A stretch of 64,000 nt of DNA from Bacillus sp. 491mf (GTDB lineage Bacteria; Bacillota; Bacilli; Bacillales; Bacillaceae_G). This document shows positions 1-64,000 of this stretch, piece after piece. Under the pieces are notes generated by a model. It was given only the letters and a program-made list of their open reading frames with translations, made no database searches and was not told where the DNA came from. Made by a program: the position numbers and the translations under genes. The stretch is taken from assembly GCF_900112415.1 (NCBI RefSeq), contig NZ_FOLV01000014.1:42139-106138 (forward strand), read 5' to 3'. Numbering within the stretch: the stretch's first letter is position 1; every line of letters begins with the position of its first letter.

Positions 1-2
1 TT

Positions 3-1568
3 ATGATTTGGGATGAAAAAAATCATAAATTATTTGGAGCAAGGGACTTTTCTGGGGGCCGAACGCTATATTATTGTTGTAATCAACAGCAATTCGCTTT
101 TTGTACGACGATACAACCATTGCTATCATTACCTTATGTACAAAAGCAATTAAATGAACAGTGGCTTGCTGAATACTTGGCGATATGTGGAATTGTCGAT
201 GTAGCCGATACTACTATAACGCCTTATAAAAATATAGAACAAGTACCACCATCACATAGCATTACAGTAGTTGGGAATAAAGTAACGCTTTCTAGATATT
301 GTACGTTAGTTTCAGAAAGAAAGCTACGCTTAAAGTCAAATGAAGAATATGTAGAAGCATTTCAAGATGTTTTTCAAAAGGCTGTTACATCCCGATTACG
401 AACTTACCGACAAGTTGGAGCACAGTTAAGTGGAGGATTGGATTCGGGTTCTATTGTGAGCTTTGCTGCCAAAGCTTTACGTGAAGAAAACAAACCATTA
501 CATACATTTAGCTACATACCACCAAATGATTTCGAGGATTTTACACCTAAACATTTAATGCCGGATGAGCGACCGCTTATTAAAGAAACGGTACGACATG
601 TAGGAGGTATAAAAGATAATTATTTAGATTTTAAGGGAAGAGATCCTTTTTCTGAAATAACGGATTTTCTCGAAATAATGGAGATGCCATATAAATTCTT
701 TGAGAATTCTTTTTGGCTGAAAGGTATGTTTGAGGAAGGATACAAGGAAGAAGTTGGAGTCCTTTTAAATGGTGGAAGAGGAAATCTATCTATATCATGG
801 GGATCAGCTCTGGATTATTATGCTCTTCTTTTAAAAAGGCTAAAGTGGATTCGCCTAGGTCAAGAACTGCATCAATATAGTAAAAATGTAGGTGGAGCTA
901 GATTACGGAGGTTACCATACATTGCGAGATTGGCATTTCCGTCTATTGATAAAGCGCTTTCATCAGGTGCGCCGTATACATTTCCGATGATAATAAATCC
1001 AGATTTTGCGAAAAAGATGGATGTGTTTAATAAACTTAGAGAAAATGGCATTGATGAAGCGGAATGGGCTTCTACAACGAACTTATTTGAACAAAGAAAA
1101 AGCCATTTTGAAGAGTTGTTTTATTGGAATGCAAGTAATACAGTGGCAACGAAATTATCATTGAATTACTCATTATGGAAACGCGATCCAAGTAATGACA
1201 TACGTGTGATTCGTTATTGTTTATCTGTACCAGAAGAGCAATATGTACAAAACGGTGTGGATCGTGCGTTGATTCGTAGATCTACCGAAAAGTATTTGCC
1301 TGATAAAGTACGATTAAATCAAAATATTCAGGGTGTACAAGGAGCGGATTGGGTTCATCGAATGAGCCCGCACTGGAATATGTTTATAGAAGAGTTAGAG
1401 CGAATGAGTACAGACCAAAAAGCTTTAGAATTTTTAGATGGTGAAGTAATAAATCGAGCTCTTCTAAAAGCTAAAGAGGGGCCACTTTCAGAACGTGCAA
1501 TCGATCCTGATTATAAGATTTTAATGCGTAGCTTAATTGTTTATCGATTTATTCAACAATTTACTTGA
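3..1568 (+). CDS. lasC: Lasso peptide cyclase (asparagine synthetase-like), 5' end cut by window
   Basis: Asparagine-synthetase-type enzyme that adenylates the Asp/Glu side chain of a lasso precursor and closes the isopeptide ring. The visible 521 residues begin inside the N-terminal glutaminase-like domain (FGARDFSGG near residue 11) and contain the ATP-pyrophosphatase loop SGGLDSGS at about residues 143-150. Full-length relatives are around 600 residues or more, so the true start lies left of the window and the Met at base 3 is internal. The precursor gene begins 14 bases after its stop, with the kinase, PqqD-like, protease, nucleotidyltransferase and exporter genes following, which excludes a housekeeping asparagine synthetase. 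The symbol is the generic lasso one (padeC/psmC in relatives). Confidence 0.9.
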   Translation: MIWDEKNHKLFGARDFSGGRTLYYCCNQQQFAFCTTIQPLLSLPYVQKQLNEQWLAEYLAICGIVDVADTTITPYKNIEQVPPSHSITVVGNKVTLSRYCTLVSERKLRLKSNEEYVEAFQDVFQKAVTSRLRTYRQVGAQLSGGLDSGSIVSFAAKALREENKPLHTFSYIPPNDFEDFTPKHLMPDERPLIKETVRHVGGIKDNYLDFKGRDPFSEITDFLEIMEMPYKFFENSFWLKGMFEEGYKEEVGVLLNGGRGNLSISWGSALDYYALLLKRLKWIRLGQELHQYSKNVGGARLRRLPYIARLAFPSIDKALSSGAPYTFPMIINPDFAKKMDVFNKLRENGIDEAEWASTTNLFEQRKSHFEELFYWNASNTVATKLSLNYSLWKRDPSNDIRVIRYCLSVPEEQYVQNGVDRALIRRSTEKYLPDKVRLNQNIQGVQGADWVHRMSPHWNMFIEELERMSTDQKALEFLDGEVINRALLKAKEGPLSERAIDPDYKILMRSLIVYRFIQQFT

Positions 1569-1582
1569 AAGGAGGTGAGAAT

Positions 1583-1738
1583 ATGAAAAAGGAATGGCAA
1601 CAACCTGTATTAGAAGTACTTGATGTTAACATGACAATGGCTTCAACAGTTTATGGTCCATATACTGATGAAGCATACAACCCTGGTCACCCTGTTGATC
1701 CAAAAAATCCTGATACTTGGAACCGTTTTACTAGCTGA
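1583..1738 (+). CDS. lasA: Lasso peptide precursor, paeninodin family (51 aa)
   Basis: Small gene with a strong ribosome binding site (GGAGGTGAG) 4-12 bases before the ATG. The leader starts MKKEWQQPVLEVLDVNMTM, the pattern of paeninodin-family leaders: basic start, P-x-LEVLDV block for the recognition element, and Thr at the penultimate leader position. The following core is long (31-32 residues) and rich in Pro and Tyr, with Asp29-Glu30 as ring acceptors and a C-terminal Ser. A C-terminal Ser is the residue phosphorylated in paeninodin, and a kinase gene follows. The Thr(-2) rule predicts a core starting at Ala20 (ring acceptor at position 10); a start at Ser21 gives the usual 9-residue ring. 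Identity as lasso precursor is firm, cleavage site is not. Confidence 0.88.
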   Translation: MKKEWQQPVLEVLDVNMTMASTVYGPYTDEAYNPGHPVDPKNPDTWNRFTS

Positions 1739-1827
1739 GTAAGGATTAGCATATACAATTTATCTTGCTGAATGTATATCTATGAAAATATGTAAAATGT
1801 TCTTATTTTTAAGTTCGTATATGCTAA

Positions 1828-1864
1828 AAAGACCTTTATACTTTTATATTGTATAAAGGTCTTT
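1828..1864 (+). terminator. Hairpin between precursor and enzyme genes (attenuator)
   Basis: Perfect 14-bp stem, AAAGACCTTTATAC paired with GTATAAAGGTCTTT, with a 9-base loop and a short T-rich tail. It lies in the 150-base gap between precursor and kinase genes. Inferred role: partial termination that yields more precursor transcript than enzyme transcript, or 3'-end protection of the short message. Confidence 0.6.
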
Positions 1865-1896
1865 AATTTAACCATGGATATATTGGGGTGAAAATA

Positions 1897-2823
1897 ATGC
1901 TAGAAACTGAAAAAAAGGTAATGTATAAAGCCTTTGATTTCAAAATTTCAAGTGAGATTCCTTTGCCGGAATTACATCGAATAAATGAACAAGAGGTTTC
2001 AATAGACATTGAAATTCAAATTGATAATATGTTAAGTTTTTCCTCTGAATTAGTAGATACACCATTTAAACATGTTGTTAAAGATAATCAAGTGATGTTT
2101 TATGTTCCTGATGTGGGCTTTTTTTCCGCTCAAGCGGGAAAAAGGATAGCAGTTTGCCCGCTCGATGGTGCAGATGATAGTTTGGTGAGGCTCTATATTC
2201 TTGGAACATGTATGGGTGTAATATTGATGCAAAAAAAAATACTTCCACTGCATGGCAGTGCTGTAGTAATTGATGGGAAAGCATATGCTTTTGTAGGTGA
2301 GTCAGGTGCTGGAAAGTCGACGTTAGCTTCGGCGTTCATGAAGAAAGGATATAAACTTCTAAGTGATGATGTAATACCTGTATCTCTTTCTAATGATAAT
2401 GTTCCTATCGTAACACCATCATATCCGCAGCAAAAGTTATGGCAAGAAAGTCTTGATAATTTTGGTATGGATAAAAGTCAATATAAATCAATATATGGTA
2501 GAGAAAATAAATACAGTGTTCCAGTTTCTTCTCATTATTTTTCTAAGCCAGTACCACTTGCAGGTGTATTTGAATTAGTAAAGACAGAGAATGAAATGGT
2601 TGAATTACAACCAATAGAAAAACTTGAGCGTTTACATACCATTTTCCGTCAAACTTATCGTAATTTTCTTATTCCACGCTTAGGATTAATGGACTGGCAC
2701 TTTCATATTTCTACAAATATGATAAACAACCTTGCTGTTTATCGATTATGTCGACCGTTGTCTGGATTTAGTGCTCCGCAACTAGTAGACCTAGTAATAA
2801 ACACTGTAAAAAAAGGAGAATAA
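1897..2823 (+). CDS. lasK: HPr-kinase-like lasso peptide tailoring kinase
   Basis: Homologue of the C-terminal domain of HPr kinase/phosphorylase, as found in paeninodin (PadeK) and pseudomycoidin clusters, where it phosphorylates the C-terminal Ser of the peptide. Visible: LHGSAVVIDG strand, P-loop GESGAGKST at about residues 134-142, and LLSDDV about 17 residues later. About 308 residues. Start chosen at ATG 1897 because TTGGGGTG lies 7-12 bases upstream; an in-frame GTG at 1888 overlaps that ribosome binding site. It is followed within 3 bases by the B1 gene. The precursor here ends in Ser, consistent with a substrate for this enzyme. Confidence 0.85.
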   Translation: MLETEKKVMYKAFDFKISSEIPLPELHRINEQEVSIDIEIQIDNMLSFSSELVDTPFKHVVKDNQVMFYVPDVGFFSAQAGKRIAVCPLDGADDSLVRLYILGTCMGVILMQKKILPLHGSAVVIDGKAYAFVGESGAGKSTLASAFMKKGYKLLSDDVIPVSLSNDNVPIVTPSYPQQKLWQESLDNFGMDKSQYKSIYGRENKYSVPVSSHYFSKPVPLAGVFELVKTENEMVELQPIEKLERLHTIFRQTYRNFLIPRLGLMDWHFHISTNMINNLAVYRLCRPLSGFSAPQLVDLVINTVKKGE

Positions 2824-2826
2824 GTG

Positions 2827-3132
2827 ATGTCGAAAAAACAGGATATTTTATTAAATCAATTTATTGCACAAGTCCCAGGGAATATAGTAAGTGATATGGA
2901 TGGAGAAAAAGTAATGTTAAGTATTTCTAATGGGAAATACTACAATCTAGGTGCAGTAGGTGGAACTATTTGGGCGCTTATAGAGAAACCCATATCGGTT
3001 ACGAAAGTGGTTACTGAATTAATGCAAGAATATGAGATTGATCAGTCTACATGTGAAAAGCAAGTTATTTCTTTTTTGGAACTCTTGTTAGATGAAGCTT
3101 TGGTTGAAATCGTAGACGGGACAGCCGAGTAA
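2827..3132 (+). CDS. lasB1: PqqD-like leader-recognition protein (B1)
   Basis: About 101 residues of the PqqD fold (RiPP recognition element). It binds the leader peptide and presents the precursor to the B2 protease and the cyclase. Pattern visible: DMDGEKVMLSISNGKYYNLG, then a Trp-containing turn (GGTIWALIE) and a C-terminal helix pair, typical of stand-alone B1 proteins, which are usually 80-100 residues. ATG 2827 has AAAGGAG 8 bases upstream; GTG 2824 is an alternative. Translationally close to the kinase gene, so one operon. Confidence 0.88.
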   Translation: MSKKQDILLNQFIAQVPGNIVSDMDGEKVMLSISNGKYYNLGAVGGTIWALIEKPISVTKVVTELMQEYEIDQSTCEKQVISFLELLLDEALVEIVDGTAE

Positions 3133-3171
3133 TCTAGTATTTTATCCTAGATAAGAAGTAGGGAAGTGTGT

Positions 3172-3624
3172 ATGAATAGTATAAAAAAGATGCGAACGTT
3201 TCTTTCACTAGATATGAAAACAATGTCTTTATTTATAGAGGCTTATATTTATTTGGGGTGGGCTCGTATTCTTAAAGGTAGGCCATTCTCTAAGATTGCT
3301 CCTACATTAGGTGTTCCTATGAATGAAACATCTTTAAGTTATAATGAGTCTAATAAATTTGTATTGAGAGATATTTCCGAAGCAATACATATTATGAGCC
3401 GTCATACCTTTTGGGAAAGTAAGTGTCTTGTAAGGGCAATTGCTGGAATGAAAATGCTAGAGAGACGACAAATGGAGAGTACATTATATTTAGGAACTGC
3501 GAAGGATGAGAACGGAAATATGATTGCTCATGCATGGTTGCGTAGTGGTCCTTTTTATATTACTGGAGCAGAAGAAATGAAGAGATTCACTGTAGTAAAT
3601 AAATTTGCTAGAAAAATTGGTTAA
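3172..3624 (+). CDS. lasB2: Lasso leader peptidase, transglutaminase-like (B2)
   Basis: Cysteine protease that removes the lasso leader. About 150 residues; the catalytic Cys is in SKCLVRAIAGMKMLERR and the His in IAHAWLRSG, the spacing and context of B2 proteins (C-L-x-R-S/A ... H-A-W). The ATG at 3172 has AGGG 8 bases upstream; the in-frame GTG at 3166 is too close to it. Works with the B1 protein encoded just before. The acidic third catalytic residue, normally just after HAW, is not obvious here (Arg-Ser-Gly follows). Confidence 0.87.
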   Translation: MNSIKKMRTFLSLDMKTMSLFIEAYIYLGWARILKGRPFSKIAPTLGVPMNETSLSYNESNKFVLRDISEAIHIMSRHTFWESKCLVRAIAGMKMLERRQMESTLYLGTAKDENGNMIAHAWLRSGPFYITGAEEMKRFTVVNKFARKIG

Positions 3625-3645
3625 AAAATCTTGAAGGAGAATATC

Positions 3646-4833
3646 ATGCATAATAGTTGTGGGCTTGATTTAAATTGTGTGACTAAGGAGCTCAAATTGC
3701 AGCTGGAAATTATGAAAAGAGAAACTGCTGCGGAGCTACAAGAAATCGATAAGGCTTGGTTTGCAAACATCGATTGGGATAAATTTCTCGAATTAACAAT
3801 TCATCACCGTGTGTACTCGTTCATTTATCCAAAGATGAAAGAATTGGATGGGAATTTGGTTCCTGTATATGTCATACAAACTTTACATCAATATTTTAAG
3901 ATGAATACATTTCAAATGCTTCATTTAAGTGCAGAAATGGAACATATGAGTAAATTGTTTGCACAAAACGAAATTCGTCTCCTTGTATTAAAAGGTCCTG
4001 TACTTGCTGATGATCTTTATGGTGATATTTCTCTACGTACTTCGAGTGATTTGGATGTTCTCATTCCTTTACATCATCTCGATAGAGCGGAAGAACTTTT
4101 ATTGAACCTTGGCTATGTGAAAGATGATTATATTGAGAGCGTTTTAAACGACTGGAAATGGAGACATCATCATGTAACATATATTCATCCTCAGAAGAAC
4201 ATTAAGATTGAAATTCATTGGAGATTAAATCCTGGTCCAGGAAAGGAACCACATTTTGAGGAACTATGGAATCGAAAGAGAATAAGTTCTCTTACTAGTG
4301 CCCCTGTTTACATTTTAGGTAGAGAGGATTTATTTTTATTTCTAGTTTCTCATGGTGCACGTCATGGTTGGTCAAGGCTACGTTGGTTAGTAGACATTAA
4401 TCAAATTGTAAAGCAAAAACTTGATTGGGAAAAAACTATTAAGTTATTGAAGAAAAATTATTACTTTCATATAGGTGGTCAAGCATTGTTTTTAACTTCG
4501 CAGTTACTAAAGACTCCATTAATTGAAGAAGTGGAACCATTGTTATCTGGTAACCGTCCGAAGATGTTAGCGCAGGAAGCGGTATTTTATTTGGAAAGAA
4601 TGGTAAACTTACATACAGATCCTGTTCCGGAAGATATAGCAATGTACCATAGTCGGCATTTATTTTCATTAATGTCTTATCAGCAAAAGTTTTTATATAT
4701 TATGAGTTGCCTTTATCCTTATCCAATTGATGCTGAAACATTGCCGTTACCTAAGCAACTTCATATGTTGTACTTTCCTTTACGTCCTATTTTATGCATC
4801 TGGAGAAAAATAAGAAAGCGCGAATTAACATGA
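3646..4833 (+). CDS. lasN: Lasso-cluster nucleotidyltransferase family protein (N)
   Basis: About 395 residues, member of the NTP_transf_5-type nucleotidyltransferase family. Pol-beta-like signature visible: LLVLKGPVLADDLYG then RTSSDLDVLI, a strand with the paired acidic residues, then a long helical C-terminal half. In the pseudomycoidin cluster I recall that such a protein adds hexose to the phosphorylated peptide, despite its family name; that role here is inference from position between B2 and the exporter. AAGGAG lies 6 bases before ATG 3646; a TTG at 3631 is not needed. The stop is 13 bases before the exporter start. Confidence 0.8.
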   Translation: MHNSCGLDLNCVTKELKLQLEIMKRETAAELQEIDKAWFANIDWDKFLELTIHHRVYSFIYPKMKELDGNLVPVYVIQTLHQYFKMNTFQMLHLSAEMEHMSKLFAQNEIRLLVLKGPVLADDLYGDISLRTSSDLDVLIPLHHLDRAEELLLNLGYVKDDYIESVLNDWKWRHHHVTYIHPQKNIKIEIHWRLNPGPGKEPHFEELWNRKRISSLTSAPVYILGREDLFLFLVSHGARHGWSRLRWLVDINQIVKQKLDWEKTIKLLKKNYYFHIGGQALFLTSQLLKTPLIEEVEPLLSGNRPKMLAQEAVFYLERMVNLHTDPVPEDIAMYHSRHLFSLMSYQQKFLYIMSCLYPYPIDAETLPLPKQLHMLYFPLRPILCIWRKIRKRELT

Positions 4834-4846
4834 GGAGGACAAAATA

Positions 4847-6649
4847 GTGGAGCATCTCTTATATTTTGCAAAGAAGTTACATTCTTTTTCTGGGAAAATA
4901 TTGTATATAAATTTATTAGGAATGGCCTTGGTCAGTCTTTTAGAGGGGGTAGGAATTCTTTTATTAATTCCTATGATAAGTATCAGTGGAGTTGTAAAGG
5001 TAAATAGTGGTTCAACCCCAGTCCCAGAGATGTTTAAATTTTTGCATAATATCCCTGAAACAATAAGTTTGTTGCTTATTTTAGGCATTTATATCTTTTT
5101 GGTAATAGCTCAGTCCCTCTTGCAACAAAATCTTGCTCTTCGCAATACAAAAATTCTTATGAATTTTACAAACTATATAAGATTGGAAATTTATCGTTCT
5201 TTATTACAGGCAAATTGGTCTTTTTTTATAAAAAAGAGGAAGTCTGATCTTATCAATGCGATGACTGAAGAATTAGGACGCGTTATAAATGGAACAAACT
5301 TATTTTTTCAGATGTTAACTGCACTTGTTTTTACAATAATACAGTTCGGAATCGCCTTATGGCTATCTGTAAAAATAACAATTTTTGTACTATTCGCTGG
5401 TTTAGTACTTGCTTATTTTTCTAGACATTTTATAAAAAAGTCAAGGACGTTAGGGAATCAAACATCGGAGATAGCCAAAAGTTATCTTGGTGGTATAACA
5501 GACTATTTTAATGGAGTTAAAGATATTAAAAGTAATATGTTGGAAGAATCCAGATATACATGGTTGCATACTTGGTGCAAAAGGATAGAGCAAGAGCAAT
5601 TGGCATTTATAAAATTGAAAAATAGCTCACAACTTTTTTATAAAGTTACATCGTCTATTCTAATCGCATTTCTTATTTTTACATCTGTAAAACTATTTCA
5701 AGCTCAGCCTGGACAATTAATATTAATTATCCTTATTTTTTCTAGATTATGGCCGCGATTTACAACTATTCAGTCTAACCTGGAACAACTTGCTGCAAGT
5801 GTTCCTGCGTTTAAGTCTTTAATCGAATTACAAGAAGACTGTCACAGAGCCGCAGAACTGCATGATTTAGAACGACAATATAAAGATGCAAAACCAATGT
5901 CTATAGATAAGGGGATTGAATGTCGGGATATTTATTTCTGTTACAATTCGAAGGAATCTTTATATGCTCTTCAAAATATTAATTTCCAAATAAACTCCAA
6001 TTGTATGACTGCTATTGTCGGACAATCGGGTGCTGGAAAAAGTACACTAATTGATATTTTAATGGGACTTATGCAGCCAGAAAAAGGACAAGTGTTAATA
6101 GATGGAATCCCTCTCACAAATGATAATTTATTATCATTCAGAAAATGTATTAGCTATGTTTCACAGGATCCATTTTTATTCAATGCAAGCATAAGAGAAA
6201 ATTTGTTGATGGTTGAACCAAATGCAAGTGAAGAACAAATATGGGAGTCGCTGGAATTTTCAGCTGCTGCTGAATTTGTACGAAGACTACCACACGGGCT
6301 TGATACTCTTATTGGAGATCGCGGAGTGAGGCTTTCTGGAGGAGAAAGACAGCGACTTGTACTTGCAAGAGCTATTTTAAGAAAACCTTCAATTCTAGTA
6401 TTAGATGAAGCGACAAGTGCGTTAGATACGGAAAACGAAGCAAAAATTCAATCTGCTCTAGAAAGATTAAAAGGAAAAATGACCATTATCGTGATTGCTC
6501 ATCGTTTATCAACGATACGTAATGCTGATCAAGTAATTGTATTAGATAAGGGAAAAATCGTTCAAAAAGGAGCCTTTATCCAATTGGCGAAAGAAGAAAG
6601 TGGTATGTTTAGTAAGTTGTTAGGAAATCAAGTTGAAGTTAGTGTTTAG
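4847..6649 (+). CDS. lasD: ABC exporter of the lasso peptide (D)
   Basis: Type I ABC exporter half-transporter of 600 residues, membrane domain (about residues 15-320) fused to an ATPase domain (about 350-600). Motifs: Walker A GQSGAGKST, Q-loop region SYVSQDPFLF, signature LSGGERQR, Walker B ILVLDEATSALD and switch His in IAHRLSTI. All catalytic residues are present, so it can act as a homodimer. GTG start with GAGGAGG 8 bases upstream. As the last gene of the lasso cluster it should export the mature peptide and give the producer immunity. Confidence 0.9.
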   Translation: MEHLLYFAKKLHSFSGKILYINLLGMALVSLLEGVGILLLIPMISISGVVKVNSGSTPVPEMFKFLHNIPETISLLLILGIYIFLVIAQSLLQQNLALRNTKILMNFTNYIRLEIYRSLLQANWSFFIKKRKSDLINAMTEELGRVINGTNLFFQMLTALVFTIIQFGIALWLSVKITIFVLFAGLVLAYFSRHFIKKSRTLGNQTSEIAKSYLGGITDYFNGVKDIKSNMLEESRYTWLHTWCKRIEQEQLAFIKLKNSSQLFYKVTSSILIAFLIFTSVKLFQAQPGQLILIILIFSRLWPRFTTIQSNLEQLAASVPAFKSLIELQEDCHRAAELHDLERQYKDAKPMSIDKGIECRDIYFCYNSKESLYALQNINFQINSNCMTAIVGQSGAGKSTLIDILMGLMQPEKGQVLIDGIPLTNDNLLSFRKCISYVSQDPFLFNASIRENLLMVEPNASEEQIWESLEFSAAAEFVRRLPHGLDTLIGDRGVRLSGGERQRLVLARAILRKPSILVLDEATSALDTENEAKIQSALERLKGKMTIIVIAHRLSTIRNADQVIVLDKGKIVQKGAFIQLAKEESGMFSKLLGNQVEVSV

Positions 6650-6716
6650 GGATAGTAGCACCCAAATAAACACAAATCTTAAGAGGAATTAAATTATTTT
6701 TCATAAGAGACTATAA

Positions 6717-6784
6717 AAAAGCGAAAATCCCGTATCGTAATTGTTGACTAGACAAAACACGAGAGGAGTTTTCGCTTTTTTCTC
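6717..6784 (+). terminator. Terminator after lasso cluster
   Basis: AAAAAAGCGAAAA and TTTTCGCTTTTTT form the outer stem around about 40 bases with inner pairing; it ends in a T-run. It closes the lasso operon and faces the convergent deacetylase gene. Confidence 0.65.
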
Positions 6785-6857
6785 CAAGTTTATCAAATCT
6801 ATCTTGCCTTTACCATCTTTTTAACTATTTTGCTCCCTATTGATGAAGGTTTCTATT

Positions 6858-7685
6858 TTATTTTCTTTGCTTTGAGGTATTAAACATTTGTGTGAGAGTC
6901 ACGAATCGCGCTCCGTTCGATGTAAGGTTAGGAATAAATTGATCGAGGGCGTCTACAGACCCCTGTAAATTCCCCCCAGGTGCAGTATGTTGTAAGAGAA
7001 TACTTCCAGGAAATGCATTTCCTAATACTTTGTTTGTAATTTCCCGGGCATTTAAGCCTTTCCAATCTAATGTATCTACACTCCATTGAATAGTCATAAA
7101 GTTCTGTTCAGTAGCCCACTGCATCTGATTTTCATTTATAATCCCATAAGGAGGACGGAAGAATTTAGGGGAGTATCCAGTTAGCTTTTGTAATATTTTT
7201 TCCGTTTTTAACAGCTGTTCATGATATTGCTTATCATCTATTTTTATTAAATTAGGATGATTATAAGTATGGTTTCCTACAATATGCCCCTCGTTAACAA
7301 TGCGTTTTACAACTTCAGGATATCTCTCAGCATTTTCACCCAATAGAAAAAATGTCGCTTTTACACCATATTTTTTCAATTTATTTAATACTTGAGGAGT
7401 GTAAACGAGATCTGGACCATCATCGAATGTGAGAGCAACTTCGGCCTTGTTATAAGGTCCTGCAAATGCATATGCGTATTTTTCTACCCATGAAAAAGGA
7501 GTCCATGACCCCCTAACTGGCGGATTCCTTTGAAGGATAGGAATGGTTTCCGCATAATGTGAATGAGAAAGTGTATTTGGAACAAGTGGATAGGAATATG
7601 TTAAAGATGGAGTCTCACGTGCCATATAATAAGGAACATATTGATAAGGAACTATTGTTGGGGTTGGATAACAATTGTATATCAT
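6858..7685 (-). CDS. Polysaccharide deacetylase (NodB family)
   Basis: 275-residue zinc deacetylase of carbohydrate esterase family 4, removing acetyl groups from peptidoglycan or another amino-sugar polymer. All five family motifs can be seen: ALTFDDGPD, GNHTYNHPN, FFRPPYG, SVDTLDWKG and ILLQHTAPGG. The NodB domain occupies about residues 80-270. The first 75 residues are Tyr/Pro rich (YPTPTIVPYQYVPYY) with no signal peptide or membrane helix, unlike the secreted relatives; such an N-terminus suggests a mother-cell or spore-associated protein, but that is inference. Ribosome site AAGGTGG lies 7 bases before the ATG. Monocistronic. Confidence 0.9.
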   Translation of the reverse strand: MIYNCYPTPTIVPYQYVPYYMARETPSLTYSYPLVPNTLSHSHYAETIPILQRNPPVRGSWTPFSWVEKYAYAFAGPYNKAEVALTFDDGPDLVYTPQVLNKLKKYGVKATFFLLGENAERYPEVVKRIVNEGHIVGNHTYNHPNLIKIDDKQYHEQLLKTEKILQKLTGYSPKFFRPPYGIINENQMQWATEQNFMTIQWSVDTLDWKGLNAREITNKVLGNAFPGSILLQHTAPGGNLQGSVDALDQFIPNLTSNGARFVTLTQMFNTSKQRK

Positions 7686-7811
7686 TAAAATACCACCTTA
7701 TAAAAAACAGTCTCTTTAAAACTTTTATATGTCAATAATTGTGGTTTGGTTAGAGGTTGGAGAAGACATCAGTGAACCAAAACTTCGCTTTGATTTGTAA
7801 AAATTGGAACA

Positions 7812-7880
7812 GTACCTTGTATTATTCAATACTGAGTGGTACATTATAATTAATAAGGTACCTTGCATTGAATAGTACTA
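7812..7880 (+). promoter_or_regulatory. Repeated operator-like sites and -10 box upstream of padR
   Basis: Two 22-base related sites, GTACCTTGTATTATTCAATACT (7812-7833) and GTACCTTGCATTGAATAGTACT (7858-7879), flank a TATAAT at 7845-7850. PadR regulators commonly bind such sites and repress their own operon. Autoregulation is inferred. Confidence 0.5.
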
Positions 7881-7900
7881 GATGGAGAGGAGGATTACTT

Positions 7901-8212
7901 TTGAATGTTCAATTTAAAAAAGGGGTATTGGAGCTTTGTGTTCTTGCGCTTGTAAAGAAACGAGATTGCTATGGCTATGAATTAGTTCAGCAAATTTCAA
8001 ATAAATTTTTCATATCAGAAGGATCAGTGTATCCTTTGTTACGTCGTCTAACGAAAGAGGGGTACTTTCAGACGTATTTAAAAGAATCTTCGGAAGGGCC
8101 ACCGCGTAAGTATTATCAGTTAACTAATGAAGGTGCAACTCAGCTTCATGCACTTGTGACAGAGTGGCGCGATTTTGCAAGGGGAGTACAAGAAATTATT
8201 GAAGAGGTGTAG
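7901..8212 (+). CDS. PadR family transcriptional regulator
   Basis: About 103-residue winged-helix regulator. The PadR core is clear: GVLELCVLALV, YGYELVQQI, GSVYPLLRRLTKEGY, GPPRKYYQLTNEG. TTG 7901 is chosen because GAGAGGAGGA ends 7 bases upstream; an in-frame TTG at 7868 has no such site. The next gene starts 3 bases after the stop and the third gene follows closely, so this is the first gene of a three-gene operon with DUF1700 and DUF4097 proteins. PadR-DUF1700-DUF4097 is a recurrent Firmicute arrangement linked to envelope stress. Confidence 0.88.
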   Translation: MNVQFKKGVLELCVLALVKKRDCYGYELVQQISNKFFISEGSVYPLLRRLTKEGYFQTYLKESSEGPPRKYYQLTNEGATQLHALVTEWRDFARGVQEIIEEV

Positions 8213-8215
8213 GGG

Positions 8216-8761
8216 ATGACTAAAGAGAAATTTCTTCAAGAATTATCGGAACATCTTAGAAAACTACCAGAAGAAGAACGAAACGATATTTTATATGATT
8301 ATAGAGAACATTTCCAATTTGGAATAGAAGAAGGGAAAACAGAGGAAGAACTTATAAAAGCGCTTGGTTCTCCTAAGGTAATTGCTAAGGAAACGTTAGC
8401 GTCTCATCGTATAGAGCAAGTGAAGCATAATCCAACCATTTTTAACGTATCAAGAGCAATTGTAGCAATTATTGGACTTAGTTTTTTAAATTTGGTTATT
8501 ATGTTAGGTCCGTTAGTAGCAATTGGTAGTCTTATTTTATCACTTTGGACAGTGAGTGTTGCATGTATATTATCACCATTACTTTTGTTAATCAAAATAG
8601 TTTTCGCCCAAATTTTTATTGTATCTGATGTATTTGTCGCTATTATACTCTTCGGCATTGGTTTACTTTTAGGGGTTGGTGCGTATTATTGTACGATTTG
8701 GTTTAAAGTACTATTTGTTAAATACGCTAATTGGAATTTAAAAGTAATTAAAGGAGAGTAG
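8216..8761 (+). CDS. DUF1700 membrane protein (HAAS domain)
   Basis: 181 residues. The N-terminal 65 residues form the HAAS/DUF1700 helical domain (FLQELSEHLRKLPEEERNDI, YDYREHF, LGSPKVIAKE), followed by three or four hydrophobic helices from about residue 75 to 165. Such proteins usually partner with PadR regulators and DUF4097 proteins and are thought to sense or transmit envelope state. Start ATG 8216 has AGGGG close upstream. The gene overlaps nothing but is separated from its neighbours by only 3-5 bases. Confidence 0.85.
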   Translation: MTKEKFLQELSEHLRKLPEEERNDILYDYREHFQFGIEEGKTEEELIKALGSPKVIAKETLASHRIEQVKHNPTIFNVSRAIVAIIGLSFLNLVIMLGPLVAIGSLILSLWTVSVACILSPLLLLIKIVFAQIFIVSDVFVAIILFGIGLLLGVGAYYCTIWFKVLFVKYANWNLKVIKGE

Positions 8762-8766
8762 ATAAG

Positions 8767-9585
8767 ATGAGGAAAGTTGTATTGATTGCGTTTGTTTGTA
8801 TTGCGATTGGGGGAATCGGTTTATTTATTACAAGCTCAGCCTTTTTTATTAAAGCTGCGAATGGAGCGGTAGAAACAAAGAAATTGGAACAGAAACAATT
8901 TAAAAATGAGCAAATTAAAAATATTCATGTTGACACAGATGTTGGAGATGTTGTCATTGAAAAAGGTCAGACTGATTTGTTTGAGGTTCGATATAGCAGT
9001 GATCAGGAAAAGCGAAAATTAAATGTAAATGAGAACGGTGAAATGCTGCAAGTGGAAGTGAAAATGAAAAAGAAACATATATTTGATTTTTCCTTTTTTT
9101 CATTTGATTTGAAAGACGATACCCTTACAATTATTGTGCCTGAACGTGTATATAATAAAATTGAAGCAGAGACAGCAGCGGGAACGATTCGTGTAGAAAA
9201 TATTCAAAGTGGAAATATATCTGCGCATTCAGCAGCTGGTGATGTGAAAATGAAGGAAATAAAAGCGCAAAATGTAAAAGTGTCATCTAGTGCGGGAGAT
9301 ATTGTTCTTCATAAAGTAGAAGGAAAAGTGCGTGCAGATTCGGCAGCAGGAAGTGTAGAGATAGCGCAGCATAATCCAGAGTATAGTGTTGAGGCGGATT
9401 CGGCAGCGGGAGATGTCAATATTAAGCTGAAGGAAATGCCGAAAGATGCTGTTGTGAAAGGCTCCGCTAATGTAGGAGAGGTACAGATTTTTGGAAAAGA
9501 AAATAAAGAAATAACTTTAGGTAACGGAAAGGTGCAGATTAAAGGGAAAACATCAGCGGGCTCTATAAAAATCGAGGTGGATTAA
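8767..9585 (+). CDS. DUF4097 beta-helix envelope protein
   Basis: 272 residues: an N-terminal hydrophobic segment (residues 5-27), then a DUF4097 right-handed beta-helix made of short repeats (ETAAGTIRVENI, HSAAGDVKMKEI, SSAGDIVLHKV, DSAAGSVEIAQ, DSAAGDVNIKL). It resembles the extracytoplasmic region of LiaG-type proteins. Predicted membrane-anchored with the helix outside. Third gene of the PadR operon and followed at once by a strong terminator. Molecular function unknown. Confidence 0.82.
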   Translation: MRKVVLIAFVCIAIGGIGLFITSSAFFIKAANGAVETKKLEQKQFKNEQIKNIHVDTDVGDVVIEKGQTDLFEVRYSSDQEKRKLNVNENGEMLQVEVKMKKKHIFDFSFFSFDLKDDTLTIIVPERVYNKIEAETAAGTIRVENIQSGNISAHSAAGDVKMKEIKAQNVKVSSSAGDIVLHKVEGKVRADSAAGSVEIAQHNPEYSVEADSAAGDVNIKLKEMPKDAVVKGSANVGEVQIFGKENKEITLGNGKVQIKGKTSAGSIKIEVD

Positions 9586-9613
9586 AAAACAGACCAAATT
9601 TGGTCTGTTTTTT
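9584..9613. terminator. Bidirectional terminator, DUF4097 gene/lexA
   Basis: Perfect 30-base palindrome with A-run and T-run ends around CAGACCAAATTTGGTCTG. It serves the convergent DUF4097 and lexA genes; the lexA stop codon lies in its last bases. Confidence 0.9.
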
Positions 9614-10232
9614 AATGTAAATGACGATATACACCAATTACTTTTCCGATAACAGAAACGTTATCTAAAATAATAGGTTCTAAAGAAGAGTTTTCTGGCT
9701 GTAAGCGGAAATAATCTTTTTCTTTGTAAAAACGTTTTACCGTAGCTTCATTATCGTCTGTTAAAGCTACAACGATTTCACCATTGTATGCAGATTGCTG
9801 CTGGCGAACAACAACTAAGTCTCCATCGAAAATTCCTGCTTCAATCATACTGTCTCCAGAAATGCGTAACATAAATACTTGATCTGAACCCGAAACGAGA
9901 TTCGCTGGAAGTGGAAAATGTTCTTCTACACTTTCAACTGCTGTAATTGGTAAACCAGCTGTAACTTTTCCGACAATCGGTACGTGAACGACTGGTTGCG
10001 TATCTGTTTGAGTAGTGTCGTCTCCTAAAATTTCAATTGCTCTCGGTTTTGTTGGATCGCGTCGAATGTATCCTTTTTCCTCTAAGCGAGATAAATGTCC
10101 GTGCACAGTAGAGCTAGAAGCAAGGCCGACTGCTTGACCGATTTCGCGTACGGAAGGTGGATAACCTTTTTCTTGTACTTTTTGTTTAATAAAGTCAAGA
10201 ATATCTTGTTGCCGTTTCGTTAACTTCTCCAT
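9612..10232 (-). CDS. lexA: LexA repressor of the SOS response
   Basis: 206-residue SOS repressor. N-terminal winged helix-turn-helix ([40 protein letters not shown]); cleavage site Ala-Gly in KVTAGLP; catalytic Ser in ISGDSM and Lys in ATVKRF. Length and sequence match Bacillus LexA. ATG 10232 has GAGGTG 8 bases upstream; the in-frame GTG at 10241 lies inside that site. Divergent from yneB-ynzC with a LexA box in the intergenic space, so it should repress both directions, itself included. Confidence 0.97.
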
Positions 10233-10297
10233 ATTTTTCACACCTCGTTTTCTATAAATTTTCTTATTTTTATTATAACATGCAAGAAACCATTCTA

Positions 10298-10311
10298 CAA
10301 ACGTAAGTTCG
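10298..10311. promoter_or_regulatory. LexA (SOS) box
   Basis: CAAACGTAAGTTCG matches the Gram-positive consensus CGAAC-N4-GTTCG with one mismatch. It sits between the divergent lexA and yneB genes; GTTCGAAC overlaps its right half. Confidence 0.8.
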
Positions 10312-10339
10312 AACGAAAGCTGGATTTGTGATACACTAA

Positions 10340-11029
<690 letters not shown>

Positions 11030-11074
11030 CTATTGTATGATAATAATCAGTTTGTAGTAGAAAGGGGATTCGAG

Positions 11075-11314
11075 ATGCTAAGTCACGAACTCATTGAACG
11101 CATTAATTTCTTAGCGAAAAAAGCTAAAGCAGAAGGTTTAACAGAAGAAGAGCAACGTGAGCGTCAATCGCTCCGTGAACAATATTTAAAAGGTTTTCGT
11201 CAAAATATGTTAAACGAATTGAAATCAATTAAAGTTGTTAACGAAGAAGGTAAAGACATTACGCCGAAGAAGTTAAAAGAATTAAAAATACAAAATAATG
11301 CAAAATTAAATTAA
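11075..11314 (+). CDS. ynzC: YnzC family protein (DUF896)
   Basis: About 79 residues, highly charged and helical, DUF896 family: [39 protein letters not shown]. Start ATG 11075 has GGGG upstream and matches the usual family length; the longer reading from 11033 adds a non-family segment. Second gene of the SOS-controlled unit after yneB. In Bacillus subtilis this operon is damage-induced; the biochemical role of YnzC is unknown. Confidence 0.88.
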
Positions 11315-11340
11315 AAGATGGGCGCAGCCCATCTTTTTTT
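11313..11340 (+). terminator. Terminator after ynzC
   Basis: Stem AAAAGATGGGC/GCCCATCTTTT with a 3-base loop and a run of seven T. Confidence 0.9.
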
Positions 11341-11359
11341 AGTTTGATAGGAAAATTTG

Positions 11360-12943
11360 TTAGGTGACAACTTTCCAATTATGATTCGTTGTCGCTTCGA
11401 TTGTTTTTCGTTCTAATATGTAATTTGCAATGAGCTCAGACATATCAATTGGTATATCTTTTATAATGGGCTTATTTTGATACATAGCATAATTTCCGCC
11501 ACCGCTTGCCCGATAATTGTTCATGACAACTTCATACTCTTGATGCAAGTGAATAGAAGACCCCTCATATTGGAGGGAAACGACTCTTTCCCCTACTGGT
11601 TTTGAAATGTTTAATATGTATGAAATGCCTTCCCACATATCGTAATTATAATGCTGCGGTTTTGGTTCGATATATGCAGGGTTTACAATGATATTTCCAT
11701 CTGTATCTAACGAGAAATATTCAGCAGTTAACTCAAGTGCCTCTTTTATATCTTTTCCTGTAACACGAACAACTTTTAATGTATTTGGATAAATATAATT
11801 CGAAACAATATCTCTCATTGTAATCTGGTTTGGAAAGCCGGAAGATTCGTTATGAAACAGACTTGTACATGAAATATCTACTCCGGATACATCTATCTGT
11901 ACTTTATTTATAAATTCGATAAAGGCGCAATCTTGTAAGCGAGTTTGCATCGCATCGTGAATCAACATATCACCAACAATGGAGCCAATAGGTTGGTCTA
12001 ACCATTCTTGCGTTCGCTCTTCATATGTCGACACAAGTGAAAGCACCTTCTCATCTGCTGGAATACCTTCAATAGGTAATAATTCAGAATGACATTCTTC
12101 AATCATCCACTGATTTTGATTCTTTGTTAAAGTGACATGGACTTTCCCTAATGAACGGCCATTAGATCCAGTTTGTAGGACAGTTACACCATTTACTTTT
12201 GTATGAGCAATATAGCGATGTTGATGCCCCGTTAATAAAATATCAATTCCTTCAATTTCTTGACACATTGCATATCCTTGATTTTCACCTGTTAAAATCT
12301 CTGTTGGTTCTCCGGTTTGTAAGTCACGTTCAAAACCGCCGTGGTAGGCTACAATGAGTAAATGTGGTTGTTCATGCTCTTTAATATAGGAAACCCACTG
12401 CTTTGTTGTTTCGAGTGCATTTTCGAATATTACATCTTCAATATGATGAGGCTGTTCCCAATTTGGAATGTAATGCGTTGTTACTCCTAAAACAGCAATT
12501 TTTATATCTGGATGTATATGTTTAATTATATATGGCTTTCCAAAGTAAGGTTCCCTTGTTTGTTTATTTATAATATTAGCGGCTAAATAAGGCATATTTG
12601 CATGAGCAACAGCTTTATTTAATACGTCCATTCCGTAGTTAAATTCATGATTTCCAATAATCGCTGCATCATAACCAATATGATTGGCGAGAATCGACAT
12701 TGGATTTTCTTCATTCTGCATATATTTGGCGTAGTAATAAGTAAACGGAGTTCCTTGTATGAAATCACCGTTATCAATTACGAGAACATGATCATTCTGG
12801 ATGCGTTCCTGTGCAATGCGCGTTGCGACCTTTGCTAGTCCTAGTTCTGCATTTTCGTTATTTTGATAGTGTATCGGGTAAACCGTACCATGAATATCAC
12901 TCGTTAATAAAATATTTACATTTACAATGTTGTTTTGATTCAA
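11360..12943 (-). CDS. 5'-nucleotidase / 2',3'-cyclic phosphodiesterase family metallophosphatase
   Basis: About 527 residues. N-terminal calcineurin-type metallophosphatase domain with TSDIHGTVYP, IDNGDFIQGT, IIGNHEFNYG, VAYHGG and LLTGHQHR; C-terminal 5'-nucleotidase domain ending in NNYRASGGGNY. No signal peptide or anchor, so it is a cytoplasmic relative of UshA/YfkN-type nucleotidases. TTG 12943 is preferred, since AGAAGG lies 9 bases upstream; the longer reading from 12988 adds a segment without a ribosome site. Convergent with ynzC. Exact substrate unknown. Confidence 0.87.
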   Translation of the reverse strand: MNQNNIVNVNILLTSDIHGTVYPIHYQNNENAELGLAKVATRIAQERIQNDHVLVIDNGDFIQGTPFTYYYAKYMQNEENPMSILANHIGYDAAIIGNHEFNYGMDVLNKAVAHANMPYLAANIINKQTREPYFGKPYIIKHIHPDIKIAVLGVTTHYIPNWEQPHHIEDVIFENALETTKQWVSYIKEHEQPHLLIVAYHGGFERDLQTGEPTEILTGENQGYAMCQEIEGIDILLTGHQHRYIAHTKVNGVTVLQTGSNGRSLGKVHVTLTKNQNQWMIEECHSELLPIEGIPADEKVLSLVSTYEERTQEWLDQPIGSIVGDMLIHDAMQTRLQDCAFIEFINKVQIDVSGVDISCTSLFHNESSGFPNQITMRDIVSNYIYPNTLKVVRVTGKDIKEALELTAEYFSLDTDGNIIVNPAYIEPKPQHYNYDMWEGISYILNISKPVGERVVSLQYEGSSIHLHQEYEVVMNNYRASGGGNYAMYQNKPIIKDIPIDMSELIANYILERKTIEATTNHNWKVVT

Positions 12944-13068
12944 TGTTATCAACCTTCTTTTATATAATCCTTCTGCAGGGAATATCACAGTTTGTTTTCA
13001 TGTGTATTATCTACATTTGAAGTAAACATATATGCAACTGCGACTTTAGAAATTTTTATCTTTTCATG

Positions 13069-13099
13069 TTGACTCTCACGTTACGTTATACTTTATTGT
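13069..13099 (+). promoter_or_regulatory. MerR-type promoter with long spacer
   Basis: TTGACT at 13069-13074 and TATTGT at 13094-13099 are 19 bases apart, with a partly dyadic CTCACGTTACGTTATAC between. A long spacer with a central dyad is the hallmark of promoters twisted open by MerR activators. Autoregulation is inferred. Confidence 0.45.
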
Positions 13100-13122
13100 A
13101 TGAATTAAGGGAGGGAAAAACA

Positions 13123-13857
13123 ATGACAATGAAAGTAAAAGAAGTTGCAGATTTAGTTGGTATTAGTGTGCGCACACTACATCATTATGATGAAATTGGG
13201 TTATTAGCCCCAGAGGAGACGACCGAATCTGGTTATCGCCTTTATTCCGATGATAATCTGGAGACGTTGCAACAAATTCTATTTTTTAAAGAACTTGGCT
13301 TCCCTTTAAAGAAAATTAAAGAAATTATCGATAATCCTTCATTTGATCGACAAGAGGCACTTGTTTTGCATCGTAAAATGTTGCTTGAGAAGCGCTCTAG
13401 ATTAGACAAAGTGATTGCGACAATTGATAAGACGATTCAACACTCGAAAGGGGAAATTCAAATGACAAACAAAGAAAAATTTGAGGGGTTTGATTTTAGT
13501 CAAAATCCGTATGAGCAAGAAGCGCGTGAAAGGTGGGGAAATGAAGCGGTTGATAAGGCTAATAAAGCAGCGAGCAGTATGACGAAAGAGAAACAAGAAG
13601 AATATAATGCGATTTATAGAAAGCTTGCAACGCTTCGTAATGATTCACCTGAATCAGAACAGGCTCAAGAAGCAATTCAAGAATGGTATAACTATTTACA
13701 GAACTTTGGTCATTACTCATTGGATGCGTTTAAAGGTTTAGGACAAATGTATGTCGATGATGAACGATTTACAAAGAATATTGATCAATTCGGTGAAGGA
13801 TTAGCGAAGTTTATGTGTGATGCGATGGCAGTGTATGCAGATCGTAATAAGAAGTAA
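13123..13857 (+). CDS. MerR family regulator with TipAS drug-binding domain
   Basis: 244 residues: N-terminal MerR DNA-binding domain ([30 protein letters not shown]), a coiled coil ([20 protein letters not shown]) and a C-terminal TipAS domain (about 105-240) that in TipA and Mta binds thiopeptides or other hydrophobic drugs. Start ATG 13123 has GGGAGGG 6 bases upstream. No pump gene follows; a terminator closes the transcript, so its targets apart from itself must lie elsewhere. Close to Mta of Bacillus subtilis. Confidence 0.9.
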
Positions 13858-13875
13858 CATGTACGCTTGTAATTG

Positions 13876-13914
13876 AAAAGGCTCTACTCTCCAAATGGAG
13901 AATAGAGCTTTTTC
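13876..13914 (+). terminator. Terminator after merR
   Basis: GCTCTACTCTCCA pairs with TGGAGAATAGAGC (one mismatch), flanked by A-run and T-run. Confidence 0.85.
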
Positions 13915-13946
13915 TGTGAAATACGTAAAAGTCGGACTGTGTAGTT

Positions 13947-14387
13947 GTGAGTTGTTTAAGCATTTTATCTACTAAAAAGCGTTTTAGATTAGAGGGAATT
14001 GGTAACTGTGATGTAGCTAATATTCGTAAAGAACCTAATGTAAATGCACCTATTATGCGTCAAGCTACAAAAGGAGAAGGGCATACGTATTATGAATGGC
14101 ATTATGACGGCTCTCATTTTTGGTACAAAGTATTAGAAGAAAATTGGTTACGTGATGATGTCGCTTCAATTAATAAAGATCGCAAGTCAACAGGTGTTGT
14201 ATGGGTCAATGCAACTGATGTTAACTTGCGAAAAGGTGCAAGTACAGGTGACGCTGTTATCAATAAAATTACCAAGCGTTCCGCTTATGATGTTCATTAT
14301 CGTTATGAAAATTGGATTTATGTAACGGGTGAAGGTGTGGAAGGTTGGATGTATTTTGATGAGTCTTATGTAAATTGGTTGAGATAA
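13947..14387 (+). pseudogene. SH3-domain protein, probably 5'-truncated
   Basis: The frame encodes two bacterial SH3 repeats (VANIRKEPNVNAPIMRQATK with FWYKVLEENWLRDD, then VNATDVNLRKGASTGDAVIN with YENWIYVTGEGVEGW). Such repeats form the C-terminal cell-wall-binding part of amidases, endolysins and secreted toxins. No signal peptide, no catalytic domain and no ribosome binding site before the GTG at 13947, which follows closely on the previous terminator. Most likely the 3' remnant of a wall hydrolase gene; a small intracellular SH3 protein cannot be excluded. Confidence 0.6.
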
Positions 14388-14404
14388 TAAAATAGTCAGC
14401 TCTA

Positions 14405-14459
14405 ATTAAAGTGCACCTCCAATTGTTAGACTGTGTCTAGCAATTGGGATGCACTTCAG
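14405..14459. repeat. Hairpin repeat, copy 1
   Basis: GTGCACCTCCAATTGTTAGA pairs with TCTAGCAATTGGGATGCAC across a 5-base loop. A close copy lies at 56378-56433. It may terminate the preceding frame; its recurrence at unrelated loci marks it as a dispersed element. Confidence 0.7.
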
Positions 14460-14479
14460 TGTACGGTGACCCCATTCAG

Positions 14480-14875
14480 CTACTTTTGCTTTACTTGTAT
14501 GTCTAACGTTCCATCTTGACGAACAGATTTAATAACAATATCTATTGTACCTTTACCTTTACCTTCAAAATAACCAAATATAACCACTTTTTGCATTTTT
14601 TTATTATTATCTTGATAATTTAAAGTTAAACTATTTTCTCCTACATCTTTTAAATAAATTTTAGTTTTATATTGTTTATTAGAATTAATAGTAGGTATTG
14701 TAATTTGTTTAGTTTTCCCACCATCAATAATTATAAGATTCTTAATATCTTGATCTGATTTGTTAGTAATTGTAATATCAAAACCATGATTAAAAAATAC
14801 AAAATACAATATTCCTATAGTCGAGATAGTTAATACTACTAAAATCGTATAAAACCATTTGTTTTTTTTCATCAT
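14480..14875 (-). CDS. Small membrane-anchored protein of unknown function
   Basis: 131 residues: a short basic N-terminus (MMKKNKWF), one hydrophobic helix at about residues 9-29, and a beta-rich outside domain (FDITITNKSDQDIKNLIIID ... KIYLKDVGENSLTLNYQ) looking like a small Ig/OB-type sandwich. No recognised family. Either of two adjacent ATG codons could start it; AAGAAAAGAG lies upstream. It follows the frameshifted DUF6973 gene by about 45 bases and may be co-transcribed, possibly as an accessory or immunity-like partner; that is speculation. Confidence 0.6.
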   Translation of the reverse strand: MMKKNKWFYTILVVLTISTIGILYFVFFNHGFDITITNKSDQDIKNLIIIDGGKTKQITIPTINSNKQYKTKIYLKDVGENSLTLNYQDNNKKMQKVVIFGYFEGKGKGTIDIVIKSVRQDGTLDIQVKQK

Positions 14876-14919
14876 TTAAACTCTTTTCTTGTTTGTAATT
14901 TTAAAAGATAAAAAGGAAT

Positions 14920-15507
14920 TTAATACCAAATAGGTACTAAATCTCCATTTCCACCAAATACTCTAAAATAACCCCATCTTGCTAATTGTCTTAATTTATC
15001 ATGGCCCTCACCAGCGTGTGCTCTTCCGACAGCATTATTGTGTAAATCCATCTTCTTATCATTTCCGCTACTAGTTGATTCATGGGCAGTAGCGAATTCA
15101 GCAGCTATACCTTGTCCAAGTCGATGCGCCATGTGTTCGTTCCAGTGAGCATGTCTAAAAGCATCTTGATGATCCCACAGACCGTCATCATGTGGATACA
15201 TTTGTCTTGACATAGTTAATGCCCAATTCTTTGTTTCATTAACTGTAGGTACTGCCCATGGATACTTCTTAACCAAGTATAGTTCTGCAAGTGTTAACTT
15301 TGGATAATAATAGCTGTACCTAACTTTAGAGCCATTACCATTTTCTTCAGATATTTCAAGTGCTTTATCAAAAATTTGTACAGTTTTATCCTCATCTGAT
15401 TTTGTGGAATTATTGACATCTTCTATATAGTCTAATAATTGATTAACATCCCCTTTGATATTTCATACTTTCAAAAAAAATTTATATTCAGAATATACTT
15501 TTTTCAA
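14920..15507 (-). pseudogene. DUF6973-domain protein, frameshifted near its start
   Basis: The C-terminal half carries the DUF6973 pattern: DAFRHAHWNEHMA, FATAHES, MDLHNNAVGRAHAG. This domain is common as the C-terminal module of secreted or polymorphic-toxin-like proteins. Coding similarity continues upstream of the first Met in frame (LTLAELYLVKKYPWAVPTVN is the real domain start) back to a TGA at 15463-15465. A start with ribosome site exists further up (TTG at 15505-15507 after GGGGGA) but in a different frame, and an A8 run at 15473-15480 is a likely slip site. So either a frameshift mutation or a sequencing error. Confidence 0.65.
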
Positions 15508-15594
15508 GTGAAATCCCCCTTTTTTGATAAAAAAGTATTTTTTTAGCAAAATATGAACAAAAACTATTGATTTGAATCAATTTATGTAAGGGAA

Positions 15595-15684
15595 ATGACA
15601 AAAGAAGAGGTTGAAGCGTTTAGATACTTAGAAGATACCTTTTCACAAGATTTAATGAATAAAGTAGAAAGCTCTCTCATGTGA
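15595..15684 (+). pseudogene. 29-residue coding remnant
   Basis: Short frame reading MTKEEVEAFRYLEDTFSQDL..., helical in character, preceded by TAAGGGAA and followed by a terminator. It looks like the 3' end of a lost gene rather than a complete one. Low certainty. Confidence 0.3.
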
Positions 15685-15700
15685 GAAGGGCTCTTTTTAT
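15666..15700. terminator. Terminator hairpin
   Basis: AAAGCTCTCTCA pairs imperfectly with GAGAAGGGCTCTTT, followed by a T-run; it lies between the remnant at 15595 and the convergent remnant at 15700. Confidence 0.6.
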
Positions 15701-16017
15701 TATTTATTCATTTTATTCACCGCTTTATTCAATTGGCGTTCATTTGCTAAAGTAGCTTCATTTGTTGTTTTATCAACGCCACGGTAGTTGTATTTTGAGT
15801 TTTGCCAGAAGTCAAAAGCAAAATCCTTCATTGCTTTTTCTTTCGTATTTCTCTCAACTACTTGAGATTTAAAAATATTTGTAAGCATATACTCATGATT
15901 AGATAAGTCTTTAATATAGTTTTTATTCTTGTACTCTTTTATGATGTCATTTCCAAATGTTTTAACTTCATCGTCAGCTGGTTTATAATCATGTACATAT
16001 CGATCGATTATGCCAAT
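15700..16017 (-). pseudogene. C-terminal fragment of an unknown protein
   Basis: An open frame of about 105 codons with no start codon at its open end (a stop lies at 16018-16020). The text DDEVKTFGNDIIKEYKNKNY ... FAFDFWQNSKYNYRGVDKTT has normal amino-acid composition and helical periodicity, so it was coding. No family recognised. It is part of a stretch of gene remnants between the merR and tkt genes. Confidence 0.5.
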
Positions 16018-16681
16018 TTATTTCACGTCATATACTCAAATTGCATATTTTTCGACTTGGTGTAGGAGATGACGATAAAAAGCTACTCCTATTTTTTTAT
16101 ACACATATGTTATTAATAGAAGAAAACAAAATAGCATAGGATAAAGTCTAGTAGGGAATGAGATTTTATCTACAATTTGTAAGTTACAGTTTGCGACGCG
16201 AAGGCACTTAATGCTTGTACATGATAGGGGTGGTATTAGAAAAGAAAATCGAATACTAAAAGAATTAGAACGATACGTAGATGTAACGGTTGTGTTGAAA
16301 TCATCTGAATATTAGGTGTATTGAAAAACCTATAGAATTTCGTTGTGGTGGAGAAAATATTTGCATTATTTCAGGTGTAATGTTTAAAGATAATAATGGC
16401 TTACATGTAAGGATTATTTGCAGTAAAACATGATTTGTTTGTTAGAGTTTTTGTTATGCAGGACATATTTTAATTTGACCACATTCTTTTAAAAAAACGT
16501 GAAAACCTAAAAAAGTATAGCAGATTGAAACCCTATACATTGTGGAAATTAGTACGTTTTTTGAACAAAATTCGAAAAAACATCAACATATTTGTCGATA
16601 CATGTTGTATAATCTTGCAAGGAAAGATATCATATAGAGGTGTAAAACGTTAACTTTAATATAAGCGAAGGGAAGAATAGC
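16018..16681. other. Intergenic region with decayed coding text and tkt promoter
   Basis: Two short overlapping plus-strand remnants are readable: 16211-16315 (MLVHDRGGIRKENRILKELE...) and, in another frame, 16296-16433 (IEKPIEFRCGGENICIIS...). Both lack start signals and look like parts of one broken gene. Near tkt, TATAAT at 16608-16613 is a good -10 box about 70 bases before the ATG, though no strong -35 is evident. Confidence 0.5.
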
Positions 16682-18682
16682 ATGACACATTCAATCGAAC
16701 AACTTTCTATCAACACGATTCGCACATTATCCATTGATGCGATTGAAAAATCAAACTCTGGTCATCCAGGAATGCCAATGGGTGCAGCACCAATGGCGTA
16801 TACATTATGGACGAAATTTATGAAACATAATCCAAAGAACCCAACGTGGTTTAACCGTGATCGTTTCGTATTATCTGCAGGTCATGGTTCAATGTTACTA
16901 TATAGCTTACTGCATCTAGCTGGTTATGACGTAACAATCGATGATTTAAAGAGTTTCCGTCAATGGGGAAGTAAAACACCAGGTCACCCTGAGTTCGGTC
17001 ACACACCAGGTGTAGACGCAACAACAGGTCCACTTGGACAAGGTATTTCAACAGCTGTTGGTATGGCGATGGCTGAAAGACATTTAGCGGCGAAATACAA
17101 TCGTGATGAGTATAATGTTGTTGATCACTATACATACGCAATTTGCGGTGATGGAGACTTAATGGAAGGCGTTTCTTCTGAAGCATCTTCATTAGCAGCT
17201 CATTTAGGATTAGGTCGTCTAGTTGTGCTATATGATTCTAATGATATTTCATTAGATGGCGATTTAAATCGTTCTTTCTCTGAAAGTGTAGAAGATCGTT
17301 ATAAAGCATACGGCTGGCAAGTAATCCGTGTTGAAGATGGAAACGATATCGAGGCAATTGCGAAAGCACTTGAAGAAGCAAAAGCTGACGAAAAACGTCC
17401 AACATTAATCGAAGTAAGAACAACAATCGGATTTGGTTCACCAAACAAATCTGGAAAATCAGCTTCACATGGTTCTCCGCTTGGCGTGGAAGAAACGAAG
17501 TTAACAAAAGAAGCATATACTTGGGGATATGAGCAAGACTTCCATGTACCAGAAGAAGTGTATGAAAACTTCCGTAAAACAGTACAAGATGCTGGTGAAT
17601 CAGCGCAAGCTGAATGGAATGAAATGCATGATGCGTATGTAAAAGCATACCCAGAATTAGCATCTGAACTGCAAGCAGCAGTGAAAGGTCTTCTTCCAGA
17701 AGGTTGGGATAAGAACTTACCAAAATACGAAATCGGTTCAAAAACAGCAACTCGTTCATCTTCAGGACAAATTATTAATGCAATTGCTGAATCTGTACCA
17801 TCATTCTTTGGTGGATCTGCAGACCTTGCTGGTTCTAACAAAACATATATGAACAAAGAAAAAGACTTCACAAGAGAAGACTATAGCGGTAAAAATATTT
17901 GGTACGGTGTACGTGAGTTCGCAATGGGTGCAGCAATGAACGGTATCGCACTTCACGGCGGTTTAAAAACTTATGGTGGTACGTTCTTCGTATTCTCTGA
18001 CTACTTACGTCCAGCAATTCGTCTTGCTGCGTTAATGCAACTGCCGGTAACATATGTGTTCACGCATGATAGTATCGCGGTTGGAGAAGATGGACCAACG
18101 CATGAGCCAGTTGAACAGCTTGCAGCGCTTCGTGCAATGCCAAATGTAGATGTTCTTCGTCCTGCTGATGGTAACGAGTCTGTTGCAGCTTGGAAACTAG
18201 CGTTAGAATCTACAAAAACACCGACTGCATTAATCTTAACTCGTCAAGACCTTCCAACATTAGAAGGTGCAATTGAAAATACGTATGAAAAAGTTGCTAA
18301 AGGTGCATATGTAATTTCTTCAAGTAAGAAAGAAACTGCTGATGTAATCTTACTTGCAGCTGGATCTGAAGTAAGCTTAGCAATTGAAGCACAAGCAGCA
18401 TTAGCTAAAGATGGTGTTGATGCATCTGTTGTTAGCGTGCCGTCTATGGATCGCTTTGAAGCACAATCAGCTGAATATAAAGAATCTGTATTACCAAAAG
18501 CAGTAACGAAACGTTTCGCAATTGAAATGGGTGCTTCTTTCGGATGGCATCGTTACGTTGGTCTTGAAGGAGATGTATTAGGTATCGATACATTCGGTGC
18601 TTCTGCTCCTGGTGAAAAGATTATGGAAGAATACGGATTCACTGTAGAAAACGTTGTTCGCAAAGTAAAAGAAATGCTATAA
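16682..18682 (+). CDS. tkt: Transketolase
   Basis: 666-residue thiamine-diphosphate enzyme of the pentose phosphate pathway that moves two-carbon units between sugar phosphates. N-terminal half: [30 protein letters not shown], and the ThDP motif [13 protein letters not shown] ... [10 protein letters not shown]. Middle: [33 protein letters not shown]. Full length for the family with no interruption. The codon usage is that of a highly expressed gene. Followed by a terminator and then sirA and yneF, as in Bacillus subtilis. Confidence 0.98.
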
Positions 18683-18692
18683 TGATTTTAGG

Positions 18693-18722
18693 AAAATCTC
18701 TCCGGCATGGAGGGATTTTTCT
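18693..18722 (+). terminator. Terminator after tkt
   Basis: AAAATCTCTCC pairs with GGAGGGATTTT around GGCAT, followed by T-rich sequence. Confidence 0.85.
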
Positions 18723-18786
18723 ATGTAAAAGAAAATATCCGTTATTTTTTGAGGTAGTAAAACTTTATTGATGGAAGTTTGCTATA

Positions 18787-18793
18787 TTCGACA
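18787..18793 (-). promoter_or_regulatory. Spo0A box upstream of sirA
   Basis: TTCGACA is the exact reverse complement of the 0A core TGTCGAA, about 95 bases before the sirA start. In Bacillus subtilis sirA is switched on by phosphorylated Spo0A, so a 0A box here fits that circuit. Confidence 0.65.
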
Positions 18794-18888
18794 GAAAAAG
18801 TTTTTTCTTTCTCCGCAGTCAGACAATCATTGCGTGTTTATTTCTATATAATGAAGGAAATAAAGTTGTCCAATGCGGGAGGGAAAGT

Positions 18889-19329
18889 ATGAGAGCGTAT
18901 GAACTATACTTAATTCGAGAAGATATTACGAAGGCGTATTTCGGTCGTGAGTTTTTATTATTTGATTTGTTTGCTCGTTTTGCACAGTCTCGTTCCCTTT
19001 CAGAAAAGAAAGTGTTGTATAAACAAATGAAGTATATAACGTTGCCTTTACAAGTAATGAAATTACATTATAAAATGGAACAAGCTCTGCGAACATATGG
19101 GACATACGAAAGAAATGGATATATGCACACGGTGTCTAATGAAAATGTGTACGGGGAAGTGCGTATTAAATCACAGCATATCCGAATGTATACTTCTGAA
19201 AATGTTGAGTTAGAAACTGCTATTTTTGAAGTGCTTAGAAAATGTGAAATGACATTTCTTGCGATGGATTATGAGAATAAGCAGTATGGATGGCTAAATC
19301 CTCTCAAACAAGCGCGTACTTATATATAA
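18889..19329 (+). CDS. sirA: Sporulation inhibitor of replication SirA
   Basis: 146 residues, family of Bacillus subtilis SirA (YneE, about 148 residues). SirA binds domain I of DnaA and blocks new rounds of replication as sporulation begins. Recognised from sequence (MRAYELYLIREDITKAYFGR, ENVYGEVRIKSQHIRMYTSE) and from position between tkt and yneF, as in Bacillus subtilis. GGGAGGG lies 5 bases before the ATG. A Spo0A box upstream supports control by the sporulation phosphorelay. Confidence 0.9.
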   Translation: MRAYELYLIREDITKAYFGREFLLFDLFARFAQSRSLSEKKVLYKQMKYITLPLQVMKLHYKMEQALRTYGTYERNGYMHTVSNENVYGEVRIKSQHIRMYTSENVELETAIFEVLRKCEMTFLAMDYENKQYGWLNPLKQARTYI

Positions 19330-19406
19330 AAATGTCGAATACAATCTTGTCTTATTGAAAAGGTTTTAGTACACTGTAAGGTAGACAACATGAAGGAGGA
19401 AAATAT

Positions 19407-19631
19407 ATGTCAACTTGGGTAATTGTTCTATTGAGCGTATTAGCAGGACTAGCTGCAGGCGTAGCGTTAGGATTTTTTATCGCACGCAAATATATGATGA
19501 ACTATTTACAAAAAAATCCACCAATTAATGAACAAATGTTAAAAATGATGATGATGCAAATGGGACAAAAACCATCCCAAAAGAAAATCAATCAAATGAT
19601 GAGCGCAATGAACAAACAACAACTGAAATAA
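19407..19631 (+). CDS. yneF: YneF family membrane protein (UPF0154)
   Basis: 74 residues: one N-terminal membrane helix (about residues 4-26, [20 protein letters not shown]) with a short cytoplasmic tail unusually rich in Met and Gln ([20 protein letters not shown]). UPF0154 proteins are conserved across Bacilli, and yneF follows sirA in Bacillus subtilis. AAGGAGG lies 7 bases before the ATG. Molecular function unknown. Confidence 0.92.
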
Positions 19632-19637
19632 GCGCTA

Positions 19638-19669
19638 GAAAGGGCACTCCAATTGGAGTGCCCTTTCAT
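19638..19669 (+). terminator. Terminator after yneF
   Basis: Perfect 13-bp stem GAAAGGGCACTCC/GGAGTGCCCTTTC with a 4-base loop. Confidence 0.88.
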
Positions 19670-19758
19670 ATTGTCTTTCTGAAGTGTTTTAAACTTTAAA
19701 AAATTCAGTATTTTTGATAAACTGAAAACACCGCTCATTTGGGATAGGAGGTATATCA

Positions 19759-21510
19759 ATGAAGGTTTTTTTAGACTTAGCATGGTTTTTTAAACAAGAG
19801 AAGCGAGCGTACATAATGGGTAGTTTTTTATTGCTTGGCGTTGCTCTTCTTGAACTCGTACCACCAAAAATAATTGGGATCATTGTTGATGAAATTAGCA
19901 ATCAATCTTTAACGACTCAAAAGTTATTACAATGGGTATCAATTTTAGTTGGTGCTGGGGTATTGGTTTATATTTTGCGTTATGCATGGAGAATAATGAT
20001 TTTTGGCTCTTCCTTAAAATTAGCTCGTCAATTACGGCGAAAACTGTATGAGCACTTTACGAATATGAGTCCATCCTTTTATCAAAAACACCGAACTGGT
20101 GATTTAATGGCCCACGCAACGAACGATATTCAAGCGGTACAGCAAACAGCAGGTTCTGGGGTGTTAACGCTTGTAGATTCATTAACAGGTGGCGGATGTG
20201 TTCTTTTGGCGATGGGGTTTACAATTAGTTGGAAGTTGACGTTGCTCAGTTTAATTCCAATGCCAATTGTAGCTATCTCGACAAATTATTACGGAACTTT
20301 GTTACATCGTCGCTTTCATAAAGCGCAGCAGGCATTTTCAGAAATCAATGATAAAGTTCAGGAAAGTATGAGTGGAATGAAGGTAATTCGTTCACTTGGT
20401 CAAGAAAAAGAAGATTTGCAATCATTTCGAAAAAAATCAGAAGAAGTGGTACATAAAAATATTCTCGTTGCTCGCATTGATTCATTATTTGATCCAACAA
20501 TTGCTTTAATTGTAGGTTTTTCATTTTTAATTGCAGTATGTTACGGCTCTGTATTGGTTGTTCGCGGAGAGCTTACGATAGGAGAACTTATAACATTTAC
20601 TACTTATTTAGGTACGCTTGTATGGCCGATGCTAGCGTTTGGTTGGCTGTTTAATATTATGGAGCGTGGCCGTGCGTCGTATGATCGTATTCAAAATTTA
20701 TTTATGCAAGTTTCTGATGTGGTAAATAGAGAAGGGGCAAGCGAAGAAGTAGCAAGTGGTGACATTGAGTTTGATATTGACACATTCTCGTATAAGAAAA
20801 ATGAAGTAATAAATCTACAAGACATTCATTTTTCCTTACGAAAAGGAGAAACGTTAGGAATTGTAGGACGTACGGGATCAGGGAAAACGACATTATTAAA
20901 ATGTTTAATTCGAGAATATGATCATTTTGACGGGAACATACGAGTTGGGGAAAATGATATTCGAGATTTGACACTACACGCTATTCGTTCTTCCATTTCA
21001 TATGTACCACAGGATCACTTTTTATTTTCTGCAAGTATTGGTGAAAATATCGCATTTGGAAAACCTAGTGCTACATATAAAAATATTGCACATGCAGCTG
21101 CTATTGCATGTATCCATGAAGATATTACGAAATTTCCAGAAGGATATGAAACTGTCGTTGGTGAACGCGGCGTTTCCTTGTCTGGCGGCCAAAAGCAGCG
21201 TATCTCGATTGCCCGTGCATTATTAACAAATGCTGAAATTTTAATTTTAGATGACTGCTTATCAGCAGTAGATGCAAAGACAGAAGAAACGATTTTGACA
21301 TCATTAAAACGTGAACGTCAAAATAAAACGACTATTATTACAGCCCATCGCTTAAGTGCGATTCAACATGCAAATTTAATACTTGTTATTGATGATGGAA
21401 AGATAGTGCAGCGTGGTACGCACGAAAGTTTAATGCAACAAGATGGATGGTATAGGGACATGTATGAAAGTCAGCAATTAGAAGCGCTAGTTGAGAAAGG
21501 AGGAGTATGA
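19759..21510 (+). CDS. Heterodimeric ABC multidrug exporter, degenerate subunit (YheI/BmrC-like)
   Basis: 583-residue half-transporter: six membrane helices (about 15-310), then an ATPase domain. Walker A GRTGSGKTT, signature LSGGQKQR, Walker B LILDDCLSAVD with Asp where the catalytic Glu is usual, and switch AHRLSAI. The degenerate Walker B with intact signature, paired with the next gene's opposite pattern, is the mark of heterodimeric exporters such as BmrCD. Its stop overlaps the start of the next gene by 4 bases, so translation is coupled. No BmrB-like leader peptide was seen upstream. Confidence 0.9.
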   Translation: MKVFLDLAWFFKQEKRAYIMGSFLLLGVALLELVPPKIIGIIVDEISNQSLTTQKLLQWVSILVGAGVLVYILRYAWRIMIFGSSLKLARQLRRKLYEHFTNMSPSFYQKHRTGDLMAHATNDIQAVQQTAGSGVLTLVDSLTGGGCVLLAMGFTISWKLTLLSLIPMPIVAISTNYYGTLLHRRFHKAQQAFSEINDKVQESMSGMKVIRSLGQEKEDLQSFRKKSEEVVHKNILVARIDSLFDPTIALIVGFSFLIAVCYGSVLVVRGELTIGELITFTTYLGTLVWPMLAFGWLFNIMERGRASYDRIQNLFMQVSDVVNREGASEEVASGDIEFDIDTFSYKKNEVINLQDIHFSLRKGETLGIVGRTGSGKTTLLKCLIREYDHFDGNIRVGENDIRDLTLHAIRSSISYVPQDHFLFSASIGENIAFGKPSATYKNIAHAAAIACIHEDITKFPEGYETVVGERGVSLSGGQKQRISIARALLTNAEILILDDCLSAVDAKTEETILTSLKRERQNKTTIITAHRLSAIQHANLILVIDDGKIVQRGTHESLMQQDGWYRDMYESQQLEALVEKGGV

Positions 21511-23273
21511 TGCAGGAAAAAAAACAAAGTGATTTATGGCGCCTATTATCATATTTGAAGCCTTATAAAAAACTGCTCACTTTTGCGTTTTTATATTTAG
21601 TTGGTGCAACTATTGCGGAAATGATGGGGCCCTTTTTAATTAAGGTATTTATCGATGACCACTTAGTCCCAAAAAAATTTGAACAAAATGTGTTAATAAC
21701 GCTATTTATTGTTTATGTAGTGTTTCATTTATTAAAGGTGTTGTTTACGTATTTAAATTTATTGTATTTCCAAAATATAGCCTTTAAAATTGTGCAAGAT
21801 CTGCGCATAGAAGTATACGAACATGTACAAAGTTTATCGCTTAGCTTCTTCGATCGTACACCAATTGGAACGCTAGTTTCGCGAATAACAAACGATACAG
21901 AAGCAATTAAAGATTTCTATGTAAGTGTACTATCTACCTTTGTAAAGAATATTGTTTTTTTAATTGGTATTTTAATATCTATGTTTTTATTAGATGTGAA
22001 ACTTGCACTGTTTTCATTACTACTCATTCCGATTATGATTACAATCATGGCTTTTTATCGTCGGAAAAGTTCAGTTTTTTATTTAGAACTTCGCCATCAA
22101 TTAAGTATTTTAAATGCAAAATTGAATGAATCGATTCAAGGTATGAATATTATTCAAGTATTCCGACAAGAGAAACGGATGCGTAAAGAATTTGAAGAAG
22201 TGAATGAAAAACATTATGGAGCGGGGCGCCGCAATTTGAAATTAGATGCTTTGTTATTACGCCCAGCAACTGATCTTGTTCATACGTTAGCAATTGTATT
22301 GGTGATCACGTTGTTTGGAATTGATGCAATGCATAGCCCTGTTGAAGTGGGTGTATTATATGCCTTTGTAAACTACATTCATCGTTTCTTTGATCCAGTA
22401 AATGAAGTGATGATGAAATTATCTTTCTTTCAGCAAGCGCTAGTATCTTCATCACGTGTGTTTCAGTTAATAGATGAAAAGGATTTAGCGCCAGTACAAC
22501 AAGGTGATGCAGCCCCTATAATGATGGAAGGGGAAATTGAGTTTAAAGATGTTACCTTTTCTTATGATGGAAAACGTGATGTGCTTAAAAATGTGTCCTT
22601 CCATGTGAAACCTGGGCAAAATGTTGCTTTTGTTGGGCATACAGGTAGTGGGAAAAGTACAATTATGAACTTATTGATGCGGTTTTACCACATTAATAAA
22701 GGTGAAATTGTAATTGATGGAGCGCGGTTAGAGAACTTTCAAGAGATGGAGATAAGAAAACGTATTGGTCTTGTACTACAAGATGCATTTCTTTTTGCTG
22801 GAACAGTGAAGCAAAACATTCGTATGTATGATGAAGGTATTACAGATGAAGAAGTGGAAGGTGCTGCGAAATTTGTACAGGCAAATACATTTATTGAACA
22901 GTTGCCAAATCAATATGATACAGAAGTGGTTGAGAGAGGAGCAGCGTTTTCAAGTGGCCAAAGACAACTTGTAGCGTTTGCAAGAACGATTGCAACAAAT
23001 CCAAAAGTATTAGTGTTAGATGAGGCAACAGCAAATATTGATACAGAAACAGAAGAAGCGATTCAAACCGCATTGCAGCATATGCGAAAAGGGAGAACAA
23101 CTATCGCGATTGCACATCGCTTATCTACAATTCAAGATGCAGATCAAATCTTTGTGATGCACGATGGTCAAATTGTTGAAAGAGGAACACATCAAGAATT
23201 GCTGGCGAAACAAGGGTTATACTACAATATGTATTTACTGCAGAATAATGGGAGCCTTCAGAAAGCCTTGTGA
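21507..23273 (+). CDS. Heterodimeric ABC multidrug exporter, catalytic subunit (YheH/BmrD-like)
   Basis: 588-residue partner half-transporter. ATPase motifs: Walker A GHTGSGKST, Walker B LVLDEATANID with catalytic Glu, switch AHRLSTI; the signature is degenerate (FSSGQRQL in place of LSGGQ). This is the complementary defect to the preceding subunit, so the pair forms one consensus and one degenerate ATP site. The ATG overlaps the previous stop, and GAAAGGAGG lies just upstream. A nested terminator follows. Confidence 0.9.
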   Translation: MMQEKKQSDLWRLLSYLKPYKKLLTFAFLYLVGATIAEMMGPFLIKVFIDDHLVPKKFEQNVLITLFIVYVVFHLLKVLFTYLNLLYFQNIAFKIVQDLRIEVYEHVQSLSLSFFDRTPIGTLVSRITNDTEAIKDFYVSVLSTFVKNIVFLIGILISMFLLDVKLALFSLLLIPIMITIMAFYRRKSSVFYLELRHQLSILNAKLNESIQGMNIIQVFRQEKRMRKEFEEVNEKHYGAGRRNLKLDALLLRPATDLVHTLAIVLVITLFGIDAMHSPVEVGVLYAFVNYIHRFFDPVNEVMMKLSFFQQALVSSSRVFQLIDEKDLAPVQQGDAAPIMMEGEIEFKDVTFSYDGKRDVLKNVSFHVKPGQNVAFVGHTGSGKSTIMNLLMRFYHINKGEIVIDGARLENFQEMEIRKRIGLVLQDAFLFAGTVKQNIRMYDEGITDEEVEGAAKFVQANTFIEQLPNQYDTEVVERGAAFSSGQRQLVAFARTIATNPKVLVLDEATANIDTETEEAIQTALQHMRKGRTTIAIAHRLSTIQDADQIFVMHDGQIVERGTHQELLAKQGLYYNMYLLQNNGSLQKAL

Positions 23274-23298
23274 GAATAAGGCTTAGAAGGCTTTTTCT
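23253..23298 (+). terminator. Nested terminator after ABC exporter
   Basis: AGCCTTC/GAAGGCT forms an outer stem and AAGCCTT/AAGGCTT an inner one, followed by TTTTTCT. The stem begins inside the last codons of the exporter gene. Confidence 0.8.
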
Positions 23299-23377
23299 AA
23301 AAAATAGTAGAAATAACTTGATTATAGAAGGGGGAGTACTACGATTCATTGCTCATAAACCCTACTCTCTATGATAT

Positions 23378-23565
23378 AAATTCATTTTAACTTTACGAGA
23401 TAGTAATCGCTGCTATGCAAAATACAACATGATCTGCACGCCGCTGCTTTTTTGTTTTAAACTTTGTATGTTGCAGATAAAGTTCCTGACCGCTTCTATG
23501 CACGACCAGATGCTCTCGCCCTCTCATAAAGAGAGGGTTTTATTAATCTATTAATATGTATTACA
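23378..23565 (-). repeat. bcr1 repeat, copy 1 (reverse)
   Basis: Contains the reverse complement of the bcr1 core: CCTGACCGCTTCTATGCA and CCAGATGCTCTCGCC, plus the CGCTGCTATGCA block. Diverged at the ends; borders are approximate. Confidence 0.8.
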
Positions 23566-23591
23566 TATTAATTATATATGTAATACATATT
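23553..23591. repeat. AT-rich palindrome
   Basis: AATATGTATTACATAT and ATATGTAATACATATT are perfect 16-base inverted repeats with a 7-base loop, next to the bcr1 copy. No T-run, so probably an operator or fold-back rather than a terminator. Confidence 0.55.
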
Positions 23592-23850
23592 TCCGATATG
23601 AAGAAGATTACTATATTATATTAAGTGTAACATTCGAATGTTTGATGTATTACCGGTAATATCCCTATCCCTTTTCTAAAAATGCGAACGAAACTTCCCT
23701 TTTTCTGGATGATTTGTTGTAGATTATACAGAAAATATTGTTCGATATTCATTATGGAACGTACATAATGGAAAGATCCCGATCTCATAGAGGATGCCCC
23801 TAATCTTCATGTGATAATATGTACGGAAAGAAAACATATGATCGGAGAAC
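23592..23850. other. Intergenic stretch without recognised gene
   Basis: No convincing coding frame. It holds the 14-base palindrome TATTACCGGTAATA at 23648-23661 and nothing else I can name. Confidence 0.4.
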
Positions 23851-23879
23851 AAAAAGCTGACCATTTTGGTCAGCTTTTT
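23851..23879. terminator. Bidirectional-looking terminator
   Basis: AAAAAGCTGACCA/TGGTCAGCTTTTT with a 2-base loop, at the 3' end of the minus-strand gene that follows. Confidence 0.85.
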
Positions 23880-24076
23880 GTTGTTTCTGTTATGAATTCT
23901 TCTTTTTTAACTTCTGTCTTTAATAATAATGTTTTCCCAAAACGTCGCTGGCATTCTTCAGTTATTTTTTGAATTGCCAATGTGTTAGAAGAAGCAGCAA
24001 TGGTCACGGTTGCTTGTCTTGTTCCTCGGTTTTTTTCACAAAATACACAATCCACAACATACTTAGAAAATTTCAC
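23870..24076 (-). CDS. Small conserved-looking protein, function unknown
   Basis: 68 residues. Begins MKFSKYVVDCVFCEKNRGTR with a CxxC pair (CVFC), followed by a helical stretch (SNTLAIQKITEECQRRFGKT). GTG start at 24076 with AAAGGAAGGA just upstream, and a strong terminator at the 3' end, so it is a complete transcription unit. The CxxC suggests metal or disulfide, but nothing else supports a function. Possibly a DUF3903-type protein; not certain. Confidence 0.6.
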   Translation of the reverse strand: MKFSKYVVDCVFCEKNRGTRQATVTIAASSNTLAIQKITEECQRRFGKTLLLKTEVKKEEFITETTKS

Positions 24077-24215
24077 AAAATCCTTCCTTTCTGTTTTTAG
24101 GAATGCGCTGTCAATGAAGTTGCTAGAAATATTCGATAGATTATAAGTTTTTTCCTCTTTTTTCGAGGGGAAAATAAGTGAAATACAGAATAATATGTAT
24201 GGGAGGGAGAAAGTA

Positions 24216-24537
24216 GTGAAACGTTGGATTGGAATACGGAGAAACGCTAGAAGAATGCTGTATACGTGAAGTATGGGAAGAAACAGGTTATCACGTTGAA
24301 GTTATTGAAATGGTGTATGAAAAAATAGGTGTTACGTTTAACGTCCCTGTACAAGTACATTATTATGTTGTGAAAATAGTAGGGGGAGAAAGAAAAATTC
24401 AAGATCCAGATGGATTGATTTATAAAATTGAGTGGAAACGGCTGGATGAATTAATAGATCTTCCACTTTCATTTCCGGAAGATTATGAGTTGTTGCATCG
24501 ATGTGTGAATATTGAATGTCCACTAGGAAATGATTGA
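24216..24537 (+). pseudogene. NUDIX hydrolase with internal 5' deletion
   Basis: The frame from 24229 carries a NUDIX box (GETLEECCIREVWEETGY) and the C-terminal part of a NUDIX fold, but the N-terminal strands are missing. A proper start exists (GGGAGGGAGAAAGTA then GTG at 24216, VKRWIGIRRN...), yet it reads in another frame and stops after 17 codons. The start region therefore appears fused out of frame onto the NUDIX box by a deletion. The first Gly of the box is also one residue out of register. Confidence 0.75.
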
Positions 24538-24582
24538 GGCGAGAAATGCGAAAATGTACATGAACGAATTGAATAGCGAAAG

Positions 24583-24625
24583 AAATAAAAGAAAACGCTC
24601 TCTTATATGCGTTTTCTTTTATTTT
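24583..24625 (+). terminator. Terminator after NUDIX remnant
   Basis: Perfect 16-bp stem AAATAAAAGAAAACGC/GCGTTTTCTTTTATTT, loop of 10 bases. Confidence 0.88.
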
Positions 24626-24651
24626 TATAAACTCTGAAATACGATAAGTGA

Positions 24652-24845
24652 GCTACATATATTAATTTTTCTACATATAAGTCGTTCCTATGTAGAAAAC
24701 AAAATGACCTACACTTGGCGTTCTCCTTTTGTTTTCAATCCGGCATGTGTTAGGAAAAGCTCTGACCGTTTCTATGCATGTCCAGATGCTCTCGTTCTTC
24801 TCAAAAGAAAGGGGATTATGTCAGTTTTTTAACTTATATTTAGAC
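24652..24845 (-). repeat. bcr1 repeat, copy 2 (reverse)
   Basis: Reverse complement of bcr1: CTACATATAAGTCGTTCC, CTCCTTTTGTTTTCA, CTGACCGTTTCTATGCAT and CCAGATGCTCTCG in order. Lies between the NUDIX remnant and the LysR gene. Borders approximate. Confidence 0.88.
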
Positions 24846-24978
24846 TTGCTGTAATTGTTAATACCATCAATAAAATATTTAGGGATATTACCGTATGAAT
24901 TCTTTAAAAATATTTGTCTTATATATCATTCTTATGTTATTAATTTATTATATATATTAATAAAAAAGGGTGTACGAT

Positions 24979-25908
24979 ATGGAATTACGGCATTTACAAT
25001 ATTTTATTGTTGTAGCAGAAGAGCTTCACTTTGGTAGGGCAGCTGCTCGCTTACAGATGACGCAGCCTCCGCTAAGTCAACAAATTCAACAATTAGAAAA
25101 AGAGATGGGAGTAACGTTATTTTCAAGAACGAAACGAAGAGTAGAATTAACAGAAGCAGGGGAATTATTTTTAAAAGAAGTAAAAAAAGCTTTTATACAG
25201 ATTGATAAGGCAGTTGAAATTGCTCAGAGAGCACAAAGGGGAGAAATTGGAGAGCTGTCTATTGGGTTTGTTGGATCGGCGATGTATGATATTTTGCCGC
25301 CAATTGTTCGGGAATATCGAAAAAAATTTCCAGATGTATCTGTTGTATTGCATGAATTGTCTACACCAGAACAAGTAGATGCACTTCATGACAATCGAAT
25401 TGATGTTGGGATGTTGCGTCCACCTATTACAAGTCAATTATTACAGTTAGAAACAGTGCAACACCTTCCTTGTACACTTTGTTTACCGAAAGCACACCCA
25501 CTTGCGAATAAACAAGCAATTTATATTGAAGATTTGCAAAACGAATCTTTTGTTTTTATTACTCGAAATGTTTGGCCGACTTTATATGATAATATTCTTT
25601 CTTTATGCCGTGATGCAGGGTTTAGTCCGCAAATTGTACAAGAGGCGACAGAATATCAAACGGTTATCGGGCTTGTTGCTGCTGGGATTGGGATAACGGT
25701 AATACCAGTGTCTGCAAATAAATTATATCAATCAGAAGTTGTCTACAAAGAAATCCGTGATTCTAAAATTGTTGCAGAATTAGCTGTTGCATACCGAAAG
25801 GCGAATATAAATCTAGAATTACAAGAGTTTTTAAGAATAGCGAGAGGCAATGTGATGACACATTTACAAAATGACGAGAAAAATGACAAAACTGTAAGAA
25901 TGCAATAA
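24979..25908 (+). CDS. LysR family transcriptional regulator
   Basis: 309 residues. N-terminal winged helix-turn-helix MELRHLQYFIVVAEELHFGR, AAARLQMTQPPLSQQIQQLE; C-terminal periplasmic-binding-protein-like effector domain (about 90-295). Resembles activators of the BenM/CatR/AlsR branch. ATG 24979 has AAAAGGG 8 bases upstream; the GTG at 24970 overlaps that site. No divergent target gene is adjacent, and a bcr1 copy sits just upstream, so the regulon cannot be read from context. Confidence 0.9.
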   Translation: MELRHLQYFIVVAEELHFGRAAARLQMTQPPLSQQIQQLEKEMGVTLFSRTKRRVELTEAGELFLKEVKKAFIQIDKAVEIAQRAQRGEIGELSIGFVGSAMYDILPPIVREYRKKFPDVSVVLHELSTPEQVDALHDNRIDVGMLRPPITSQLLQLETVQHLPCTLCLPKAHPLANKQAIYIEDLQNESFVFITRNVWPTLYDNILSLCRDAGFSPQIVQEATEYQTVIGLVAAGIGITVIPVSANKLYQSEVVYKEIRDSKIVAELAVAYRKANINLELQEFLRIARGNVMTHLQNDEKNDKTVRMQ

Positions 25909-25991
25909 TGTATGTAAGAAAGTTCGATGTTTTCCTTTTTCTTTTTTTCTTATAGTAAAAAGAGAAGAAAGAATAAGGAGATGACATACTC

Positions 25992-26069
25992 ATGGTGATA
26001 CCTATTTTGATGAAAGTACAAAAAACGTGGGAGGGAAAAGAAGATGACGTTTTCTCAACTCGCGTTTAA
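25992..26069 (+). pseudogene. 25-codon frame, possible remnant of a BceA-type ATPase gene
   Basis: ATG 25992 opens a frame (MVIPILMKVQKTWEGKEDDV...) with AAGGAG 11 bases upstream, ending inside the permease gene. An ABC ATPase gene is expected at exactly this position in front of a BceB permease. Whether these codons derive from it is speculation. Confidence 0.25.
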
Positions 26070-27942
26070 AAATGTTAGTCGCAATATACGCGCGTATGCC
26101 GCTTATTTTTTGAGTAGTGCATTTTCAGTTATGATTTTCTTTTTGTATGCTTTATTTATTTATCATCCTGATGTCGATGGAAGTAAAGAGTTTCCAGGAA
26201 TTATTCGTCAAGGAATGCTTGTTGCGGAATATATTATTTATTTCTTTTCTTTTTTCTTTATTTTTTACTCTGTTAGTTCATTTTTAAAGCTGAGGAATAA
26301 AGAGTTTGGGATTTTTGTGATTCATGGTATTACAAGTTGGCAATTAATCCGAGTAATTTTCTTTGAAAATATGATCGTTGGTATAAGTGCTCTCATCAGT
26401 GGTATTGGTTTTGGGATTTTATTTGGAAAGTTATTTTTTCTGTTAGCTAGTACAGTAATGGGGTTGAAAAGCTTGCCATTTTATATGCCATGGCAAGCAA
26501 TGAAATTAACAGTTGCTGTGTTTTTAGCATTGTTTTTCATTGTTGCTTTTACGACAAGTTTATTTGTGAAAAGTAAAAAAGTAATTTCGTTATTAAAAGG
26601 AAATAAAAAGCCAAAACCTGAACCGAAAGCATCCATTCTTTTATCAATAGTAGCGGCTATTTTAATAGCGATTGGATATTTTTTATCAATAACAGCGAAT
26701 CCTGGCATTATTGCGTTTTTATTGATTCCGGTGCCAACCATTGTAATCATTGGCACGTATTTTTTATACTCGCAGCTTAGTGTGTTTATCATAACGTTTT
26801 TAAAGAAATCGAAGCCTATCTATTGGAAGAAAACGAATTTATTATCATTTTCTATGTTAGCATATCGCATGAAAGATAATGCACGTATGTTTTTTATGGT
26901 AACGATTGTGTCGACAGTTGCTTTTTGTGCCATTGGAACGTTTGCTGCTTTTATAGAAACGCAAAAGAGCGAGTCGATGAACAATATTCCATTTGCATTT
27001 AGTTTGATTACATACAATGAACATCAAGGACAGAAAGCGCAATATGAAAAGGAGATTGAAGGCACTTTTCAAAAGGAAAAGGTTACGTATAAAAAAATAA
27101 GCGCACAGTTGCAAGTTCAGTCTATTTCCAACGATTCGCAACCAGCTGTAATCATGAGTCAGAATGATTATAATAAGTTTGCCAAGCAGCTTGGTTACGA
27201 AACGGTGTCATTAACAGGAAATAAAGCCGTTCGCGTTCCTTCTTTTGGAATGGAAAGTAGTGTTTTAGATTCTTCTAAAGAATCAGATGTAACTTTGCAA
27301 GAAAGTGGAAAACAAATTCATGTTTCTTCAATGTTGAAACAGAATATTTTTTCAGGCGGTGTATTTCCTGGGAAGATTTTTGTTGTTTCCAACGAAATGA
27401 ACCAGCGGATTATGGGTGGTCAAAAAACAGCGAGTTATACAGGATATACAGTAAAGAGTTGGGAGGGAACAACGCAAGTAGCTGAGCGGTTAGAAAAGCA
27501 ACTGAATCAAAAAGGGCAGTATGAATTTTCATCACGTGTGATCACTTATAATAAGATTAAAGAATTGACAAGTATGATGCTATTTATCGGGTTGTTTGTC
27601 GGAGTTATTTTTTATTTATCTGCCGTAAGCTTTTTATATTTCCGCTTATTTACCGACTTAGAAACGGATAAACAATATTATCAATCGCTTTTGAAACTCG
27701 GTATGGATGAAGGGGAAATGAAACAAATAATAACAGTGCAAATGGGTGCGTTATTTTTCATTCCGATTGTTATCGCTATTTTGCATACGAGTGTTGCCTT
27801 TACAACATTGCAAACATTATTTGTAACACCAATTTTTCGGTCTTCACTGATCGTCATTGGACTATTTTTACTCGTTCATATAGGGTACTTTTTATTATTA
27901 AGAAGACGCTATTTTATACAATTGAAAAAACAAATTATGTGA
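26044..27942 (+). CDS. BceB-type ABC transporter permease (FtsX family)
   Basis: 632 residues with about ten membrane helices: FtsX-like domain (about 50-175), further helices to about 310, a large extracellular domain (about 320-510), and a last FtsX-type set of helices. This is the plan of BceB/VraG permeases that sense and detoxify bacitracin-like peptides with a cognate ATPase and a two-component system. Here neither the ATPase nor the kinase/regulator genes are adjacent; the 135 bases upstream contain only a short frame. ATG has GGGAGGG upstream. It may borrow an ATPase encoded elsewhere or be a relic. Confidence 0.87.
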   Translation: MTFSQLAFKNVSRNIRAYAAYFLSSAFSVMIFFLYALFIYHPDVDGSKEFPGIIRQGMLVAEYIIYFFSFFFIFYSVSSFLKLRNKEFGIFVIHGITSWQLIRVIFFENMIVGISALISGIGFGILFGKLFFLLASTVMGLKSLPFYMPWQAMKLTVAVFLALFFIVAFTTSLFVKSKKVISLLKGNKKPKPEPKASILLSIVAAILIAIGYFLSITANPGIIAFLLIPVPTIVIIGTYFLYSQLSVFIITFLKKSKPIYWKKTNLLSFSMLAYRMKDNARMFFMVTIVSTVAFCAIGTFAAFIETQKSESMNNIPFAFSLITYNEHQGQKAQYEKEIEGTFQKEKVTYKKISAQLQVQSISNDSQPAVIMSQNDYNKFAKQLGYETVSLTGNKAVRVPSFGMESSVLDSSKESDVTLQESGKQIHVSSMLKQNIFSGGVFPGKIFVVSNEMNQRIMGGQKTASYTGYTVKSWEGTTQVAERLEKQLNQKGQYEFSSRVITYNKIKELTSMMLFIGLFVGVIFYLSAVSFLYFRLFTDLETDKQYYQSLLKLGMDEGEMKQIITVQMGALFFIPIVIAILHTSVAFTTLQTLFVTPIFRSSLIVIGLFLLVHIGYFLLLRRRYFIQLKKQIM

Positions 27943-28030
27943 TGATATCGCTGCATTTGATTTCAATACAATGAGATTCAACTGAAGTGAATGGCAAAGT
28001 ATAAGTACTTTGAAAGGTAACAGAAAATGA

Positions 28031-28062
28031 AAACCGGACTTCTTAGTGAAGTCCGGTTTGTT
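28031..28062. terminator. Bidirectional terminator
   Basis: Perfect 12-bp stem AAACCGGACTTC/GAAGTCCGGTTT with a 5-base loop, between the convergent permease and EamA genes. Confidence 0.88.
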
Positions 28063-50499: not shown

Positions 50500-51738
50500 A
50501 TGAGGAGACACGTAAAGGCAATGCTTTCGATTTTACTTATTATTGGTTTACTTTGGTCACCGGTTGAATTAAAAGCAGAGGAACAAAATCAAAAAGAACC
50601 GATTGTTCTTATTCATGGTTTAGGTGGTTGGGGCCGTGATGAATTGTTTGGTTTTAAGTATTGGGGCGGTTTTAAAGATATCGAGACAAATTTGAATCGA
50701 CAAGGGTATAGAACATATACAGCTTCGGTTGGACCATTTTCAAGCAATTGGGATCGTGCAGCAGAGTTATATTCGTATTTAAAAGGTGGAACAGTTGATT
50801 ATGGAGAAGCACATGCGAGAGCGCATGGACATGCCCGTTATGGAAAAACATTTTCAGGGGTATATAGCCAATGGGATAATCAACATAAAGTTCATTTCGT
50901 TGGACATAGCATGGGTGGTCAAACAGAAAGGGTTTTATTGCAACTATTAAAGGAGGGAAGTTTAGAAGAACGAGAGTATTATAAACAACATCCAGAGGTA
51001 GGAATATCACCGTTATTTGAAGGGAATAAAGATTGGGTACGGAGTGTAACAAGCATTGGTACGCCGCATAACGGTTCTACGTTTGCAGATGAAGAAACGA
51101 TGTCTTCGTTTATTAAAGAATTTGTAATAAAGATTGCTAGTTTATCAGGTAATAATCCAGAAACATTTGGCTATGACTTTAAATTGGAACAATGGGGATT
51201 AAAGCGAAAACAAGGAGAGAGCTTCTTGCAATATGCGGATCGAATGCTTAATAGTTCCGTTTGGAAAAGTAAAGATATTAGTGCATACGATTTAACGACA
51301 GCTGGATCTAAAGAGCTTAATCAATGGGTAAAAACATATGATGACGTATATTATTTTTCCTATACAGGAGATGCGACATATCGTTCATTACTGACGGGAT
51401 ATTCTGTCCCTTTACTGACGATGAATCCACTTATGTACTTGTCTGGCTTACATATTGGAAAGTTTACACAAGGATATGCAGAGCCAATTATTAACGAAAA
51501 ATGGTGGCCAAATGATGGACTTGTTAGTGTTGTTTCGTCACAATATCCGATAGGGCATCGAAATCAGCCGTATGCAGGAAACGCTCAAAAAGGTGTCTGG
51601 AATTATACCGCGACAAAATATAATTGGGATCATATCGATTTTATTGGAATCGATCTTGCGGATACGTTAGGGATTAGTGATATATATTCGTTTTATAATG
51701 AAGTTGCTAGTAACATATATCGTTTACCTTTGAATTAG
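50500..51738 (+). CDS. Secreted triacylglycerol lipase (Geobacillus BTL/L1-type family I.5)
   Basis: 412 residues. Signal peptide with hydrophobic core MLSILLIIGLLWSPVE. Mature part aligns from memory with thermophilic Bacillus lipases throughout: IVLIHGLGGWGRDELFGFKY, GGTVDYGEAHARAHGHARYG, nucleophile Ser in GHSMGGQTERVL (the family usually has AHSQGG), SIGTPHNGS, and His in NWDHIDFIG. The Zn-site residues (Asp/His of the HGHARYG region) are kept. AAAGGAGG 7 bases before the ATG. Exported enzyme splitting glycerides. Confidence 0.92.
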   Translation: MRRHVKAMLSILLIIGLLWSPVELKAEEQNQKEPIVLIHGLGGWGRDELFGFKYWGGFKDIETNLNRQGYRTYTASVGPFSSNWDRAAELYSYLKGGTVDYGEAHARAHGHARYGKTFSGVYSQWDNQHKVHFVGHSMGGQTERVLLQLLKEGSLEEREYYKQHPEVGISPLFEGNKDWVRSVTSIGTPHNGSTFADEETMSSFIKEFVIKIASLSGNNPETFGYDFKLEQWGLKRKQGESFLQYADRMLNSSVWKSKDISAYDLTTAGSKELNQWVKTYDDVYYFSYTGDATYRSLLTGYSVPLLTMNPLMYLSGLHIGKFTQGYAEPIINEKWWPNDGLVSVVSSQYPIGHRNQPYAGNAQKGVWNYTATKYNWDHIDFIGIDLADTLGISDIYSFYNEVASNIYRLPLN

Positions 51739-51740
51739 AG

Positions 51741-51818
51741 GGAGTACCACACATCCATCAACTTAAGAAATCCCTTGTTCCACAAAATATTAGCCTGATA
51801 GTGATGTGTTGTGACTCC
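51741..51818. repeat. Imperfect long inverted repeat, possible IS remnant
   Basis: GGAGTACCACACATC and GATGTGTTGTGACTCC pair across 47 bases (two small mismatches). The inner CATCAACTTAAGAAATC resembles what I recall near IS231/IS4-type ends, but that is memory only. It may also act as the lipase terminator. Confidence 0.4.
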
Positions 51819-51849
51819 GTTTAGTGAAATAAGCTTATCTTACAATCTC

Positions 51850-52317
51850 TTATTTAAATGTATTATTAACTAGTTCCTCCCAATCTACGAAGGACAACTT
51901 ATCTGTAATATGTTTTAATTCATTAGGCACGTCAACATAACAGATTAATTCCAAACTATTACCATCTGGGTCATTGAAGTATACTGAAACATTACCTTGA
52001 TGTGGGCGAATAAATGGTTTAATAGTTTTTCTATTACCAAATGGGACAGCTTCAACTTGAATAGAATGTAGCCACTTTAAAGAGTCTTTTATATCTTCAT
52101 ATGAAACTCGAAAAGCAATATGTCGTAAGGAAGGATGGTATTGAGTTTCATACTCATTTCCTTCCCATAAGCCCAACCAACTTTTCCCTTTTTCAACCCA
52201 AAAGAAAGCAGTGTCTTCATTACACCAAGCAAGTTTCAATCCTAGTTTCCGGTAAAATTCAATTGAATTTTGCAAGTTACTAACTGGTAAGTGTGCTTCA
52301 TACAATCCTTTAATCAT
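51850..52317 (-). CDS. VOC (glyoxalase/bleomycin-resistance fold) protein
   Basis: 155 residues, two beta-alpha-beta-beta-beta units: AHLPVSNLQNSIEFYRKLGL with His near residue 9, and HIAFRVSYEDIK ... VYFNDPDGNSLELICYV with Glu near the end, the usual metal-ligand positions of this fold. Could be a dioxygenase, a glyoxalase or a thiol transferase of the FosB type; the sequence does not decide. GGGGGAAAA precedes the ATG. Single gene. Confidence 0.82.
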   Translation of the reverse strand: MIKGLYEAHLPVSNLQNSIEFYRKLGLKLAWCNEDTAFFWVEKGKSWLGLWEGNEYETQYHPSLRHIAFRVSYEDIKDSLKWLHSIQVEAVPFGNRKTIKPFIRPHQGNVSVYFNDPDGNSLELICYVDVPNELKHITDKLSFVDWEELVNNTFK

Positions 52318-52477
52318 GTCGTTTTCCCCCTACTCTTTGTTATTGGATATTAAGAGTATAGCAATGTAAAAACAATATTAAATCCACTAAAAGTATTAAA
52401 ATTCTATATATCTTTAGAGGTAGCGTAATGAACCATGCTTTCCCACCAATTCAAGAATATTCACTACACTCAAGTAT

Positions 52478-52530
52478 AAAAAAACGCTATACTTTCTGTA
52501 TATTCCTACAAAAAGTATAGCGTTTTTTTA
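52478..52530. terminator. Long bidirectional terminator
   Basis: 18-bp perfect stem AAAAAAACGCTATACTTT/AAAGTATAGCGTTTTTTT, 16-base loop, at the 3' side of the next minus-strand gene. Confidence 0.85.
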
Positions 52531-52567
52531 TATTCAAACTTAAATTAAACAAAATATTAACTTATTT

Positions 52568-53458
52568 TTAGTGGCGATTCTTTATATTAGATAAACACTT
52601 ATTTTCCTCATATAAAGCAGTAACATGCTGTTTTAAATTCTTGATGAATAATAAAATCTCTTGATTAGACATTCTAGCATGTTGAAGATGAAATATGTTT
52701 CCTTTTCCGATTTCTAACTCGTTTGAAATCAAAGTAATAGGGATATCCCTAAAGACATGCCATGGAAAATACAAGTGTACAAAAGTTTCTCTAAAATATA
52801 TACCTGATTGACAAATTAATATTCCATCCGATCCTTTACCCAAATTACCAAGGACAGATGTATCTAAAAAAGCAATGATTTCTTCTTCTTTTGAAACAAT
52901 ATATCGTGCTCCAATTTCCTTTAACTTTTTGTCTGAAATGTGAGTGTCTACAAACAATCCATTATCAGGTTCTAATAATTCATCATACGTCTCAAATAAA
53001 GAGCAGATTGATTTTATCTCATCAATTTTTATAACTGGATGTATATCATTTTGCTTTGAATTATGGAATGAACTTTTAAGAGTTATAAGTAATTCCTTAA
53101 ATAACAGTGGTGGATAATCACTCAGGTTAATATTAAAACTTTTTTGGGCATCAAAAGATAAAAAACCATCTTTATCAACTTCAATTTGTTGCACTTCATT
53201 TAATTTATCCCATTTCATATTCCCTTTACCTAATAACCAATTGTTCCAATATAAACCTGAACTTGTAAAGTAAACACCATATTTCCCCGAACCAACCATA
53301 TTGCAGCTTAAAAAAGCAATAATCTGATCATCCTTTGGTATAGAGAAACGTTTTTTTGCAACTGATAAGAAATCTTCAGGTATTCTGCTAACATAAAATC
53401 TAGACTGTTGATATTCAAAACAAATATCAGTAAAACGATTAATATCTATATTCAGCAT
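52568..53458 (-). CDS. Protein with two copies of an unrecognised domain
   Basis: 296 residues that read as a tandem duplication of about 145 residues. Copy 1: PKDDQIIAFLSCNMVGSGKY, GVYFTSSGLYWNNWLLGKG, then NEVQQIEVDKDG; copy 2: KEEEIIAFLDTSVLGNLGKG, DGILICQSGIYFRETFVHLY, then FRDIPI. Each copy ends in a helix. The pattern (strand, turn, strand-GxY-W/F, strand) recalls a PH-like fold. Soluble, no signal. Function unknown. Single gene flanked by its own terminator. Confidence 0.7.
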   Translation of the reverse strand: MLNIDINRFTDICFEYQQSRFYVSRIPEDFLSVAKKRFSIPKDDQIIAFLSCNMVGSGKYGVYFTSSGLYWNNWLLGKGNMKWDKLNEVQQIEVDKDGFLSFDAQKSFNINLSDYPPLLFKELLITLKSSFHNSKQNDIHPVIKIDEIKSICSLFETYDELLEPDNGLFVDTHISDKKLKEIGARYIVSKEEEIIAFLDTSVLGNLGKGSDGILICQSGIYFRETFVHLYFPWHVFRDIPITLISNELEIGKGNIFHLQHARMSNQEILLFIKNLKQHVTALYEENKCLSNIKNRH

Positions 53459-53786
53459 GATAATTCTCCGTTTCTTATATATTTTCCATATAAGAAATTA
53501 TAATATTATCAGGTAAATATTAACACTTAAATTTAGTTTAAATCGAGGGGCACTTTATTGGATTCTAAAATCAATTAGTATTAGATTGAAAAATCTATGA
53601 TTTGGTTTTAGCGTTTGGGGGAAGAATGTTTTTCCTACTTCCTTTTCTATTTTTTGCAGCTGAATAGCAAGTTTTACAGATATGAGATGATAATGTAAGC
53701 AGTTGTGATTGCTTGAAATGAAGGATTTTAATAGCAGTTTCACGAATACAAATCTAAATATATAGAAAAGAATGGGAGAAATACAT
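53459..53786. other. Intergenic stretch without supported gene
   Basis: A minus-strand open frame crosses it but only as the continuation of a shadow of the next gene; no start with a ribosome site. Small hairpins near 53570-53600. Nothing named. Confidence 0.4.
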
Positions 53787-54800
53787 ATGATACAATATCC
53801 GTTTTTACGAAAAGGGGCAACAATTGGGGTTACAGCACCTTCTTCTGGTGTAAATGAAGCGTTACATAATATGTTTAAACAATCTTGTGAAAGTATGGAA
53901 AGAAAAGGATATACAGTCGTTTGCGGAGAAACAGTTTGGACACAAGAGAAAGCTAAGTCTGCTAGTGTGAAAAAAAGAGCAGATGAATTTATGGAAATGA
54001 CCCAGGATGAGAACATTGATATTATCATTCCTCCTTGGGGTGGTGAATTGTTAATTGAAATAATAGAAGATATTGATTTTGAAAAGATAAATAAAAAATG
54101 GTTATTGGGATACTCAGATACGAGTGTTTTATTATTAGCGATAACGTTAAAAACAGGAATAGCGACTGCTCACGGGACGAATTTTGTAGATGTAAGAGGC
54201 GAATATTCTGATCATACAACAGCAATGTGGCAAAGTGTATTATCAACGGAAGCAGGGGATTCAATCACTCAATATTCTTCAGAGAAATATCAAGCGAAAT
54301 GGCAACATAATAATCCATCACCGTGTGTGTTTCACTTAACAGAAGATACAAATTGGAAAACAATTTCGAATGGGAATGTGAACATTACAGGTCGATTGCT
54401 TGGCGGATGTATTGATGTGATTAGACATCTCATTGGCACGCCATTTGGTAATGTGCAAGAGTTTAGGGAGAACCATTTTCATGATGATCCGCTCATTTGG
54501 TACTTTGAAAATTGTGAGTTAACGACTACTGATTTACGACGTACGTTGGTTCAAATGAAGTTGGCAGGGTGGCTTGATAATTGTTCAGGCATTTTATTTG
54601 GGCGCAGTGCTGCCAATCATCCAGTGAATGAATATACCGCTGAAGATGTATATACAGAACTTACTGATGAGCTGCAAATTCCAATTGTTTATGATGTAGA
54701 CTGTGGTCATAAGCCTCCGCAAATTACCTTTATAAACGGCGCATTTGCAGAAATTGAAGTGGAAAATGGTAAAGGTGTAATTACACAGCATTTTAAATAG
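53787..54800 (+). CDS. LD-carboxypeptidase family S66 peptidase (MccF-like)
   Basis: About 337 residues. MccF/LdcA fold: N-terminal FLRKGATIGVTAPSSGVNEA, nucleophile Ser in WLLGYSDTSVLLL, then the oxyanion/GG turn IIPPWGGELL, and C-terminal His in VDCGHKPPQITF. MccF-type members cut the amide of microcin C-like aminoacyl-adenylates and confer immunity; others cut muropeptides. ATG 53787 has GGGAG 8 bases upstream. The next gene starts 15 bases later, so an operon with the acetyltransferase. Confidence 0.88.
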   Translation: MIQYPFLRKGATIGVTAPSSGVNEALHNMFKQSCESMERKGYTVVCGETVWTQEKAKSASVKKRADEFMEMTQDENIDIIIPPWGGELLIEIIEDIDFEKINKKWLLGYSDTSVLLLAITLKTGIATAHGTNFVDVRGEYSDHTTAMWQSVLSTEAGDSITQYSSEKYQAKWQHNNPSPCVFHLTEDTNWKTISNGNVNITGRLLGGCIDVIRHLIGTPFGNVQEFRENHFHDDPLIWYFENCELTTTDLRRTLVQMKLAGWLDNCSGILFGRSAANHPVNEYTAEDVYTELTDELQIPIVYDVDCGHKPPQITFINGAFAEIEVENGKGVITQHFK

Positions 54801-54815
54801 GAATGTAGAGAGGAA

Positions 54816-55388
54816 ATGACAGGAATGGAATATGGAAATATCTCAGAAAAATATCCAACACTCATTACAGAACGATTATGTTTACGACCGTTAACAATAA
54901 AAGATGCTGCTGATGTATTTGAATATGCTTCAAATCCAGAGATTGGGACGTATACAGTATGGTATCCGCATAAAACATTACAGGATTCACAAATATTTGT
55001 ACAGTCAATCTTGGATCAATATGAAAAAGGAGAAATGGCGGCTTACGGAATAGAACTGAAAAACGAAAAAAAGATGATCGGGACGTGTGGTTTCATCGAA
55101 TATGACAAGAATCATCATAAGGCAGAGCTGGCGTATGCAGTATCACCAAACTATTGGGGGAAAGGCATTGCAACGGAAGCAGCAAAGGCATTTATTCGTT
55201 ATGGATTTGAAACATTACAGTTAAATCGTATTGAAGCAAGATGTCATGCTAGTAATGTACAATCCGAACGAGTGATGAAACGATTAGGAATGCAATATGA
55301 GGGAATGTTGCGAAAAGATATGTTTGTAAAGGGAGCATATCGAGATACGAAAATATATGCGATTTTGCGAGAGGAATATGATATATAA
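54816..55388 (+). CDS. GNAT acetyltransferase, RimJ/RimL type
   Basis: 190 residues. GNAT fold: TERLCLRPLTIKDAADVFEY, AELAYAVSPNYWGKGIATEA (acetyl-CoA loop Q/R-x-x-G-x-G/A), RIEARCHASNVQSERVMKRL, then GMQYEGMLR. This branch acetylates protein N-termini or small amines, including antibiotics; substrate not readable. ATG 54816 has GAGAGG only 2 bases away and ATG 54825 is 11 away, so the start is uncertain by three codons. Co-transcribed with the MccF-like gene; that pairing (peptidase plus acetyltransferase) recalls microcin C self-immunity, but it may be chance. Confidence 0.87.
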   Translation: MTGMEYGNISEKYPTLITERLCLRPLTIKDAADVFEYASNPEIGTYTVWYPHKTLQDSQIFVQSILDQYEKGEMAAYGIELKNEKKMIGTCGFIEYDKNHHKAELAYAVSPNYWGKGIATEAAKAFIRYGFETLQLNRIEARCHASNVQSERVMKRLGMQYEGMLRKDMFVKGAYRDTKIYAILREEYDI

Positions 55389-55392
55389 AAGG

Positions 55393-55420
55393 GAGAGTAA
55401 TAGAGTGATTTACTCTTCTT
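55393..55420 (+). terminator. Terminator after GNAT gene
   Basis: AGAGTAA/TTTACTCTT stem with T-rich tail. Confidence 0.6.
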
Positions 55421-55551
55421 TTCTGCTACTTTCTTAATCATCTAGAGGTATGCCCGTTTTGACTTCATATTCTCCGAGAGTGCGGTTTTTACGAGTGTAG
55501 GTGAACCACACTCTTCTTAATGCAATATGAGATAGAGAGAAAAATAATGAA

Positions 55552-55585
55552 CTTCGATTCCAAAGTGAGTCGAGGTTTTTTTATG
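55552..55585 (+). terminator. Terminator-like hairpin upstream of hydroxylase gene
   Basis: CTTCGATTC/GAGTCGAGG (with G-T pairs) followed by TTTTTTT. No intact gene precedes it; it may attenuate the hydroxylase transcript. Confidence 0.5.
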
Positions 55586-55700
55586 ACAATAGTTAAAATA
55601 CAACGGAACATTATTTGTTTTAATTTTCTTAAAAAATTGAATAGTGTGAAAAATGTGATATATTCATACTATCCAATCATTTTTAAGGGAGATGGGGAAC

Positions 55701-56348
55701 ATGACAACTGAAAATCAAACAGTTGAAAATAAGGAGCTCACGATTTTTAACCACATTGGAAACACAATTGTAATAGAGGATCGAGAAATCCAAATTATTT
55801 CAAGAATAGAAGAGCCTCTTGTTGTTGTGTTAGCAAATGTATTAAGTGATGAAGAGTGTGAATTGTTAATGGAAATGTCTAAAAATAAAATAAAGCGTTC
55901 TAAAATTGGTGCTTCACGCAACATAAATGATATTCGGACGAGTAGTGGTACGTTTTTAGAAGAAAGTGAGGCCGCTACTAAAATCGAAAGACGAATTGCT
56001 TCGATCATGAGTGTTCCTGCCAATCACGGTGAAGGGTTGCAGGTCTTAAAGTATACGGTTGGTCAAGAATATAAAGCGCATTATGATTTTTTTGCAGAAA
56101 ACAGTGCGTCAGCAAATAACAATCGTATAAGTACGCTTGTCATGTACTTAAATGATGTAGAAGAAGGCGGAGAGACTTTCTTTCCTAAACTCAACCTTTC
56201 TGTATCTCCGAAAAAAGGAATGGCGGTATATTTCGAATATTTTTATCAGGATGCATCATTAAACAAACTCACTTTACATGGAAGTGCACCTGTTATCAAA
56301 GGTGAAAAATGGGTTGCGACGCAATGGATGAGGAGGAGACCTTTGTAG
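55701..56348 (+). CDS. Prolyl 4-hydroxylase (2-oxoglutarate/Fe(II) dioxygenase)
   Basis: About 215 residues, the size of the structurally known Bacillus anthracis P4H. Fe ligands HxD in KAHYDFFAEN and distal His in TLHGSAPVIKGEKWV, whose Lys binds 2-oxoglutarate. YLNDVEEGGETFFP is the conserved core. It hydroxylates Pro in collagen-like or other proteins; collagen-like spore proteins (BclA type) are the likely substrates in this group, but not shown. ATG 55701 is 9 bases after AGGGAG; the in-frame ATG 55692 is too close. Confidence 0.92.
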   Translation: MTTENQTVENKELTIFNHIGNTIVIEDREIQIISRIEEPLVVVLANVLSDEECELLMEMSKNKIKRSKIGASRNINDIRTSSGTFLEESEAATKIERRIASIMSVPANHGEGLQVLKYTVGQEYKAHYDFFAENSASANNNRISTLVMYLNDVEEGGETFFPKLNLSVSPKKGMAVYFEYFYQDASLNKLTLHGSAPVIKGEKWVATQWMRRRPL

Positions 56349-56377
56349 TCAACTACTCACCACGTAAACGCTAACAC

Positions 56378-56433
56378 GTTAGAAGTGCACCTCCAATTAT
56401 TAGTTGTATCTAACAATTGGGGTACAGTCCAGA
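56378..56433. repeat. Hairpin repeat, copy 2
   Basis: AAGTGCACCTCCAATTATTA with CTAACAATTGGGG downstream; matches the element at 14405-14459 with few changes, including both arms and the loop position. Lies at the 3' side of the hydroxylase gene, so it may work as its terminator. Confidence 0.7.
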
Positions 56434-56614
56434 ATTGGCTCTCTTTTAGTTGATATTGCCATTAATGTTTAGCGGTGCTTTCATTCAAAAAAATATATAA
56501 ATATTTATCTAAATTTTCCAAAAATATTGACAAAATCACTTTCAATTTTTATACTTATGGCAGCTTGCATGAATGCAATGAACTGTTAATAAGTCATTTT
56601 ATAATACTTAATAT

Positions 56615-56628
56615 TGAAAGCGTTTTTA
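56615..56628 (+). promoter_or_regulatory. cre-like site upstream of acyl-CoA ligase gene
   Basis: TGAAAGCGTTTTTA matches TGWAANCGNTNWCA except at the penultimate base. It lies 19 bases before the start codon, a position at which CcpA would block transcription. Confidence 0.5.
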
Positions 56629-56646
56629 TAAGGGAGGAGAAGAAAT

Positions 56647-58260
56647 ATGATGATGGATGTGCCATTAACAATTAGTTCGATGATTGAAAGAGCAGAGAAA
56701 TTATTTCCAAAGAAAGAAATTATCTCTCGTACACATAGCACAATTACACGGCTAACGTATAAGGAATTAGGTGAGCGGACGAGACGATTGTCTAGTGCAT
56801 TGCAAAAGTTAGGTGCGATGCAAGGGGAACGAGTTGGCACATTAGCATGGAATCACCATCGTCATGTAGAAGCATATTTTGCGATTCCTAGTATTGGTGC
56901 TGTCCTGCATACGATTAATATTCGTTTATCCTCGCAGCATATTTCTTATATTATTAACCATGCGGAGGACCGCATATTACTCATAGACGAAGATATGGTA
57001 CCGCTTGTTGAGAAAATTCAAGGGGAATTATCAACTGTACAAGCCTATATCATTATGACCGATAAAAAAGAGCTTCCAGAAACATCACTTCAACCTGTAT
57101 ACCATTATGAACAGCTTCTTGAAGAAGGAGATCCTAATTTTCCATTTTTAAAAGACATTGATGAAAATATGTCAGCTGGTATGTGCTATACATCAGCTAC
57201 AACAGGTAATCCAAAAGGCGTCGTATATACACATCGCAGTACAGTTTTACATAGTATGGCGCTTGGCCTTGCAGATACAACGGCACTTTCTGAAAGTGAT
57301 GCAGCTATGCCGGTTGTTCCTATGTTTCACGTAAATGCTTGGGGATTACCGTTTGCAGCAACATGGTTTGGATCAAAGCAAGTTCTTCCTGGACCAATGT
57401 TTACACCGAAAATTTTATTAGAGATGATGCAAGAAGAAAAAGTAACATTAGCAGCCGGCGTCCCAACAATTTGGCTTGGTGTGCTGCAAGAATTAGAAAA
57501 GAATCATTATGACTTATCAAATATAAAGCGGTTTTTATGCGGCGGTGCAGCTGCGCCGAAGAGTGTGATTGCAGCCTTCGAGCAAAAATATAACGTCCCA
57601 TTTGTGCATGCATATGGAATGACAGAAACGAGTCCGCTTGTTACACTTGCACGTTTGAAAAGTTATGAAAATGAATTGCCATATGAAGAGCAACTTACGA
57701 TACGTGCGAAGCAAGGTTATTTAGTGCCTGGTGTGGAAATGAAAGTTGTTGGGGAAAAGGGAGAGGTAGCATGGGACGGACAAGAAATGGGCGAGCTATG
57801 TTTACGTGCTCCTTGGATTGCGTCAAGTTATTATAAAGACGAGCGAACAGCAGAGGGATTTCGAGATGGCTGGTTATATACAGGAGATGTCGTTACGGTT
57901 GATGAAGAAGGGTGTATTAAGATTGTTGATCGAACGAAGGATGTAATTAAAAGCGGGGGAGAATGGATTTCATCTGTTGATTTAGAAAATGCCTTAATGG
58001 CGCATGAAGCCATATTTGAAGCGGCTGTTGTTGCAGTACCACATAAACAGTGGCAAGAGCGCCCTGTTGCATGCGTTGTTCTAAAACAAGATCAATCTGT
58101 TACAAAAGAAGAATTATATGACTTTTTAAAACCGCAATTTGCAAAATGGTGGCTACCAGATGAGATTGTCTTTCTGAAAGAAATTCCGAAAACTTCAGTC
58201 GGAAAATTTTTAAAGCAAGCGCTCCGAAAAGAATTGGAGCAATATTATGTAGAAGATTGA
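56647..58260 (+). CDS. Fatty acyl-CoA ligase (AMP-forming)
   Basis: 537 residues of the ANL superfamily. AMP-binding motif YTSATTGNPKGVVYTH, HAYGMTETSP, GWLYTGDV, DRTKDVIKSGGEWISSVDLE and C-terminal Lys in KTSVGKFLKQALR. It links a carboxylic acid, probably a medium- or long-chain fatty acid, to CoA. Close relatives are the YhfL/LcfB group, and bioY-yhfT-yhfS follow here as yhf genes do in Bacillus subtilis. GGGAGGAG lies just before three consecutive Met codons. The cre-like site suggests carbon catabolite control. Confidence 0.9.
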   Translation: MMMDVPLTISSMIERAEKLFPKKEIISRTHSTITRLTYKELGERTRRLSSALQKLGAMQGERVGTLAWNHHRHVEAYFAIPSIGAVLHTINIRLSSQHISYIINHAEDRILLIDEDMVPLVEKIQGELSTVQAYIIMTDKKELPETSLQPVYHYEQLLEEGDPNFPFLKDIDENMSAGMCYTSATTGNPKGVVYTHRSTVLHSMALGLADTTALSESDAAMPVVPMFHVNAWGLPFAATWFGSKQVLPGPMFTPKILLEMMQEEKVTLAAGVPTIWLGVLQELEKNHYDLSNIKRFLCGGAAAPKSVIAAFEQKYNVPFVHAYGMTETSPLVTLARLKSYENELPYEEQLTIRAKQGYLVPGVEMKVVGEKGEVAWDGQEMGELCLRAPWIASSYYKDERTAEGFRDGWLYTGDVVTVDEEGCIKIVDRTKDVIKSGGEWISSVDLENALMAHEAIFEAAVVAVPHKQWQERPVACVVLKQDQSVTKEELYDFLKPQFAKWWLPDEIVFLKEIPKTSVGKFLKQALRKELEQYYVED

Positions 58261-58266
58261 ATAGTG

Positions 58267-58299
58267 ATTGTAAACTATAATTATATTTTGGTTGACAAT
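58267..58299 (+). promoter_or_regulatory. BirA operator overlapping the bioY promoter
   Basis: ATTGTAAAC, 15 bases, GTTGACAAT: the two-half-site arrangement of Firmicute BirA operators. Its right half contains TTGACA (58292-58297), a consensus -35 with TAACAT 17 bases on (58315-58320). Biotin-loaded BirA would shut the promoter. Confidence 0.82.
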
Positions 58300-58310
58300 A
58301 TAAAAAGGGC

Positions 58311-58363
58311 AAGGTAACATATCAGATGTGATATGTTACCTTATTTACATTTATAGTTTACAA
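58311..58363. repeat. Hairpin and third BirA-like half-site in the bioY leader
   Basis: AAGGTAACATATCA/TGATATGTTACCTT is a perfect 14-bp hairpin covering the -10 box. TTATAGTTTACAA (58351-58363) is the exact inverse of TTGTAAACTATAA at 58269-58281, so an outer 13-bp inverted repeat encloses the whole promoter. Confidence 0.65.
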
Positions 58364-58380
58364 ACAGGAGAAAACACAAT

Positions 58381-58929
58381 ATGAATACAAGAAATTTAGT
58401 TTTTGTAGCTTTATTTAGTGCCATTATGGCAGTGTTAGGACTTTTACCACCAATTGCTTTATCATTTACACCTGTACCGATTACATTACAATCACTTGGT
58501 GTTATGCTTGCAGGTGGTTTGTTAGGATCTCGCTTGGGGGCTCTTAGCCAATTCGTATTTTTACTTGTTGTAGCAGCGGGTGCACCGTTGTTAGCTGGAG
58601 GCCGCGGTGGATTTTCGGTTTTTGTAGGACCAAGTGCCGGTTATTTAATGGGATATGTTATCGGAGCGTTTGTGATTGGATATTTCGTAGAACGTCTTCG
58701 CAACGTATCATTTTTGAAGTTATTTTTAATTAATATTATTGGTGGCATTTTCGTTGTATATTTCTTTGGTGTTATCGTACAAGCTTTTGTGATGGATATA
58801 AGTGTAGTAAAAGCAGCGAAATTAAGTGTTGTGTTCTTACCAGGAGATTTATTAAAGGCTGTATTTGCGACAATTCTTGTAACGAGACTGCAACGTTCAT
58901 TGAAACGAACAATTTATCATACCAAGTAA
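58381..58929 (+). CDS. bioY: Biotin transporter BioY
   Basis: 182-residue S component of an energy-coupling-factor importer, six membrane helices. Family core: PITLQSLGVMLAGGLLGSRL and GGRGGFSVFVGPSAGYLMGY. It binds biotin and works with the shared EcfAA'T module encoded elsewhere. Preceded by a BirA operator, so repressed by biotin. CAGGAG precedes the ATG by 10 bases. Corresponds to yhfU in the Bacillus subtilis yhfU-yhfT-yhfS group. Confidence 0.95.
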   Translation: MNTRNLVFVALFSAIMAVLGLLPPIALSFTPVPITLQSLGVMLAGGLLGSRLGALSQFVFLLVVAAGAPLLAGGRGGFSVFVGPSAGYLMGYVIGAFVIGYFVERLRNVSFLKLFLINIIGGIFVVYFFGVIVQAFVMDISVVKAAKLSVVFLPGDLLKAVFATILVTRLQRSLKRTIYHTK

Positions 58930-58957
58930 GAAACACGTTAATACGTGTTTCTTTTTG
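58928..58957 (+). terminator. Terminator after bioY
   Basis: AAGAAACACGT/ACGTGTTTCTT with a 4-base loop and T-run. It would limit read-through into yhfT. Confidence 0.85.
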
Positions 58958-58963
58958 TTATAT

Positions 58964-59100
58964 ATAAATACAAATTAAAAAATTGATATAAAAACCTTCT
59001 TTCTCTTTAGGCGGACGAGAGCGTCTGGCCATGCATAGAAGCGGTCATGTTGTATGCTGCATAGCGGTGACTTATATGTTGAAAAATTAAAATAGATATA
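58964..59100 (+). repeat. bcr1 repeat, copy 7, internally deleted
   Basis: Has the left end ATAAATACAAATTAAAAAA, core GCGGACGAGAGCGTCTGG, and the right end GTGACTTATATGTTG, but goes directly from AGAAGCGGTCA to TGTTGTATG. Full copies contain AGCGGTCA twice about 70 bases apart; here one copy and everything between is gone. It lies between bioY and yhfT. Confidence 0.88.
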
Positions 59101-59120
59101 TAGAATAGGAAGTGAAATAG

Positions 59121-60584
59121 GTGGGAATTACAAAATCTTATGCAGCACATGCTTATTACCAACCGAACAAAATTGCAATAAAAACAAAAGATAGAATTGT
59201 TACATATAAAGAGTGGTATAGGTCTGTTTGCAAAGTGGCAAATTGGCTTCACGAGGAAGAATCATGTAATAAAAAGATTGCTATTTTGCTAGATAATAGC
59301 GTAGAATTTTTACAAATATTCGCTGGATCTGCTATGGCAGGTTGGATTTGTGTACCACTTGATCCGAAGTGGAGTATTCATGAACTGGAGGAACGGCTCC
59401 AAATTGTACAGCCTTCTATAATAGTTGTAGCACAGCATAAACGTAATCAATTGCCTCAAACAAATAGTAAAGTATTCGCGATTAGTACGTGGTCTGAGAG
59501 AATAACAAACGCCTCTATTACAGTAAATGATATAGAAAAAGTAGGAGAGTTACCGTTTTATTTGGGATTCACATCAGGGTCAACTGGAAAAGCAAAAGCG
59601 TTTCTCCGCTCACAACAATCATGGGTAGAAAGCTTTGCTTGTAATGTTCATGATTTTCATATGAATAATAATGAGACAGTGTTGCTATCTGGAACGTTTG
59701 TTCACTCTCTCTTTTTATACGGTGCAATGAGCGCTTTATTTATAGGACAAACGATATACATGACAGAAAAATTCATTCCAAACCGTGTGCTTTCATTATT
59801 AAAAAATGAAGATATTTCTGTTATGTATACAGTCCCAACGATGTTAGAATCATTATACAAAGAAGAAAGAGTGATAGAACGAGAGATAAAAATTATTTCA
59901 TCAGGTGCAAAATGGGAAGCTGAAGCAAAGCAAAAAATCAAACAGTTTTTTCCGAATACAAAGCGATATGAATTTTATGGGGCATCCGAATTAAGTTTTG
60001 TTACAGCACTATCTCATCATGATAATGAACATAAACCATCTTCAGTTGGAAGGCCATGTCATAATGTAAAGGTTAGTATTCGAAATGGGGACGGACAAGA
60101 AGTAGAGCAAGGAATAGTCGGCACAATTTATGTCAAGAGTGAACAGTTTTTTATGGGGTATATAATAGACGATGCACCTATTTCTCACGTAACGAATGAT
60201 GGATGGATGACGGTTCATGATGTAGGTTATGTTGATGAAGATGGGTTTTTATATATTGTAGGTCGAGAAAAAAATATGATAATTTTTGGCGGAATCAACA
60301 TTTTTCCTGAAGAAATTGAAAGTGTATTGCAGATGCATCCAAGTATAGAGGAAGCAGTGGTTGTTGGTAAGAAGGATATGTATTGGGGAGAAAAACCGAT
60401 AGTACTAGTTAAAGGAACAGTATCAAAAAAGGAACTAAAGCAATTTTGTTTGGGAAGGTTATCTGCCTATAAAATTCCGACAGAGTGGTATTTTGTAGAT
60501 GTCATTCCTCATACAAGTAGTGGGAAAATTGCGCGGACAGAAGTAAAAGAAATGTTTGAACAGCAGGAGTTGACGTATGAATAG
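59121..60584 (+). CDS. yhfT: Acyl-CoA synthetase (YhfT-like)
   Basis: 487-residue ANL enzyme. FTSGSTGKAKAFLRSQQSWV, FYGASELSFVTAL, HDVGYVDEDGFLYIVGREKN, NIFPEEIE, and C-terminal Lys in HTSSGKIARTEV. In Bacillus subtilis yhfT is in a BirA-regulated group with bioY (yhfU) and yhfS, so a role in supplying pimeloyl-like or other acyl-CoA for biotin is possible but unproven. GTG start with AGGAAG upstream. Overlaps yhfS by 8 bases. The bcr1 copy and terminator just upstream separate it from bioY. Confidence 0.88.
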   Translation: MGITKSYAAHAYYQPNKIAIKTKDRIVTYKEWYRSVCKVANWLHEEESCNKKIAILLDNSVEFLQIFAGSAMAGWICVPLDPKWSIHELEERLQIVQPSIIVVAQHKRNQLPQTNSKVFAISTWSERITNASITVNDIEKVGELPFYLGFTSGSTGKAKAFLRSQQSWVESFACNVHDFHMNNNETVLLSGTFVHSLFLYGAMSALFIGQTIYMTEKFIPNRVLSLLKNEDISVMYTVPTMLESLYKEERVIEREIKIISSGAKWEAEAKQKIKQFFPNTKRYEFYGASELSFVTALSHHDNEHKPSSVGRPCHNVKVSIRNGDGQEVEQGIVGTIYVKSEQFFMGYIIDDAPISHVTNDGWMTVHDVGYVDEDGFLYIVGREKNMIIFGGINIFPEEIESVLQMHPSIEEAVVVGKKDMYWGEKPIVLVKGTVSKKELKQFCLGRLSAYKIPTEWYFVDVIPHTSSGKIARTEVKEMFEQQELTYE

Positions 60585-61662
60585 AGCAGTAATTGTTGAA
60601 GCGAAACGCACTCCAATCGGAAAGATAAATGGTATGTTTAAAGAATATTCCGTTGAAAAATTGGCAGCTCCTTTACTTGCATATATAAGTAAAGGAATCG
60701 AAAACGAAATCGATGATGTTATATTCGGAAATGTTGTCGGGCCTGGAGGGAATATAGCTCGGCTATCAGCATTAGAGGCAGGTCTCCCGTATAGTGTACC
60801 TGGGGTGACGATTGATCGCCAGTGCGGTGCAGGATTGGAAGCAATTCGGTTGGCATGTCATCTAATTCAAGGCGGAGCAGGAACTTGTTACGTTGCTGGT
60901 GGAGTGGAAAGTGTAAGTACCTCACAATTTGAAAAGCGAGCTCGTTTTTCACCTGAGCATATAGGTGATCCTGATATGGGAGTTGCGGCAGAGAATGTAG
61001 CGAAGCGTTACGGAATTACTAGGGAGATGCAAGATGAATATGCATGTTTGAGCTATAAACGAACATTAGTGGCATTAGAAAAAGGATATCTACAAGAAGA
61101 AATTGTGCCAGTTTCTCATATTATAGTAGACGAAACAGTTAAACATTGTATGAATTATGAAAGAATTATAAAACGAACACGTCCTGCCTTTTTACAAGAG
61201 GGGACAGTGACAGCAGGAAATTCATGTGGAGTGAACGACGGAGCGTGTGCACTTCTTATTATGAGTGAAAAGCAAGCGGGAAAGCTTGGGTATAAACCGG
61301 TACTACGGTTTGTACATAGTGCTGTTGCGGGCGTTGATCCTCATTTCCCTGGTAGTGGACCGATATTTGCGGTGCAAAAATTATTGCGACAGATGAATCT
61401 TACTATGGACGATATTGATTATATTGAAATGAATGAAGCGTTTGCTTCCAAAATTGTTGCATGTGCTAGGGAGTTAAACATTCCTTATGAAAAATTAAAT
61501 GTAAACGGCGGAGCGATTGCTGCCGGGCACCCATACGGTGCATCGGGAGCAATGCTCGTAACAAGATTATTTTATCAAGTGCAAAGAAAACAGGCGAAAT
61601 ACGTGATTGCAACATTAGGCATTGGCGGAGGGGTTGGACTTGCACTATTGTTTAAAGCGTAA
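60577..61662 (+). CDS. yhfS: Thiolase (acetyl-CoA acyltransferase, YhfS-like)
   Basis: 361 residues. Thiolase motifs: acyl-binding Cys in TIDRQCGAGLEAIRLA, GGVESVS, EMNEAFASKIVA, NVNGGAIAAGHPYGASGA with the catalytic His. The final Cys-His motif usually reads C-x-G near the end; here the segment is TLGIGGGVGLALLF, so the second catalytic Cys is replaced (Gly/Ile context). Starts within the end of yhfT. Slightly shorter than the usual 390 residues. The pairing with a ligase suggests chain cleavage or extension of an acyl-CoA. Confidence 0.87.
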   Translation: MNRAVIVEAKRTPIGKINGMFKEYSVEKLAAPLLAYISKGIENEIDDVIFGNVVGPGGNIARLSALEAGLPYSVPGVTIDRQCGAGLEAIRLACHLIQGGAGTCYVAGGVESVSTSQFEKRARFSPEHIGDPDMGVAAENVAKRYGITREMQDEYACLSYKRTLVALEKGYLQEEIVPVSHIIVDETVKHCMNYERIIKRTRPAFLQEGTVTAGNSCGVNDGACALLIMSEKQAGKLGYKPVLRFVHSAVAGVDPHFPGSGPIFAVQKLLRQMNLTMDDIDYIEMNEAFASKIVACARELNIPYEKLNVNGGAIAAGHPYGASGAMLVTRLFYQVQRKQAKYVIATLGIGGGVGLALLFKA

Positions 61663-61710
61663 TGGTTACATGTAATCTAATTTAATTATCATTCCAAAAG
61701 GAGTATATGC

Positions 61711-62298
61711 ATGAAGGTAAATATACTATGGGATTTTGATGGTACTTTAGTAGATAGTTATCGTGTATTTGTACGTACGTTTAAAAGAGTTGTAGAGGAA
61801 CACATACATGAAGATGAGGTTATGAAACAATTAAAGATTTCATTTACGCATGCTGTAAAATATTTTGGGTTATCACAACAGCAAATTGATCAAATATTAG
61901 AAATGGAAAGGTCGTTGCATCCATCGGAATATCAACCGTTTCCGAGAGTAGAGGAAGTGTTACAAAGAGCGAATTGTAATTGCATTGTAACGCATAATTC
62001 GAAGCAAGAAGTATTGCGGATCTTAGAGTACTATGGATGGTTACACTACTTTTCTGAAATTATCGGCTGGGAAGATGGATTCCCTAAAAAGCCGAATCCA
62101 GAAGCATATATTCATATGCAAAAGAAGCAAGCTATTCATTTCGTTGTGGGAGATCGTGCGTTAGACATTATACCAGCTACAAAACTAGGAATCACAACAT
62201 GTGCCTTTCAAAACGAAGCAATTCCAGAAGCAGATTATTACATCGATTCATATGATCAGCTACTTCATATTATGAAAGAGAAGAGTCTTCAAATATAA
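61711..62298 (+). CDS. HAD superfamily hydrolase (phosphoglycolate phosphatase-like)
   Basis: 195 residues with the four HAD motifs: nucleophile DFDGTLVDS, THNS, Lys in FPKKPNPEAY and GDRALDI. Helical cap at about 15-80 (subfamily IA). Phosphatase of a small metabolite; substrate not readable. AAAGGAG lies 7 bases before the ATG. Follows yhfS by 48 bases, so possibly the same transcript, and ends at a shared terminator. Confidence 0.88.
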   Translation: MKVNILWDFDGTLVDSYRVFVRTFKRVVEEHIHEDEVMKQLKISFTHAVKYFGLSQQQIDQILEMERSLHPSEYQPFPRVEEVLQRANCNCIVTHNSKQEVLRILEYYGWLHYFSEIIGWEDGFPKKPNPEAYIHMQKKQAIHFVVGDRALDIIPATKLGITTCAFQNEAIPEADYYIDSYDQLLHIMKEKSLQI

Positions 62299-62341
62299 AA
62301 GAAACACAAGAAGAAATTTATGCTTCTTGTGTTTCTTTTTG
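62297..62341. terminator. Bidirectional terminator HAD/AlaX genes
   Basis: 17-bp perfect stem AAAAGAAACACAAGAAG/CTTCTTGTGTTTCTTTT, 9-base loop. Confidence 0.9.
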
Positions 62342-63526
62342 TATATGAATAAGGTGTGATAAAAATGCTTCGCCTGTAACAGTTGCTTTCCCGCCGCCGC
62401 GTGCGCTTTTTTGATTCCCTCCGCCTTTTCCTTCTATAAGAGGAAGGGCTGTTTTTAAAAGGGTATTCATATTTAGCTTAACAGCTGGGCCACATGCACA
62501 AATACATTGTAAGTTTTCGCCGTTTTGTGTAACAAAAAATGTAATGGCGTGGTCATCTTTTACTGTAAGGATAGCTGCTAATTTAGCAAGTTCATGCATA
62601 GAGCGATCTGTAAAGCTAACGGCAATTCGTTTGCCAAATGAAGTTTCTTCTGCTTGCTGTAACAATTCATTTGCTTCTACAAGAATGAGTTTTTCATTGG
62701 CTGCTTGCAACGCCTTTTCATTTTCCTTTTGAGTAGAAAGGAGCTGCATTATTTTGTTTGGAATATCGCTTTCTTTACTATGTAATTGTTGCATGGCATC
62801 TTTTACGAGGAATTGATTGCGCTGCATTAGTTCAATTGTACGCCATCCGCAAACAAATGTTAGACGAATGTTTCCTTTATAACGCTCCCAATTGACAATT
62901 TGAATCGGACCGACTTCACCGGTTTGTTTCGGATGCGTACCACCACATCCGTTAAAATCAAGATTTTCAATAATCACAACACGAATATTTTCTGTTACAG
63001 TTGGTTCTTTTCGTAATGGAAGTTGCTTTGCTTCTTCTAGATTTACCCACTGAACTGTAATTGGACGGTTTTCAAATACAATTTGATTAGCAAGATTTAC
63101 AGCTTCCTCAGCTATTTCGAGAGAGAGGTCAGAAGTTTCTAAATCAATTGTTACGATTTCTCTTCCTAAGTGAAATCCGATTGTTGGAATGTTGAAGTGA
63201 TCCCAAAATATAGCGGACAAAATATGTTGCCCGGCATGTTGTTGCATATGATCAAAACGACGTTTCCAAGAAACATATCCCGTTACTTCATCTTCATATA
63301 TCTCTTCGGTAACGTAATGACGAATTTCACCATCTATTTCTTCTACATTTATAACCGGAGTTGTATTTAATTGCCCTGTATCATGGGGCTGACCACCGCC
63401 CGTTGGATAAAAAGCTGTTTGTGTTAATACAACATATAAATTGTCGTCTTTGTCACGAGCTTGTTTTGTAATTTGTGCTGTAAAGGTTTGTAAATATGGA
63501 TCTGCATAAAATAATTTGTGGTTCAC
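62318..63526 (-). CDS. Alanyl-tRNA editing protein AlaX (long form with DHHA1 domain)
   Basis: 402 residues. Editing domain like that of AlaRS: TQTAFYPTGGGQPHDTG, Zn ligands in MQQHAGQHILSA and CGGTHPKQTG; coiled coil about 255-305; C-terminal DHHA1 domain with GKGGGNQKSARGGG. It hydrolyses Ser or Gly wrongly attached to tRNA-Ala. GTG start with AAAGGAG 7 bases upstream. Convergent with the HAD gene. Next to a bcr1 copy upstream. Confidence 0.93.
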   Translation of the reverse strand: MNHKLFYADPYLQTFTAQITKQARDKDDNLYVVLTQTAFYPTGGGQPHDTGQLNTTPVINVEEIDGEIRHYVTEEIYEDEVTGYVSWKRRFDHMQQHAGQHILSAIFWDHFNIPTIGFHLGREIVTIDLETSDLSLEIAEEAVNLANQIVFENRPITVQWVNLEEAKQLPLRKEPTVTENIRVVIIENLDFNGCGGTHPKQTGEVGPIQIVNWERYKGNIRLTFVCGWRTIELMQRNQFLVKDAMQQLHSKESDIPNKIMQLLSTQKENEKALQAANEKLILVEANELLQQAEETSFGKRIAVSFTDRSMHELAKLAAILTVKDDHAITFFVTQNGENLQCICACGPAVKLNMNTLLKTALPLIEGKGGGNQKSARGGGKATVTGEAFLSHLIHIQKETQEA

Positions 63527-63550
63527 AACCTTGCTCCTTTCAATCTTAAC

Positions 63551-63739
63551 TTTATAAATACAAATTTAAAAATCAACCTAAAAACCCTTTTTCTTTTTAG
63601 ATGGGCGAGAGTATCTGGCCATGCCTAGAAGCGGTCAGGGCCTATTTCTGACATAGGCAAGGTTAAAAACAAAAGTAGAAAGCAAGTAGTAGTCTTGTTG
63701 TATTCTACATAGCAGCAACTAATATGTCGAGAAATTTAT
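63551..63739 (+). repeat. bcr1 repeat, copy 8
   Basis: Full-length with TTTAT at each end (63551-63555, 63735-63739): ATAAATACAAATTTAAAAA, TGGGCGAGAGTATCTGG, GCGGTCAGGGCC, AAAAGTAGAAAGCAAGTAG, CATAGCAGCAACTAATATG. Confidence 0.92.
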
Positions 63740-63887
63740 AATTCTATCATATGTTTCGAGAGGACTCCCACCTTTAAACATATGTGAAGGTGGTGAGGTG
63801 AATCGAAAAAATATTTTATTTTCAAGTAAATAAATAGAAACGTACGTTCTTGTTTTGGTATAATATCCTTAACAAGGAGGTGAAAAA
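63740..63887 (+). mobile_element. Probable left end of an IS605/IS1341-type element
   Basis: Begins right after the TTTAT that ends bcr1 copy 8. CATATGTTT (63748-63756) and AAACATATG (63776-63784) form a subterminal hairpin; CCACCTT inside its loop can instead pair with GAAGGTGG just after it. TATAAT at 63860-63865 and AAGGAGG lead into the tnpB gene. The rest of the element lies beyond the window. Confidence 0.55.
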
Positions 63888-64000
63888 ATGACAACGGAAA
63901 ATCAAAAAAATTATAAAACTCTTCAGATTTGGATTAAAAAAGGACATCGTATGTATTCTTATTTTCAAGAATCTTGCCAAAACGCTAAAAATATGTACAA
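63888..64000 (+). CDS. tnpB: TnpB-family protein (IS605 OrfB), cut by right window edge
   Basis: The first 37 codons: MTTENQKNYKTLQIWIKKGH, RMYSYFQESCQNAKNMYN. This is the N-terminus pattern of TnpB of B. cereus IS605/IS1341 elements (x-L-Q-x-W-I-K-x-x-H-R-M-Y/F-x-Y-F ... A-K-N-M-Y-N). TnpB is an RNA-guided DNA nuclease that keeps the element at its site. Excellent ribosome site AAGGAGGTG. No tnpA is seen between the element's left end and this gene, as in IS1341-type members. Confidence 0.75.
   Translation, partial: MTTENQKNYKTLQIWIKKGHRMYSYFQESCQNAKNMY

Follow-up and report, generated by a model that had tools for sequence, protein, structure and literature searches.

A lasso peptide gene cluster in the 64-kb stretch of Bacillus sp. 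491mf DNA analyzed here (hereafter, the window) encodes a precursor whose predicted core, ASTVYGPYTDEAYNPGHPVDPKNPDTWNRFTS, has no Asp or Glu at positions 7–9; its first acidic residue is Asp10 (1667..1669, + strand), with Glu11 next. Taking the core register from the leader residue Thr(-2), and in view of related precursors, we predict Asp10 to be the isopeptide acceptor, and a natural 10-residue ring closed between Ala1 and Asp10, one residue beyond the described natural lasso peptides, is the probable outcome. It is the position of the first core acid, 10 instead of 7–9, that is new, the cluster kind itself being already known. The accessible parts of the lasso literature place the ring acid at position 7–9, or give ring sizes of 7, 8 and 9, and the printed lasso criterion (Asp/Glu at core position 7, 8 or 9) does not hold for the window core under the Thr(-2) register. 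An acid at 7–9 is present in 61/61 published cores from one review's table (61 of 62 rows were used, lariocidin B, identical to lariocidin as a peptide, being omitted, and some of the rows having a sequence in common). No natural ring of more than nine residues was found in the literature searched, which comprised openly accessible parts of papers.

The cluster occupies positions 3–6649 of the + strand in the order C-A-K-B1-B2-N-D, with tight spacing, as read from the list of open reading frames in the window. A seven-gene cluster of this order had been claimed in an earlier sequence-only reading of the same DNA, and all seven genes are indeed present, arranged as stated and closely packed; searches with NCBIfam and Pfam models also returned the gene names given there. 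The cyclase gene C (lasso macrolactam synthetase; 3..1568, + strand; best model NF033535, Asn_synthase PF00733) has its 5' end outside the window, within which 521 codons are found, as compared with approximately 645–706 codons in the frames of paired relatives. Its score of 246.9 bits against the NCBIfam lasso cyclase model NF033535 is below the cut-off of 525, as expected because the protein is truncated at the window edge, and its SGGLDS motif lies at residue 143. B1 (2824..3132, + strand) encodes a PqqD-like RRE protein (NCBIfam NF033536, 136.4 bits, cut-off 80), and B2 (3166..3624, + strand) a leader peptidase (NCBIfam NF033537, 105 bits, cut-off 33) whose Cys87 and His122 are at least 97% conserved among 66 sequences; B1 and B2 scores above the model cut-offs, with Cys and His of B2 present, are among the features by which family membership was judged. 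The last gene, D (4847..6649, + strand), encodes an ABC exporter (Pfam PF00664 and PF00005). A tblastn search of the 64-kb window detected no further copy of C, K, B1, B2 or N. The hut genes of the window match at no more than 77% identity across 397 genomes of one order, and one flanking protein resembles a solved prolyl hydroxylase closely without being identical to it, which suggests a Bacillus cereus-like species.

A search of species genomes with N alone yielded 130 relatives, of which 80 were kept, and the unbroken C-A-K-B1-B2-N-D order is retained in 48/80 of these loci (the remaining 32 include some interrupted by contig ends), indicating that the cluster type is common. The same unbroken order is seen in 10/10 loci chosen for precursors resembling that of the window in their Asp10. 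HprK kinases and NTP transferases are described as typical of paeninodin-like clusters in the accessible part of a 2026 paper, and the model searches support a predicted lasso cluster of the paeninodin/pseudomycoidin type with a complete-looking gene set. The 158-base gap between A and K folds into two predicted hairpins (1746..1864, + strand; fold z of -3.72 vs. shuffles), at 1746–1827 and 1828–1864, the second of which is terminator-like, with a 14-pair stem and a U-rich stretch after it. These hairpins may constitute an attenuator, with C and A perhaps made in excess over the remaining genes; we offer this as a suggestion, since a simple terminator scan reported no + strand site.

The position assigned to the ring acid depends on the leader register of precursor A (51 aa, MKKEWQQPVLEVLDVNMTM/ASTVYGPYTDEAYNPGHPVDPKNPDTWNRFTS; 1583..1738, + strand). 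Its score against the NCBIfam paeninodin family model NF033524 (58.1 bits) exceeds the cut-off of 27, and it carries both a WxxPxL leader motif (1595..1612, + strand; RRE-binding according to the accessible literature) and Thr(-2) (1634..1636, + strand) at W+13; a precursor above this cut-off and a WxxPx[L] leader with Thr(-2) are further features defining the family. Among distinct leaders identified by the W..P motif, the Thr itself being no requirement, Thr occupies W+13 in 186/186, although some of these leaders belong to loci collected by means of a precursor model that itself spans the Thr; the same holds for 68/68 leaders in the 80 N-collected loci, for which no precursor model was used. 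The leader ends in WQQPVLEVLDVNMTM, the standard cut falling directly behind Thr(-2)-Met(-1), and a related leader, as numbered in print (P-12, L-10, E-9, V-8, L-7), likewise has its cut after Met. Since the Thr(-2) register is invariant and the published numbering agrees with it, the predicted core is the 32-residue ASTVYGPYTDEAYNPGHPVDPKNPDTWNRFTS, Ala1 to Ser32 (1640..1735, + strand). The product masses suggested in the sequence-only reading are valid for a core starting at Ala1, for which the calculated monoisotopic values are 3577.617 (lasso), 3657.584 (with phosphate) and 3819.637 (with phosphate and hexose), as compared with 3506.580 (lasso) and 3586.547 (with phosphate) for a core starting one residue later, at Ser; that reading made no mention of a first core acid at 10 instead of 7–9. 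Its expectation that the core would prove new is supported within the literature searched: the core is missing from the review's table, and the strings of the core and its relatives were unmatched in papers.

The tailoring genes point to a modified product. K (1897..2823, or from GTG 1888; + strand) encodes an HprK-like peptide kinase with His119, a P-loop (GxSGxGKST, 134–142) and Asp157-Asp158, all at least 97% conserved among 65 sequences, while scoring under every NCBIfam cut-off and just short of that of Pfam Hpr_kinase_C (28.8 vs. 33.3). The precursor ends in Ser (1733..1735, + strand), as do 184/186 related precursors, and this residue is the predicted phosphorylation site, with a precedent in paeninodin, where, according to the accessible text, the kinase phosphorylates the C-terminal Ser. 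The combination of a kinase bearing His, P-loop and Asp-Asp with a Ser-ended precursor, another defining feature of the family, is thus found in the window. Because the kinase motifs are intact and Ser ends nearly all related precursors, a product phosphorylated at its C-terminal Ser, as had been proposed from sequence, is likely.

The function of N (3646..4833, or from TTG 3631; + strand; NTP_transf_5, PF14907, 192.3 bits, cut-off 31.2) is less certain. Residues K116-G-P118, R131 and D135-L-D137 are invariant in 39 aligned sequences (of 81; 38 of the 80 kept relatives and the window), and the AlphaFold2 model has a pLDDT of 89.3; no sequence match up to E = 1 was obtained against solved structures. 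An NTP_transf_5-type N gene beside K, the feature taken to define a pseudomycoidin-like cluster, is present in the window. PsmN, presumably also of the PF14907 family, is named a nucleotidyltransferase in reviews and, in E. coli, is reported to decorate pseudomycoidin with hexoses, whereas deletion of the related lppN in B. subtilis, a heterologous host, caused no detectable change (as given in the accessible parts of these sources). The earlier idea that the product is perhaps glycosylated therefore finds a precedent in the first of these results and is weakened by the second. Decoration of the phosphate by N is uncertain, hexose, nucleotide or sugar phosphate all being candidates.

The closest known systems, compared here with the window through the accessible parts of their descriptions, share its genes rather than its core. 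The pseudomycoidin cluster (psm, Bacillus pseudomycoides DSM 12442) also has K and N beside the lasso genes and a C-terminal Ser; its core, AGPGKRLVDQVFEDEDEQGALHHS, has the acid at 9, whereas the window core is dissimilar, with the first acid at 10. That the product is pseudomycoidin itself is ruled out by this difference from the tabulated core. Paeninodin (Paenibacillus dendritiformis C454) resembles the window in its NF033524-family precursor, split B1/B2 and HprK-like kinase, and differs in having its acid at 9; N is an addition in the window.

Asp10 is not confined to the window. Among 206 candidate precursors with Thr(-2), including a few evident false ones (L047, L067 and one each in L031 and L057), the acid is at 9 in 153, and 25 have none at 7–9 but one at 10; nearly all Bacillales precursor matches among those listed, and the best 30 Paenibacillales loci, were fetched. 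Both positions occur within families: Asp is at 10 in 18 and at 9 in 4 precursors of the DE[AG]Y family (n = 22), whereas in the family with the D..[FY]...T...LT[WFYL] tail (n = 33), where the tail shifts in step, 13 precursors have Asp10 and 20 have Asp9. Some relatives with Asp10 carry an extra acid at 7 (L031, L057, L036, L168, L212, L249) or at 8 (L026, L184, L187, L050), making smaller rings possible for them; unlike these, the window core is a clean case.

The position of the acid is linked to the cyclase. In a tree of 84 cyclases, each paired with the next precursor, the 25 pairs of the Asp10 kind (D10) all fall within one clade of 33 rows (SH-aLRT 98), which also contains 8 rows of the Asp9 kind (D9), and the D9/D10 label requires two changes on the tree vs. 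a mean of 21.7 in shuffles. A scan of the cyclase alignment revealed one residue, within the conserved motif LLNGxRGN-x-S[IV]SWG, that tracks the ring-acid position, residue 262 as counted from base 3, which in the window is the Leu of LLNGGRGN-L-SISWG (786..788, + strand). This residue is Leu or Met in 25/25 D10 rows and Trp, His, Phe or Tyr in 55/59 D9 rows, the exceptions being three Leu rows with Asp9-Glu10 and one Ser.

The corresponding rule (D10 with L/M, D9 with W/H/F/Y at residue 262) was fixed before being tested on Paenibacillales cyclases from 90 held-out loci, namely the best 30 and 60 picked down the list before their precursors were seen. Two of these were missed by the motif pattern, 20 were removed for sharing 90% identity or more with training sequences, 4 had no precursor and 64 were counted; exclusion was by sequence similarity, in place of the whole-genome exclusion first planned (L278 is from the same genome as L050). 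All held-out pairs with Leu at 262 have an acid at 10 (16/16; 13 with none at 9 and 3 with Asp9-Glu10), and those with another residue have Asp9 (48/48). Thus, the D10 half of the rule held in 13/13 cases and the D9 half in 41/51, the misses being 5 Asn, 1 Ser, 1 Thr and 3 Leu. Because Asn, Ser and Thr also accompany D9, as do the three Leu rows, the fitting form of the rule is "L/M or not", a form settled after the held-out results; the two loci missed by the pattern, when inspected by hand, both agree with it. Over all 148 pairs, L/M at 262 (44 pairs) goes with an acid at 10 in 44/44, also at 9 in 6 (L-type pairs carrying Asp9 as well as Glu10), and any other residue (104 pairs) with an acid at 9 in 104/104, also at 10 in 3.

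A chance position of the acid is ruled out by the acidic position 10 in all L/M-type pairs. On the tree, however, the link comes down to two switches (one gain, one return), which means that relatedness accounts for most of the counts, and a sign test, lacking power, cannot reach significance. The cyclase model (pLDDT 83.8 overall) is weak in the stretch around residue 262, where the pLDDT is near 60. Overlong cyclase frames (900–1120 codons) were considered as possible fusions and dropped, inspection of L319 giving no sign of a fused domain.

The principal competing explanation, which we regard as unlikely though deserving of attention, is that B2 cuts one residue later, leaving Thr at -3, so that Ser1 and Asp9 would close an ordinary 9-residue ring. 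With such a cut, both the ring size and the N-terminus (Ser) would be of known kinds for the window, and the relatives of the LG and NGPG types would have a classical Gly1-Asp8 ring. It is at odds with the constancy of the Thr and its spacing across both leader collections, and with the tabulated paeninodin and pseudomycoidin cores, which start with AGPG and whose only acid at 7–9 is Asp9. Moreover, five loci (L148, L149, L150, L153, L154) read C-A10-C-A9-K-B1-B2-N-D, with one cyclase for each precursor and a single B1 and single B2 for both, so that the same B1/B2 handles D9 and D10 precursors. The cyclase, which acts after cleavage, co-varies with the acid position even though a later cut would leave its task unchanged, and on the B2 tree (66 rows, the five loci with both kinds left out) the label needs 6 changes, although its resolution is poor and it comprises a different set of rows from the 84 of the cyclase tree.

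An unthreaded product (a phosphorylated peptide that is linear or simply cyclic) or a silent cluster appears improbable, more so than the later cut. In favor of this possibility, linear polyphosphorylated peptides (LPPs) come from clusters whose K, RRE, N and exporter genes are similar, and the native pba lasso cluster yielded nothing that could be found in its host, according to the accessible parts of those reports. The LPP clusters, which often adjoin paeninodin-like clusters, have the same kinds of K, RRE, N and exporter as the window; as described in the accessible text, they differ in a core gene set containing neither cyclase nor B2, a signal-peptidase-like protease, a YxxP leader and phosphate on Ser3. 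The window, by contrast, has both a cyclase and a B2 that retain conserved motifs, 31 of the 84 cyclases having been aligned. Use of Glu11 of the DEAY motif for an 11-residue ring, suggested by its place directly after Asp10 in the window core, is very improbable, given an acid at 11 in 1/13 precursors of the second D10 family and an acid at 10 in every L/M-type pair.

Returning to the 10-residue ring, the sequence itself establishes the genes, their catalytic residues, the leader register, the missing acid at 7–9, the conserved acid at 10 and its tight link to one cyclase clade; from these we infer the following pathway with each of its chemical steps, the threading and a role of Leu262 in the longer ring. 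B1 would bind the WxxPxL leader, K would phosphorylate the C-terminal Ser of the precursor, and B2 would cleave after Met(-1), one residue beyond Thr(-2); C would then join the Asp10 side chain to Ala1, forming a ten-residue ring around the tail, N may decorate the phosphate with a sugar or some other group, and D would export the product. A ring of this size has an engineered precedent: the accessible literature describes fusilassin macrocycles of 7–10 residues as tolerated and mentions a ten-residue-ring analogue of engineered fusilassin/fuscanodin, for which no natural counterpart was found in the literature searched. The fusilassin/fuscanodin variants thus share with the window, as predicted, a cyclase accepting a ten-residue ring; their natural ring, by the same sources, is of nine residues, the ring of ten being engineered, whereas that of the window would be natural and common to a clade.

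Overall, we put at about even the chances of a broader proposal: that natural rings of 10 residues are made by one branch of the lasso clusters in Bacillota, that the cyclase rather than the peptidase determines ring size (L/M-type cyclases with acid 10, others with acid 9), and that some clusters run both cyclases on one set of B1, B2, K, N and D, yielding two ring sizes from one pathway. The cluster is thus of an ordinary kind but extraordinary in its core register, and would represent a new variant should the chemistry confirm this; the acid-at-10 trait is common to a branch of related gene clusters, not peculiar to the window. Which tails are able to thread and lock is constrained by the size of the ring, and genome-mining rules requiring an acid at 7–9 could mis-score or mis-place the D10 branch. 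For the question of how ring length is gauged by a lasso cyclase, the paired C-A10/C-A9 clusters amount to a natural experiment, in which one residue is the first suspect.

Among the relative loci compared with the window cluster, a core with two cysteines, of the NGPGNANADCFD...NASC kind (or GGPG, LGPG), is carried by a cyclase-precursor pair in L012, L013, L016, L018, L019, L022, L025, L029, L030, L035, L071, L076, L078, L148, L149, L150, L153 and L154. In many such loci, a second cyclase-precursor pair adjoins the two-cysteine pair, ahead of a single K-B1-B2 set (HprK-like kinase, RRE protein and leader peptidase), and the two-cysteine cores could possibly yield disulfide-bearing lasso peptides. 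The D10 precursors (acid at core position 10) of L031 and L057 additionally contain Asp7 (ASTVYGDFTDEAY in both), and therefore a 7-residue ring is a possible alternative in both.

Opposite-strand exporter-like and B1-like genes flank the lasso cluster in L003, L006 and L026, joined by a kinase gene in L003 and L026; an adjacent cluster of the linear polyphosphorylated peptide type would fit these genes. The lasso cluster of L026 itself has a deviating gene order, C A K B2 D B1 N.

Elsewhere in the window, two neighbouring genes lie on the minus strand: a small ORF at 14480-14875, which matches no Pfam family, and 14920-15276, whose short product belongs to DUF6973 (64.9 bits). Together (14480-15276) they perhaps represent a remnant, or an orphan domain with its partner. 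The closest solved relatives of the LD-carboxypeptidase (peptidase S66; 53772-54800) bear the name microcin immunity protein MccF.

Despite a paeninodin-type leader, the precursors of L157, L158, L160, L162, L163, L169, L170, L174, L179, L185, L186 and L188 have no acid at core positions 7-11. Most of these precursors start their core with Lys (KGW, KFF, KFH, KGH, KGI), and lasso cyclisation is perhaps absent from this group.
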